Positions 1 through 64,000 of a stretch of 64,000 bases of DNA are shown piece by piece. The stretch covers positions 1 to 64,000 of the forward strand of contig MCGO01000014.1 in NCBI GenBank assembly GCA_002104985.1, in the 5' to 3' direction. Position 1 is the stretch's first letter, and the number at the start of each line of letters is the position of its first letter. Made by a program: the position numbers and the translations under genes. This stretch comes from Rhizoclosmatium globosum. Its lineage: Eukaryota; Chytridiomycota; Chytridiomycetes; Chytridiales; Chytriomycetaceae. Under the pieces are notes generated by a model. That model did no database searches. It was given only the letters and a program-made list of their open reading frames with translations, and was not told the DNA's origin.

Positions 1-30
1 TGAAGAACTGTACGGAAAAGGTGAAGAAAT

Positions 31-522
31 TCAGTATCGTATATTTGGGTGAACGCGATGGATGTATAGCGATTTCTGGAATTTGGTGGCTGAAGATTCG
101 TGAGGTTGTTCCCTTAAGCCCCCCTCCACCAACGCATTGATATCGTTAGCCGTTCCTTGCAGCCACGTCGCAAACTCTTCCTAACTCAGGCGTATCAACT
201 CACATCATCCGAAAAGCCTTGAGCATTCAGCAGCAGATTCGCCTCATCCAAGGTATCGACAATGTCCTCCTGACACTGAGTGTTCTGAATGTTCAACGCA
301 AGACTACAAAGCAAAGCAGAGCAATTGTCAGCAATCGAATGATGTCTGGTATTAGGTAAAGGTAAAGGTAAAGCATCCTCACTTTCGCAGCGTGTCCCAT
401 TGAATTCCGATTGGCAACGTCCATTCTTTAGTCACTTTTGCGGGATGGTTTGCTTCTTGGGCCGAGGCAGTTGTGCTGAAGATGGCGAGAGTTGCGAGAA
501 CGGCGGCGATGAAGACCTTCAT
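31..522 (-). CDS. Small secreted protein, unrecognised
   Basis: Starting at the ATG at 522, the first residues (MKVFIAAVLATLAIFSTTASA) form a clear signal peptide with a cleavage site near ASA-QE. An ATG at 561 would add 13 residues, but the inner start gives the better signal. Exon 1 ends after IQWDTLRK at a GTGAGG donor, and a first intron runs to TTTGTAG near 301. The second exon reads NLALNIQNTQCQEDIVDT and so on, ending FSDD. It is followed by GTGAGT and, only 23 nt later, GTTAG, after which the frame stays open to a TGA at 31-33. That 3' end is uncertain, because 23 nt is very short for an intron. The gene is head-to-head with GET3, with 45 bp between the ATGs. I do not recognise the family. 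Confidence 0.5.
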
Positions 523-567
523 TGGTTTGATTGGTTGGCTCAGGCTGGAAAAAAAGGACAATACAAA

Positions 568-1965
568 ATGGGTGAGTGTTTCAAACTAGGACTGCCCCTG
601 AGACTGCCACCTGGAACAGCAAAGTGTGATTGCATTGACATGATTCGGAACATGCACAAAGGCCCTGTGTCCCTGATCTCCCTCATAGCCTGTACCCGCA
701 AACTGTGCTCTAAACACACCCAATCCCCCTTTTAGCCGACGAACAACTTCCAGGAAACATCCAAAACATCCTCGACCAAGAGTCTCTCAGATGGATCTTT
801 GTCGGAGGAAAGGGTGGGTGTCGGAAAGACCACTAACTCGTACGTTGCCTTTGACGTTTTTCGCTTCCCTCTGCTTCAGTCCAATTTACTCATTCCTTCC
901 GGGGCAAAACAGATGTTCCCTTGCCGTTCAACTTGCCGCTGTCAGAGAGAAGGTTCTCTGATCTCAACGGACCCGGCCCACAACTTGTCTGGTTAGTTTC
1001 ACTTCGAGTTTGGTTGTGGGGATACTAGCGAATCTGAAACAACACTACAGATGCCTTCTGCCAAAGTTACCAAGGTTCCTATGCTCGTGAACGGATTCGA
1101 CAACTTGTACGCCATGGAAATCGACCCAAACAGCAGCATGCAGGAAATGTTGGACAGCAACTGTAAGTAGCGAAGAAGGAAGGAGAACCCGAAAGAAAGC
1201 TGACCACGTCATATCCAACAACACAGCCGAAGACTCAGCCATGCAAACCGGTCTCCAAGAGCTCGCCTTCGCCATCCCAGGTGTCGACGAAGCCATGGGT
1301 TTCGCAGAAGTCATGAAACTCGTCAAATCCCTCGACTACTCAACCGTCGTCTTTGACACAGCCCCAACAGGCCACACCCTCCGTTTCCTCTCCTTCCCTT
1401 CCGTCCTCGACAAGGCCCTCGGAAAATTGAGTGAACTCGGTGGACGCTTTGGACCCATGATTTCTCAAATGTCCAGCTTGATGGGTGCCCAAGGTGCGAG
1501 CCCGGAAGACATGTTTGAAAAGTTGAATAGCATGAGAAGTGTGATTCAGGAGGTCAACGCGCAGTTCCAGGACCCGGATAAGACTACATTCATTTGTGTC
1601 TGTATTTCAGAGTTCTTGTCTTTGTATGAGACGGAGAGAATGATTCAGGATTTGGCTGGATTCAATATTGATGTGCACAATATTATTGTGAACCAGTTGT
1701 TGTACCCAAAGAAGGGTGAGAATCTTTTTAATTTATTAGATGAGGTTCTGCATATGCTAAATTGTTCCTACCGATAGAATCTAACTGTGACCAATGTCTC
1801 GTGCGTGCCAAGATGCAAGCGAAATACTTGAACCAAATCCACGACTTGTACGAAGACTTCCACATCATCAAGCTCCCACTCTTGACCCAGGAAGTTCGTG
1901 GTGTAGACAAAATCAAGGAATTCTCCAAGATGCTCGTTGAGGAGTACGTTCCACCAAAGCAGTAA
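568..1965 (+). CDS. GET3: GET3/ArsA-type ATPase, tail-anchored protein targeting factor
   Basis: Cytosolic homodimeric ATPase that hands tail-anchored membrane proteins to the ER GET receptor. Exon 1 is only ATG-G, followed by a GTGAGT donor. Later exons encode [19 protein letters not shown], the P-loop GGKGGVGKTT, the switch I segment [12 protein letters not shown], then [22 protein letters not shown] and NQLLYP. The zinc-binding CxxC is NCDQC, and the protein ends [11 protein letters not shown]...YVPPKQ, as in fungal GET3. Single-base indels break the frame at about 815 (one extra G inside the P-loop), about 955 (VLLIS) and twice near 1055-1065 (GQKFTKV). The rest is intact, so I read these as sequence errors. 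It is convergent with the NADH dehydrogenase gene, about 210 bp apart. Confidence 0.93.
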
Positions 1966-2177
1966 ATGTTTGTTAAAAAAAAGCTCCGTATATATATTCG
2001 TTGATTTGGGATGATGTCTTTTTCTGTACTGATACGTTCATAAAAAATTGCTTCAAACGCCTTTTTTTATTAATTGCTCTCCATTAGAGGTTCTAGAACC
2101 GATGCGTAATAAGCTAACAAACAAAACTTGGGGAGGAAACTTGGAGGAAGAATGCGATTTATGGGATTCGCCTTGGT

Positions 2178-4028
2178 TTACTCGCGGGAGATGTCACGGC
2201 CGAAAGTCTTGGCCTTCAACCAATCGAAACCAACGAGAACTCTGTTTCTCAGTGAGAACAGGTTGCTCATGTAAGCAGAGCGCCAGAACAGGTAGGTCAT
2301 GGCTCCACTCAAGTGAATACCAAAAGGAAGGTCGGCGATAGCCTTATCGCCACCAACGTATGCAAGAGATCCTTGGTGATTGTAACTACAAAAATGGAAA
2401 TTTCTTAGAATCTCGTTCCAAACGAATAGAAAGGTCCCACTTACACAAATGGTTGAAGCTTTTGCACAAATTCTTCAGGTTTGTTTCCCTCTTCAACAAA
2501 CTTGCTCTTTTCCCGCTTCAAAGCGTACAATTGAGCAAATTGTTCTGCCAAGTATGCTCCTTGTCGAGAAGCAACTTGAGCTGTAGGAGCCCACTTTGTT
2601 GCTGAACAGTCACCCAATGCATAGATTGATCCCTTAGATCCCTTCACCGCGAGCCAATCATCCACAACAAGACCACGTCTTTGGTTCTGCAAGTCCTTTG
2701 GCAATTTCGAAATCAAATCCGAGACAAGTGGTCTCGCAGTATTTCCAGTTGCCCAAACAAGAAGTCCAAACGGAATCGTCTCCAACTCCTTATCCTTATT
2801 CAACACCAAAATATCTTTTTGATGCACCTCCTTCACCATCGTATTGTTCAAAATCTCCACCTTGTTTTCCGCAAAAGTGCGTTCCGTATATTGAATGAGG
2901 TCTTTCGGGAACATTCCGAGTACATGAGGTGTCGCCTCAACAAGAGTGATTTTAAACTTTCCAGCAATGTCCGGGTACCAGGTTTGGATATCGTCGTTCA
3001 AGAAATCGTGCAGTTCTGCAGCATATTCTACTCCAGTGGGTCCTCCACCCACAACAACCATGTGCAAGAGACGGTTGATTTCTGATTCGGGTTGGCCTGG
3101 GAACGTAGCGGATTCGAGGCAGTCGAGAAGTTGGGTTCTGATTCGACGTGCATCCCTGTTTTCTCTCGTTAGCAATACGTAAAAAACATGGAACGATAAG
3201 AAAATCGTACCAAGCTTCCTTCAAGAAACAGGCTGGTGATGGAAGAAATGGTGATTAGCATTGAATTATCTGTCCGATAAGGGGATATATCACCATTCTC
3301 TTTGACACCAGGGATTCCAAATGTGGCATTCTCTGCACCAACACCAACAACAAGATAATCGTACTTGATTTCAGATTTCGAAACAGCGCCCTGGATCTCA
3401 CTGCTGTCCTCGACAGTGATCACCTTCTTTGTAGGATCGATATTTGTGCAGTTTCCTTCGACATACAAGATCTCCCTCCTCTTGAATCTAGTCAAGAAAC
3501 GAATAGGCTGCATAATTGAGCGCAACTCGACAGTTCCAACGGTACTACTTGGGAGGAGTGGTGTAAAGAGGAAATAGGCGCGTGGAGAAACGAGGACGAC
3601 GTTGTAGTTTTCAGTGTCGAGATCTTTGAGGAGCGAGGTTGATCCCCATCCAGTTCCAAGGATTGCGATTGTTTCTTTGCTGTGGTCCCACTCGAACTGC
3701 GGCAGTGGATGGCGCGATTCGTAGACGGTCCAGGCAAACACGGCGAGACCCACGGCGGCCGACCCTGTTTGACAGTACGAGGTTAGGTTGGTTGAGAAGG
3801 AGCGGGTGTGGGTTGCAAGGCTGGGGGTCGTGGGTGATAAGCATCTCGAGGGAGACACAAAGGATTGACAGCTCCGATTTGTAAGAAACTACACTCACCC
3901 TTGAGCACCCGTTTAGTCCATTTGAATCGAGGTGCCTTTGGAGTAGATGTAGCTACGGTACTGCTGAACCGCGACGTTGGGACTTTGGCGGTGGCGAAAC
4001 GAACTGACGCTCGAGATAATGCGAGCAT
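2178..4028 (-). CDS. NDE1: Alternative (type II) NADH:ubiquinone oxidoreductase, mitochondrial
   Basis: Single-subunit, non-proton-pumping NADH dehydrogenase of the inner mitochondrial membrane. Five exons read cleanly. The N-terminus (MLALSRASVRFATAKV) is rich in Arg, Ser and Ala, as in a mitochondrial presequence. A hydrophobic segment (GSAAVGLAVFAWTVY) precedes the FAD-binding Rossmann motif ILGTGWGS. A 25-nt mini-exon encodes CFLKEAW, and the next exon opens DARRIRTQLLDC. The second nucleotide-binding motif is VVVGGGPTGVEYAAEL, followed by WATGN and ALGDCSA. The last exon (YNHQGSLAYVGGDKAI to GRDISRE) is typical of the family. Whether it faces the matrix (NDI) or the intermembrane space (NDE) cannot be decided here; the hydrophobic anchor after the presequence favours external. 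No frameshifts are seen. Confidence 0.93.
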
Positions 4029-4351
4029 GGCCTTCGGAATTTTTGTAGGGTAACTTTTTGGTCAGACCATTCCTTCTGGCTTGCCCACGTGCTCGATTTC
4101 AGTTAGTAAGTCGATAACGATAAGAGAAGGTTTCATCATTACTGAGCAGACAGCTTTTGGGATATAAAAAGGATGCGAAGAGAGACAAAACTCAAGAACT
4201 TTGGGCTTGGGAAGATTTGAATTATTAATGATTTATAATACCCGAAAAAGAGAGTATTGTGCAATAGTAGACAGATAAAAAGAATTGTCAGTTTCTTTCC
4301 AACCTTCAAGTCTTAGCTACACAAACCAAGGCCAACTGAACATACCGAAAA
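4029..4351. promoter_or_regulatory. Divergent promoter region between NDE-like and androglobin-like genes
   Basis: A 323-bp gap separates two divergent start codons. It holds a TATAAAAA at 4163-4170, about 180 bp upstream of the androglobin-like ATG, which implies either a long 5' leader or no role for the box. Nothing else is recognisable. Confidence 0.35.
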
Positions 4352-7300
4352 ATGAAGAAGGTCGTTGATAGCGCAAAAGGTGGCGCTGGTCTGAAATCTG
4401 GAAGCCTTAAGAAGACAGCACAAGGAGCATCAACAATTTTGGCAAATGCAGCCGCCGCTGCAGCATCCTCTATGATCGGTGCTCAAATTGACGATCCCGT
4501 CGAGGCTCCAGTTATCATATTCCCGGAATGGAGTGACGCGGAAATAGCGGCGGAGAAGTGGTCGACAAAACACACGTTTGAGGACCCAGAAGGGTTTGCT
4601 CCTCTACCAAAATCACTTCGCGTTCTACTACCACCAAACTCGAATCAAAATGGATATGCCCAGAAGAGGTGAAGTTTATTTCGTGCCCTGTCCCTTGATT
4701 CTGACGAAACCCCAGACATATTGATATTCTTGGTGACGGATCAACCCCTATTGGAGTCGCTGCACCCACTTTAGTTGAAGACTCGTTCTGTATTGTTCCA
4801 ATCGCTACTCCAGTAGCAACTCCATCTGCTGCAAACGCGGCGCACACAGCAAGCGCGAGAGCAAAATTACAATCTGGAGATGAAAACGAAGTCACCGCCG
4901 ACGGGACTGTAGTCGAGAATAATTCTTTGGAGTATGAACACCCAGTCGCGGCGTCCACTTCCAACACGAACTTGCTTGCAGCAGCTCCAGATATTATGTT
5001 CTCTGGAATCGACAGCCAAGGACAAAACGCATCCTCTATAAATCTCGTAGAAGATGTGAATAACACCGTGTTGGCCCAAGACACGGAAAAGGAAAACTTG
5101 GCTGCGACATCAAGATTATTTCAGCAAAATCGTCATCTGATTGGGTCTGAATTAATCCGTCAAATCCTCGCAACATTTCACCTTCTATATGATCAATCAA
5201 AGACTTCTCGTGCAAACAACCTCCCTGACGAGTTCACACCGTGGGACAACTTGTACCCGAAAGGAAAAGACGGTTTACCCATGTATAACCCATCTGGTCG
5301 ATACGCAGTGAAGCTCTTTTGGCTTGGCTGTTGGCGAAAAGTGATTGTGGATGACAGAATCCCGGTCGACGAACAAGGACGTCCACTCGTGATCTTCAGT
5401 CCAACTCCACAAGAAATCTGGCCAGTTTTGATCACGAAAGCTCTGTTGAAAGTCGCTACAGCAAGTTATAAAGACTACGACGCCAGTTCAACAAGTTTCA
5501 ATGGGTGTATGGGAAATGGAACCCGTGCCTCATTCGAACATGGAGATTTTGATGTCTTGCATGCCTTAAAAGGATGGGTTCCGGAGCGAATTGCCGTTTG
5601 GGATCGCGAAGAACGTGTGAATCGACTGTGGGGAGTGCTGAATGACTTGAACCTCAAGAATTTGATGAGCTTTCCATCGGCACCAAAAAACGTGATTTGG
5701 GGAGCTCCCGTCGCTCCTGTAGCTGCGGCACCTGCTCCACCTGCCAAAGGAGGTGCAGCTGCTGCAGCAGCCGCGGCCGCCGCTGCTGCTCCATCAACGG
5801 CCCAGGTCACAACAGCTGCGGACAAAGGAGTGCCTAACACCCCTGGCGGAGGAAAGAACGGACCTTACACTATTGCTCTGGCGTTACGGTTTGGCGATGT
5901 GAGTCGATGGTAGTTCAACATAGTACTAACGAGGAAATTGCAAAGGATGCGTCAGAGAAGCTTGATCTCATGACAATCAGCTATTTATTTCGGATTTGTG
6001 ATGTGAAAGAAGTCACCATTGAAGAAGAGGAGGATGGTACGCCAATCACTACCGAGAAGGTGTTGGTAATGAAGCATTACTTCTCTCTTGGGTGACTATA
6101 TTACTATTCAAGTTAAACATATTTTATTGAGACTTCTATGTATAACAGACGAAACAAAAAGACAATCCCACCAGGAACAAAACCTGGCGATGAGGTTTCA
6201 AATTCTGACGATTGCACGGAATTTACGATATCATTCTCTGAATTTGCGAAATCGTATAGGTGAGGGTGCCTTTTGTTGTCCTGGTTAAAGTTCTTCAACC
6301 TTTGATTCATCCATAGGCATCTTATGATTTATCACAATCAAGGCTCGTTTAAAACGCTTCGAACTATTCAGAATATTGTAGATCCGGCAAAGCCTGTCGA
6401 TGCGACTCGTATTCCACCACTTTTATGTATGTTGCTCCTTTCCTTGCCAATCAAAACGCTAATGTTTTTTATCAGATCTTCCTGACGTGGCCAAGGACTG
6501 TCATATATTTTGCTCGCTTTCGACATTTGGCCGAGTCAAAATGGATGGTTTGCCTCAGATTTCGTCGTTGATGATAGAGCAATACGATTGGAAGTTTGAC
6601 CCAGAATCTTCCAAAGTTCCTCAAAAGCCAGTTGTTCGACTGAGCACAAATTCAACTCTTGCCACATATTTCAATTTTCCGGCAGGGTAATATAAGGGTT
6701 CCGCTTACGAAATCATACTGACGGATTAATTCCAAAAGCAACGTAGCGTTTCGATTTGTTGTTGATTGCCCAACATCTTACAGCCTTTCTTTCTGGTCTC
6801 GAGACGAGTTTTTGTTGGAGGATGAGGCAAAATATGTATCGGAACGACTTGGTCTCTGTGTACGTGACATCGACGAAACATTTCCTGCTCAACAAGCAAA
6901 CTCGTGGTTTATGTTGTTCAAGTATGTGTTTCTATGAAGTCAGTTGTATTTAAAAGGGACGTAGGAATCAGTTACGCTTCACTGAGCCAGTCTACCTCGC
7001 CGCTTCATTGTACGTTCCAGATAGTCTTCAAGCGTCCACCTGTCTCCGGATGTTCGACAACGACACAGGCAAAGAGTTACCAAACATATTCCATAATTTA
7101 AAATCTCGCCATTTCCATCCAAACACAGTGAGTTAAATTATGTAAGGACGACATGTCGTTAAACGCCTGTTAGAATGGTTTCACACTTCTCGCGGACAGT
7201 CGAACTGTTGCAGCACGGCCTGCTGGAAAATGGAAACTCAGACTTATTTCTGACCCGACTCCTGTCTATGCTCCCGAAAAGCCACCAACGGAGCTATCGG

Positions 7301-9733
7301 TCAAGCCCATCACACAAGACTTTGAAGATGGATATGTTCCAAATAAGCACAATATCTTATTCAGGTACCTTGATCATTTTATCAAGTTAGAAATCGATTT
7401 TAATGACGGCTTCATCGTAGATCTGTGCTGAAAGTGAAAGACGGTCCTGAAAGTATGGCTTCTTTCCAACTCACGTTTTCCCTTTCGCAAGCAGTGCTGA
7501 AGCTTCAATTATTCGATAATGATGTTGAAATTGCATCAGCTTCGGGGAAAGGAGTTGCAACCATTCACGCAGTGAATCTGGTCCAAGTTATTGAAGAAAC
7601 AATCAGCCCTGCCACAGCACCAGCGGGTGGTAAAGGAGACAAGAAAGATAAAGAAAGGGAAGCCAAAGAAAAGGAAGAAAAGGAGCGTCTCGCAAAGGAA
7701 TCCGCTGCTGCTGTTGCTGCAGCATTAGGGGTAAGCCCCTTTGCTTTGGGAATTCATCTAAATGATCTGCATTATAGGAGAAGCCTCTCCCAAAACATCG
7801 TTATGTCCTCCAAGCAACTATCCAGCCCCTTGACCAAATGAAACCAACATCGCCAAACGTTCAAGCCGCTGTATCAGATGCAAACCGACCCACATCCAGA
7901 GGTGGAAAGCCCGCTCCATCTTCAGCATCTCCATCGAAAGCCAAAAAGAAACAATCTGCTGGACCCGGAGCTGTTGAAGCGACAAGTCCAGCTGGTCCAG
8001 CCGAACCGATATGGATGTGGAAACTGCGTGTTATATCGACAGATACAACGTCGTTAATCGTAGTAAAGGATACCGAGAAAGAGGATCGATATAAGATGAT
8101 CAAAGATTCGTGGGAGGCGAATCAACCAGGCCGTGCTGCAAAGGCTCGCGAATCAAGAGACCAATATTTGAGGTTGACTGAGTCCGGAACCATTAAACCT
8201 GTCGTTATCATGATGACCCCACCTGCTGATGAAAATCCTCCGCCAGTAATTGGAAAGCCTAAAGAAATTGTTGTTACAGCAGTGGGAAGTGACATTGTCT
8301 TCAAGCCTTGGACAATCCTCAAAGAGAACATGAATGGCGGAAGACGGCTTGATACTATACCCGTCCAACCAAGCGTTTTCGGGACAAATGGAGAAAAGGT
8401 GCAGTATGAAATCGCTAAACCTACAACAACTTCAACAGAAGGATCTTTGGGTCGTGCAAACAGTTTACTCGATGAAAATCTGGATTTGACCTCGTTGACT
8501 GTTCCGAGCAGTAAACCCGCCACCGCAGCCAGTGACACTCTGACCAAATTCAACTCAAAACCCAATTTAGTCTCTTCTCCTCTAACTGGAGCACCATTGA
8601 GCGTTGAGGCTCGATCGCCTGCTCTTGAGGGGCAGCAGCCGTTTTCAATTGAAGTTGCGCCAGCTACACCACAACCTCATAGCAATGAGAATTTCCAAAA
8701 TCAATCCGTGGATAACTTATTGAACGAGATCACAGATTCTCCCCAAAAAGTAACCAACATTTCATTTATGAGTGACTCCATCATGACAATACCAGAGGAA
8801 GACGATAACGACACAGGAGAATGCCCAGCGACTGTCAACGAGTTACAAGCATATCTTAAAGGCAAACTGTCTTATACTCGCCGCGCAACTCTGTTCTCAA
8901 TGGGCGCACATCTATCACAAAAGCCTCCTCTTCCGGGAGATGCATTTGAGTTTAAAATGCCAAGTGTGATTCTTCCAGGAGGATATAAAAAAAGCTTGGA
9001 TGCGAAACGAACATCACTAGTCGAAGCTCGAACGTCAGTCACTGGAAGACAATCGCAGGCACCAAACCGAGAGTCAAAAGCCTATGGTCGAAAGAGTTTG
9101 ATGAAGCACATTCAACGACACTCAAGAGACCTCACCATGTTATCGACTGAATCCATATCACAATCCAACCAGTTGGCGTCAGTCGAATCCGTTGCAGAAG
9201 AGGCTGATTTTGTGAGAGAATCTGAGTATGAGGAAGGTCGCGTCTCCGTCTTCCCTGATTCACGAAAGCAAAGTTTTGCCACAACATGGGTTCCGCCACT
9301 ACCATCGAAATTAAAAGGCCGAGTCTTGACTGAAGCAGAAAAGGAAGAGCGGGCACAAAAACGACTTGAGAGAATGCAGGAGCACGTCAAATTCCATGAT
9401 GAAGTGCTAAAAATGCGGTTGGCGGAAAAAGAATATCGCATGCGAGTTAAGCATTACATTCAAGAGAAAATGGAAGAGCGACTCCAGGATATTGATGGTG
9501 AAAAGGGAGAAGACCAGATTAGACGTGAGATGTATCGAGCAAGAGTAGCGAAAGAGTAAGTGGAATCAATTGCTGCATTTGACAGCTTATTAAATGGTAA
9601 TAGGTACGAAGATGCGTCAAAGTTGAAGTTGCAGCAGGAAATGCAACGGGCAGCGGAGTTAGCGGCGTTGGAAGGTGCAGCCGAGGAGCAAGCAAAGGAC
9701 GCTGCCGCTGCGAAAAAGAAAGGGAAAAAGTGA
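4352..9733 (+). CDS. ADGB: Androglobin-like protein (calpain-like domain plus C-terminal coiled coil)
   Basis: About 1,600 residues in some 12 exons, with consistent GT-AG introns and no frameshift. The N-terminal FPEWSDAEIAAEKW and FEDPEG are androglobin signatures. The calpain-like core follows: LIGSELIRQIL, KLFWLGCWRKVIVDD.IP, IWPVLITKALLK, and FDVLHALKGWVPE. I see no calpain QG.CWF catalytic-Cys motif, so protease activity is doubtful. Beta-rich segments follow (LSTFGRVKM, VAFRFVVDCPTSYSLSFWS, VPNKHNILFR). A poly-Ala tract (12 Ala) lies near 5758-5790. The last third holds WMWKLRVISTDT, KEDRYKMIKDSWE and a charged coiled coil ending KKKGKK. In animals a permuted globin with an IQ motif lies mid-protein; I find no equivalent. 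Family members are linked to cilia and sperm flagella, which fits a zoosporic fungus. Confidence 0.85.
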
Positions 9734-9842
9734 GTTTCTTTGAGGCTGTTTTAATAAATTGGATTTGGTTATTTCTTGCCAATGTAGTTACAAAGCAGTC
9801 AAGCAAAAAAGTGTAGCACAAAAATCGACATTGACAACTATC

Positions 9843-10877
9843 ATGACGGATCTCATCCAACAAGAGAAAGCTCGAGTACTGGATATCTCTCTAGTTCCAA
9901 CGGAGTTGATTCTCCTTATCTTTTCATGGCTCCATCCACAAACTGTCCACAAATTCCGACGTCTGAACCAGTGGTTCCACTCCAACCTGTCGGCACGTCA
10001 CTTCACACATATGACAATGAAGAGAATCTTCCCAAACATACACTGTCAAATATCTGATGTGCGAAGGCCGACTAAGTCCAAGGCTTCGTCTCTTGATATC
10101 ATTTGTGTTGCTTGGTGCGAAGCATTCCAGACTTCTTACATTCAACGTCATCTCTCAGTCTTCAGCGAAATTCATTGGCAGTCAACGAAATTCCCGATTG
10201 CTTCTTCAAGTCACTTTGGAAACTTGGTTGGACGACTTGAACATCTGATAGAACTGAACCTCTCGTCCTGTAATATCTCTGGCCATATTCCAATACAAAT
10301 CGGCAACTTGATCCACCTACAACGACTTCTTCTTGACGAAAACGAGTTATCCGGGCCTATTCCACCTGAATTATCTACTTTGACTGAACTTCGCACATTG
10401 TCACTGTCGCGTAACAAACTGACGGGAAGAATACCTGAATTCCTGGAAAGATTTAATGAATTGCAAGTAATCAATCTTTCTCAAAATCAGCTGCAAGGCC
10501 CTATTCCTGCATTCCTGGGGACTCTCTCACATCTACGACAAATTAAACTTGATAATTGCAATCTGTCAGGATTCATACCTGACGCGCTCGGAAATCTCGT
10601 ACATTTAGAGCTTTTACACCTTCAGAACAACAAGCACATCATTGGTGGCGTTCCTCCGACATTTTCTGCCCTTACTGAGATACAAGAGGTGAAACTTGGA
10701 GGAACGAAAATTCACTTGTTTCTTCCCACTGATATCGCTCGCGGTTCACGGCTCTGGGGTTTGCTAATGGAAAACCCATTACCTAGCTTGGTCAGAGTCT
10801 TGGTCTGCAGTGTTATGGGAGTTATCTGCTGTGATGCGATTTTGGATTGGATAATGTTATTCTTCAAATTGTTTTGA
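9843..10877 (+). CDS. F-box-like protein with plant-type leucine-rich repeats, copy 1
   Basis: 344 residues in a single exon. The start is the ATG before TDLIQQEKARVLDIS. Residues about 15-52 (LVPTELILLIFSWLHP...FRRLNQWFHSNLSARHF) resemble an F-box. A linker ends YIQRHLSVFSEIHW, followed by repeats of the plant receptor type (LIELNLSSCNISGHIPIQIG, LRTLSLSRNKLTGRIPE). No signal peptide, transmembrane segment or kinase is present at the N-terminus. The C-terminus (VRVLVCSVMGVICCDAIL...LFFKLF) is unusually hydrophobic and unlike the other copies. It is one of five paralogs in the window. A role as a substrate adaptor of an SCF ubiquitin ligase is inference from the F-box alone. Confidence 0.8.
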   Translation: MTDLIQQEKARVLDISLVPTELILLIFSWLHPQTVHKFRRLNQWFHSNLSARHFTHMTMKRIFPNIHCQISDVRRPTKSKASSLDIICVAWCEAFQTSYIQRHLSVFSEIHWQSTKFPIASSSHFGNLVGRLEHLIELNLSSCNISGHIPIQIGNLIHLQRLLLDENELSGPIPPELSTLTELRTLSLSRNKLTGRIPEFLERFNELQVINLSQNQLQGPIPAFLGTLSHLRQIKLDNCNLSGFIPDALGNLVHLELLHLQNNKHIIGGVPPTFSALTEIQEVKLGGTKIHLFLPTDIARGSRLWGLLMENPLPSLVRVLVCSVMGVICCDAILDWIMLFFKLF

Positions 10878-10931
10878 ATTGATAAACTTCTGTATTTATT
10901 GATGTTTGAAAAGAAATAGCGTATCAACCTG

Positions 10932-11753
10932 TCAATCAAACTTGCTCTTTCTCCGTTCATCCGCTCGTCGGTTCTGGAACCAGTAACGCACATGTTTATT
11001 TTCAGTTCCCAGCTTTTGAGCAAGTTCTTTAAGCATCTTTGGGTCCGGCATCTTGTTTTCCTTGAAGACGGAGGTAAGATAATCGCGTTGCATCTGGCTT
11101 AAATGAACGCGTTTGCGTTGCTTTGTGTTTCCAGAACTCAAATCAGTAGTGGGGCTGGAACGACCTGGTAATTGAACTTGAGCAGAGGGTTCAAACATGA
11201 TGTCTAGCCATTGCGAGATATCAGCGGTGAGTGAATTAGTTGGCTGTTCCAGTGGTCCTGAAAGCAGGAATGCGAAGGGGTCAGCCTCCAAGTTGGAGGC
11301 GAAAAGGTTCGAGTTACACGATGAAGCAGTTTGCGTTTCATCATCTTGCGAGAGAGTTGGGGTTCCAAAGTTGCTGTTCAGTTCTTCCATAAGAACCTCT
11401 GGAACCGAACCCATGGGCGATAAAGTAGTCATGGACGGGGAATCTGCCGTTTGGGTAGATGAAACAATTGAAGGACCACTGAATCTGTATCCAGCTGGGA
11501 TATTAAGTAAAACATCGCCAGGCAGAAAGCCAGGAATGGTAGTGACGACAGTGGGATAGCGTGGTTGAGTGATGATGGTAATGTCTTGCGGAATGTTGCT
11601 TTCGTTCGAGGGCCGAAGTGAGAGATATTCGATAATATCACGTCTACTTGCAAGCTCTCGCACAGAAGGCTCGGCATTGTTGTAGTGAGAAGGGGCGTTG
11701 GAGTGGAGAGTGAATGTTTTTGCCGATGCGGCTGAGTTCTTGATGTAAGCCAT
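10932..11753 (-). CDS. Homeodomain transcription factor
   Basis: 273 residues, intronless, starting MAYIKNSAASAK. The homeodomain is at the extreme C-terminus, about residues 212-270: KQRKRVHLSQMQRDYLTSVF for helix 1, PDPKMLKELAQKLGT for helix 2 and the recognition helix NKHVRYWFQNRRADERRK. The invariant WFQNRR is intact. Upstream, the protein is Ser/Thr/Pro-rich and acidic (SQDDETQTASS), as in an activation domain. It is convergent with F-box/LRR copy 1, 54 bp away. The spacing looks like a typical 60-residue homeodomain, with no TALE insertion. I cannot place it in a named subfamily. Confidence 0.9.
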   Translation of the reverse strand: MAYIKNSAASAKTFTLHSNAPSHYNNAEPSVRELASRRDIIEYLSLRPSNESNIPQDITIITQPRYPTVVTTIPGFLPGDVLLNIPAGYRFSGPSIVSSTQTADSPSMTTLSPMGSVPEVLMEELNSNFGTPTLSQDDETQTASSCNSNLFASNLEADPFAFLLSGPLEQPTNSLTADISQWLDIMFEPSAQVQLPGRSSPTTDLSSGNTKQRKRVHLSQMQRDYLTSVFKENKMPDPKMLKELAQKLGTENKHVRYWFQNRRADERRKSKFD

Positions 11754-12068
11754 GTTGTAGTAGAAGAGAGTTATCCCATTGAATTAAGCACGAATTAGCC
11801 TGGGTTGGAGGAAGAGAGCGACGGGAATGAGAGGTTGCAGGTGATGACCATTGATTGAAAGAAAAAATCACAAATCTTGGCATCAACTTCAACTCAAAGG
11901 AGGACGGCAAGATTGATTACATCCCAAACAGTGTACTAATAGCCAAAGCTTCAGTCTTCTTCCCTTATGTCTGCTGCAGCTGCAAGGACTAAACGGTTGG
12001 TTTGTTCGGCTCAAATTTCCGAAACAACCCTTCGGAAAATTTATTTGGGAAGTTTAAATAAGAAAAAA

Positions 12069-12120
12069 CCAAGGCGGCTCCCCGGGAGCCCGTGGCTCCC
12101 CCCACTCATTTTGAGTCATA
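12069..12120 (-). repeat. Half copy of fold-back repeat
   Basis: Begins CCAAGGCGGCTCCCCGGGAG and ends ACTCATTTTGAGTCATA. It matches the reverse complement of 12673-12724 almost base for base, with one C fewer and two changes in the tail. Confidence 0.8.
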
Positions 12121-12631
12121 ATAAAATGTGTGAGTCATAAGTTTTGTATCTTTTTGTGGAAGTGAGAGATCATGGAGATGAACATACATATTTTCGGACA
12201 CTGGTAGCAAATAGCGCAATAGCCAACAATCAGACGCTTTTCCCTTTCAGCGAGTCTTCAGCACCTCCAAAGAGACTTTCGGAAGAAACAGTGTTCATAT
12301 TGTCAAGGAGGTTTGTGTGAGTCTTGAGTTTCCAACTGCTGTTAAACACTGTGGTTAAACTAGTCGAAAGTCGAAGAAAATAAGGCAAAATGAGAGCGAC
12401 TCCCTCTCTGCTGAAAGAAACAAAGAAGCGAGCGATTTAATGCGGAAAATGCGAAAACAGGTCACAATCAGGCAACCTGTACAGTTTAGTTTCGTACATT
12501 CAAGTTATTGGACAAATAAAGTTCGCTACTGAGGGTATTTATTCAAGTTATGGGATGCAGCTATGGAAATGTTGATGGTATATAGTGGGGAGTCGGCGGG
12601 GGGAGCCGACTTGGAAAATGTCTCTCAGATA

Positions 12632-12724
12632 CCAAGGCGGCTCCCGGGGAGCCCAAACTTCTTTGGCTCCCCATGAGTCACAATGAGTGGGGGGGAGCCA
12701 CGGGCTCCCGGGGAGCCGCCTTGG
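12632..12724. repeat. Fold-back (MITE-like) repeat with 23-bp inverted arms
   Basis: The left arm is 12632-12654 (starts CCAAGGCGGCTCCCGGGG). The right arm is 12702-12724 (ends GGGGAGCCGCCTTGG). They are inverted with 22 of 23 positions matching. The loop contains ATGAGTCACAATGAGTG. A degenerate arm-like stretch (GAGTCGGC ... GCCGACTTGG) precedes it at about 12590-12614. Confidence 0.8.
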
Positions 12725-13153
12725 AACTTCCTTTAAATAATCCACCACCATACTTCTTTCATTTTCCAAGAAATGCTCAGCTATAACCGTATTTTTCTTC
12801 TTCCCATCCATCCATTGAGTACTATGGGAATTGGCAATAAAGACTGGTGACCAAGAGAAAAGCTTGCTGCATCAAACATTGTCTATGGCTCAGGTTTTGT
12901 GAAGCCTTTTCTGAAGTTAAGTTGTAAAGTACATCCAATAAGCCAATAAATTGAAGTAAATGTAATCAATTTATTCGTCAAATTAACTCGTCCGTTTTGT
13001 CGGACAAATCCGGGTTGGAGTTGTCAAAACCAATTTATATTCATTGGCAGCGGCAAGCTTTCAATTTGGCTCTCCAGCCACACCCGACACAAATACGGCC
13101 TCCAAAAAATTACGGCAATCAATTCAAAACACTCCATCAAATCCGTGCAAACA

Positions 13154-13597
13154 ATGTCCACCTCCGTATCTCTGGACCTAACAGGCCTCTCCGCAGCCTG
13201 CACATTCGGCTTCAAAGTCTACCAAGACTCCGAACTCCCCTGCGCAAAACTTGTCACGGCAACGGCAATCCCCGACGCCCTCACCGACACAGAGTCCATG
13301 AAATGCTACTGCACAAACGTAGATGCCGACTCCATTCCCGTATACTGCCAGAACGATTTCGGGTTCTTGTGGGAGAAGCAGTATTCAGCTATTTTGGTAG
13401 GGCGCAAGGTTATCTGTGATGCGGCAAAGATGGAGGTTAAGACTCATCCTGTTCAGCCGTTGCCTTCCGGGATTAGCTTGCCACCTCCTGCGACGCCGCC
13501 AAAGCCTACTTCTGCTGTGGTTACTACCACTAAGTCTGGAGGCGTTGCAGTTGCTGGTGCCAGTGTTATGACTGTCATTGCACTCTTCTTGCTCTGA
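13154..13597 (+). CDS. Small Cys-rich protein, possibly GPI-anchored, copy 1
   Basis: 147 residues from the ATG at 13154 (MSTSVSLDLTGLSAACTF). Six cysteines are spaced as AC.FGFKVY, ELPC, CYC and YCQND. The stretch DSIPVYCQND is shared with a second gene at 35769-36300. A Pro/Thr-rich stalk (PPPATPPKPTSAVVTTTKS) leads to a hydrophobic tail (GGVAVAGASVMTVIALFLL) right at the C-terminus, as in a GPI-attachment signal. No signal peptide is visible, so an upstream exon may be missing. The function is unknown; a cell-wall or surface protein is inferred from the tail and the cysteines. Confidence 0.6.
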   Translation: MSTSVSLDLTGLSAACTFGFKVYQDSELPCAKLVTATAIPDALTDTESMKCYCTNVDADSIPVYCQNDFGFLWEKQYSAILVGRKVICDAAKMEVKTHPVQPLPSGISLPPPATPPKPTSAVVTTTKSGGVAVAGASVMTVIALFLL

Positions 13598-13780
13598 GTC
13601 CACTCTTTGTTCCTTTGTTCTTCATACATTGTATATTAGGTTGTCTGTTGTCAGAGTAAAGATAATAGAATGGATTGATATCATCATATTTGACCAACCC
13701 AATTTATCTCCTTCTTCCTGCCTCCTGCTTCCAACCCTACACATAAGACTGAAGCCATGATACACCCACCGTCCCACGAT

Positions 13781-13885
13781 AGTCATTATAATCCCCATCT
13801 TGTCGTCTTGACAGGTCCTCATCTTGTCGACTGAACAGTATCTCTTCCAAGCCTTTGTCGTTAACAAGCCACAACAATAACTTGT
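13781..13885 (+). repeat. Dispersed repeat, copy A
   Basis: Contains TCATTATAATCCCCATCTTG, then TTCCAAGCCTTTGTCGTTAA and CACAAC. It is imperfectly related to 20743-20825. It lies in the 540-bp gap (13598-14135) after Cys-rich gene copy 1; I see nothing else there. Confidence 0.5.
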
Positions 13886-14135
13886 GAAAAAAGCACTCAT
13901 ACAATGCCTAAGTGCTCGATATTTTGGGAGCTACAATTAAATTGCCATTCCTATACTTGAAAATTCTGACAGCATCAGATCGCAAACAACAGCATAGTCA
14001 AAGAAGCATACACACATGATATGTACTTCTTCAACATAATTTAAATTTATTTGCAATCATGGTACTTAGTGTCCTTCATGTACTGACGACGACACGCAGC
14101 ACCTTAGAATAACGAATCATCAAACACCCACCAAC

Positions 14136-15149
14136 TCATCCAACCCTTTTCCTCCGCTTTTGAACTTGATAATTTACAAAGCCACTACTTCCATCCCGGA
14201 CATCACTCGTCACATAATTATTCTTTGTTGCCGTCAGTACAACAGACCCATTTCCATTCACAGACTCTGAAGTTATTGTGGATCCACTCCCACCAGGCCT
14301 TAAACTTTCACGAGCAAGCAATAGTCGTCGTAGATTTGCATCGACTTCAAGGGCCCGCATGGCTTTGATTTCTCGTAGTTTTGCAGTATCTGTTTCTCGT
14401 TGACCGGAGATCTGATGAAAAAGGCGAAATTTAGTATGATTGAAAAAGTGGATTATGAAGAAGTATGAGTGTTCAAGGTGATTCCAGACTTTGGTTTGGC
14501 TCTGCCATATAAATTCAGTTCGGGTTTTAACCATCGCTACTCTAATGCCCAATTGCATCCAATATTTGTTCGCAGAATCTGTCACTCCAAAACTGATCTA
14601 GGCAAGGGAGTTGCTGAAGAGAGTTCAAGTTGACATCAACCAAGTCGACCGTTCAACTGTTCTTTTACAAAAACACACCTCTCCTTTCTTGTAAGTATGT
14701 ACACTAGGGAATGGTGGCAGACAAGGATCGAGTGGGTATTGAGGATTTGAGCGGGAGACAGGAGGCTTTTGGCCGACGGGCGCCGTAGCCTGAAACTCTC
14801 TGTGGCTGAAGAGGTCGAATGAAGAGGGTTCATCATTTCTAGCGTGTATCTGTTGTAGTTCGAGTTGTTCGTGGAGTTGTTGCTTCTTAGCCTCTGTCGC
14901 CGCAAAGACGGCCAACTCGGCGACATCAATTTGAGCGTCTTCAAAGGCGGCGCGCACGTCGTTCAAGTTGACGAATCGGCGGGCAGCATTTGCGGCAAAG
15001 TTTGTTGCGCGAGTTGCGAGCGAGTCGAGAAAGTGTTTTTCGAGAGCGTCGAGGGCGAGCGCGGCCTCGGACGACGCGGCTTCGAACCCTGTCGATCGGA
15101 GGAGGCGCGCGCGGGTCTGGGCGAGTGCGGCCTGAGCGTGGGCCTCCAT
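14136..15149 (-). CDS. TAF8: TFIID subunit 8 (histone-fold, TAF8-like)
   Basis: Histone-fold subunit that pairs with TAF10 in the TFIID pre-initiation complex. Exon 1 encodes a bromodomain-associated histone fold at about residues 10-85 (RARLLRSTGFEAASSEA, then FAANAARRFVNLNDVRAAF, then DVAELAVFA). It is followed by the TAF8 C-terminal signature CLPPFPSVHTYKK. The frame then breaks into short exons in 14430-14700. The last exon (ISGQRETDTAKLREIKAMRA and ANLRRLLLARESL, ending QVQKRRKRVG) holds the basic tail. Exon joins in the middle are not resolved. The gene is head-to-head with the RhoGAP gene, 49 bp between ATGs. SPT7 or TAF3 would also have a histone fold, but lack the PPFP..HTY motif. 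Confidence 0.75.
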
Positions 15150-15198
15150 TGCTTTGTGGTTTAATAGTTACTTTTTAATCCTTCAAAAAACACAACAA

Positions 15199-18100
15199 AT
15201 GAAGGCAAAGGCCCTCTGGAACTACGAGGCCATCGAGGACAACGAACTGTCCTTTGCCGCAAACGACATCATTAACATCATCGAACTGTGCAACGACGAC
15301 TGGTTTGAGGGCGAACTCAACGGGAAGGCTGGATACTTCCCCGCAAACAGAGTCCAGCTGCTGCCTGCTTCTGATCCACCACAAGCACAGGATCCCAGTC
15401 TTGTACCGCAAGAGACGAAGGGTGTGTGTTGCTGTACGGCTGGGCAATTGGCTGCCACTCGCCCTCGAAACTCCGTGTCTCCTTCCCTTCAACTCTAAAA
15501 ATATCATCCCTTCTTCAATACCACCTGGATCTCATTCTGTGTCCCGGACGTCAAACTTGTTCAATGGATTCTGGTTTGGCAGCCATGAACGCGATGTATT
15601 GAACCAATATTCGATGGGTATAAGTGAATGCTTCGCGATCAAATGAGTGGCTGATGGGCTATGACCAATGCCTTTGCCTGCCTGGACAGCAACCAAAACA
15701 TTCAACAGTAAAAGAGAGCAGTATTGGTGTTGATGAATGAGTTAATTCTTCTTAGCTGGATGTCTCTCCCTGCTTCCAACTCTTACTCAAACCCAAAACC
15801 TAATCGTCTATCTACGCAGATATTGTACCAATAGATGAACCTGCGGTAGAGTCTACCGAAGTACCAACTGTCGATCCGAAACGTCTGAGTACAACACTCC
15901 GAAAGCAGGCCCCAGAACCACCTCCGTCTAGACGATCCGTCAGTGAGTTCCGTCTCCCTGTAATTTACTTATCGCTAAATTATGCATCGAATTAGTCATG
16001 GGCGATACTACTTCCAATGTAAGACGTTCAACACTTATCGCCCATTACTAACTATTAATTAGAAACGAACAAGTCTCGTTTCACAAACTCCACCAGCTGA
16101 AGAAACACTTTCAGAAGCATCCACGCAGCCACCACAAACTGCACCCCTTACTTTGGTTGTTGAAGACTCAACACCAACACCTCCAAACGCAACACCTATC
16201 TCTTCCCCGCCACGCGATCCATTTTCAGATGAGATTACTTCGCCGGATGAAAAATCGTCTCCAGATTTGGGTGTTGAGGACGCTCTAGACAGCGAAGACG
16301 GGTTTGTGCATGTGGAAAAGGATACATCCTCTCCAGTAAAGCCCGCCGACGCTGAAATTCCCCTCGACTCCGCACAAGAAATTGGAGACAGTCTTGTAAA
16401 CACCCATTTTCTATGCTATTTCTCACCTAACCTGACCTCCCTAAAACACACAGACATCCATCACATCTCAAAACGGATCCAAATGGAAACCAATGAAAGA
16501 CACGTCCGGCCAAATATATTACTGGAACGAGTCAACAAACCACACAACCTGGGACGCTCCCATCCCACCAGCGAACCAATCCCGCGAAGAGCTCCAATCA
16601 ACTCCCAACATCTCCTTCAACAACCTTACCCACCCACGCTCCACCCCTGCCCTCACTGATACTACGCCACCTGTAATTAGCGGTGGTGGCGGTGGTAGCG
16701 ATCACGATTTGCTTGCAGATGCAGATTTGGACTTGACGCGGTTCGACAGCATCCCTGTAGACTTGATCAAGAAGGAGGGTAACATCAAGTACAAAATTGC
16801 AACGGACGCTGGAGGGAAGCATGGATTGCTTCAAAGCTCTTGGAAAGCGTGTCACGGTGTGCTTTGTGTTGGAGTGTTGTTTTTAGTGAAGGAGGGAGGT
16901 GGAATGGGGAAGAATAAGGTGATTTTACTTGGTTCGAGTTCTCAAGAGCTGATGTGTCTTTGTTATCCTAGAAACTACTCACGCCTATTGATGCGATTGT
17001 TCTGTCGCATGGATCTGTAGAGGCTGTTGGGAAAGACCAGACTTCGAAAAAGAATGCGTTCATGATCACGAGTAGTTCGGGACGACATCGTCTTTTCATG
17101 AGTGATTCAGATGCAAACACGGCTGGATGGATTGAAGCTGTGAAGGAGTGTATGAAGGAGAAACATACCGCTGCTGAGGTTAGTCTGAATATTCCACGTT
17201 TTGTGAGAAACTAACAGATTCACAGTACGAAGCTGTAATCAGTCGTGTGTTTTCAAAAGCGAAACCCCCACTTCCAGGCCAAATCACAATCAGCGACCCA
17301 ATCCAAATCACAAGCCCCGCAACCAACAACACAACAACAACCGCTTCAAACACAACCCCACCAGCTCCAAACTCTCAACTCCGCCCAGAAGCCGCAGCAA
17401 CTCGCTCACCAAACGCGGGCACGGCTCCAGCCGTAACAACAACCCGCCGCTCCATCAACGTTTTCGGTGCCGTAACAACATCAAAGATGCCATCCTTTTT
17501 TGGCGGTGGCAAAAAGTCCCCGTCAGTCGTTGCCCCGTCGAAACCATCTGCAGCTGCTGAAGCCGTGTCTCGACCCGAACTTCCATTTGGGGGTCTGTTA
17601 GATGTACAGCTGCAGTTTGAAGGACGCGAGGTTCCGATGGTTGTTGAGATGTGTGTTTTGGCTGTGGAGGCGCGAGAAGGGATTGAGTGTCAAGGGATTT
17701 ATCGATTGTCAGGGAATTCGGCTACGATTGGGAAGTTGAAGGTTGCGTTTAATCATGGTGAGTTAGTGACTTTCATTGTTGTGTCGAATCCTGACTTAGT
17801 CGAATAATTAGGTGAAACTGTCGACCTATCCACCGAAGATGATATCAATGTGATAACGGGGTTATTGAAGTGTGAGTTGAGATCTCTTCAAACTTATTTA
17901 GTGTTGATCGTTTTCAATCAGCTTATTTCCGAGAGCTGCAAAACCCTTTGATACCTTTTGAAGTCTATGACCAGTTTATTGCTTCGTCCAGTTGAGTATT
18001 TTGTATTTGTTGGGGATGTTTTTTATCGTCCTAACCAACATAAATCTGTAGAAATACAAGACTACAATGAACGTCTCATTCAATTAAAAACACTGATTCA

Positions 18101-18423
18101 AGCACTTCCAACCTGCAACTACAATGTCTTATCATACCTCCTCAAACACTTGAAAAAGTAAGCAAAATCATTTTCTCCCACTCATTCACCCAAAGCTAAC
18201 TCCCACCAGGATCGCCGAGAACTCAGAAGTAAACAAAATGGAGCAATCAAATCTCGCCATTGTGTTTGCGCCAACACTGATCCGAACACCGGAAGGAACT
18301 GGAGACGCTGCTGCCGTTGCACAGCAAGGCTACGCATCAATGGCAAACATGCCGTTCCATAATAAGCTGATTGAGAGTATGATTGAGCAGTATGATTGGC
18401 TGTTTGATGGGTCAAAGGAGTAG
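15199..18423 (+). CDS. Rho GTPase-activating protein, SH3-WW-PH-RhoGAP
   Basis: A multi-exon gene that reads through cleanly. The N-terminal SH3 domain covers about residues 1-56 (MKAKALWNYEAIEDNELSF, DDWFEGELNG, GYFPANRVQLL). An acidic Ser/Pro-rich linker follows. The WW domain is GQIYYWNESTNHTTWDAP. A PH domain begins KEGNIKYKIATDAGGK and ends SDSDANTAGWIEAVKECMKE. A Thr/Pro-rich linker leads to RhoGAP: FGGLLDVQLQFEGREVP, the arginine finger in GIYRLSGN, LLKSYFRELQNPLIP, and SNLAIVFAPTLIRTP, ending LFDGSKE. The domain order matches animal ARHGAP12/15/27. It should accelerate GTP hydrolysis by Rac/Cdc42/Rho at the membrane or actin cortex. It shares a 49-bp divergent gap with TAF8. Confidence 0.9.
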
Positions 18424-18907
18424 AAGATATACAGGGAAACAAAATATTTTTTTGATGTGGTTTTGGGGAGTGTGTGTTATTTTCCTTGTCAACTATAAAT
18501 GAGTACACATATTACTATTGATAATGTGTTCACAAATCTGCGAGCCGAAATGAGGACATCTTGGGAAACCTCATATTAATATACTTTTAAAAGTAGATTA
18601 AATTTAGGAAATCCTTCATGAAATCAAAATCAAAAGCAAAGCTGATAAGTGCTTTAAAACAATGCCTTGGCATGGGATTGAGAGTAAAGTACTCGCTTTG
18701 TGAAGCTTGCTGCAGAATCAGCGGCTGTTGCTTAGTTTGCTTGGCAACGTCTGAAATATAAATTATCAATAATTTGTGGCGGTTACCAAGCATGTGACAG
18801 AGTCTCGATTCAGAGATCGGACGCGTTGAGTGGGGTAGGGTCTGGATTCCTGATACGGAGTCAAAGCTGCTGAAGCTCTTCTCAACTGAATTAATATCTG
18901 ACCACCA
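18424..18907. other. Intergenic, nothing recognised
   Basis: A 484-bp A+T-rich gap between the RhoGAP stop and the P450 start. No ORF with family features, no tRNA and no repeat seen. Confidence 0.5.
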
Positions 18908-20714
18908 ATGTCGAAATCAAAGCCAAGCTCCGCAAGTATGCTTGTCCCTCTAACTTCTACTGTTACTGGTGCAACCATAGTAGCGGCTCTTGTTGCGTAT
19001 TCGCTTCACAAAACCCTCCCACTGCTCTACACTCGTCCTGGACATACAATTCACCGCGTCGAGGGAGGCGGCCATCCGTTTTTGGGTGACGGAGCTGCCA
19101 TTGCAAAGAATTTTGACCGCCTTCATGACTTTCTATTCGGTTTGTTGTCTTATGTATTCGATATACGATACATTGAATCTTATGTGAATGTACAGAAACA
19201 TTCGAACGAACTAAAAACGAGCCATTTCTTCTATCCTTACCACTGGTGTCTTCTACCATCATGATTAACGATCCGGCTACGCTGGAATTTATTCTCAAAA
19301 CTGAATTCGCAGTCTTTCAGAAAGTAAGGCTACCTCCTGACAACTGTAACAACTTCCTAAAATTCCAAGCAGGGATCTAAATCAAGGGAGATATTCCAAG
19401 ACTTCCTGGGTCATGGAATTTTCAACGTCGATGGAGAGAGATGGAAATCTCAACGTAAGCTTGCAGCAAACATTTTCAATGTCAAGGTTTGATTGACAAC
19501 TGGACGATAGTAATGAACTAATGTCAATTACATTCCACTCCAGAACTTCAAAGATTTTGTTAATGACACATTCAAGTCCGAAATGCACGAATTCAGTTCT
19601 GTTCTAGCTGGATATGCTGCTACACAGCAAGAGTTTGACTTGCAAGATCTATTCTTCAGGTTCACATTTGACTCATTCATGAAAATAGGCTATGGAGTAC
19701 GATACTGTTTCACATTTCTCACCTTGCTAATTTATGCTTCAGACTGAAATGAAAACGGTGCGGAGCTCTGATAAGGTTCCATTTATGGTTGCATTTGAAA
19801 GCATTCAAGCCCGTTTGATCAAAAGGCTCATAAATCCAGCATGGAAGTATTCTGAGTACTTGACCGGCGAAACCAGGACTCATACAGAGCAAATCAAAAT
19901 CATCAGGGACTTTGGACGTTCCATCATCCAAGAAAAACAGGTTGAAGGTGGAGAAAAGGACAACGATTTGCTGTCATTACTCATGAGAGTGAAAGACGAT
20001 GAAGGGAACTTGTCGTCACACGACGACTTGGTGGACTATGTCTTGAACTTCCTACTTGCAGGTAATAACCAAGCCAACATTTTCCTAACCTTTTTAATTT
20101 GTTGTCAACTCATGATAGGTCGCGACACAACTGCTATAACACTCTCCTGGGCAGTCTTCCTACTTCACAAGAATCCTGCCACTCTGGAAGCTCTTCTAAC
20201 GGAAATCAATTCTGTTCTCAATCGAAGCTGTGCACCAACGTATGAACAGATTCGGAATGAAATGCCTTACACGAAAGCCGTCTTTCACGAAACGCTTCGA
20301 TTATACCCGTCCATCCCTCGTGGTCGCAAAGAGGCTCAAAAAGACATTCTGCTTCCAGATGGTACCTTTGTTGAGAAAGGTAGTTTTGTTGGTTGGTCGC
20401 CATATTCAATGGGGAGAACTGAAGCAATCTGGGGTCCTGATGCGAAGGAGTTCAAGCCAGAACGATGGCTCAAGATGGAGAAACAACCTTCACCTTTTAA
20501 TTACCCTGCGTTCAATGCAGGTCCGAGAATTTGTCTTGGAAAGGGTATGGCGGAGCTGGAGGGTGTGTTTGTTTTGGTCGAATTAATGCGACAGTTTGAG
20601 ATTCGCATTGTTAAAGAAGAGGAAGTTACGTATGGTATATCCATGTTGTTGCCCATGAAGAACGGTTTGAAGGTCACATGTACTTTCCGAGAACATGCTG
20701 GTTTGGAAGCGTAG
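18908..20714 (+). CDS. Cytochrome P450, copy 1 (CYP4/52/86-like clan)
   Basis: Heme-thiolate monooxygenase anchored in the ER by an N-terminal helix (VTGATIVAALVAYSLHKTL). At least six exons read in frame. Motifs in order: GHGIFNVDGERWKSQRKLAA (C helix), the I helix AGRDTTAITLSW (split by an intron after AG), the K-helix ETLRLYPSIPR, the PERF-like FKPERW, and the heme loop FNAGPRICLGKGMAE with its Cys. The C-terminus is FREHAGLEA. The ETLRLYPS and AGRDTT style is that of the fatty-acid or alkane hydroxylating clan (CYP52/86/4); substrate unknown. It pairs with P450 copy 2 at 33668-35461 (near-identical opening pattern NFDRLHDF) and with a relic at 33433-33597. Confidence 0.92.
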
Positions 20715-20742
20715 AAAATAAACTATTTATTATCTCACAATC

Positions 20743-20825
20743 GTCATTATGATCTTCATCTTGTCGCCTTAACAGATACTTGCCGTTTCGTTCCAAGCCT
20801 CGTTGGTTAACAGGGCACAACTATA
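20743..20825 (+). repeat. Dispersed repeat, copy B
   Basis: Shares TCATTAT.AT..TCATCTTGTCG, then TTCCAAGCCT and GGTTAACAG.GCACAAC with copy A at 13781-13885. It lies just after the P450-1 stop in a 305-bp gap without genes. Confidence 0.5.
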
Positions 20826-21019
20826 CTCAATGCTTGTCCAAGTATATTCACTCAACACTAATGCAGTTTCCCTGGCCTTGCACCACTTTAGAACAGAGGA
20901 ACGTTTGGCAGAAGCCTCAGGTTCGTGAATTGTAATAAAAACAGATACACAATACACAAGAATAAGGATAGATGTATGACAGGTTGGTTGTTTCATTCCT
21001 TGGCGTTTTACTAACAGAT

Positions 21020-22948
21020 TTACCTGACACCATCATCATCCGTGTCATCCTCAACCATTTCCCCATCATCCTCTCCACGGGTTTGTCGCTCCCTTTCCGC
21101 CTCCTTTTCACGTTCCTCGCGCTTTAATCTCCTCCTCTCCTTCATCCCTTCAATCAAACTCCGAAACTCATCCGCATATTTAGTCATATGCTTTACATCC
21201 CTCTCCGTCCCTTCCTTACTCACAGCATGTCCATGAAACGCCGCAACAGCACCCATACCAGCCGCAACGTTTCCACGCCCGCCGCTCAGTTCCCCATGCG
21301 TTTGCTCCCACACCAACATTTTCGCAAGGATTTGGGACTGTGGGAGCGGGTTAAGTGTGTCGAGGTTCGCGTTGTGGAGGAGCGTGTATTCCTTATGTCG
21401 TTTTTTGAGGGTTGCCTTGTCGCCTGTTGTGCGGAGGCCTTCGTCTTTGAGGAGTTTGCGGAGTTGGGCGTCTTTGAGGGTGTCGTATGCGACGGCGGGT
21501 TTGGGTTTTCGAGAATCAGGTCTGATTGGATGTTAGTGGTGTTTATAATTGATTTTGAATACTCAACTGTTTGGATGGCATGATGTTGGCAAGAATGGAG
21601 TGTCTTGCTACTCCATGTTTCTTTGCATTGAGGCTGTTTGACGTTCCCATAGTTTTGGACGTCGTTGATACTTCCACTGGATCGACGACTAATTCAGGTT
21701 CGAGTGATTTGTGTCGTTTACTCCGAATTGACTTCCTCGGAATAAAATCTTGGAAATCACTTTCGTCGTCAGTTGTTTCGACATCCTCAATCGATATTCC
21801 AGATGTTGTTCGTGTAGGTTTGACTGGTGTTGAAAAGACCACATCACCAAATTCATCATCTATACTATCCGCATCCTCCATTAGTTGCGAATTCGACTTT
21901 GACAAGATAATTGGTGAAGATCCATGGTCGATTATGATTGTCTTTGTTGATTTGACTTCAACGGACGTAATAGATGCAGAACCAGACTTTTCAGAGTTGC
22001 GTCCAACAACTTCTTTGCAATCATTGAGATATAGAGGAGAAGATGATTGGATAGAATGCAACGCATAAACCGATGGACCAGAGTTAGGATTCAGTTCAAT
22101 GTGAACTTGACAATCCGAAGAAATGTGCGCATCCATATTACGGTTTTTCACGCATTGACTGCATATTGGACAAGGAAAGAACGCGTCAGCTGTATATGAT
22201 CAGTTAGGATGACGAATATCTGTGAATTCGAGTGTTTACCGTCTCCAAAGACTTCCAAGCGTCCCGCATCTCCACCATTTACATCATTTATTACAGCAGG
22301 AGGCCTTGATGTGGTTGCGCTTGTTGATGTTGGACAGGAGCTCGAAGAGGCAATGCGAGGTCTCTTTCGAGATTCTGAATCCAGTGACGGACTCTGAGCT
22401 TTCACGGGTGATGTCTGACAAGCCACTTCCAAGGCATTTGATGCAACTGTCTTCTTCGCAATAGCCCGCTTCTTTCCCTTTCCATGAACAACAGTGTCCA
22501 TGTTTGTCTTTGATGTGGACGGCTTCTTCTCAGCCGCATCGACGGCCAGTTGTATTTTGTCGCGGTTCGTTCTCAGGTTGTCGGCAAGGGCGTCGAGGAC
22601 TAGTTTCGCAGCGAGTGAGTCCACACTATCGGACATCGCCATTAAACACCAATTCAACACACACCCAAACAGAAGCGCACGTCGACCATTCCGTTTTTGA
22701 TTGACACGCGGCACGAGGGACAGTCGCGGTTGTCCTTGGCGGAGATCGGTCAGTCGTTTGAGCGTTTGAGCAAGACGAAGCGAGTGAGTCACCTGAAGAT
22801 GCCGTCGGATGCACTCGGAACAGAACACGTGGCGGCAGGGCAGAACGGCCGATCCGCGGAGAAGCTCGGCACACACATCGCACGTGAGAAGCGCCTCGCT
22901 GACTTCGACAAATTGGCGGACTGGCGATGGCGTTGGTGTTGCTTCCAT
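21020..22948 (-). CDS. RAD18: E3 ubiquitin ligase RAD18 (RING, UBZ, SAP)
   Basis: Works with the E2 RAD6 to mono-ubiquitinate PCNA at stalled forks. The start is at MEATPTPSPVRQFVEVSEAL. The RING is split by introns: LTCDVCAELLRGSAVLPCRH, VFCSECIRRHLQ, then DNRDCPSCRVSIKNGMVDVR. A basic, Ser-rich linker follows. The UBZ4 zinc finger CPICSQCVKNRNMDAH...C spans another exon join at about 22150. The SAP domain is LRKLLKDEGLRTTGDKATL followed by RHKEYTLLHNANLDT, the RAD18 arrangement. The C-terminus is a charged helix ending EDDTDDDGVR. One internal donor (near 22655) is non-ideal, so the RING/linker join is approximate. Confidence 0.9.
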
Positions 22949-23047
22949 TGCACGTTGGAAATCAAACAAACAAAAGTAAATGTATAGAATTGTATTATTG
23001 CGAACATGCTGGTATATATGCAATGAATAAATACGGCGCCTATTGAA

Positions 23048-24232
23048 TCAACGTAATACAACAGGAACCATTTCCCCTACTTCCCCATCGTCAAAACCCT
23101 CTTCCACTAACATCCGAAACAGTTTCGTATCTTTTTCGATGCCAGGAGGTATTATTGGGTCAAGCAGGTTTCCTTTGAGGAAGAGTTCAGCGAGGCGAAT
23201 GAGGTTTGTAAATTCTATGGGCACAGTTCCCGTCAGTTTGTTCGAGCTAAGCTGCAATACAACAAGATTCTTGAGCTTTCCAATTTCGCGAGGAATAAGT
23301 CCGAGGAAACGATTCCTCCCTAAATACAAGTCTTCCAACTGAGATAGGGACCCTAATTGCCTCGGCAAAGCACCATAGATATCATTTTCCTGCAGGAACA
23401 ACGCCTTCAGGTTTCGTAATTTTCCCAACGACGGCGGTAAGTTGCCTGAAAGATGGTTTTTCGAGAGGTCCATTTCAACAAGTGAAGCAAGATTCCCAAA
23501 GCTGGAGGGCACTTCACCCGTCAATTTGTTTCTTCCCAGATATATTTGCTCAAGTTGTGTCAAGTTGCCTAATTCAGACGGAATAGACCCAGATAGCAGG
23601 TTCGACGAGAGACACAAGGTCCTAAGACTTTCAAGTGAGCCCAACTCGGCCGGTATCGGACCAAACAACTCATTAGATTCCAGCCGCAGTGTTTCTAATT
23701 TCTTCATATTCGCCATCGCAGCAGGAATTGACCCAGATAACTTATTGAAACTCAACACCAAGTTCTTCAGATTCACGAGTCCCCCAATCTCCCCAGGTAT
23801 ATCCCCACTTAAATTACAGTTATTCGCATGTAACTGAACCAAATTCGTAAGCCGCCCCAACGGCGCCGGGATCCAGTTAATGACAAAGTCCACTTTACTC
23901 CAATGCACTTCAACCAATTTCCCAAACCGGTGCTGGATGAAGGATTCCTGGTAGTGTGGCGGCAGGGCGAACCATACCCTGTCCAGTTCGGAGGTTGTAG
24001 ACGGTGTGTCGAAGGAGACTCGGGCTGGGGTGTCGGATATGTGTTTTGAGAAGATCAGGGGTGGGAAGGTTGGGGACATGAGGAGTCTGTTGAAGCGATG
24101 GGATACTCGACGGAAGGGGAGGATGTCTTGGGGATGGATCCATGAGAGGATGGAAGCCAAGACGGGGTCGGGCAGATCCTCCATTTGTGTTGAGAGATTT
24201 GCGAGTGCCTTTGGTTTGACAAGGGGCGCCAT
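23048..24232 (-). CDS. F-box-like protein with plant-type leucine-rich repeats, copy 2
   Basis: 394 residues, intronless, starting MAPLVKPKALANLSTQ. F-box-like segment about 19-55 (LPDPVLASILSWIHPQDILP, then FRRVSHRFNRLL). The linker DRVWFALPPHYQESFIQHRF ends EVHWSKVDF. About ten LRRs of 24 residues follow, for example LVNLKNLVLSFNKLSGSIPA and LSQLEDLYLGRNRFLGLIPR. This is the IP-type repeat (LxGxIPxxLGxLxxL) of plant receptor kinases, not the RNI/CC type normal for F-box proteins. There is no signal peptide or membrane segment, so it is probably cytosolic or nuclear. The most regular of the five copies. Confidence 0.85.
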   Translation of the reverse strand: MAPLVKPKALANLSTQMEDLPDPVLASILSWIHPQDILPFRRVSHRFNRLLMSPTFPPLIFSKHISDTPARVSFDTPSTTSELDRVWFALPPHYQESFIQHRFGKLVEVHWSKVDFVINWIPAPLGRLTNLVQLHANNCNLSGDIPGEIGGLVNLKNLVLSFNKLSGSIPAAMANMKKLETLRLESNELFGPIPAELGSLESLRTLCLSSNLLSGSIPSELGNLTQLEQIYLGRNKLTGEVPSSFGNLASLVEMDLSKNHLSGNLPPSLGKLRNLKALFLQENDIYGALPRQLGSLSQLEDLYLGRNRFLGLIPREIGKLKNLVVLQLSSNKLTGTVPIEFTNLIRLAELFLKGNLLDPIIPPGIEKDTKLFRMLVEEGFDDGEVGEMVPVVLR

Positions 24233-24443
24233 TTCCTTCCCACACTACCCAATACCTACGTTCACTGTAATAAAAGAAAGAAGAATATAATCTCTCTACT
24301 TTAGCTTGATCGCGTCTTAAAGTCCTGAGTCTAAGCAGGTATGATCGCCTGGAGGCTTTGAGTCGTTGACAATCCCTACCTAGTACTTAGAGAACGATAT
24401 AATCATAAACTGATAAATAAATAAAGCACAAGAAAGAAAAGCC

Positions 24444-27225
24444 ATGAAAAACGGAATCCTTGTCCTTAGCACATCTGCCATCAACACACATTCATTCGCC
24501 GCCCAACTGACAGGCCACCCAATCGCACCAGACGAATCGGTAGTTCCATGGACGCTTCAAACAAAGTACTACACTGCCAGTGTACGGCTCTGGCTGGACA
24601 CCCTGGACGACACAAGCGACGTTACAGCTGTTGTTGAAAGCCTGGGCGACGCTGTGGATGGACTCGTACTTCTCTTTGACTCTGAGAAACCAGATACATT
24701 CGAGGCGGTGAAGCCGTGGAAGGAGTTTGTGTCGGATGCTGCTGTGAGTTGTTCACTTGCACACTCAGTATGGCAACTAATGTGCATCACTTAGCCTGGA
24801 GTTGCGCTCTGCTTCGATGTATCAACTGCTTCAACGCCTTCTACTGTAGCTGATGGTGTTCTTGATGAGGCTGCTGCATGGTGTGCCGATAATGGACTGG
24901 AACTTGTGTGTGCAGAAGAGGTAGGTCTCTGATGTCGAGTGCTCTGAAAAATCTTTTTCGGGAAAAATCTTTTACACCCTCCCAAAAGATTTTTAAAAGA
25001 TTTTTTGCTATGAAAGAGCTGCCATTCCTTCGAAGTAAGTATTCCGCTGCTGCTTAATGCCGGGAGGCTGTCAGCTGTTCGCTGCCCGCTCTGCAGTTTG
25101 CTGTAGACGTCAATGAAACACAGAAATACGTGAAAAAGTGCATATTTACAAACTTTCGCTAAGAAGGTTTTGTTCCCACGACTCCTGCGCGAAAGTTGGA
25201 CGCGTTGTCATTTGGCCTATCACCCCTTGAACGTCATGATCCCCACTATAATATAACCGTCCCGGCCGTCAACGCATGCTTTGAATCTAACACACTGGCT
25301 CAAAAAATTGAAATAGAACATTGATTGTTTGATGGCTGGTATGGGGACCCATGTCAGCCCAACAATGAACAACCAATGCAAGATTTTCAACCCGGGAAAC
25401 GTGAAGCTCAAATACAATCGGAAGATTTACAATTGAATGAGCAACTCCCTAGCGTTGTATGCCCTTTCGTTCAGCGATGTTATACGTCTGTTAAACCTTT
25501 GTCATAGAATCTCGAACGCGACCCAACTGCTTTCTAACACTCAACAACTTACGCTTATTGGATATCGACGTATATCCGTCAATCAGGATTCAAAGTCTTT
25601 GGCTCATCAAACTCAATTTCTTCAAATGTCTTCATTCTACAATATATACACGAGGACAAGAAATCTGGATCAAGCGTTTCTAAGAGACCTGGACTCTGTA
25701 TTGCCTTGGACGCGATAAAGACCGATAGCTCAATCAACGGCTTAATTGTTTTTAAAGTCGATCGACTTTCGCGAAACACATCAGAAACCCAGGATATTGT
25801 TTCCGCAATTCTTGCAGCAGGAAAATATTTTATTTCGGCTTCTGAAGTCGAGATTGTCTTTGGTCCAAGCAGAGATATTTGGGTTGACGTGAGTTAGATA
25901 ATTTGACACGACTGCAAACCAAACCAAATTGCTTAGGCTGGAAAGCGGAACAGTCTCCTAGCTAAGGCATTTTTCGCTGAAATGGAGAGAGCAAATGCTT
26001 CAATGAATGGCGTCCTCCATATGCATATGCTCCGTTTGATGCACAGACCACTCTCCAATTTAGCGGCTTATGGAACCAGATTCGTTGCAACATATGCAGA
26101 TTCTAAGCTTCCACGATTTCATTATATACTAAATCAATTACCTATGAACTATGAATCGGTCAATGTTGTAGCGTTTTACCCTGAAGAAGTCCAAGCCCTT
26201 CGAGCTATTGAATATATTCGCGACCAATTGGATAAGAACGTAAATGCAACACCTTCAATGATCTTTGATCACGTTAATGGCGTCCTCAATGTATTTAAAG
26301 ACTGTCGTCCTCTTGCATTCCCTCGTCCACGGAAGAAACTGATCAACAACTTCTATCATAATGTAAAAAGCTTCATCAAGCAACAAGAACTCTTTCAAGA
26401 ATATCATTTAATTGACGAAAAGATTCAACGTTTGAATGTTGTTGGGTCGTAAGCCTCCGTTGGCCACACTTTCTTTTATTTGAGACATGCGAAAAGGCTC
26501 CGAACTATAGTAAACTCTATCATCTCTTGCGCCAAAAAAGGCCAGCACTCGAGAGGTTTTGGGGTACATTCAGCACTCGATATCAAAAAAAAATCGCAGA
26601 AGATGGGGAGGATTCAATTCAGAGAGTGATTCAAGCTTTGGAAGCAAATGCATGGGATGGACTTGTTATGAATGATGCGAAAGAAAAGAATGTGGGAGGG
26701 ATGGCTGGTACACTTGACGACGATACACTTCCGTCTGTGACTGTGGCAGCGAATTGGAAAGCGGCTGCTGCAGCCGAGTTTGGGGATGATGATGACGACT
26801 ATTTGGATCTTAACCAGGTGCTGGAAAGGGAAGAAGGAACGCTCCAATCAATGTTAGCAGAAATGAATGTGAATGACTTGGACGATGATGAGTTTGGCGA
26901 GTTTATGGCGAGCACTGGAAGTCAAATTAATGCTGGAGCTAAGAAATCCGAGTTTGACTTTGATATTCCTGAGTTGGATGAATTCGGTAGGTTTCTTCTT
27001 TGCTTCCTTGTTGATCTCATGTCTTGTCTTGAAGATCCCACAAACGCGTCCCAGGAAACTAAAGACTTACGAGCGGCTCTATTCGGTGACGTGGACGATG
27101 ACGACTTTTTCGAAAAGGCAATAGGCCAAATCAAGAACCTGCGAGACTCAGCAAACTCAATGAGCGACGACAAAAGGCGAGATATGGCGCGGAAGCTTGC
27201 TATGGCTTTATTAAGCGACGAATAA
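24444..27225 (+). CDS. AAGAB: Alpha/gamma-adaptin-binding protein p34 (AAGAB/IRC6), interrupted by an insertion
   Basis: Chaperone that stabilises AP-1/AP-2 subunits during adaptor assembly. The N-terminal pseudo-GTPase part (MKNGILVLSTSAINTHSF, then DGLVLLFDSEKPDTF, then GVALCFDVSTAS) ends LELVCAE at 24919. The C-terminal part resumes at 26596 with DGEDSIQRVIQALEANAWDG. A further intron at about 26986-27034 leads to the family tail FEKAIGQIKNLRD and RRDMARKLAMALL. Between the halves sits a 1.68-kb element. Removing it with one copy of the 8-bp duplication rejoins the frame exactly. As an intron, the only good donor (GTAGGT at 24921) and the CAG at 26597-26599 give a frameshift. This allele is therefore probably broken unless a weak donor is used. 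Confidence 0.82.
24912..24919 (+). repeat. Target site duplication, left copy
   Basis: GCAGAAGA, identical to 26596-26603. Confidence 0.75.
24930..24943 (+). repeat. Terminal inverted repeat, left
   Basis: TGATGTCGAGTGCT, starting 10 bp inside the element end. Confidence 0.75.
24945..25010 (+). repeat. Subterminal A+T hairpin
   Basis: GAAAAATCTTTT repeats twice and is followed by the reverse form AAAAGATTTTT and AAAAGATTTTTT. It can fold as a hairpin around ACACCCTCCC. It may be a subterminal protein-binding site; that is inference. Confidence 0.6.
25437..26452 (+). CDS. Serine recombinase (resolvase/invertase catalytic domain)
   Basis: The catalytic domain begins IGYRRISVNQDSKSLAHQTQ, matching the Y.R.S..DQ...Q motif with the nucleophilic Ser in RRIS. 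It continues YIHEDKKSGSSVSKRPGL, then GLIVFKVDRLSRNTSET, ISASE, and the E helix FFAEMERANASMNG. An intron with a GTGAGT donor (25888) and CTTAG acceptor joins IWVD to AGKRNSLL. The C-terminal 130 residues (FYPEEVQALRAIEYIRDQLD, IFDHVNGVLNVF) look like a worn recombinase DNA-binding domain. The frame slips once near 25615, between QTQFLQ and FILQYIHED. The DRLSRN motif differs from the DRLARFG of IS607-type enzymes. 46 residues precede the catalytic domain from the first ATG; no clear HTH in them. Confidence 0.82.
26572..26585 (-). repeat. Terminal inverted repeat, right
   Basis: AGCACTCGATATCA; reverse complement TGATATCGAGTGCT. A second AGCACTCGA occurs at 26543-26551 just inside it. Confidence 0.75.
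26596..26603 (+). repeat. Target site duplication, right copy
   Basis: GCAGAAGA, identical to 24912-24919. Confidence 0.75.
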
Positions 27226-27296
27226 AGATAAATTTATCAGGATTCAATAGAGTCTACAGGGATTTCGTAACGGATTCGACGTCTATTTTCCGCGGA

Positions 27297-28674
27297 TTAT
27301 TCAACCCGGCGTCTCCAAGAACGCTTCTTGGAATCCATCATAATGCGATCATACAAGGATACAATTTTCCGTAATTGGGAAGGGACCGGGCGATCCATGT
27401 AGTTGTGTGTGATTTGCAGAGCACACAAACGCATGGGACCCATTTCCTCCGGAATTCTTCCCGTGAGTTCGTTGTTTTGAAGGTAAATCCAGCGTAAATT
27501 AATGGCGCCGCTGAGTTCCCATGGAATTGAACCAGATAAATAGTTGTCTGCGAGATTCAATCTTCTCAAGTTGGGGGACATTCCGAAACCACGCGGGATT
27601 TCACCTCTCAGCTTGTTTCCACTTAAATTGATGATCTCCACTGAAACCAAGTTTGCTACTTGTCTTGGGATCTCGCCTGACAGTCTATTGTTCTGTGGTA
27701 ATACAATAAGCACCCCACTTGCACTTCATTTCAATGCTTACCTTCAAATCTAGTGTGGCGAGCCTTGTCCAGTTTCCCACTGCATCTCCAGGAATGCTGC
27801 CACAAAGCTCATTATCCCCAACAGAAAAACATTCCAAATATCGACAAGACCCCAATTCCAAAGGAATCTCTCCCCCAATCTTGTTTTCAGAAATTCGCAA
27901 CTCTCTCAGCTCCTTCAACTGCCCAAACTCTTTTGGGATACCTCCCGTCAACATGTTCCCGCTCAAATTCATGCTCCGCAACATACTCAACAACCCCAGC
28001 TCCCCAGGAATCTCCCCACTCAACTGATTCTTTCCCAAATAAAGCGACGTCAATCCAGCAAGCGATCCAACCTCCTTCGGGATTCTTCCCACAAGCCGAT
28101 TACATCCCAAACTCAAGTACCGACACGCGCCACCAATCGCCTCAATTTCAACCGGAATCTCACCCGTCAAGTCCATAAACGTAAGCTCTAGTTTCTGCAA
28201 CCCCTTCAAAACCCCAATCGCGCGCGGGATCTTTGGGTCCTTTCCTACACCGCGTGCATAGGCCCAATCGATTTCCGAGACGTGGGAGAGGTATGACTGG
28301 GCGTAGACTAGTTGATACACGTCCGGAAGTTGGAACCATAGGCGGTCGAATACGTCTGGGTAATATGTTTGGAGAGTTTGTGTGTCACGGTTTATGTGCG
28401 TTGATAGGTTTGCTAGGGCAAAGTGACGTGTTTGGAGGCATGTGTTGAACGTTTTGCAGACACGTCTGAGGGGAAGGAGTTGTTGCGGAGGGATGTGGCG
28501 GAAAAGTTGGACAAAGAGGTCTCTTGGAAGAGAAAGAAATGTTGTGTTGGAGATGTATTGAGTTGAAGCTGTTGAATGAGTTGGGAGAATTGGAATGGTC
28601 AGCGAGCTGTCAAATTTAACGCAAATAGTTAGATACAGTGTGTGGGATAAGGACGATCGAATTAATGCATTCAT
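27297..28674 (-). CDS. F-box-like protein with plant-type leucine-rich repeats, copy 3
   Basis: Two exons (28674-27742 and 27692-27297) joined across a 49-nt intron with GTAAGC donor and CACAG acceptor, giving WTRLATLDLK-NNRLSGEIPR in frame. The true ATG is at MNALIRSSLSHTLYL. F-box-like segment LSLPRDLFVQLFRHIPPQQL, then LRRVCKTFNTCL. The conserved linker is DRLWFQLPDVYQLVYAQSYL, then SEIDWAYAR. LRRs include LAGLTSLYLGKNQLSGEIPG and LRRLNLADNYLSGSIPWELS. The C-terminus is very basic (DSKKRSWRRRVE). It is the only copy with an intron inside the LRR region. Confidence 0.83.
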
Positions 28675-28683
28675 GATACTCAA

Positions 28684-28894
28684 CTACTCGTTTTTGCGTT
28701 CGAAATCATCGTTTGTGAGAGGAATATCAGGTTGACTGTGTTGAACACCCATTTCAGGCAATTTGACAGCTGGAAGATTTTAAACAAGACAAAATCAAAA
28801 CTCTGAAAACGCTATGTTAGTTAGAATTGAGATGGTCTTAATCACCAATGAAGCAATAACGTTCCACAGAATTCATGATCTTTTGAACATGCAT
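28684..28894 (-). CDS. Possible small protein, two exons
   Basis: From the ATG at 28894, MHVQKIMNSVERYCFI runs to a GTGATT donor. After CTTCCAG it continues in frame as VKLPEMGVQHSQPDIPLTND and ends DFERKNE at 28684. About 44 residues. The tail looks like real coding sequence, but no family is recognised and an upstream exon is possible. It ends 10 bp upstream of the ATG of F-box/LRR copy 3, on the same strand. The rest of the gap up to 29164 holds nothing I can name. Confidence 0.3.
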
Positions 28895-29164
28895 TTCAGA
28901 TTCGCGACCTTACCCATTATGTGAGTCATGGATGATAAGAAGGGAAGGATATAGTCTACTGTAAAGTGAGGGGCCTTACTCATTTTGGTCAAACAAATTG
29001 ACAGTGCGAGTGCAATCCAATTGAGAACCATCAATAACAATACAGATATACTACTTTGAGTATCTCAGTATAATTGTGGATTAATACGCGATAGAAAGCG
29101 GTTTCTCGATCAGTTTTGTCCGGGCGGTAAATCTTTCTCTTTGCTGTCAAACTTGTAGCACGGC

Positions 29165-30762
29165 ATGTCTTCGTCCGAACGCGCATCAGTGTCAGTTGAA
29201 GAGCAGCAGCGGCTTGTCCGAATCGCGCGTGGGCTTGTTGGCGACGCGCTGGTTGACGGACACGGGCTTGGAAGTGGACGTCGGCACCTTCGATCGTCGG
29301 CGTCGCGGTGTGTCTTTGGGCTTACTGTCGCTGCGGTGGCGTCATCGGCGGCGGCACCAACGTCAACTCGGTGGCGCTCGCTGTCCAAGCCCGACCTCGT
29401 TTCGGCGTGCGCAAAGGCCGGGCTTCGAATCGACGGACAGAAGTCGGACCTTGTCAACCGCCTCGAACGCCACGTGCCCCACTTTGACCTTATTGTATCA
29501 GGCGCGGAAACATTCGCGAATCTGCTCAACTTTCTCTTGTTTTTGCTGCACGAAGATAGAGACAACTCGCATCTGTATTCTGTCAAGGTGGTAAGGAGCG
29601 AGGGCGACGAGTCGTTCTTGACGGGAATTGCTTCGGATCCATACAATCAGGAATGGGAAAAGGATCCTGCAAAGAACGCGGGTTTAGTGGTTTTGCAGGA
29701 TGAGCTGGGCTTCTCCACAGACGCGTCAATCAATTTCGCTTACAACTTTGATCAAACCTCCTACTTCAACTGCAAAGTAACTGCTGTTCACATTGGTCCG
29801 CATTTGGTTCCACAGCTCTTCGTTATGCAAACGATGCATGGCCCTTGGGCTTGTAGTGCAACAATCACAAATGGTCCAACTTATTATGATGCAGAGGAGG
29901 AGCCGATTCTGATACAAGAGCAGCAGCAAGAATCTTGTGACTCCAACAAATCTGATGAGTCATTTCTGGATTCCTTGTGCTCTATGGTTGAAGCTCCAAC
30001 ATTACCGACACCACCAGTCGAAAACGCATCCCCTGAAGCCCGACTACGGCTTGCTCCTGGTATTTAGCCTTTATATTATTTACTTCAAGGCATCTAATCG
30101 TCTGTTTAGCTGCGGATCATCCTCCCGTCTTTACACAATCTGTAACCTACAGTTCATCGCCTGTTTGCGCCAGACCAGACATCTTCTCAACAACTCATGT
30201 CTCTGCAGATCCTGTGATTTACAGAATACCGGCCGTTATAGAAACTCCTCCTGTGGTTGTGAATCCTGTCGCCCAAACGTCAATATCCATAAAACCTGTC
30301 GCTGATCCACCTTTGGGCCAAGAACCACAAAAGCGTCGGGGGCGTCCTCCAAAGTCTTCAGCAAGCAAGAAACTTAAGCAACAAGAAACCCCATCTATCG
30401 TTGCCGAAGTGGTAAAACCTGTCCCTATGAAGAAGCCAGCAGCCGTAGCAAAACCGAGAGGACCTGGACGGCCTCCTAAAGCAGTTTCGTCGCGTATAAT
30501 CGAGCCTCCACCTCCTGCACCTGTCCAAGTCAACAAAAAACCGAGGGGTCGCCCTCCAAAGAATACAAAGGTGATAAAAGAATCAAATCACGACAGTGAT
30601 GAGTATGACGAATTGGAAGAAATCAATGGGAGTGCGTCTGAATCTGATGATAGGAGCGATGACGAAGATATCTGTGAAGATTTAGAGGACATCAATCACA
30701 GTGATTCTGATGACACAGAGGAAGAAGTAGAGGAGGAGGAATATGAATCGATGTGCTTGTGA
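29165..30762 (+). CDS. SAP-domain protein with three AT-hooks and acidic tail
   Basis: Two exons joined across an intron at about 30060-30109 (GTATTTAG donor, TTTAG acceptor). Residues about 78-112 form a SAP DNA-binding motif (LSKPDLVSACAKAGL and GQKSDLVNRLERH). The middle (FLLFLLHEDRDNSHLYSVKV and CKVTAVHIGPHLVP) is of unknown fold. Exon 2 holds three AT-hooks (RRGRPPKSS, GPGRPPKAV, PRGRPPKNT) and ends in a Glu/Asp/Ser tract (DDTEEEVEEEEYESMCL). The first 240 bp are G+C-rich compared with the rest. A chromatin or A+T-DNA binding protein is a safe reading; the specific role is unknown. Confidence 0.78.
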
Positions 30763-30834
30763 TATGTTTTAGCAGTTCTAGATTTGTTATTATAGAGCGT
30801 TATGCGTTCGTTTGTTTTAGACAATATATTTAGT

Positions 30835-31962
30835 TCATGATATATGCACCATCAAGCGATCCATTAACTTCGTCGCCTTTCGCAGTTTCGGCGGCAAAGG
30901 TCCCATAAATTGGTTATGTGCAACTTTAAGCTCTTTTAGCCTTGGTAACCTTTCCAACGCACTCGGAAACTCTCCAGTTAATCGATTCCGATTCAACATC
31001 AAGACTTCCATCTCTACTAACGTGCACAACTCTCCTGGAACCTCCCCGAAAAATGAGTTGTCATTCAGCCTCAACTCCTTCAACTTTCGTAAGTTCCCAA
31101 ACCCAGCTGGAATCTGACCTTGAATTACATTCACCGAAACGTCAAACACTTCCAAGCCTTGTAACCCATCGACATATTCCCCCAACTCGCCCGACAACCG
31201 ATTATGTCCTAACTTAAACTCTTTCAACGTTCTCAATCGAAACAACTCTCTGGGTAAACATCCCTCTAAAAGGTTATCCGAAAGATTTAACACTTCCAAC
31301 TGTACCAAGTTCCCAAGTTCACAAGGAATCTCTCCACTCAAATCATTCCGTTGCAACTCCAACACCCGCAAATTCACCAACGCCCCTAATTCCCGAGGTA
31401 TCTCACCCACAAGACTACACCATCCCAAATTCAGTCGCGTGAGCAGATTCAACATTCCCAACGACGGTGGAACCTTTGCACCAGCTTTCATCCTCATGAA
31501 CGGCCAATCAATGGACGTTGTATCTAAATGCGATTCCGCGTACAATGCTGCGTAAGCGGGAGGAAGGACCAGCCACAAGCGATCATATTCAGTCATATCC
31601 ACAGCTGTGCAAATCACAGCATCCGCCTTCTCCACCGCGAAGTTCTTGATATTCTCAACTGCATATGCACGGGACTGAAGGTACGTGTTGAACATTTGTG
31701 AGAGGCGGCGTAGTTTGATGGAATGGGATGGTGGGAGGTATGTGAGGATGTGGAAAATTATGTCGTAGGTGAGGGTTGGAAGCTGTATGGATGTAGTTTG
31801 AGGAGGTGGTTGAAGTTTCGTCGGATGTAGGAGGTGGAAGATGCGTTTGGGAGACGTTGAGAGGGATCGTATGCTGGCTTTGAGTGGGAGAACGTTGACG
31901 TCAAGTGCACTAGCTGCTAGAGAGTCTGAAGTATGGGACGAGCGGTGCTGTTGGTGTACCAT
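30835..31962 (-). CDS. F-box-like protein with plant-type leucine-rich repeats, copy 4
   Basis: 375 residues from the ATG at 31962 (MVHQQHRSSHTSDSLA). The frame is open further upstream, but without an ATG. F-box-like LPTLTYDIIFHILTYLPPSH, then LRRLSQMFNTYL. Linker DRLWLVLPPAYAALYAESHL, then SIDWPFMR. LRRs such as LVNLRVLELQRNDLSGEIPC and LRKLKELRLNDNSFFGEVPG. Several repeats have G.LP or GE.P variants, and one (SGELGEYVDGLQGLEVFDVS) is irregular. It lies about 110 bp downstream of copy 5 on the same strand, a tandem pair. Confidence 0.83.
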   Translation of the reverse strand: MVHQQHRSSHTSDSLAASALDVNVLPLKASIRSLSTSPKRIFHLLHPTKLQPPPQTTSIQLPTLTYDIIFHILTYLPPSHSIKLRRLSQMFNTYLQSRAYAVENIKNFAVEKADAVICTAVDMTEYDRLWLVLPPAYAALYAESHLDTTSIDWPFMRMKAGAKVPPSLGMLNLLTRLNLGWCSLVGEIPRELGALVNLRVLELQRNDLSGEIPCELGNLVQLEVLNLSDNLLEGCLPRELFRLRTLKEFKLGHNRLSGELGEYVDGLQGLEVFDVSVNVIQGQIPAGFGNLRKLKELRLNDNSFFGEVPGELCTLVEMEVLMLNRNRLTGEFPSALERLPRLKELKVAHNQFMGPLPPKLRKATKLMDRLMVHIS

Positions 31963-32070
31963 GATTGATGTGGATTTGAAAGGATCCTTTTGAGGCGGGG
32001 GTGGCTCTTTTGAACTTGTCAATAGAACATCAATTTGACTCAACGGCGCATGCCTTTTATTCAACAAACT

Positions 32071-33342
32071 TCATAAATCAACATCAACCCTCTCTTGGAG
32101 CCACTTGAGCTGTTCCTGGTTTACTCTAGTCTCTTCCGAAACAGTGATCCCACAGTTATCCGCAATATGAAGTTCTCGCAATCGAGGTAACGCACAAAGT
32201 TCGATTGGAATCGAACCGGTTAGATTATTACCTACAACCTGCAAACAGCGTAGAGTCACAAGCTGTCCTAACTGTTTTGGAATGACGCCTGAAAGCTTGT
32301 TGCAGTTGATATGTATATGTTCCAGGCTTGTGGAACCCCCAAACTCGACCGGAATCTTTCCAGAGAAGTTATTGCTTGACAGAGAAAGATCTCGTAAGCG
32401 AGGCATACGAGCCAAAGACGCAGGGATCACCCCCAGCAGATGATTTTCCGATAAATCCAAGGAAAGAAGCTTCGAAAGTTGATTGATTTCTTCAGGAATA
32501 CTGCCTGTGATCAGATTCTTTGAGATGTCCATTTTCCGCAATTCGCCCAAATTCGCAAGTTCAACGGGAATCTCGCCCGACAACTGGTTGCTATTCAAGT
32601 AGAGCTCTTCTAAGCTACATAAAGACCCAATTTCAGGAGGAATAGAAGATGTTAACCGATTTCCATTCAAACAAAGTGTCTTGAGATTTGACAAAGATCC
32701 TAAAGTTGGCGGAATAGGTCCGGAGAGCTTATTAAACATTAAATTTAGCTTCTCGAGCTGTTTAATCCCGCCAATAGACTCTGGTATCTCCCTCGACAGT
32801 GCGTTACAATGCAACCGGAGTACTTGAAGACTTTTGAAAGTGTCAGTCCCAAAATCAATGGGAATAGGGCCTTCGAGAAGACAATAGCTGAGATCTAAAT
32901 ACTCCAGCGTATCAATAGTGCCAAGAGAGTCTGGAATCCGCAGCCGCCTAAACTTTGAATAGCTCCATGACAATTTGACGACACTGGAAAGCTTGAGTGA
33001 AACATAAACTTCTTGATACGTTTTAGGCAATCCTGGAAGAAGTAGTTCAAATGAATTCGCTGTGAGTCGATTAGTTGCAGTTGTGTCAACAACTCCCAAG
33101 AATCTCGACAGATTCAATGTAGCAAAGTATCTCGACGTCAAGCATGCATTAAAAGTTCTCGATAATCGCCGATATCGCATGACTTGGTCTGGTGGTAGCC
33201 AGCTGAGAATCTCGGAGCCGATCTCTAGGGGAAGGTTTGGGAACTGGAATACAGAGTCGGCTCTTTCATTCAGCTTCTGTTTCTTGTGAGCCCTCAGCGC
33301 TGCTTCCTTGAATGGAATCAAGCGGCTGAGGACAGATCCCAT
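32071..33342 (-). CDS. F-box-like protein with plant-type leucine-rich repeats, copy 5
   Basis: 423 residues, intronless, start MGSVLSRLIPFKEAALRAHK. F-box-like FPNLPLEIGSEILSWLPPDQ, then YRRLSRTFNACLTSRYF. Linker LLLPGLPKTYQEVYVSLKLS. Around eleven LRRs, highly regular (LSNLKTLCLNGNRLTSSIPP, LRKMDISKNLITGSIPEEIN). The N-terminal MG could be myristoylated, but the following SVLSR context is only suggestive. The first 20 residues differ from all other copies. A P450 3' relic begins about 90 bp upstream of its ATG. Confidence 0.85.
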   Translation of the reverse strand: MGSVLSRLIPFKEAALRAHKKQKLNERADSVFQFPNLPLEIGSEILSWLPPDQVMRYRRLSRTFNACLTSRYFATLNLSRFLGVVDTTATNRLTANSFELLLPGLPKTYQEVYVSLKLSSVVKLSWSYSKFRRLRIPDSLGTIDTLEYLDLSYCLLEGPIPIDFGTDTFKSLQVLRLHCNALSREIPESIGGIKQLEKLNLMFNKLSGPIPPTLGSLSNLKTLCLNGNRLTSSIPPEIGSLCSLEELYLNSNQLSGEIPVELANLGELRKMDISKNLITGSIPEEINQLSKLLSLDLSENHLLGVIPASLARMPRLRDLSLSSNNFSGKIPVEFGGSTSLEHIHINCNKLSGVIPKQLGQLVTLRCLQVVGNNLTGSIPIELCALPRLRELHIADNCGITVSEETRVNQEQLKWLQERVDVDL

Positions 33343-33432
33343 TTGATTCGGTGTTGGGGGTTGGCTTCGCTCCTCTTGGTTTCAAACTTGTTTCAGATGT
33401 CAGTACAGAACTGCGATAACCCCATATACAAT

Positions 33433-33597
33433 GAAAGCTAATAAATAGTTTATTTTCTACGCTTCCAAACCAGCACGTTCTCGGAAAGTACATGGGCAAG
33501 TACATGTGACCTTCAAGCCGTTCTTCAAGCAACATTAATTCGATCAAAACAAACACATTCTCCAGTTCAGCCATACCCTTTCCAAACAAATTCTCAC
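33433..33597 (-). pseudogene. Cytochrome P450 3'-end relic
   Basis: On the minus strand it reads FGKGMAELENVFVLIELM and then, after an internal deletion, a fragment whose DNA (ACTTTCCGAGAACGTGCTGG to GAAGCGTAGAAAATAAAC) matches the last coding bases and 3'-UTR of P450 copy 1 (20680-20735). One base is lost in the heme loop (AATTTGTTTGG against AATTTGTCTTGG), removing the Cys codon frame. It is closer to copy 1, 13 kb away, than to copy 2 right next to it. Confidence 0.8.
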
Positions 33598-33667
33598 ATC
33601 ACAAATTATTGATAATTTATTTCAGACTTCACTAAGCAAACCAGGCAACACAGCTCCTAAATCAGAA

Positions 33668-35461
33668 TCAGCCTTCACGAAGCGAGCATTTCACTCTCAA
33701 TCCTTTCTTCATCGGTAATAAAAGCGACATTCCATACCCAACTTCATCTTCCTTGACAACAGTAATTTCAAACTGTCTCATCATCTCAACCAACACGAAC
33801 ACACCTTCCAATTCCGCCATTCCCTTGCCAAGACATATTCTCGGCCTCCGTTGAACGCTGGATAGTCAAACGGCGATGGCTGCTTCTCCATCTTGAGCCA
33901 TCTCTCCGGTTTGAACTCTTTCGCGTCTGGACCCCAGATAGCTTCCGTTCTTCCCATCGAGTAACCGCTCCAAGAAACCCAATATCCTTTTGGCACAAAA
34001 GTTCCGTCGGGCAACGTGATGTCTTTTTGCACTTCTTTGCGGCCACGGGGAACTGACGGATAGAGACGCAGGGTTTCATGGAACACGGCGTTTGCGTATG
34101 GCATTTCAGTGCGAATTTGATCGTACGTAGGTGCACAATCTGTGGTTAGGACGGTTTTGATTTCGGTCAATAAGGCGTGGAGAGTTTGTGGGTGCTGGTG
34201 TAGTAAGAATATCGCCCAGGAGAGGGTTACGGCGGTCGTATCACGCCCTGTCGTGAGTTAGTTGCTAATAATATGAAAGAAATGTACATACCCGCAAGTA
34301 AAAAGTTTAAGACGTAATCAACCAAATCTTCATCAGATGGAAGGTTTCCTTCCTCGTCCTTCACTTTCATAAGTAACGAGAGCAAGTCTCTTTCATTTCC
34401 TTCACCAGACGCTTGTGTCAATCGCTTTTCTTGGATGACCAAGCGGCCAAATTCACGGATCGTTTTGATTTGTTCCGAATGGATCTTGGAGTCACCAGTC
34501 ATAAACTCTGAATACTTCCACATTGAATTCATCACGCGCTTTACGATGCGAGATTGGATGGCATCAAACGCAACCATGAATGGTGCCTTCTCAGCCTCGA
34601 CGATTTCATTTGTACCTAACATTTGCGTCAGCATCAACTAATCCAAGACTTAAAGAATAAGTTACCCCAAACCCGATTTCCATGAACGAATCAAAAGTAA
34701 ACTTGAAGAAAAGATCTTGTAAATCGAACTCCTCTCCAGTTTCAGAGTAAGTTTCCAGAACTGAACTAAACTCGTTCATTTCCGACGAGAAGACGTCATT
34801 CACGAAGTCCTTAAAATTCTGTGCAAGAGTATATGTTAATACTTTAACAAGCAAAAGGTAAGACCGCCCTTGCCTTGACGTTGAATATGTTGGCTGCCAA
34901 TTTGCGCTGAGACTTCCACCGCTCCCCATAACATTGAAGATTCCATGCCCCAAGAAATCCTGAAAGAGTTCTCTTGATTTAACTCCCTGTCGATTATTGT
35001 GAGTCAGTACAACATCTAGAGTTGTTCACTTGACAGCCGCCACTAACCTTTTGGAACACAGGAAACTGCGTTTTCAGGATGAACTCGACTGTAGCTGGAT
35101 CATTAACCATAATCGTTGGCGAACAAATGGAAGCGCGATAAGGAACGGCTCGTTGTTGGTTTGCTCAACATTTCTATGTGGTGAGTGGTCAGCTAATGCA
35201 CGGCACTACGCGCAGTAGAAACAAACCGAGGAAGAAGTCATGGAGTCGATCAAAGTTCTTGGAAATTACGGCCGCGTCGCCAAGTAACAGATGGGCGCCA
35301 CCCGAAACGCGGTGCAGATTTCCGGCAGATACGGCCTTTGTTTTAGCTGACGATTCACGCTTCAAAGCGTACGCGAAAAGGAAAGCTGCAGCAGTCGCGG
35401 CTGTTGCGGTGACTGTGAGTGGAACCAGCAGATGGGATGTGGTGCGACGGGATTTTGTCAT
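33668..35461 (-). CDS. Cytochrome P450, copy 2
   Basis: Start MTKSRRTTSHLLVPLTVTAT, aligned with copy 1 (MSKSKP...MLVPLTSTVTGA). Motifs: membrane helix ATAAAFLFAYALK, KNFDRLHDFF, DLQDLFFKFTFDSFMEIGFG, the I-helix after an intron at about 34240-34300, ETLRLYPSVPRGRKEVQ, FKPERWLKMEKQPSPFDYPA. The heme loop is interrupted: FNGG is followed by a missing base near 33842, and the correct frame resumes as RICLGKGMAELEGVFVL. It ends LLPMKKGLRVKCSLREG. The single-base loss could be a sequencing error or an inactivating mutation in the most critical loop. Same clan as copy 1. Confidence 0.85.
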
Positions 35462-35626
35462 TTTCAATCTTGGCAAAGATCTGTGCCCTCTTCAGTATAA
35501 TAAAAATATATATTATTAATGCATTACAGCAGTGAGTGAAAGATCCGACAATTTAACGGAATTGAAACCGTCAAACCAAAAGACCCTTTCCCTGCTTGAA
35601 CTCCACTTTCACGGCGACGAAAAGAT

Positions 35627-35697
35627 GACCCCTACGTGATTTGAACACGCAACCTTTCGCTTTGGAGACGAACGCGCTACCGTTGCGCCAAGGAGTC
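35627..35697 (-). tRNA. tRNA-Trp(CCA), copy 1
   Basis: 71 nt. Acceptor stem GACTCCT/AGGGGTC, anticodon stem TTCGT/GCGAA with loop CTCCAAA, so the anticodon is CCA. T arm GCGTG-TTCAAAT-CACGT. No intron. A TTTT Pol III terminator follows on the minus strand. Identical to 42750-42820. Confidence 0.9.
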
Positions 35698-35768
35698 GAT
35701 GCTGCCGATTCGGAGTATTACATTACAATTCAATTATTAACTCAATAACCCATAGAAACAACTGATGC

Positions 35769-36300
35769 TTAAGCGTGTGGTTGTGCGAAAGGTATTTTGT
35801 TGGTAAACATTTCAGTTTCAATACACAATTGATTTATTCCAGAGACTTCGTATTCAGCTAAAGAATTAAAGAGCATGAAAGACACTGTTGCAGCAGTAAC
35901 TCCGACAGACAATGTGTATGCGTCGGACTTTGTGGTAGTAACAGTACCAGCTTTTGTGCAGGTGGGCGCAGGGGCAATTACTTGAACAGTCGAAGTAGAA
36001 GTCCCAGTCTGAACAGGAAACCCAGCACCGGTGCCAATACCAGTGCCAACCACTGAAATATCAGCCGGAAGAGTTTCCACAGGGTACACTATCACATCCG
36101 TCTTAATAGCGGGAGGATCGTTTTGGCAGTAAGTGGGTATGGAATCAGGATTCACTTTGCAGTAACAGGCAGAGGCAGCCAAATCAGTGAAAGTCTTGTC
36201 AGTGCATGGTTTGTAAGAATTATCGTAGACAGTGAATGCAAAGACACAGGCGGGATTCCTGACACGGCAAATGTTTCTGGAAGGGATTTGCGAATGCCTC
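35769..36300 (-). CDS. Small Cys-rich protein, copy 2 (start not found)
   Basis: Same Cys pattern as 13154-13597: NPACVFAFTVYDNSYKPC, then AASACYCKVNPDSIPTYCQN. A Thr-rich region with TVTTTKS follows, then the weakly hydrophobic LSVGVTAATVSFMLFNSL. The frame has a stop (at about 36300) before any ATG, so either an upstream exon exists or the gene is 5'-truncated. Past the hydrophobic part it runs on for about 30 polar residues (EYEVSGINQL to FAQPHA), unlike copy 1, which ends at the hydrophobic tail. Possibly a decaying duplicate. Confidence 0.5.
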
Positions 36301-36493
36301 TTTATTTAGCTTCTAGCTTTCAGTAATATTTGCAGAGGTTCAAAGGAACAGGAGAGATGATCTTTATTGGGAAATCAATCAATTAAACTGCGTTCCGAAT
36401 TTGTTACTTATGTCAGCCGTGTTAACTATTTTGTTGCGAAAATCCTAGTCTGTGTCTGCTTGAGATACGATCCTCTTATTTTCTGTCGAAGTG

Positions 36494-37435
36494 ATGCTTG
36501 TTCCTCGATCACTGCGCACCAAGGCACCTGCCAATGCCCCACCGCCTCCATCAACAAGAGTTCATGTGACGCAGTTACCTGAAAATCGTCTACCTGAATT
36601 GACTGAGCCATCGACTGAGCCGTCAGCAGCATCAGGAACCAGCAAAGGCGGCGAGTTTTGTGTTGGCAACTACGCCTTCTACTACGGGCGCCGGCGCCGA
36701 AGCGATCGTGGGCTTGGAATTGACGGGCGGCTGTCACGTGTTCCAGTGTCTGAATTGCGCGGGCGGCGCGTGCTCGATGTCGGCTGCAACGCGGGCGAAG
36801 TGGCGCTCGGCGTTGCGACGGTGTTTGGACCGGCGCACGTCGAGGGTGTCGACATTGATCCGAAGCTCGTCGTGAAAGCAAATGCCGCGCTTGCTCAGGC
36901 CGCGTCGAAGGTTGGGCCCGACGGAGTGTTGGACTACTTTCCAACGACGGCTCCGACTCTGCTCGGCCCGTTGCCAATCGTGCACGCGCCGCCAGAGACA
37001 GGCTTTCCGCACAATGTCTCGTTTCGTTTGTCGAATTTCTTGACGGATCCGGTTCCAACGAATCAGGACGACAAGTTTGATACTGTTCTGGCTCTCTCAA
37101 TCACGAAATGGATCCACGTGCGATATGGCGATGCGGGACTCAAATTGTTCTTTCAAAAATGTTGGAGTGTGCTGCGAAAGGGCGGTGCGTTGATTCTGGA
37201 GCCGCAGAGCTGGGAAGGTGGCCGAGGATACGACAAAGCTGTGCGCAAGAATGAGAGCGTGGGATTGTGTCCTACCAATGTATCGGCTGCCAAGAAGGCA
37301 AGGCTAAAGCTGAGACCTGAAGACTTCCCAACTTATTTGGTGGAAGTGATTGGGTTTGCATCGTGTGAGAGACTGGGAATGAGTCCGAATTCAGCTCCAG
37401 GATTCAAAAGAGACATGTATTTATTCAGGAAATAG
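36494..37435 (+). CDS. BMC1: Bin3-type RNA 5'-monophosphate/gamma-phosphate methyltransferase (MePCE/Bmc1-like)
   Basis: 313 residues, intronless. SAM-binding motif VLDVGCNAGEVALGVA, acidic loop VEGVDIDPKLV. A Bin3-specific block follows: FDTVLALSITKWIHVRYGD and LFFQKCWSVLRKGGALILEP, with QSW. The approach motif is NYAFYYGRR. This family caps 7SK in animals and U6/telomerase RNA in fission yeast by methylating the 5' phosphate. The first 70 residues are low-complexity. The 5' half is markedly G+C-rich. The stop codon overlaps the 3' end of the TatD gene on the other strand by 11 bp. Confidence 0.9.
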   Translation: MLVPRSLRTKAPANAPPPPSTRVHVTQLPENRLPELTEPSTEPSAASGTSKGGEFCVGNYAFYYGRRRRSDRGLGIDGRLSRVPVSELRGRRVLDVGCNAGEVALGVATVFGPAHVEGVDIDPKLVVKANAALAQAASKVGPDGVLDYFPTTAPTLLGPLPIVHAPPETGFPHNVSFRLSNFLTDPVPTNQDDKFDTVLALSITKWIHVRYGDAGLKLFFQKCWSVLRKGGALILEPQSWEGGRGYDKAVRKNESVGLCPTNVSAAKKARLKLRPEDFPTYLVEVIGFASCERLGMSPNSAPGFKRDMYLFRK

Positions 37436-38380
37436 ATTCCTTTAATTGTAAACGAAAGAGTTTTGACGCGTTTTCTGTTGTGGCATGAGCAACGTCCTCA
37501 ACTGAAACACCTTTGATGGATGCAATATGTTGAGCAGAAACAACGAGACTGTGGAGCGGCCATGTTCGATCGCCTTTGACAGGAGGCAGAGCGGGAGCAT
37601 CACTTTCCAAACACAGACTCGTCAGGGGAAGCTTATCAACGAGTCGTTTAGTGGAATCATCTCTCGCAATTGAACCAGGAACACTGAACAATGCGCCCAA
37701 CTGAGCAGCGCGTACTGCGTGTTTTGGAGCACCATCGAATGCGTGCAAAAGGGCTCTGTCTCAGTGTTTAGGTGTTGCCAGTTGTACGTGAACCAATGAA
37801 CGCACCTGTCGAGCATTCCGCACTCTTCCAGCACGGCAATCGCATGATGCCCCGCGTTTCTCGAGTGCACATTCACGGGCAGCCCGCGCTCCTTCGCCAA
37901 TTCAATCTGCACCGAAAACACTCGTCGCTGCTCGGCCTTGACGTCGTCCACACTCACGCCCCACACCTGATGAAAACTCAGCCACAAATCGATAAGAGTA
38001 ATCAGTAATCAAACCTTGGCTGTCGATTCAAGAATCCACGGCGAAAAGTCGAGCCCGATTTCGCCAACTGCAACTAAGGCTCTTGTCCGCACAAACTCAA
38101 CAACGCCGCCTAGTTGGCTCGGATGCGCTGACACTGAAACGACTGCTCCGTCGTTCGATGAAGTCACGTGTTGGACTGGATGGAGACCCGAACAGGACTT
38201 GATTTGGGTGAACCTGTTCGACAGGTCTGCAACTGTCTCACTCTCCGCAAGTGTTTCGGGTGTGACAACAACAGCTGCAAGGTAGTAGCCATCGATTTGA
38301 CTGGCGAGGTGCTCCTCAATCTCAGATAGTGTGTAGTTTGGTGGGTAAAAGTGGGCGTGACAATCAACGAATGGTATCAT
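37425..38380 (-). CDS. TATDN3: TatD-family metal-dependent deoxyribonuclease (TATDN3-like)
   Basis: Three exons. The metal ligands of the amidohydrolase-type barrel are all present: FVDCHAHFYPP (H.H), VAVGEIGLDFSP (Glu), LPVNVHSRNAGHHA (His), ALLHAFDGAPKHAV (His) and LCLESDAPALPP (Asp). The joins TAK-VWGVSVDDVKAEQRRV and LDR-ALLHAFDG are in frame across introns of about 45-50 nt. Predicted to be a 3'-5' DNase; cellular role unknown. Convergent and overlapping with the Bin3 gene. Confidence 0.9.
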
Positions 38381-38769
38381 TTTTGCACAATAGTTTGACT
38401 ATTCCGTCATCAAATAAACATGTCGTTCTTTCTAGATGTCGCTGATTTTCTTGTTTGGTGCTGCTTGTCTAAAGAATCACTTACCTACAACACACTTCTG
38501 ACAATTTGATTACTTTGATTCAAGGATTCTCTCGTTACTCACAACAGACAATACTGGATCAAAGTCATCTTATTTTGGCGCAATTACATCGGATTTGGCT
38601 CGTAGCTTTCCATTCGGCCTTTAGACTGTGACGAAGAATTTAAAGAAACTCAATTCATTCAAACCAGAATACTTATTCATTTATTTCTAGATATCTGGAC
38701 AACTTTAAAACATAGAGACGTTGTGTACCACAAAAAACAAAAAAAACGATACTTGACACGTTTTCACAT
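38381..38769. other. Intergenic, nothing recognised
   Basis: A 389-bp A+T-rich gap between the TatD start and the EXORDIUM-like stop. No ORF or RNA gene seen. Confidence 0.5.
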
Positions 38770-39928
38770 TTAACAGGTGATTCCACAAATGGACTTAACC
38801 TCGCCAACACAAACACTGTCCCAAGAAGTGGATCCACAGTAGCTGTCTTGAGCAACAATTTTACTAACACAGGCATCACAAGAAGATCTCAACGCAACAC
38901 CAGTTACACATTTGCTATGGGCACAGGTGGTAGCGGCAGTAGTGGTCTTGACAGCAGCAGTAGTAGTCTTCACAACAGCGGCAGTGGTAGTGGTCTTGAC
39001 ACCACCAGCAGTAGTCGTCACTGGCTTACCACTGTTGGCCAAACACGCGTTATCAGCGTTAGACCAAGTCTTCTGAACCACGTAGGTAACTCCATCTCCA
39101 CCAACAGTAGTTCCCTGCTGAGCGTTACAGATGTCTCCGTTCTCGCCGTTGGTTTGGTCGTACCAGGCGAGTGGGGATCCAATCACAGTAGCAAGGCCAA
39201 CGGCAGCATCGGTAACAGCCTCGGCGAGTTCATGGGACGCGACGGAGAACATGTTGTTCACTTGGGATGGGTTGCTTCCACAACCTCCGGCACAGGAACC
39301 TCCCTGGTCTGGCATGACTCCGTAGAAGAGGTACTTGGTGCCAACATTAAGAGAGGAAATGTCAATGGTTCCATGGTACGCGCAGAAAACGGAACAAGAG
39401 CACTACCGCCTTGGGTAATGGTGATTCCTGGAGCAAAGTGAATTGGGTAATAGGTGTTGGCGGTTGGCTTGATGGTTCCGGCCTTAACCAAGTTGATCAG
39501 GAAAGGTTGGAGGTCGTTGACGTCGTCCAAAGAGTTTTGGTGGCAGAGACGGAGATCCTGGGACAGCAGATCCACGGCCACATTGTATTGGGCGAAAACA
39601 TCAACCAAGAAGATTGAGTGACGGCAGCGTAGAAATCATTGGTTTGAGATTGGTAGTTGGCGTTACCGTAGAAGATTGGGTGAACCTCAACTGTTTTTAA
39701 AGTGGTGAGTATTTATTAGGAGAATGTTGTTGATTGGATAATGGACATACCATTTGGGATGACTGGTCCTCCGTAGTATGTCAAGTGAGCGGAGGCAGCG
39801 GCAAGGTTCAATGCTTCGTGCTTCTTGACGCCGTCCTTCAAGTGCCAAGAAACACTGTGTGGAAGAGGCTCCCCAGCTGGAGCAGCAACGACAAAGGTAG
39901 CAACAGTCAAGACAAGAGACAAGAGCAT
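38770..39928 (-). CDS. Secreted EXORDIUM/phosphate-induced-1-like protein with Thr linker and Cys-rich tail
   Basis: Signal peptide MLLSLVLTVATFVVAAPAG. The core carries PHI-1/EXORDIUM hallmarks: LTYYGGPVIPN, VEVHPIFYGNANYQSQTNDF, FCAYHGTIDIS and SVASHELAEAVTDAAVG, then AWYDQTNGENGDIC. A Thr/Lys linker (KTTTTAAVVKTTTAAVKTTT) leads to a Cys module CAHSKCVTGVALRSSCDACV...WDSVCVGEVKSICGITC. That module has the spacing of a repeat I know from bacterial secreted proteins (CSHD.C..G..L...C..C). An intron is near 39690. One base is missing at about 39394, between SALVP and SVFCAYHG. Probably extracellular; the HELAE motif may bind metal. Substrate unknown. Confidence 0.78.
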
Positions 39929-39996
39929 TTGTTATAGTAGGAGTGGTTTTGTATTCTGATTGGTTGGAGTGAGCTAGAAGGGGATTCCTTGCCTGC

Positions 39997-40005
39997 TTTA
40001 TACCA
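39997..40005 (-). promoter_or_regulatory. TATA box of the EXORDIUM-like gene
   Basis: GGTATAAAG on the minus strand, about 70 bp upstream of the ATG at 39928, in the usual position for a short 5' leader. Confidence 0.5.
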
Positions 40006-41237
40006 TTTTCAAAGTGGCGCATGTTAGCTTAGAGACTCACGCGTTCAAAAAACACAGCGCAAAGAGGCTCGTGGGTCTGATTGCCAACGTGACCTCCCGT
40101 AAATCGAATTTTCGATGTAAGCCTTTCCATTCTGCGCCACCAACCAAGCGCGTGCTGCATTTGCATAACTCACTCCTATGAAATATATAGTGGGTTATGC
40201 GAAAATCGCTTTATTCAATTCTTGTTGTTTCAACTTCAGCAATGAAATTTCATGGTTTGGAATGTATCGCGAAATATAATTTATAGTGCGGAAAATCATA
40301 TGATGGCCAAATAAAGTTAAGTACGAAAGATAGATCAGACTGAATTACGCAAAAGTAGGAGACTGAATTGCATGGGTGGCAAGGGTAAAGGATCCTTAGC
40401 ATCCATAGAGACCGAGGAATTACCACTACGTTCCGAGTTTACTGCAGCATGATTTTCATTCAGAAATACCACAAAAATCGCTCACAACGCATTGAACGGG
40501 GACCTGGCTCCTTTAATTTTGTCAATCCTTACACAATAAACACTCTCTTCTCACTGGACTACAACTACCACGAATCCTAACTTGCAACACAAAGAAACTT
40601 AGATAATGAAGTACTAAATTGTTCATTCTGCGAGAGGTGGTTGATACCTCGTTGCGGGGAACTCCATCCAAATCTAAATAATACAGCCTCACCGCCGCCA
40701 AAAGCGCTCCCAGACGTGAGGGGTGGAATCTTGGCCACTAGACGATCTAGGAATCTGTTTAATTGCGCCCTCAGATTCCACTAAAAATCCACAAAACGCG
40801 CCAATAATTGCCACCTGCCGTGTTAAAAACAATGATAACATTTTGTATAAGACCAGAGAGAACGTATAGTATAGAAGTATAGATGATATAACCAACTTCA
40901 AACTTAACAAACTCCTTACCTTCATGCACTTTCATTCATACACTCTGTTCATAATCATCAACGTTGAAACAGAGTGTAGTTAAATGATTTGAATAATTGT
41001 CATGGATGGAAACGCGTGTAATGGGTGATACTTTGATGCGATTTTTCACAGCGCCTGACTCCAAACCGCCACCACTGCCAACACCGCCTTGTTTTCACGA
41101 TTATAGATTGTAATTGGTCCAGAACCACGTTTGCAGGATTTATTCGGTCAAAATCAAAAACACTGAACAACTTCTCCCAGCACCAACTACCACCAAACCT
41201 CGTGATACCGCCGCCGCCACCCACCGCCAAAACACGT
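40006..41237. other. Gene-poor region
   Basis: No convincing protein gene. A minus-strand frame at 40689-40925 has one hydrophobic stretch and no family features. A 29-bp repeat (40724-40752) is shared with 42540-42568. Confidence 0.5.
40724..40752 (+). repeat. 29-bp repeat, copy 1
   Basis: TGGAATCTTGGCCACTAGAC followed by GATCTAGGA; one mismatch to 42540-42568. Confidence 0.7.
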
Positions 41238-41318
41238 GAGCAGAGTGGGATTTGAACCCACGCCTCCGGAGAGACCACGGCCTTAACGTGGCACCTTGGA
41301 CCGCTCGGTCATCTGCCC
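41238..41318 (-). tRNA. tRNA-Leu(AAG)
   Basis: 81 nt, type II with a variable arm (TCTCTCCGGAGG). Acceptor GGGCAGA/TCTGCTC. Anticodon stem CCACG/CGTGG with loop TTAAGGC, so the anticodon is AAG. T arm GTGGG-TTCAAAT-CCCAC. No intron; a TTTT run follows. Confidence 0.9.
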
Positions 41319-41839
41319 TTGTTTCATCAGTCACAACCATAGCCAAGTGATCGTAGATTTGATGACCGGCTCTCGATATGATATAAACGTACAATACTTC
41401 GGATAATGCTTGTCATTTACGTATTATTGATGTACGTTTGCAGCATTGATATGTCAATCTAGAATTGACGGGCAAATGAACGATTTTGAGGCCCTTTCCG
41501 GGATGTAGCATTGCGGAGCTACGTTAGAGAAATGACGAAAATATTATAATAGTTACATTGCCAGGATTGATTTGCTGACTTTCACATAATTAGGACATCA
41601 AAACAGACTACTTAAAAAACCAGAAATAATTATACAATTTATGACAATGATTCAAGGCATAAATAAAAAGAATAATTTCTTCTCAGCAATTGTATGGTTC
41701 CTTGAAATACCTAGAATAGGATTTATTTGTGGCAATTGTGCGAACAACTTCAGTGCGATGCAATGCACATGTTTTCGCCATGCTTTATTTTGTTTGAATC
41801 GGGCGTGATTTATAAATATGTAAATAAGCACAGCGGAAA
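41319..41839. other. Intergenic, nothing recognised
   Basis: About 520 bp, strongly A+T-rich, between tRNA-Leu and the MYND gene. No gene or repeat seen. Confidence 0.5.
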
Positions 41840-42304
41840 TCAGGAAAGTACAGGAGTAGATTCAGAAAAAGGAAGTATACCATCAGTAATCGCGTAAAAG
41901 TCAACCATTTCTTCTACAGTTACAGCCTGGACAAGATTATCCGGCCTGATGAGCATTCCATTACTTCTTCATAACCAAGTAACTTCCCATCTTCCCTTTT
42001 CTTGATTGAATTCAAATCCTTGTAATTGCACAATATCTCCTTTCCTCAAATCATGTGCCGGCCTACAACACTTCTTGTGGCCAGCCTTCCAATGAACACA
42101 CTGACACTCCTTTGAGCAGTACTTTACAGTTTTACACGCAGCACAGTACTCCAGTTTCCGTTGTGCATCGCTGCTTGTTGTTTTGTGCACAATGCAAACA
42201 CAGGCAACGCCGCGTTGACACATTATGTACAAATGCTGCACCTTTTCCTTCGCAAGTGGCCAATCTGGATTCACTTTGATCAGAGCAGTTGCCTGGATGC
42301 GCAT
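41840..42304 (-). CDS. MYND-type zinc finger protein, small
   Basis: Start MRIQATALIKVNPDWPL. The MYND finger (CVCIVHKTTSSDAQRKLEYC, then AACKTVKYCSKECQCVHW, then AGHKKCC) keeps the YC...C...HW..GHK..C core. The first Cys pair (CVCIVH) is atypical. A second exon joined across a roughly 40-nt intron (GTTATG donor, ATCAG acceptor) gives GRWEVTW-PDNLVQAVTVEE and ends ILPFSESTPVLS at 41840. About 140 residues; MYND fingers bind proline-rich partners. Head-to-head with the gene at 42351, 46 bp between ATGs. Confidence 0.75.
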
Positions 42305-42350
42305 GTTCCTCAAACCGCAATCATCATCTTCCTCCTCTAATCATCAAACC

Positions 42351-42621
42351 ATGTTCGACATCTCAGAGACGCCACCCATACGCCACCGAGACAGTCTTCA
42401 CCGTCCTGATCACGGACCGGCGAATTGCCGCGTTCGCCTTGAGACAGGTCGTCAAAGAGCGCAACGGCCCGGGCAACATCGCCTTTGCAGCGCAGCACAC
42501 AATTCACATAGCCAGAGAGAAAGAAGGCAATGCCGCGGATGGAATCTTGGCCACTAGACAATCTAGGAGGTTATTTTCGAAAGTCAACTATTTTCCATTC
42601 TTCAATGTAAACCTAAGGTGA
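42351..42621 (+). CDS. Unrecognised small protein (frameshifted)
   Basis: The ATG at 42351 begins MFDISETPP. One base too many near 42381 shifts the frame. The adjoining frame then reads ATETVFTVLITDRRIAAFAL and VVKERNGPGNIAFAAQHTIH, with the composition of a real folded protein, and ends at 42621. The shared 29-bp repeat overlaps its 3' part. I do not recognise the family. Confidence 0.45.
42540..42568 (+). repeat. 29-bp repeat, copy 2
   Basis: One mismatch to 40724-40752; falls in the 3' part of the gene at 42351. Confidence 0.7.
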
Positions 42622-42749
42622 AACTCGTTTGCAAAAGAAACAATTCTCTTCAACTCGTATATAGATCTTTTCACAGGCGGAATCATCACCTGTCTCATCC
42701 AACACAACACGGAAACATCACCAATCCCTACACCTCAACCCAAAACGCT

Positions 42750-42820
42750 GACCCCTACGTGATTTGAACACGCAACCTTTCGCTTTGGAGACGAACGCGC
42801 TACCGTTGCGCCAAGGAGTC
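42750..42820 (-). tRNA. tRNA-Trp(CCA), copy 2
   Basis: All 71 nt identical to 35627-35697, but the flanks differ. A TTTT terminator follows on the minus strand. Confidence 0.9.
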
Positions 42821-42895
42821 TGTGCGATGTTTCGGGTTAATTTGTATCTATTCTCTCTACAAAAGTGAACGAATGCCTTTCAGTATCATTTCCCT

Positions 42896-45800
42896 TTATT
42901 TATTCGACTCCAAAATACGTCTGCCGTAATCACTTCTCACTGCGACCGCATGCACGCTAACGCCGAAACTTTTTGTGGGTAATGCCTTAAAACTACGTGA
43001 TCCACTGTCGTATTTATAGTACTCTAGTACATCCGACTCCGCGATTGTATTTGGTCCGACAACAGATGTGTTCGGGGTTGCAGGTGTTGGTGGGACAATG
43101 TCGGGTAATAACGATGTCCAGGTCGTTGGGGAGAAGATATTGCCGCAGGTGCATAAACGCGAAGGACTTGGTGTAACTGTGGATCGTATGAGTAAAGTCC
43201 TTTAAAGGCGTGGTTTTTCAAGCCTCGGAAGAGAATTATGAAATGGTTCGCGGATGATGTTTCGAGGTCCTGAAAATTGATTTCAGGCACAAGAGCAAAG
43301 TGTATTGGGATGACTTACCTCTAGAACTTCATTTTTGACTTTTTCATTCACTGTTCCAGCAAGACAGACTTGTAACGCGTTTTTTATGAGCTTTCGATTT
43401 GATTGCATTTTGGGGACAACAGCCATCGGGGTTTTCTTGCGTTTGAGTTGAGCCGATGAAGACGTCGCAGCAACAATTTGATTCGGCCCTGCTACAGGGG
43501 GCAGTTTGAGGGAGTTTGACGACACGTGAGATATGGTAGATGAGGCACGAGCTGCTGCGAGCGCCATTTCCTTTTCAGCTGCCTTTTGAGCTGCGCGAAT
43601 ACGAGACCTGCTTGCAATTAAGTCCATTTGCTCTTGTTCTCGTTGTCTATTCTTTGATGTCAGTAAAAAATTGGAGTTTGAGATAACTCACCGCCTTAAT
43701 TCATTTTGTTCCAGTTCTTTTGCTATTTTGGCATCTGCCGCTCGTTCTTTCTCTCCTTTCAATTTTTGTTTCATGGCTCTAGTTTCTTTTACTGCTGGTA
43801 AAGTCGGAGTTACACTTCGCACAACAGCACTGGGAGGAGTTGAAACTGATCCAGCCTCAGTCAACCCTCTCGCTTTACTTCGCTTCTGCTTTGCTTTGCA
43901 TATTTTTTGTTTGCTTCTTTCCCAGGCATCTTCATTCAAATCTCGTTTCACTTTAAGCTCGATTTCTGCTTCAGTTTCTGGTATCGGGAATGTCATAAGG
44001 CCTGTTGAGATACGAGATGTTTTTTGCGGAGTTTCTGGAAACTGTGGCTCGGCTGCCACGGCTGTATCCTCACGTCTTTCATCGTCTTCAATTCTTGATG
44101 GGTTTACTCGAACGACGCGTCTCACCGCCTTTTTGCCACGACTTCGTTGCTTTCTGGTCGTTGTTATTTTTCAGTTTCATCATCTTCATACTCTGATGAA
44201 TTGTAAACCTCAGCCTCCTCTTCCGAGTCCTGATCTATTTCTTCCATAACCCCTCTCGTTGCAGGGCGATGCCAGGATTTACTGCTTTCTTGCTCAATGA
44301 CATTATCTTGGAATGTGACGTGAATGTCGGAGTTGATGTCTTCTTCCTCTTCGTCGTTGTTATCACCAAGAATGCCGTCAACATCAAATTCGGGTGCCGA
44401 AACAGGCTTAGAATCTGCACTTCCTTCTTCATCCTCCTCTTCTGCTGTTGAGAAATTAAAATGCGATTTAGATACTTTCTGAAGTGGATAGTTGTCTCGA
44501 TTTCGACACGTTGAGAAGGCAGTGTTGCATGATTTTCCACTAATAACGCAGTATGATGTTGTTTTTCTAATAGAAATTCCTGTGCAATTGGTGCGCGAAT
44601 GAGGTGGTTTCTTTACGTTCTATTGATTCTGCATCAGAATCAGGCTCGATTGAAAACTTTGGGGCAAGATCTTCATAAAGATGAGGAGGCAGGTGTTGAT
44701 TTTTTAGATTCTTGCGATAAAATGGTTGCATGAGCTGTTTTTTCTCGTGAGAGATTCTTCTTCAAGTGGCTCAACCTTGATTAGATTTAAGGGAGGCTTA
44801 AATACTTTCGGTAGCTTCTTCGAACTTAGTTTCGGGGGCTTCGTCGATTTTTTTAACTTAGTGCTTAAATTTGAAGATGAAAGTTCGGTAGTTTTTGACT
44901 CGTGTAGATCAATTTTGTCTTCATCAAGCTTTCCTGGGTTCTTCTGTTTCTTTGACTCTGGAGGCACCAGGGGATTTTTCATAGGATTCACCAAGAAAGC
45001 ATCTACACTTTCCGAAGAAATTAGATCGACCTCAGGTGAGGGGAGCTTTTTCGAGGGGCAACTGCGTTGAAGCTATTTCTTGCTCTCCTGAACAGTTCAC
45101 GGTCGCAATTTCATCTAATATCGAAGAATTATCAATATGCGTGTGATTTTCAGAAGGAGAGTTGCTTTCGAGCTTGACAAAATCTGGAGGACAGCAACTC
45201 TTTGGAAGTTCCATGTCTCCACTCGCCACGTATTCACCTTGGTCTGCATAACTTATCCAAAGACTGAATTGAGTATTCAATTGGAATCAGATGGGACTCT
45301 GACTCTTCAATTTCCAATTCTACTTCATCAGTTTGAATTTCGTCTGGAATTGAACAGATTCTGACTTTTGCTCCTCCGATATTATATTATGAGGCAATCC
45401 TTGAGCATTTTTGTTTGAAAGTAACGGACTATCATTCGTTGCTTCCAGGTGTTTGGATTGGTCTGAAGAGGTTAACTCCACATCAGCTGTTCATTTTGAA
45501 CTATAACGGCTTCTGTTTTTGAGCTATTATCGCAACTTTTGATGCATCTTCGGCTGCTACGCGAGCAATCCCGTGTCTTTCGAATTCGTTACCACATTTC
45601 CTTTTTCAGGATATCCTACCTGGCCGCGATGACCCGAGGATGATAAAGCAACCTCTTTCAGTGCTTTCGAGATACTTTAAGTGGTCGCCTGGTTTGCTGC
45701 TTCACAGGAATTCTTAATAGACTCTTAGTTATTCTTTCACCTCAAAAATTACTCAACTTGACACAGGCTTGAAAGAGTTCATACAAGAACACTGCAGCAA

Positions 45801-47445
45801 ATATCGGAATGCAGTCGTAGAAACGGAATTCGAAGTTGCGTTTCTCCCCCATCACCTGTAGCAGATCCAATCCTCGATATATTCCCTTCAGCGCGTGCAA
45901 GCTCCTCTGGTCTCCACGGTGGACCACAATCCCGCTCTTCGAGCAAGCTTTTCAAACAACTCCAAATTAGAAGTCCGATAGGCGAGAGTTAGGTTCACTG
46001 ATATCGAGCTGCCAACAGAAGATTGACGACCTGAACCATCTCCCCGACGTCTTGGATAGACTTTATATGGGTCAATTATTCCGTCACCGATTCCGTAGTA
46101 TGAAGCTATTATGTTGAACGCACGTCCATCGCGAAAGTCTTTACAGAAGTTATCGAGCTCAGTCCATGATTCAATGAAGAGCGGCATGATTGGAGGAGTG
46201 GATGGATGCTTCTCCGCGTCTACTGTTTGCTTTTGTTGGATAGCATATTCGTCTGCTAGTTGAAGAGCACAGGTATTGGTCCACATTAGTAACGCATCTT
46301 CCAGATCGTAAGGAGCGAATGCAGGATTGTGTTTAGGGAATCGTTCCCTATTCGAATCGTTAAATATAAATTCGAAAGAAAAAAATACACTACTTCAAAT
46401 GAGCAGCAACTTTTCTGTCGTAAAACTTCTTAGACTCGCGTTGATGAGGTTCTCAATGATTTTTGAATGGATCGACTCATAAAATGGTGTTCGATCAGTC
46501 ACCATATCCTTCACTGCGTCCTTCAAACCGGCCCTGAAATCAAGAAATCCTCTCTTCTGTAGTGTTTCCAAGAATAATGCGGGATATTCGAGACTTTATC
46601 TTCTCGTGTGGCAAGAATTCCTCAACCATCATCTCAATCTCAGTATTAATACCAAAATACAAGCTGCATGATAAATAGCTCCATGAGCCAACGACGAAAT
46701 AACTGGGCCAGCAGGAATCAATGGATCAGGTGCTTGAATGATATCTATCATATCTTCAAGCTGCTTGACCCTTTTTCGGACGTTTTTAAAGTATGACATC
46801 CACGCTTGACAAACATGAGTAACCAGCGCACAGACGATTTAAAAGCTACTTCTGAAGGCTCATATTCGTAGTCCCAGCACCATGGTGTTGTAGTCGACGC
46901 TGTAACAATAGTCTGTTCCACTTTTTTGTTTCCGTCATTTCAACTGACTTTGCGATGGATGAATCGATATCTGGACGGCTCCAATTCTTCATTTTTAACG
47001 CTACGCTTGAAATATGTTTCATATCCCCGGCTAGTATCCCATCGCGTTCTTCAACCGACAAGACAATGTCAGTGGATTTTGATATTCCTTCAAGTAAAAG
47101 CGACCGATTATGTTGAGCCAGATTTGGATGCTTTAATGCCGCGTCTGTTGTGTACCAGGCCAGGTCTACTGCGTTTGGGGCGATGATCGAAAGAACCTAA
47201 AATTAATTTAAGTCAGAGGTTAAGGCCAATGTATGCTGGAATCACCTGAATCAGTACAATCCATCATCGAGATCTTCTAGATTCATTTCATCGCGTCCGA
47301 TATAGTCTGGAAGCCAGGAAAGATCCGCTGGTAGGGTTGGGGTATTTGAGCTTCAAGTGATAGGCTCTGTGGAATCCATATGATAGATGGCAGATCTTTT
47401 GAGTTCAAATAGATGCACTTTGACAGGGAGTTGAGCAACTTCCAT
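42896..47445 (-). CDS. CAMSAP: CAMSAP/Patronin-like microtubule minus-end protein (CH domain and CKK domain)
   Basis: A large, multi-exon gene. The N-terminal part (AWYTTDAALKHPNLAQHNRS, ILAGDMKHISSVALKMKNW) leads to a CAMSAP-type CH domain at about 46290-45750: SWTELDNFCKDFRDGRAFNI, ASYYGIGDGIIDP, NLELFEKLARRAGL, then FAAVFLYELFQACVKL. A long acidic, Ser-rich disordered middle follows (45700-44200), then a coiled coil (KGEKERAADAKIAKELEQNE, AAQKAAEKEMALAAARA). It closes with the CKK domain: NRKLIKNALQVCLAGTVNEK, NHFIILFRGLKNHAFKGLYS, LEYYKYDSGSRSFKALPTKS. CKK binds between tubulin dimers at minus ends. Frameshifts occur near 43150 and in the first exons. The start at 47445 and middle exon joins are tentative. 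Confidence 0.82.
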
Positions 47446-47693
47446 TCTGTCTTTTGTTGTGTTCAATGACAATTCTCAGAAGCAGACCATTGCACCTCCA
47501 ACAGATTACAGAGAAAACTAATTTCATCACAAATGGAGGTTTTATTTAATGGAGCAAAAACCTCCGAATAAGTCACAAGTCAAGAACAAAACCTAAAAAG
47601 ACATGCAACACAAGAACAGGTAAGGAAAAACAAACAAATAACAGACACCAAAAACAGCAGAGCTGAAAGAACCTACTCTCGAACACAGTTTGC

Positions 47694-49704
47694 TTAAGCC
47701 TTGAAAGACTTCATAATCTCCTTCTTCAAGGCAGCCTTGTAAGACTCAATGGATCCGGCCACAAGGTACACTCTCCCTTGTCACAGACGAAAATTGTTGA
47801 GCAACCTGAGAAATCAATCTGAAATCGTGGGAAACGAGAACGACTCCTCCTTCGTACTTGTTGATGGCGTTGGCCAAAGAGTCGATGGTCTCGATATCCA
47901 AAGCGTTGGTAGGTTCGTCAAAGAGAATCAAGTTAGGGGCAGACAAGGCGAGCTGACAGAAAACGATACGGGCACGTTGACCGTCAGAGAGCTGGGCAAT
48001 TGGACAGAGTTGCATGTTGGAGGTCAAACCGAAGCGACCCAACTTGGAACGCCAGTGGGAGATATCTTGTGGCATGTCTGGGAACTGCTTTCGGAGGTGG
48101 TCGACAGCAGAGACTTCCAAGTCCAATTGGTCAGCAGCGTGTTGGGAGTACTGACCGAACTTGAGGTGGGAGTGTCTCTGGATAGTTCCGCTGGTCTCAG
48201 AAGCTTTCCGAGCATGAGCTTCAAGAGGGTAGACTTTCCAGCACCGTTTGGTCCGAGAAGAGCGATACGAGAGTCAGTGTCGACAGAGAAGTTGAGCTTC
48301 TTGTAGATTGGGTTCTCGTTCATGTTTCCAGAGTATGAGAAGTCGACTTCAGTGAAAGACAAGACTGGAGGTGGGAGCTTTCCAGCAGAGTTGAAGTGGA
48401 AGTCCAAGTTGGTGTCCTTGACAACCTTCTCAATCAATCCAGCCTCAATCATCTTGTCGAGAATCTTCTGTCTAGACTTGGCCTGTCGCACCAAGTTGGC
48501 GTAGGTACCACAAGAAGCAATAAACTGCTTGATATCCTTAATTTCAGCTTGCTGCTTCTCGTAAGCCTTCATCTGGTTAACCTCCAACTCAGCCTTGGTC
48601 TTGACGTAGGTGTCGTAGTTACCAGCGTAGTAGACGAGCTGCTTCTTGTGGTTGAACTCGACAATGTTGGTACAAACGTTGTTCAAGAAGTCCTGGGAGT
48701 GGGAAATGCAGACCAAGCAACGGTCGTACTGGGACAAGTACTCTTCGAGCCAGACACAGGCACCCAAGTCCAAGTGGTTGGTTGGTTGATCGAGCAACAA
48801 GAGGGTTGGCTTCACGAAAAGGGCACGGGCAAGAGCGACACGCATTCTCCAACCTCCGAAAGATCCTTTGTCTTGAACTTCATACGGGCAGCACTGAATC
48901 CGAGACCGTGCAAGATGGAAGCGGCACGGACTTCGAAGGTTGCGGCATCGAGAGAGTCAATACGCTCGTAAATGTCCTGAAGGATGGAAGACTCTGGGTC
49001 CTCAGACATGATCTCCTCCATTCTAGCTTCGAGGTTCTGAACATAAGTATGAGTATGTGGAAGATTGTAGATACAATCGTGGCAAAGCACGTGGAGTTAG
49101 ATCCTCACCTTGATTTCCTTCTCAGCAAATTCAATGACGGCTTCCAGAGCAGTCATCTCAGTTGGAGGGAATTCCTGGTTCAACAAGTAGATGTCAATGT
49201 GCTCAGGAATTGGGATTTCACGGGAGGCAAGCGACTTGAGGAAGGTTGACTTTCCTGTTATCCAGATGGGGAAACGTCAAAAACCAGTTGACAGCATCAC
49301 TGGCAAGGGACTGTACTCACCACATCCGTTTGGACCAAGCAAACCGTAACGACGACCGTAGTTGAATTCGAGGGTGGACTCCTGGATAAGGATCTGGGAG
49401 TAGTACATCAACGAGTAGCCCTCAACCTTGATCTGTGAGTGAAGCACACACATTAGCAGTCTGCCAGGACACTAAACAAGCAAGCAAGCACGCATACATC
49501 ACGGGAAGACTTCTCCGAGGTCAGGACACCGGTGGCAGATCTGTTGGCATCGACAACCAACTTGCGGAGCTCCTCAGCGACAGACTCAACCTCGGTCGAG
49601 GCGGGCCCAGTAGCGCCGGCCTTCTTGGCGGCAAGACGGGCTGCGGATCTGCTCACTTTCTTCTCCTTTGGCTCCTTTGCCTCTTTTGGTTCCTTTGGCG
49701 CCAT
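47694..49704 (-). CDS. ARB1: ABCF-type ATPase (ARB1/ABCF2-like)
   Basis: Soluble twin-ATPase used in ribosome biogenesis and translation control. Start [20 protein letters not shown]. First cassette: [17 protein letters not shown] (intron after GCG), then [15 protein letters not shown] and [17 protein letters not shown]-specific linker [19 protein letters not shown]. Second cassette: [46 protein letters not shown], ending [11 protein letters not shown]. Note DQPTN in place of DEPTN in the first Walker B: the catalytic Glu is Gln, as in ABCF2 relatives. Single-base losses break the frame near 48862, 48199 and 47793; all other sequence is intact. Confidence 0.92.
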
Positions 49705-49969
49705 CTTTCGTTCAATGTTTTGGTTGGTTGGTCCTGAATGAAGAAAAAGCTGGAAAAATCGGATGGGCTCACTCGAAAAAGAAAAACAAGAGCGCGCCTT
49801 GCCCCACGCAATTGTTTCAGATGGTTTCACGTTTACTAATGAGAAACGATTAACAACGAAAAAGAAAGTAACTTTAACTAACATGGATCGAATGCTCTCT
49901 AAACACATCAAAAAATATGCAAAAAGAACAAAGGGAAAAAACAAACAACTCCAACCAACAACTCTAAAA

Positions 49970-52141
49970 CTACTTGGCCCCAAACATCTTTTTCCACCAC
50001 TTCTTCTTTCCAGGCTTAGAAGATTCAGCAGATGCCGCAGCTCCCGCAACGTTTCCGCCAGCTGGAGACGACGACTGAGACTGCATGTATCCCGCCTCTC
50101 TAGCTTGTGCGAGAGGTGCTTGTTGAGGCTGAGTCTGTTGTTGGTAATATTCCTGTTGCTGTTGCTGCATCTGCTGGTACTGTTGAGCAGTGTACGGTGA
50201 ATCTGCGCGGTTGTCAACAGGTGTTCCATTCAAAACGACTCGGGACGCACCAGCACCAGACCTTGTGGTTGTTGGAGGTAGTAGTTGTTGTTTGATGTAC
50301 TAATGTAACTTTGGTGGGCTGGGTTCGGGGCAGGAGAGGGTGACGGGGACAGTGGAGCAAGTGCTGAAGAAGTTGCTGGCGTGGAGGCGGCGGTTGCGGA
50401 TGCCATTTGTTGGTGACGGAGTGCTCGCTCGCGTTCTCGCTTCTCGCGCTCGATTTCTCTGAGACGCTCCTTTTCACGACGTTGGGCGTCAATGGCGAAC
50501 ATCCAGTCAAAGACTCCGTCGTCCAATTCACCGATTCTTGCCAAAACTGCGGAGATGGTACAGAGTTTAGTACACACATTACAACACCCAAGAAGGAAAA
50601 TCACTTACCCTTGTTCATCAATCCCCTCAAGTAATCGTAATCAGGAGTCTCTTCAAACTTGAGCTCTCTACAGTACTTCATGTAGAGTCCAAACTCCTCT
50701 GGGAATCCATCACACAAGTCCTTCACAGAAGTGCTCTGCTTCTTCTGTCCAATCTTTTCATACTTTTCCTTGTTGGTGGCAGCCTTGAGTCCCTGCCATG
50801 GCAGAGATCCTCGCAAAAAGTACATGAAAACGTGACCGAGGATTCCAAATCGTCACGACGGGATTGCTCTGTTAAATCGTTATAACCTCTTCAACTCTTC
50901 ATACAACAAATTATACCTCGTCCCAAGTGGGTGTTGATGGACATGTAACGGGCAGTTCCACTCAAACTCTTCTTCTCACGGTATGGAATGTGTTGCTTTG
51001 TCTTTGGGTCTCTGTACAGTTTGGCCATTCCGAAATCGATAATGAAGATCTGAGCGGCAGGGTGTGGGTTTTGCGGAGTGTGACTTGATACAACACCGTA
51101 TGGATCTGAAATATTGATTGCATGAGAAACTGAAACACGAGGCGGGTTGGATGGGGGTGCATCAACTCACCAGGGTTGTTTCCAGCTTTGGCAGCAAGCT
51201 CACTACGACGAGGCAGACGCCCAATCAAAAAGTTTTCAGGTTTAATGTCTCGGTAAATCAAGTTCTTTTCATGAACAGTCTGGACTCTTGTAATCTGGTT
51301 TTGCCGTTGTTGTTAAAAAACCACACAAGCTCAAATGCAAAAAATCACAAACAAACCATTTGCTTTGCAGTCATACAACAGTCTTGATGGAGAATTTCCG
51401 TTTACAAAGATCAAACATGTCTTCAAGGGTAGGTCCCAACATATCCGAGCAAAGAACATTGTATAATCCTTCAGCACCATAGTAGTAAACTTTGGTACAC
51501 CCACTATAATGTTAAAAGTGCAAAAAAGGTCAGCTGAATCCAATTAAGGTGTGGTGGCTGCAACAAAAATTGGGCGACATAGGGGGGAGGGTGAAAACAA
51601 AGACACTGTACCTGATCCAGCAAGAATCTTGAACGTACGGTACTCATCACGCAACTGAGGAACATCCGTTTTCCTTGGCTCAAACTTGATGGCAACAGGT
51701 TGGTTTTGATCACATTCACTCCTACAAAACCCAAAAACGTTAGGACTCCAATATTGCCGAAAGGAGATGGAGGACGTACCTTCATATACCATTCCAAAAG
51801 ACCCTTCACCAATCTTTTTCCAACCTTGTAATGCATTCCAACGACATTGTGACTGAGGGATGATTTCTTTGAGGAGGAGGACGAGGAGGTGGCCTGTTGC
51901 GAGCCGATGATCTGAGGCTGGTTCTGAGCTGTTTGTTGCTGTTGCTGTTGTGCGGACTGCGAGGAGTAGGCCTGGGGCACGGCGGAGAGAGGGACGATGC
52001 CAGAAGCAACCATGGCGTTGTACTGCTGCTGCGGCGAGAACTGTTGTGCTGCTGTTGTTGTTGTTGTTTTGCGAGGAGAGTTGCGGCGGACTGGGCGGCC
52101 GTTGGCTGCGACGAGGCGCGGTTGGCGTTTGGTGCGCTCAT
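49970..52141 (-). CDS. Casein kinase 1, YCK/CK1-gamma type, copy 1
   Basis: Start [20 protein letters not shown] with a Gln-rich head. Kinase: [11 protein letters not shown] and glycine loop, [20 protein letters not shown], catalytic loop [34 protein letters not shown] with [20 protein letters not shown], then [21 protein letters not shown] charged helix ([18 protein letters not shown]) and Gln/Ser-rich tail end [13 protein letters not shown]. Short introns split the kinase at conserved sites. Frameshifts of one base occur at about 51815 (glycine loop), 51490 and 51372, and within the Gln tract. The tail has the KWWK box but no Cys, so lipid attachment of the usual YCK kind is not possible. 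Confidence 0.9.
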
Positions 52142-52453
52142 TGATTGGTTCTTTGTGGAAGGTGGTGTCCTGGTGCCGCGGGTCTTGCTGAGGAGTGTGA
52201 CTTAGTGTGAATGCGCTAAGTCAAGTCAGGTGCAATTGGTTCGTGGTGGTACTGGGCGGCAGACGATCACAGACAGCCAAGGGTGGTTGGTGGAGACGCA
52301 CTGAGAGATTTTTCTTGCACTCCCACTGCCAAAACCATTCACCCTCTATCTGAAACTGAAACAGCACATGAAACATGAACGCGAGATTCTATAAAGACAC
52401 AATGTAGAAAACAAGGAAACGAGAAAGTTAAATGGCCCAGAATGAATACATTA
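52142..52453. other. Intergenic between CK1 copies 1 and 2
   Basis: 312 bp, promoter of copy 1 and 3' end of copy 2. No motif stands out. Confidence 0.4.
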
Positions 52454-54637
52454 TCACCAATCAATAACCTCAGTCAGACCGTTTCTTAAACAGCTTTTCC
52501 ACCACTTGTCCTTATTCTCTTTATCCTCCGTTGATTCTGCTTGCATCGGTATAGGTGTTGTAGTTCGCTGCCCAAACACTCCAAACGACTTCCTGCCTTG
52601 GTTTTCATGCTGGCTCTTTCCTGAACTCTTCAAAAACCCAGGCACAGAGAACCGATGCTGTTGATCCACCACTGCAGCCTGAATCGGCCTCGTTGTTTGA
52701 CTTCGCTGAACTGAGACTCTTGGTGCCTCCTTTGGTGTGGTATCTCTTCTCACAGGAGGCATATGCCAAGTGATCCACTGCGATTCAAGGACTCCCCAGG
52801 TCGCAAAGGACCAGAGCTGATTGGAGTATGCGAAGAAATAGATGGTGTTGAGAGCATATTCTGCTGCAATTGCTGCATGTGGGCTTGTCGGGCCAATCGC
52901 TCCCGCTCCCTTGTTCCCTCTCAGCCTCCTTCACCCTTTCACGCTCTCTTCGCTGTGAATCCATAGCAATCATCCAATCAAACACTCCATCGTCATGTTC
53001 ACCCATCCGAACCAACACTGTTGCACCAAATACATCAGAAAACCCATCACTCAAAAACCACGAAACTCACCATTCGTAAACAACCCCCGCAAATAATCAT
53101 AATCAGGTGTCTCCTCAAACTTCAAGTCCCGACAATACTGCAAGTACATGGCGAATTCGTCAGGGTACCCATCACACAACTCACGAAGAGGAGTCGTGCG
53201 TTTCTTTTCCCCAATCTTTTCATACTTTTGCTTGTTTGTCGCCGCCTTCATTCCTTGCCACGGCAATGCACCACGCAAAAAGTACATGAATACGTGGCCT
53301 AGGATTCCAGGTCGTCTCGACGGGATTGTTCTGGTGCAAGATTATGTCAGGATCGAAAAACACAAGGATGAAGTCGGCGTTTACCTCGTCCTAAATGGTG
53401 TTGATGGACATGTAACGGGCAGTTCCGCTCAAGCTCTTCTTTTCACGGTATGGAATGTGTTGCTTTGTTTTGGGGTCTCGATACATTTTGGCCATTCCAA
53501 AATCGATAATGTGAATTTGTGCGGCAGGATGTGGTTCCAGGATAGAGTGATTTGCAACGACACCGTATGGATCTACACGATAATCTATCAGATCACAATG
53601 GAGACACAATATACCAATTTCTCTAGAAAATCTCACCAGATGATTTCCCAATGTTTGCTACAAGCTCGCTGTTTCGAGGTAAGCGTCCAATCAAAAAGTT
53701 ATCTGGTTTGATGTCTCTGTAAATCATGTTTCGTTCGTGAATGTTTGCACTCGTGTGATCTGTTGAAAAGTCCGACGACATTAGTCACACCCACCCACTT
53801 GTATTATCTGAAAAGGGAGGAGAAGAAAAGTCTCACCATCTGTTTCGCAGCCATACACACAGTCTTGACTGAAAACTTTCGTTTGCAGAGGTCAAACATG
53901 TCTTCCAAACTTGGTCCCAATAAATCAATGCATAGAATGTTGTAAAGACCCTCTTGTCCAAAAAAGTAAACGTTCGGGACACCGACTGTGTTGCAGCAAT
54001 GGTTGGGGGGTGGTTTGGGTGGGGTGGGGTTTGAAAATAAGGGACCAGACAGTCAATGGTTTGCTTGAAGGGTAACCAAAAAGACACATTACCAGAGTTG
54101 GCAAGGATCTTGAATGTACGATATTCGTCTCTCAATTGTGGAGCATCCGTCTTTCGTGGTTCGAATTTGATTGCGACGGGTTGGTTGTTGAGCATATTGA
54201 CACCTGTATCGATATGCATCAGAGGATTGATACCACGACGACTCCACGGCAACACGCAGACACACACCTTCGTAGACGATACCGAAAGAGCCCTCGCCGA
54301 CCTTCTTCCCGACCTTGTAGTGCATTCCAACAATGTTTGGATTTGAGTTTGAGCGGACAGACGAGGCCGAAGACGCAGTGCCGCCGCCGTTTGCAGCGTT
54401 TGAGTTTGAGTTGTTCTGGTTTGCCGCCGAGTGGACGGGCACGTGGCGCGGCGATGGCGACGGACTTTGGCCGCCAACGAGACCACCAACTCCAACTCCA
54501 ACTCCGATCGCAGCAATTGTGGCGCCACGTGTCGGTGTTGTTGCGTTTGCGTTTGCGCCTGAGGAGTAGTTGCCCGCGATCGACGAGTTGTTCAAGAGCG
54601 TCGAACTGGACGTCGGCGTCTCACTGGGCCGCATCAT
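52454..54637 (-). CDS. Casein kinase 1, YCK/CK1-gamma type, copy 2
   Basis: Start [21 protein letters not shown] Gly/Asn/Ser-rich head (about 110 residues) precedes [20 protein letters not shown]. Then [92 protein letters not shown], and [20 protein letters not shown]. The tail has the charged helix [19 protein letters not shown] and ends [18 protein letters not shown], with a single Cys after the KWW box. One-base frameshifts lie near 53743, 53391 and 53301. Intron positions match copies 1 and 3. Confidence 0.9.
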
Positions 54638-54851
54638 TTGGTGTGTGTTTCGGTTTCAAAATGAATGAAGCGAAATCCAAATTTCCTTATTGCGCCCTCA
54701 CTAATAAAGCCACTCTATCTTGAAGAATAAAAGAAATCAAGTAGTGTATTACACATTATCATGTTATAGGCACACGCCATTCCACACCACCCATCCAAAT
54801 CGTTTCACAACAACGAGACACATCACATCCACACCAATAAACAACCAATTA

Positions 54852-56956
54852 TTACTCAACAGCCCTTGATCCACAGCAGCACAAACTCTCCCACCACTTT
54901 TTACGCCGTCTCAATCCTCCAGAATTAGGTGGCACTCCGCCCCCTTCACAGAAACCCTCGGCTGCTGTTGCTGTTGCTGCTGTGTTTGCGACATTGATGG
55001 CATATCTGAAACTTGTCCCACATTCGCTGCACCCCTTGGATAATTCGCTGCTCCTCTTGATACTGGTGTCCTTGTATCACTCGCGCGATTCTCAGCAATC
55101 GCTTTTAGTGGTGTTTGAGGTGCCTGTTGTTGCTGCTGCACTTGTTGGTTAAGAGGTGTGGCAGATGTCATGAATGATGTTCCATGTGCAGGACGAATGG
55201 AGTCTCCTGCAGGGGTACTGGTCGGATTCCAGGTGTAGGCACGTTGGGACTCATTGTAGACATTTGAGGAGCATGTGTTACTTGAACTTGCAGAGTGGTG
55301 CTGCTTTGATGGCCGGCACCGCCTGCTCCTCTGCTTCGGCGTTCCCGTTCAAGTTCTCTTTCACGCCGTTGAATATCCATTGCAATCATCCAGTCATACA
55401 CTCCGTCTTCGACCTCGTTAATATCTTGCAATACTGTGTTTTTTGCTGAGAGTCAGAAGCTTTTATAAACACACAAACCAGCCGCTATACCTTTTGAGAA
55501 TAGACCCTTCAAATATTCATAATCAGGCGACTCATCAAACTTCAAGTCACGACAATATTTGAGATAGATTGAGAATTCCACAGGAAATCCTTCACACAGT
55601 TCCTGTATCGGCGTAGTTCGTTTCTTTTCTCCAATCTTTTCATACTTCTGTTTGTTGGTAGCAGCCTTCATTCCTTGCCACGGTAGAGACCCACGCAAAA
55701 AGTACATGAACACATGTCCCAGCGATTCCAAATCATCACGCCGAGACTGTTCTGTGTGAATGTATCTGTTAAGTCCTTCACAACACTAACTAATTAAGTA
55801 CAATTACCTCGCCCCAAATGCGTATTAATACTCATATACCGTGCCGTTCCACTCAAACTCTTTTTCTCTCTGTACGGGATATGTTGACCCGTCCGTGGAT
55901 CCCGATACAACTTTGCCATTCCGAAATCAACAAGAAAGACTTGTGACGCGGGGTGGTTCCACTCTTTTGAGTGGTTTGACACGACACCGTATGGGTCTGG
56001 GTTGTTTGTACCTGCTGCACGGGCCGCCATTTCGGACGATCTTGGGAGTCGGCCAATGAGGAAGTTGTCGGGTTTGATGTCGCGGTAGATTAGGTGGCGG
56101 TCGTGGACGGATTGGATTCGTGTCACCTTTTTGTTGTTATTCGGTGTTAGATCTATTGAGTGACGGATCAGATCAGTCGCATACCATGGCTTTCGCAACC
56201 ATTGCGACAGTTTTGAGCGAAAACTTTCGTTGACATAGATCAAACATGTCTTCCAGACTTGGTCCCAATAGATCAATACAAAGAATATTATGTAAACCCT
56301 CTTGACCAAAATAGTATACATTGGGTACACCAACTATTCAAAACACAAATGAGCACAAAATTAATTGCTTAAATCATTTTCAGACTCACCCGTATTGGCG
56401 AGAATCTTGTACGTCCTATACTCGTCCCTCAACTGAGGAGCCTCCGACTTCCTCGGCTCAAATTTAATCGCGACAGGAATATTGTTAATGACATTGAGTC
56501 CCTACAGAACAATACAGTTAGATCATTCATCACCAAGGTTTGGAAGTGACCCCTAGTCGCCACTCAGCCACCACCAACCAAAAACACTCAACACACCTCA
56601 TAAATAACACCAAAAGAGCCTTCACCAATCTTCCGCCCGACTTTAAAGTGCGTCCCGACCATATTTGCGTTATTCGACGATGTTGAGTTGGAGAGACCGT
56701 TTGCAGCCATCGCAGCGAGAGATGACTGCGGCTGCTGCTGCGGTGTCGCTTGGACTTGGCTTGTTATTTGGAGCTGTGGCTGGGACGGCGGAGGAGCGGG
56801 CTGAGGCTTGTCGAATTCGGTGGATGGTTTTTCCCAGGGTGTCGATGGTGGAAGGTCCACGGTCGTCGCGTGTGAGATTTCTTTCTCGGGTGACGCCGGT
56901 TTGAGAGGGTTCGCGGGGAGAGTGGGGGCGGGAAGTGTTGTGGCGTCCGAATCCAT
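54852..56956 (-). CDS. YCK: Casein kinase 1, YCK/CK1-gamma type, copy 3 with palmitoylation-type tail
   Basis: The start is [20 protein letters not shown]. The head is Pro/Gln-rich. [20 protein letters not shown] (glycine loop intact) is followed by the [18 protein letters not shown] region, [58 protein letters not shown], and [20 protein letters not shown]. The tail ([20 protein letters not shown], then a Gln tract) ends [19 protein letters not shown]. The CCC cluster after a basic/aromatic box is the kind that is palmitoylated in yeast Yck1/2 for plasma-membrane attachment. A frame slip near 54940 separates SVK from GGVPPN, and another lies near 55210. Confidence 0.9.
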
Positions 56957-57068
56957 CTTTCGTTGATTTTGAGACAATTTCAACTGGACGATATAACTGA
57001 TTTAAAAAAATTGCGATGTTATTTTTTTATTCAATTCTGCGCAATCTCAAGATTCATTACAAGAATAC

Positions 57069-58038
57069 TTATGCCGCAATCTTCTCCTTCACTAGATTCT
57101 CCGTAAACTGCCACAGTTTTTCAGCCAAGTCCTCATTACGTCCTAACGCAGACAACTCCTTTTCGCCACGCTTCTTATCCGCGATTGGAGCGAAATATCC
57201 GTCCTTATACCCCTTCTCCACAATCTCTGTGCTACAAGCGAGATAAATTTGTGTCAAAGCACCATCCAAAACAGTGGCCGAAAACAACGGTTTTAATATG
57301 TTGTTAATTACCAACTTCATGATTCCATTCTCCTGTTTCTGGCCAACATCAGTCGCAGTGAATCCAGGGTTCGCGCTGTTGACGTAAATGCGGTCTCCAA
57401 ACCGTTTGTGGAGAGACTTCGTGAATAAAATGTTGGCGAGCTTTGATTGTCCATATCGCTGGTAACTCGATAATGCTGAAGAATCGTTGAGCTTGTCAAA
57501 CAAAATTCCTTCTTTAGGAGCTTGCGTGTGAGAAGTGGATGAAACGTTTACAATGCGTGGTTCTGTGGACTTCAGAATGGCAGGCATTAGAGCCATGGTG
57601 AAGGCAAAGTGACCAACGTGGTTTACTCCAAACTGCTCCTCAATACCGTCAGAAGTGAGAGCGAAAGGAGTATTGAAGATTCCTATATTGTGTCAGTCGT
57701 GAGTTGAACGATACCAACAATAACCCGACACTCACCCGCATTGTTTATCAACACATCAACAATGACACCAGAGGAAACGAGTTTCTTGGCAGCAGCGTCC
57801 ACTTGCTTCAAGTCATTGAGCTTGAGCTCCAAAAACTCAATCTTTGCACCAGGAGTCACTTTAGTGATCTTGGCAATAGCCTCGTTTGCCTTGCTTTCAG
57901 AGCGAGAGCAATGATGATAGTTCCAGCATTATGGATTGCAAGCTGTAGGCACGTCTCGTAACCCAAACCTGCGTTGCCGCCTGTGACAACAAAGGTCTTG
58001 CCAGCGAGATTGGGAATGTCTTGGACTGAGAATGGCAT
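57069..58038 (-). CDS. Short-chain dehydrogenase/reductase (retinol dehydrogenase-like)
   Basis: Rossmann motif FVVTGGNAGLGYETCLQLA (TGxxxGxG), then ELKLNDLKQVDAAAKKLVSS and VLINNAG, an intron at about 57682-57735, VNVSSTSHTQAPKEG with the catalytic Ser, and YQRYGQSKLANILF with YxxxK. The NP-G motif ANPGFTATDVG follows. About 305 residues, NAD(P)-dependent; substrate unknown. A one-base slip lies near 57900, between TIIIAL and the resumed RSESKANEAIAKI. Confidence 0.85.
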
Positions 58039-58136
58039 TTCCTTTACTTATTTTTTTTGATATATGAGGACTTCGGTCTTTGAGATATCAGCAAGCATTG
58101 GAAATTTGAATTCAAACCACAAAATTTTTAGGTTTA

Positions 58137-58177
58137 GGGTTTTCAGGGTTTTCAGGGTTTTCAGGGTTTTCAGGGTT
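58137..58177 (+). repeat. Tandem GGGTTTTCA repeat
   Basis: Unit of 9 bp repeated four times plus a partial unit, preceded by GGTTTAGGG. It lies 150 bp upstream of the ATG at 58327. Confidence 0.85.
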
Positions 58178-58326
58178 ATATGGCTCTCAGGTTATATTTG
58201 GAGGTAACGACAGCTTCCAGCAGCTTATTATTAAACATGTATGTCTCCAAAGTGTCGGTTATATACTTCGCATTTGGACAGATTTTCAAACATAAACAAG
58301 ACAATTCATCACATTATCAACTACCT

Positions 58327-61300
58327 ATGAGGTCCGCGTTGCCGCCCACCAATCGACCATCTCTTGCATCTATACCTGCATCTAATATGAACGAACCGCG
58401 TTTCTTATCCAAAGACCCAGCCTTACCTCCAGCTTCAGGTCGGCCAAAATCTCCTCAACACGCACCAACCGAAGAAACCAGCAGTTCTATTGCGCCCTCC
58501 GAAATGAGTGAATCAGGCTCAACGCACTCCCATCAAATCTGGTCTCGTGATGTTGATGTCTTGCAGTCCAGACGTACAATGGGCGGAGGTATTGGGCTTC
58601 GGTCCAGACATGATCGCGACTCAGATTTCCGAGTTGATTCAGAAAGCCAATATAAAAAGAATATTTTAAAAGGGAAAGATGTCGAGGATGTTGGGGATTC
58701 GCGAGCAGGAACGAGAGGGCATTCTCCTGAGGATGGTAACCGGCGGTCCAGCCATGGAATTCACAATAAGGCTGAAAGCGCGCATAGTACAATTGCTGAA
58801 GAGAAAGATTCCTCTGCAGAGTCTCACCCACACCAAGAACATCAGAAACACCATGACCATCAACATCAACATCAACAACACCATCCAGAAATCCACGGCA
58901 CACATCCGCACTCATCAAATCATCGAACATCACTAAAACCGAAGGTTGAAGGAGAAATTGAGTTCAAACTGGGAGAGGACCCGAATATAATTATCACAGC
59001 GGAACAAGATCCTGGCCTGTACGCGATACATTCTCGTGGAGCATCAGCAGCTTCATCAAAAATTTCAAAAACTTCCAGTGCACGATCGAAACGACGAGAG
59101 CGACTTGGTCTGACTGAATCTATCCCAAATCCTCCACTCAAAAGTACAAAGGAGCAAGATCATACGGCTATTGTCACAGTATCATTGAGAGAAAGGCCTT
59201 CTGCTCTTCCAACTGGTGAACGCGTTAATGAACGCAATCTGAAAGTAGACGCCACAGTAAAGGAAATATTAGAGACTTCGAAACAGTCTGAGCGAATATT
59301 GCCCCCGAATATTTCTTCGTCGGCGCGGTCAAAGCGAAGGTCAAAACAGTCGTCAGAGGTATCGTCGGAAGCCCCATCTGACCTTAGTCAAGTATCAGAA
59401 GGAGCATCTGAATGGATAAAACCAAGTAAACCAACGGAAAAGGCTAAGAATATCCGAGATTCGGGGAAAAATACGGCCGAAAAGGAAGCAGCAGTTAAAC
59501 CAGAGTTGAAGTCCACGTTGAAATCGACTGCAAAGACTTCACAAGCGACATCCACTGTAGAAGCTACAAAGGAACAACAGCCATCGAAGATTAGGCCGAC
59601 AACACCCGCAGAAGAATTCCCAGTTACTATAACGAAACCGATCACAATTAGCAAGGAACCAGTGACTCAAACTAATGCACCGGAGACCAAGATTGTGACA
59701 CCTGCTGTAACACCAAAACCACCTGTTGTCGACGAAGAGGACGTTGCTGATATCCCTGAGACTCCTTCAAGTATTCCAAAAGCCACAAAACATATTTCTT
59801 CGCATGATCCGACAGTGAGAAAATTATGTGGTCAAATAATGATTTTAAGATTCAATTTTTAGATTCTATTGAACGAGATCTCCAGAATCAAGAACAATAA
59901 GTCTCCACAACCTACCCAGCATTCTCCACCAAAATCACCTAAACCAAGGATTCACGCGAAGGAATCTTTTGTTGCAAAGCTTGAATCAGTTTCATTTGCA
60001 GTGGCAGATCCAGACGACTACACTGAAGAAATATTCGAGCCTGACTCATTTGAAGTTGTTTCTACATCCAAAAATGATGAAGAAGATATGTATGAGGACG
60101 ATTTCTCAGAAGACGTAGTTGAGTCGGAGCACGAAACTGCAGATACGTTTGAAAAGGACATTGAACAGATTCCTCCAACTTCTGCCACTTGGACGCACTT
60201 TTTTGATGACACTCAAAGTTTGGATCACGTTTCGGAGTCCCAACAGGCATTCACCGATACTGAGTCCGTTATCGCTGCATATGATTACGAATTTGAGCCA
60301 CAGGAACCACAGTACGAAGTGGGGCTAGAAATTAACGAAGAATATAACAAAAAAGAGCGAGGGAAGCCGGCGTGGAGACCCAATTCTGTACTTTCAAACA
60401 TTGGTTTCGAATATTCGCCACCTCGTCCCAGGTCTCCATATCATACGAACGTCCCACATGTTGTAATTGCACCTATTTTAACACAAATTTCTCATTGTTA
60501 TTCTTTGGCAGATTATTTGTAAGGCGTCGGGCCCAAAGCCACCATTTGCATCTCCCACCGGAAAGAGATTAGATGAATCTTTTCGCTTAAAAGCGAAATC
60601 TAGAGAGGCTCAATCAGTTTTAAATAGTGAGTATTGATTTTTTATTATTTTCTGATGCACTGTTCGTAGGCAAATTATCCAATGGTCAAAGATCACGATA
60701 TGAAGCTGTCAAGTCCAAAATCAACTACCCAACAAAACTAAATCAAGCAGGAAAGAAACACGAGAGATGGCCCATTGTAATGCCAGGAACTCGGTCGTTT
60801 ACAAATCTTCCCTTGAAGAACGCTCCAAAAAAGCGCGTCCAAGAGGAATCACTTATTGCGGCAACCAAACGGAGGATAAAGGCAGAAGGTGTATTTATTG
60901 GTATCGATGACTGTTAATAACATTTTGTACGAATAGCCAAGAATCGACAGATATCTCGAGGAAACTGGTCTTCAAAGGCATCCAAATTCATTTCCTTACG
61001 GAAGCAACCTGCTTGGGCTCCACCGTATCGAGTTCCGAGTCCGAAGCCTGAAGCAGTGCCTCCAGCCGTGGAAGCGCAAGTTCTCGCTGAAGCTGCAGAT
61101 AATGTTCAAAACTATTCGAAAGAGCTTCAGGCTAGAATTGGTACAGGATTTTGTTTGAACATAATACTGCTTGATTCTGACACCGATTTAGACCAAATCA
61201 AAAAATTACAAGAAGCTCATGGATCTGTATCAACCCCAGCGCATGTGGATGCTCTGATAAAACTCTCCCAATATTGGCTTAAAATGGGCGACTACAAGGA

Positions 61301-62746
61301 AGCTCTCCGAACTGCATCGTTGGCGAAATCTGCAACAAAGAAAATGATTTTACAAGATAATAGACGTGTATACAGTAGGATTAGTGATGCTAGCATTGAA
61401 ACCGCTACGCCGAAGGATAACTTTTACCTCTTGGTAAAGCATAAAAAGTATGGCGAGATTCAAGCACCAGTCAGAGACATCGAAATCGCTACTCATCTGG
61501 AGGCGACGATTGATCGCTTGATAAATACTATCGTAGATGCGCGTGTAAGACAATTTGGTGTAGAAGGGATTGCACCGGCACCGGCTGCAGATGGCCATGG
61601 CTACATCCAGATTAAACCAAAATACCAGTCATCAGAGACTGATGTCAGTGAATACACGGACGTGGATGAGTTCCCCGTTCATAAGGCCGCCGAAAATGTT
61701 TACCATCAGCATCGTACAAGGAGGAGTCCCAGGCAAGCTTCAGTAACGTTAACACGAGAGGAACAATGGAGAATCAACCATGCTAGAGCTGTAAAGTTCT
61801 CGGAGAATTTGGAAGTCACTGCATTGAAGCGCTTGGTCAAATCTTTGAAGGAAGAAATTGACACTGACAGAGCTCCAAGAGTGGAAAAAGTCATAAAAGC
61901 GTTGGACAGAGGTGTTTCTCCCAAAGCCGCGATTATAGTCAACCCAAAGAAAACAGTTTCCAAGAGGGTTGCTGAAATCAAAGCCAAAGAAGAGAAACGC
62001 AATCAACCAGAGCGGAATAGCAAAGTTGTATACACCATTGATCTTACGGGATATGACAAGAAGTCAATAGCAACCAAAACAACGGAAAAAACAACACGTT
62101 CTGAGACTAAATCATCGGAAACAAAGCAAGCTATAGCAACGGTGAAAAATTCAGGCCAAATTCCCGATATGTTAAGTCCAACAATACCCGAGACACTGAC
62201 GCATGTTGAAGAATCGAACGTTGAAGTTGAGTCGGAAGGTCTCCCAACAAATCACCAGGAGAGAAGTGATGTCGAACCTAAAGTAGAGTCTGAAGATTTC
62301 CCAACAACTGACCAGCCGAAAGACGATGCCGAACCCCTGGAACACGAGTTTGAGGTACATGAAAACCAAGTCTTCAGTCCAAAGTTCACCGAACCGATTT
62401 ACATTCCAATGAATTCGGAAGAGGAGAATATCAACACTCAACCAAATGAGTCCACGAACATTGAAAAGGAAGCAAAGAGGTTCAAGAGCAAGTGGAAGAA
62501 ATGCTTCCAGCTTCCGAGCCAAATGATCAGATGTTGGACGAAACTCCACGTGCTGTTACCCCCAAGACACACACTCGAACGAATAGCATAGTTTCAGATG
62601 ATGCTCATATTTCAACATCTTTTAACCTTCATGATAATGAAGTGAACGGGTTCAATGATGTTGAAGTAGATATATCGTCAACTTCCACACGTCGTCCTTC
62701 CCAAGTAGATGATTTTTCGCGTCTAGCGGACGAACTCTTTGGATAA
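58327..62746 (+). CDS. Large, mostly disordered protein of unknown function
   Basis: Some 1,300 residues across several exons, if the start MRSALPPTNRPSLASIPASN is right (an earlier ATG at 58180 adds 49 residues). The N-terminal 500 residues are Ser/Lys/His-rich with a His tract (HPHQEHQKHHDHQHQHQQHH). The middle is acidic (NDEEDMYEDDFSEDVVESEH). Then come a conserved-looking basic piece (KHERWPIVMPGTRSFTNLPL), SLRKQPAWAPPYRVPSP, and a helical hairpin resembling a TPR (DALIKLSQYWLKMGDYKEAL, then RTASLAKSATKKM). The last exon ends DDFSRLADELFG. Frame slips occur near 59835 and 62488. I do not recognise it; a cytoskeletal or ciliary scaffold is only a guess from the composition and gene neighbourhood. 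Confidence 0.6.
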
Positions 62747-62903
62747 TAAATGTATTTTGTGAGACAATATATTGAATTGTTTTAAGTTGACTTTATCATC
62801 CTTCTTTCTTTTTTCTTTTCATAAACCTCTTCCAACCAAGTCCTTCAACCATGAAAAGCGGAGTCAAGTCGGCAAGAAACGCGAAGCAGTTGAAGAAGCG
62901 CCA

Positions 62904-63628
62904 ATGAACAAGAAGATCAAGTTCACAACCGATGAAGACGACAGCCAGCCAGCAGAAGTGAAGGAAACTGTCCCTGCAGAAGCTCCGATGCTGGAGCGGA
63001 CCCATCAGCCAAGGCTCCAAAAAAGAAGCGGAAGAACAAGGGAGCCGCAAAGAAGATGAAGAAGAAGGAAGAACGGCTAAAGTTAGAGGCAAAGTTGAAG
63101 GAAGAACGCATCGCAAGTGGTGGTCCAGAGAAACTTCCAACACCAAGAGAACAGGCGGCTCAATATCTGCAACAATGGTCTACAGATCGAACTGCTTGGA
63201 AGTTTCAGAAATCGCGACAGCTGTGGATCCTCAGGTTGTGATTAACTCTAATAATAACTTACTTATTCTTTGACCAGGCATTGCTCGATACTTGGAACAT
63301 ATCGGACGATAACTTCAAAATTGCACTCAAATATTGCAAGGATTTACCTGAGGGGAACGCTCGGACGGTAACACTTGCGGAAATGAAGGAAGTTATTGTG
63401 AAGGGAGTCACTGCAACCAAAACAGACGACGCGAACGAGGATGAAGAGGAGGGAGAGAAGCCTGCAGCTAAAGCTGAGACTGAAGAAAAGAAGGATGCTG
63501 GTAATGAGAAGGAGGAGAAGAAAAAGAAGAAGAAGAAGGTGAAGAGTGACAAGGGTGATGGTACTTCCAAGAGCAACAAGATCACACAAGAAATGTACGA
63601 CCGTGCATGGAAGCTTGTCAAAGCCTAG
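62904..63628 (+). CDS. WKF-domain protein (C7orf50-like)
   Basis: A Lys-rich head (MNKKIKFTTDEDDSQPAEVK, then KKKRKNKGAAKKMKKKEERL) precedes the WKF domain: EQAAQYLQQWSTDRTAWKFQ, SRQLWIL, then an intron with GTTGTG donor and ACCAG acceptor, then LLDTWNISDDNFKIALKYCK and DLPEGNARTV. An acidic/Lys-rich tail ends ITQEMYDRAWKLVKA. Human C7orf50 has the same YL..W....W.FQK.RQ.W block and is linked to nucleoli and ribosome biogenesis. The frame slips near 62988 and at the exon join (about 63233). The start is uncertain; an ATG at 62850 lies in another frame. Confidence 0.75.
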
Positions 63629-63945
63629 AGAAGAAAGAGAAAGAGAAGAAGGAACAGTAAACAATTTACCACGAATTGGTTTCAAGTTTGTTTTTGGTGT
63701 TTCAGAATTGTCTGTTCAAACCAACGACGACTTCGTCCGAGAGCCCAACCACCGCCGCCACCGCCTCCGCCGCCACCCGAATCCTGCCGAATCTCCAATC
63801 TTCTTCCGAGCCAATCAACGCGTCCGACGAGCGCGCGTCCCAACGAATCGAGTGCTTGGCCCAGCTGTCAAAGCAACGTCCTCGTCAACTTCCACCCTTC
63901 AAATCAACTGTCTCGCAAATAAGGCAAATACCCTAACCCTAAACA
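63629..63945. other. Intergenic, ends in two CCCTAA hexamers
   Basis: 317 bp with no supported gene. ACCCTAACCCTAAA lies directly before the ATG at 63946. Confidence 0.5.
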
Positions 63946-64000
63946 ATGAGCAACGAACCCTCTTTGCAAATGGACCTGTGCCCCGTCGTGCCTGTGCCCG
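63946..64000 (+). CDS. Start of a gene, truncated by the window end
   Basis: ATG in context ACAATGAGC opens MSNEPSLQMDLCPVVPVP and stays open to the last base. Too short to name. Confidence 0.35.
   Translation, partial: MSNEPSLQMDLCPVVPVP

Follow-up and report, generated by a model that had tools for sequence, protein, structure and literature searches.

An insert in an AAGAB-like gene

The 64-kb window analysed here is part of contig C46 of the chytrid Rhizoclosmatium globosum, which we take to be a saprobe and whose genome assembly comprises 56.9 Mb in 420 contigs. The region spanning 24,444–27,225 on the forward strand contains an AAGAB-like gene with an Adaptin_binding domain, recognised by its reading frames and Pfam match, which is split by an insert of 1,676 bp (24,920–26,595, forward strand). 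The match of the host gene to PF10199 (E = 7.5e-8, 33.5 bits, cut-off 32) was as expected for an AAGAB sequence. The octamer GCAGAAGA is present on both sides of the insert (24,912–24,919 and 26,596–26,603), and the duplication is exactly 8 bp because the bases neighbouring the two copies differ. When the insert was deleted together with one repeat (1,684 nt), the two reading frames of the host gene were joined. The flanking duplication and the restored AAGAB frame, both claimed in a preliminary description made from this DNA alone, were thus confirmed.

A second haplotype was found at C135:569225-574008, which is 95–96% identical to the window between its positions 22.5 and 29 kb. At the insertion site it reads GTGTGTGTAGAAGATGGGG; the insert is absent and the target occurs once, as a single GTAGAAGA that differs by one C/T. 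In addition, the window at 46.0–52.1 kb matches C135:544233-550397 collinearly at 97%, and these matches support an allelic relation between the two contigs. Because one haplotype carries the insert and the other has a single target and no insert, this is a true insertion. The AAGAB-like gene of the empty C135 allele, as assembled, separately lacks 1 nt.

The outer left end of the insert reads GGTAGGTCTC (24,920–24,929, forward strand), compared with GGTATGAGTG and GGGAGTAGTG in the related elements of contigs C151 and C135 described below, and the outer right end reads inward GATTTTTTTT (26,586–26,595, reverse strand), compared with GATTTTTTTG in both relatives. The left inverted repeat TGATGTCGAGTGCT (24,930–24,943, forward strand) starts at element nucleotide 11, and the right inverted repeat TGATATCGAGTGCT (26,572–26,585, reverse strand) is complementary to it at 13 of 14 positions, which was equalled by none of 20,000 random pairs of the same length within the insert. 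The 14-bp repeats lying 10 bp inside the ends had been described correctly, and this recessed position recurs in the relatives. The inverted repeat begins at nucleotide 11 in all three elements and matches at 14 of 18 positions in C135 (random pairs as good, 0/20,000) and at 11 of 18 in C151 (46/20,000). The left ends are GGTA in the window and C151 and GGGA in C135, and the right ends are AAAAATC, reading inward GATTTTTTT.

Scanning the window on both strands for exact 8-mer duplications around GG[TG]A...AAAATC, spaced 0.8–9 kb apart, returned one element, at 24,920–26,595. A similar end-and-duplication scan of 10 loci and the window returned the window insert and an element on contig C17 and no others; the C151 and C135 elements, both of which cross locus borders, were placed by alignment. 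At the DNA level, the insert matched itself and 142 bp at 80% on C69 in the whole genome and nothing further, and its likeness to the C135 element spans 47 bp. The 14-bp repeat was also tried as a marker of further copies. It gave 43 matches with at most one mismatch, against 13 for the reversed control; among the 20 examined as loci, two were the element itself and 18 had no element ends and were taken as chance.

The insert contains a serine recombinase gene on the forward strand (PF00239, E = 7.2e-10), which bears out the earlier reading of a serine recombinase within an element that has terminal inverted repeats (TIRs) and an 8-bp duplication and is unlike IS607. The start of its catalytic domain, which includes the serine motif GYRRISVNQ, lies at 25,560–25,640, and the rest of this domain, including DRLSRN, at 25,643–25,888 by Pfam match and alignment. 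The gene is broken because the catalytic-serine motif and the rest occupy different frames. A probable intron of 48 nt (25,889–25,936; GTGAGT...TTAG, phase 0) follows, and the relatives too are spliced close to the homologous place, including in the public models P0003 and P0004. The E-R helix and the C-terminal part (25,937–26,449) align with chytrid recombinases and stay open until the stop codon at 26,450–26,452. Identity to the recombinases of the relatives is about 31%. A search of the insert with the relatives' transposase P0001 at E up to 1 found no transposase trace, and therefore membership of the insert in the family described below rests on its ends, duplication and recombinase.

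Two-gene relatives and their putative transposase

Matches to PF00239 were found at 10 places in the genome, which are two tandem units on C151, single ones on C135, C17 and C388, the window, and the allele-like pairs C143/C105 and C279/C118, the last of which look fragmentary. The two C151 units are identical, arranged head to tail and 6,470 bp each; the C135 element measures 6,436 bp. In both, the left end is followed by a putative transposase gene of seven exons, about 1.3 kb of non-coding DNA, the recombinase gene and the right end, with both genes pointing in one direction. The putative transposases have 1,051 residues (C151) and 1,048 residues (C135), and the recombinase downstream has about 370. 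The seven-exon model of C151 is identical to the public model BCR33DRAFT_730087 over all 1,051 residues. The C135 recombinase has the public model P0003, which is 95% identical along its length to the model made here because it retains one intron that was removed here.

Transposase units were detected three times in the genome (E up to 0.01), each with the recombinase downstream (3/3). The window insert, C17 and C388 carry a recombinase and gave no transposase match. The C17 element is a derivative of 1,955 bp that starts with 8 nt of left end and continues, at 99.6% identity, as the C135 element from nucleotide 4490; by this alignment it is a deletion product of the C135 element that has lost its left repeat. 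R. hyalinum has a transposase with two differences from that of C135 in 809 residues, and a recombinase piece of 97 aa that is identical to its C388 counterpart. These near-identities may have arisen by recent mobility, by transfer or by descent in the very recent past, and, together with the identical C151 units, they indicate recent movement or transfer.

The putative transposase P0001 matched DUF6729 (PF20499) with E = 1.9e-4 and 21.5 bits, below the Pfam cut-off of 27, and the partial P0002 gave no DUF6729 match. PF20499 was detected at eight further places in the genome, none of which (0/8) lies on a contig that also has a PF00239 match. Two of the eight, L060 on C68 and L061 on C301, were read. 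They are 99.5% identical, 5,051 and 5,066 bp long and inserted at different sites, and they resemble the two-gene family in having exact 8-bp duplications (AAACTTTC and GAAATTTC), ends that start with GG (GGCTC...GAGCC) and, probably, a DUF6729-type transposase. They differ from it in that the TIR lies at the extreme ends (19/22), no recombinase is present and other extra domains were seen by eye. Exact 8-bp repeats thus flank all six insertions with both ends placeable, which are the window insert, the C151 pair (AGCAAAAT), C135 (GGAATTGG), C17 (GAATTTTT), L060 and L061. C388, C279/C118, C105/C143 and C69, which showed no recognisable end pair, were excluded from this count. The preliminary description had pointed to empty sites and flanking duplications as its check. 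The C135 site is empty, and relatives keep 8-bp duplications and a like end anatomy, the opposite of the outcomes it had named against itself.

The L060 transposase aligns with residues 150–426 of the family transposase (hhalign 93.8%, E = 1.7e-7). Four motifs shared in order were assigned by eye (family/L060: FDVHKK/SIDHYY, FLDNCC/YTDKCC, VFLDRAH/VKLDSVH and GTSSLEGMFR/SDVESFH), and in these an acidic residue of motif 1, an acidic residue of motif 2 and the E of the last motif, likewise assigned by eye, would be D/D/E-like. The AlphaFold model of the putative transposase (pLDDT 28.4, 4 rows) leaves an RNase H/DDE fold unconfirmed, and P0001 gave no significant match among PDB sequences. Neither hAT nor KDZ domains (Pfam, E up to 10) nor the TnpA domain of Tn3 were detected in P0001 or P0002. 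The movement of eukaryotic TIR transposons is generally ascribed to a DDE transposase. Because recombinase-free DUF6729 elements make the 8-bp duplication too, the DUF6729 protein, presumed to be such a transposase, is the likely mover of these elements. The suggestion of a new class mobilised in an unfamiliar way is unsupported, as no duplicating recombinase is needed. The term DUF6729 was not found in the literature searched, and the elements described here give DUF6729 proteins an element anatomy of 8-bp duplications, GG... ends and a recessed TIR.

The recombinase and its relatives

The recombinase gave dN/dS values of 0.154 between C151 and C135 (dS 1.4) and 0.152 between C151 and C388 (dS 0.15). 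For the transposase the C151/C135 value was 0.079 at a saturated dS of 3.1; synonymous sites in this pair are near or at saturation in both genes. From these ratios both genes look to be under selection. The catalytic residues (Y-x-R-x-S, RLSR and E-R) do not vary among 5/5 aligned relatives, four from chytrids and one environmental, and the same residues of the window copy are split over two frames. The preliminary description had taken DRLSRN as a mark that separates this recombinase from IS607 TnpA. It does not serve as one, for 43 aligned serine recombinases all have R-L-S-R, and nearly all have the D.

A family profile search, in which 7,996 candidates were scored, returned 151 proteins at E up to 0.01. 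Among the best 120 of these 151 were proteins of R. globosum, R. hyalinum (97 aa), Rhizoclosmatium sp. JEL0117 and Obelidium mucronatum (two) and the environmental P0008. The remaining named matches among the best 120 were bacterial or archaeal recombinases, and many of the next relatives in sequence among the matches listed carry PF07508. A tree was built from 28 rows, namely C151, the window pieces and 26 proteins drawn from the 120 listed, with long branches flagged. In it, the chytrid and environmental rows separated from the 21 others at 100/100 and the chytrid rows alone at 79/93. A search of IMG/VR with P0008 found no viral relatives, and the family profile gave two loci in IMG/VR at 29–30% and two in bacterial genomes at 26–29%.

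The structural model of P0003 (pLDDT 82.6, 43 rows) matched serine recombinases in Foldseek, and the best matches were serine integrases. The alignments to whole integrases spanned about 270 columns with TM-scores of 0.28–0.39 of the query and rmsd of 9–12 for the first four. The low TM-scores to whole integrases therefore limit the close match to the catalytic part, the remainder being loose. PF00239 alone was above the cut-off in P0003, and neither PF07508 nor the zinc ribbon PF13408 matched it.

Probable mode of movement and comparison with known elements

Since relatives share its ends, 8-bp duplications and recombinase, the window insert is read as a decayed relative of theirs. We consider it probable that it is a transposase-less member of a two-gene chytrid TIR family that was moved in trans, and that the recombinase is a selected accessory. 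We infer that a DUF6729-type transposase acting in trans would cut and join the element ends across an 8-bp stagger, giving the duplication, and that the recombinase would play no part in insertion. The recombinase may act later on the element itself; it could, like the resolvase of Tn3, resolve dimers or cointegrates formed by two copies, and such a resolvase-like role seems the most likely one. The earlier proposal of a non-autonomous element with a captured recombinase stands in part. The insert is non-autonomous, and this comes near to the picture given by the relatives; a capture by this copy does not hold, the recombinase being an apparently selected gene of an autonomous family.

That the serine recombinase itself is the transposase of a new element class, with the 8-bp duplication as its product, is highly improbable. 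Recombinase-only copies do exist, as in the window insert, C17 and C388, but the C17 copy derives by deletion from the C135 element, and the DUF6729 insertions L060 and L061 have 8-bp duplications without a recombinase, in line with the absence of PF00239 from the contigs of all eight PF20499 places. In addition, neither TIRs nor duplications are found in elements that a serine recombinase moves, according to published descriptions (Bao and Jurka 2013, PMC3627910; for IS607, PMC6188088). The broken window gene, the fragment-like C279/C118 copies and the eight PF20499 places without PF00239 on the contig would suit a neutral, decaying passenger of a DUF6729 transposon. We regard this as unlikely in view of dN/dS near 0.15 in two comparisons, catalytic residues invariant in 5/5 relatives, a recombinase beside 3/3 transposase units and relatives in three Rhizoclosmatium species and Obelidium.

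A target duplication of 8 bp is also typical of hAT elements. KDZ/Zisupton elements share it, with 8 bp in KDZ1 of Cryptococcus and 4–8 bp in KDZ2 and KDZ3 (PMC12810828). Membership of the insert in either group is nevertheless quite improbable, as domains of both are absent from P0001 and P0002 even at E up to 10, and the KDZ TIRs described in Cryptococcus are 139–241 bp (PMC12810828), against 14–18 bp recessed by 10 nt here. The hAT-like nature suggested earlier was thus not upheld; nothing hAT-like was found, and the kin encode a DUF6729-type putative transposase. An ordinary host-gene intron, or a spliced introner, is a very unlikely account of the insert. Its left end does make a good donor (GAG/GTAGGT), an acceptor at 26,622 is in frame, and 20 frame-keeping donor-acceptor pairs occur in the stretch tested; against this stand the other haplotype, empty with one target copy, the TIRs and a gene of its own. 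Splicing of the insert would fit a transposon as well.

Among known systems, serine recombinases within eukaryotic mobile elements are shared with the IS607/Fanzor2 elements, and to our knowledge the eukaryotic serine recombinases come mainly from IS607-type elements. The P0003 recombinase differs from these in having no HTH in front of the catalytic domain (PF00239 alone above cut-off) and a long C-terminal part behind it. IS607 is described as being without TIR or target duplication (PMC3627910, PMC6188088), whereas the family here has both. With the large serine integrases of phages (Bxb1, TP901-1) it shares the catalytic domain, and the next domain may match more loosely over about 270 columns; the chytrid recombinase is shorter, contains introns, lacks detectable PF07508 and PF13408 in P0003 and lies within a TIR transposon. 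The KolobokP composite transposons similarly combine a eukaryotic DDE transposon with a second DNA-processing enzyme (PMC9587614), but this partner is a His-Me finger homing endonuclease and the superfamily is another one (PMC9587614). The literature search, with most subscription papers outside it, brought up no eukaryotic TIR transposon described as carrying a serine recombinase. We regard this family of TIR DNA transposons, into which a recombinase of the large-integrase lineage is built, as a new variant, unreported in fungi as far as searched. It unites two enzyme types in one eukaryotic element, both apparently selected and with recently moved copies, and provides relatives of large serine recombinases that bear introns and are adapted to eukaryotes.

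Tn3 elements have 5-bp target duplications and carry res between their two genes. The C151 and C135 elements resemble them in that TIRs enclose a putative transposase and an adjoining serine recombinase, of which the window copy has the recombinase only, and in the non-coding patches conserved between the two genes. They differ in being eukaryotic and intron-bearing, in their 8-bp duplications and in having a putative DUF6729-type protein in place of TnpA; the chytrid recombinase is of the large-integrase lineage, that of Tn3 is a small resolvase, and dimer resolution in the chytrid would be an extension from Tn3. A full eukaryotic counterpart of Tn3, in which a DDE transposon copies itself and its own serine recombinase resolves the dimers or cointegrates at an intergenic site, is conceivable but doubtful. 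If true, replicative transposition with dedicated resolution would exist in eukaryotes. With both enzyme types in one element, it can now be tested whether a eukaryotic transposon of cut-and-paste appearance passes through a cointegrate or dimer requiring resolution. A working resolvase should remove head-to-tail dimers such as the one on C151; that dimer, if real, persists, which speaks against a resolvase.

Two non-coding intergenic patches are conserved between C151 and C135, one of 102 bp (76%, E = 1e-16) and one of 53 bp (81%, E = 7e-8). The best joint dyad in a conserved patch was equalled in 20 of 500 column shuffles. Dyads of single sequences were equalled in 106/500 and 37/500 shuffles for patch 1 and in 73/200 and 12/200 for patch 2, and those of the whole intergenic region in 154/200 and 196/200. 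A dyad in the 5' part of the window insert was equalled in 2 of 200 shuffles, but it is made by the repeated motif AAAAATCTTTT. As a sign of a res site, dyad symmetry is therefore weak and suggestive at most. The conserved patches themselves sit where a res site would be expected.

Tandem and inverted-repeat copies

On contig C151 two identical units of 6,470 bp each, carrying a putative DUF6729-type transposase and a serine recombinase, were arranged head to tail. The first unit spans positions 2768-9237 of locus L038 and is followed by a spacer of 4 nt, CAAA (9238-9241), and the second runs from position 9242 of L038 to 5711 of the adjoining locus L039. The spacer corresponds to the middle of the outer duplication of the pair, AGCAAAAT. 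The tandem may have arisen by insertion of a dimer or by re-insertion with trimming, or it may be an artefact of assembly.

The recombinase copy on contig C388 lies between two 67-bp inverted repeats (L040 3945-4011 and 5441-5507) that are 92.5% alike. Its right end was typical, and the left end was not found. A 97-aa recombinase piece of R. hyalinum (P0007) was identical to the translation of this copy, and the transposase of the same species (P0002) differed from that of contig C135 at 2 of 809 residues. On these sequence comparisons, the likeness of Rhizoclosmatium hyalinum to C135 and C388 could stem either from a transfer in recent times or from a common ancestor of very recent date.

Splice signals and surroundings of the window element

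The left end of the window element forms a good splice donor (GAG/GTAGGT, window 24921), and the left end on C151 is similar (GGTATG). With the donor at 24921 and an acceptor at 26622, the frame of the AAGAB-like host gene would stay intact. This gene is flanked on both sides by leucine-rich-repeat-like genes, recognised by eye on the minus strand (window 23048-24244 and 27297-28683). Collinearity of the window with C135, the other haplotype, ends near position 52,125 and carries on along C324, a switch that may represent a haplotype rearrangement or an assembly break.

Related recombinases and transposons

A second, intron-bearing serine recombinase lineage was mapped on contig C105 (L043 1602-2704 and 4340-5524), with an allele on C143, and shares 93-99% identity per exon with the recombinase of Rhizoclosmatium sp. 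JEL0117 (P0004). By eye, an ORF upstream of the C105 gene has a terminal CKRC...H...C motif resembling the one at the C-terminus of the C151 transposase.

The DUF6729 transposon without a recombinase was found at L060 782-5832 and L061 819-5884. By eye, this transposon has an OTU-like stretch and an RNase D/WRN-like exonuclease stretch, which separate its second acidic motif from the remaining transposase core.
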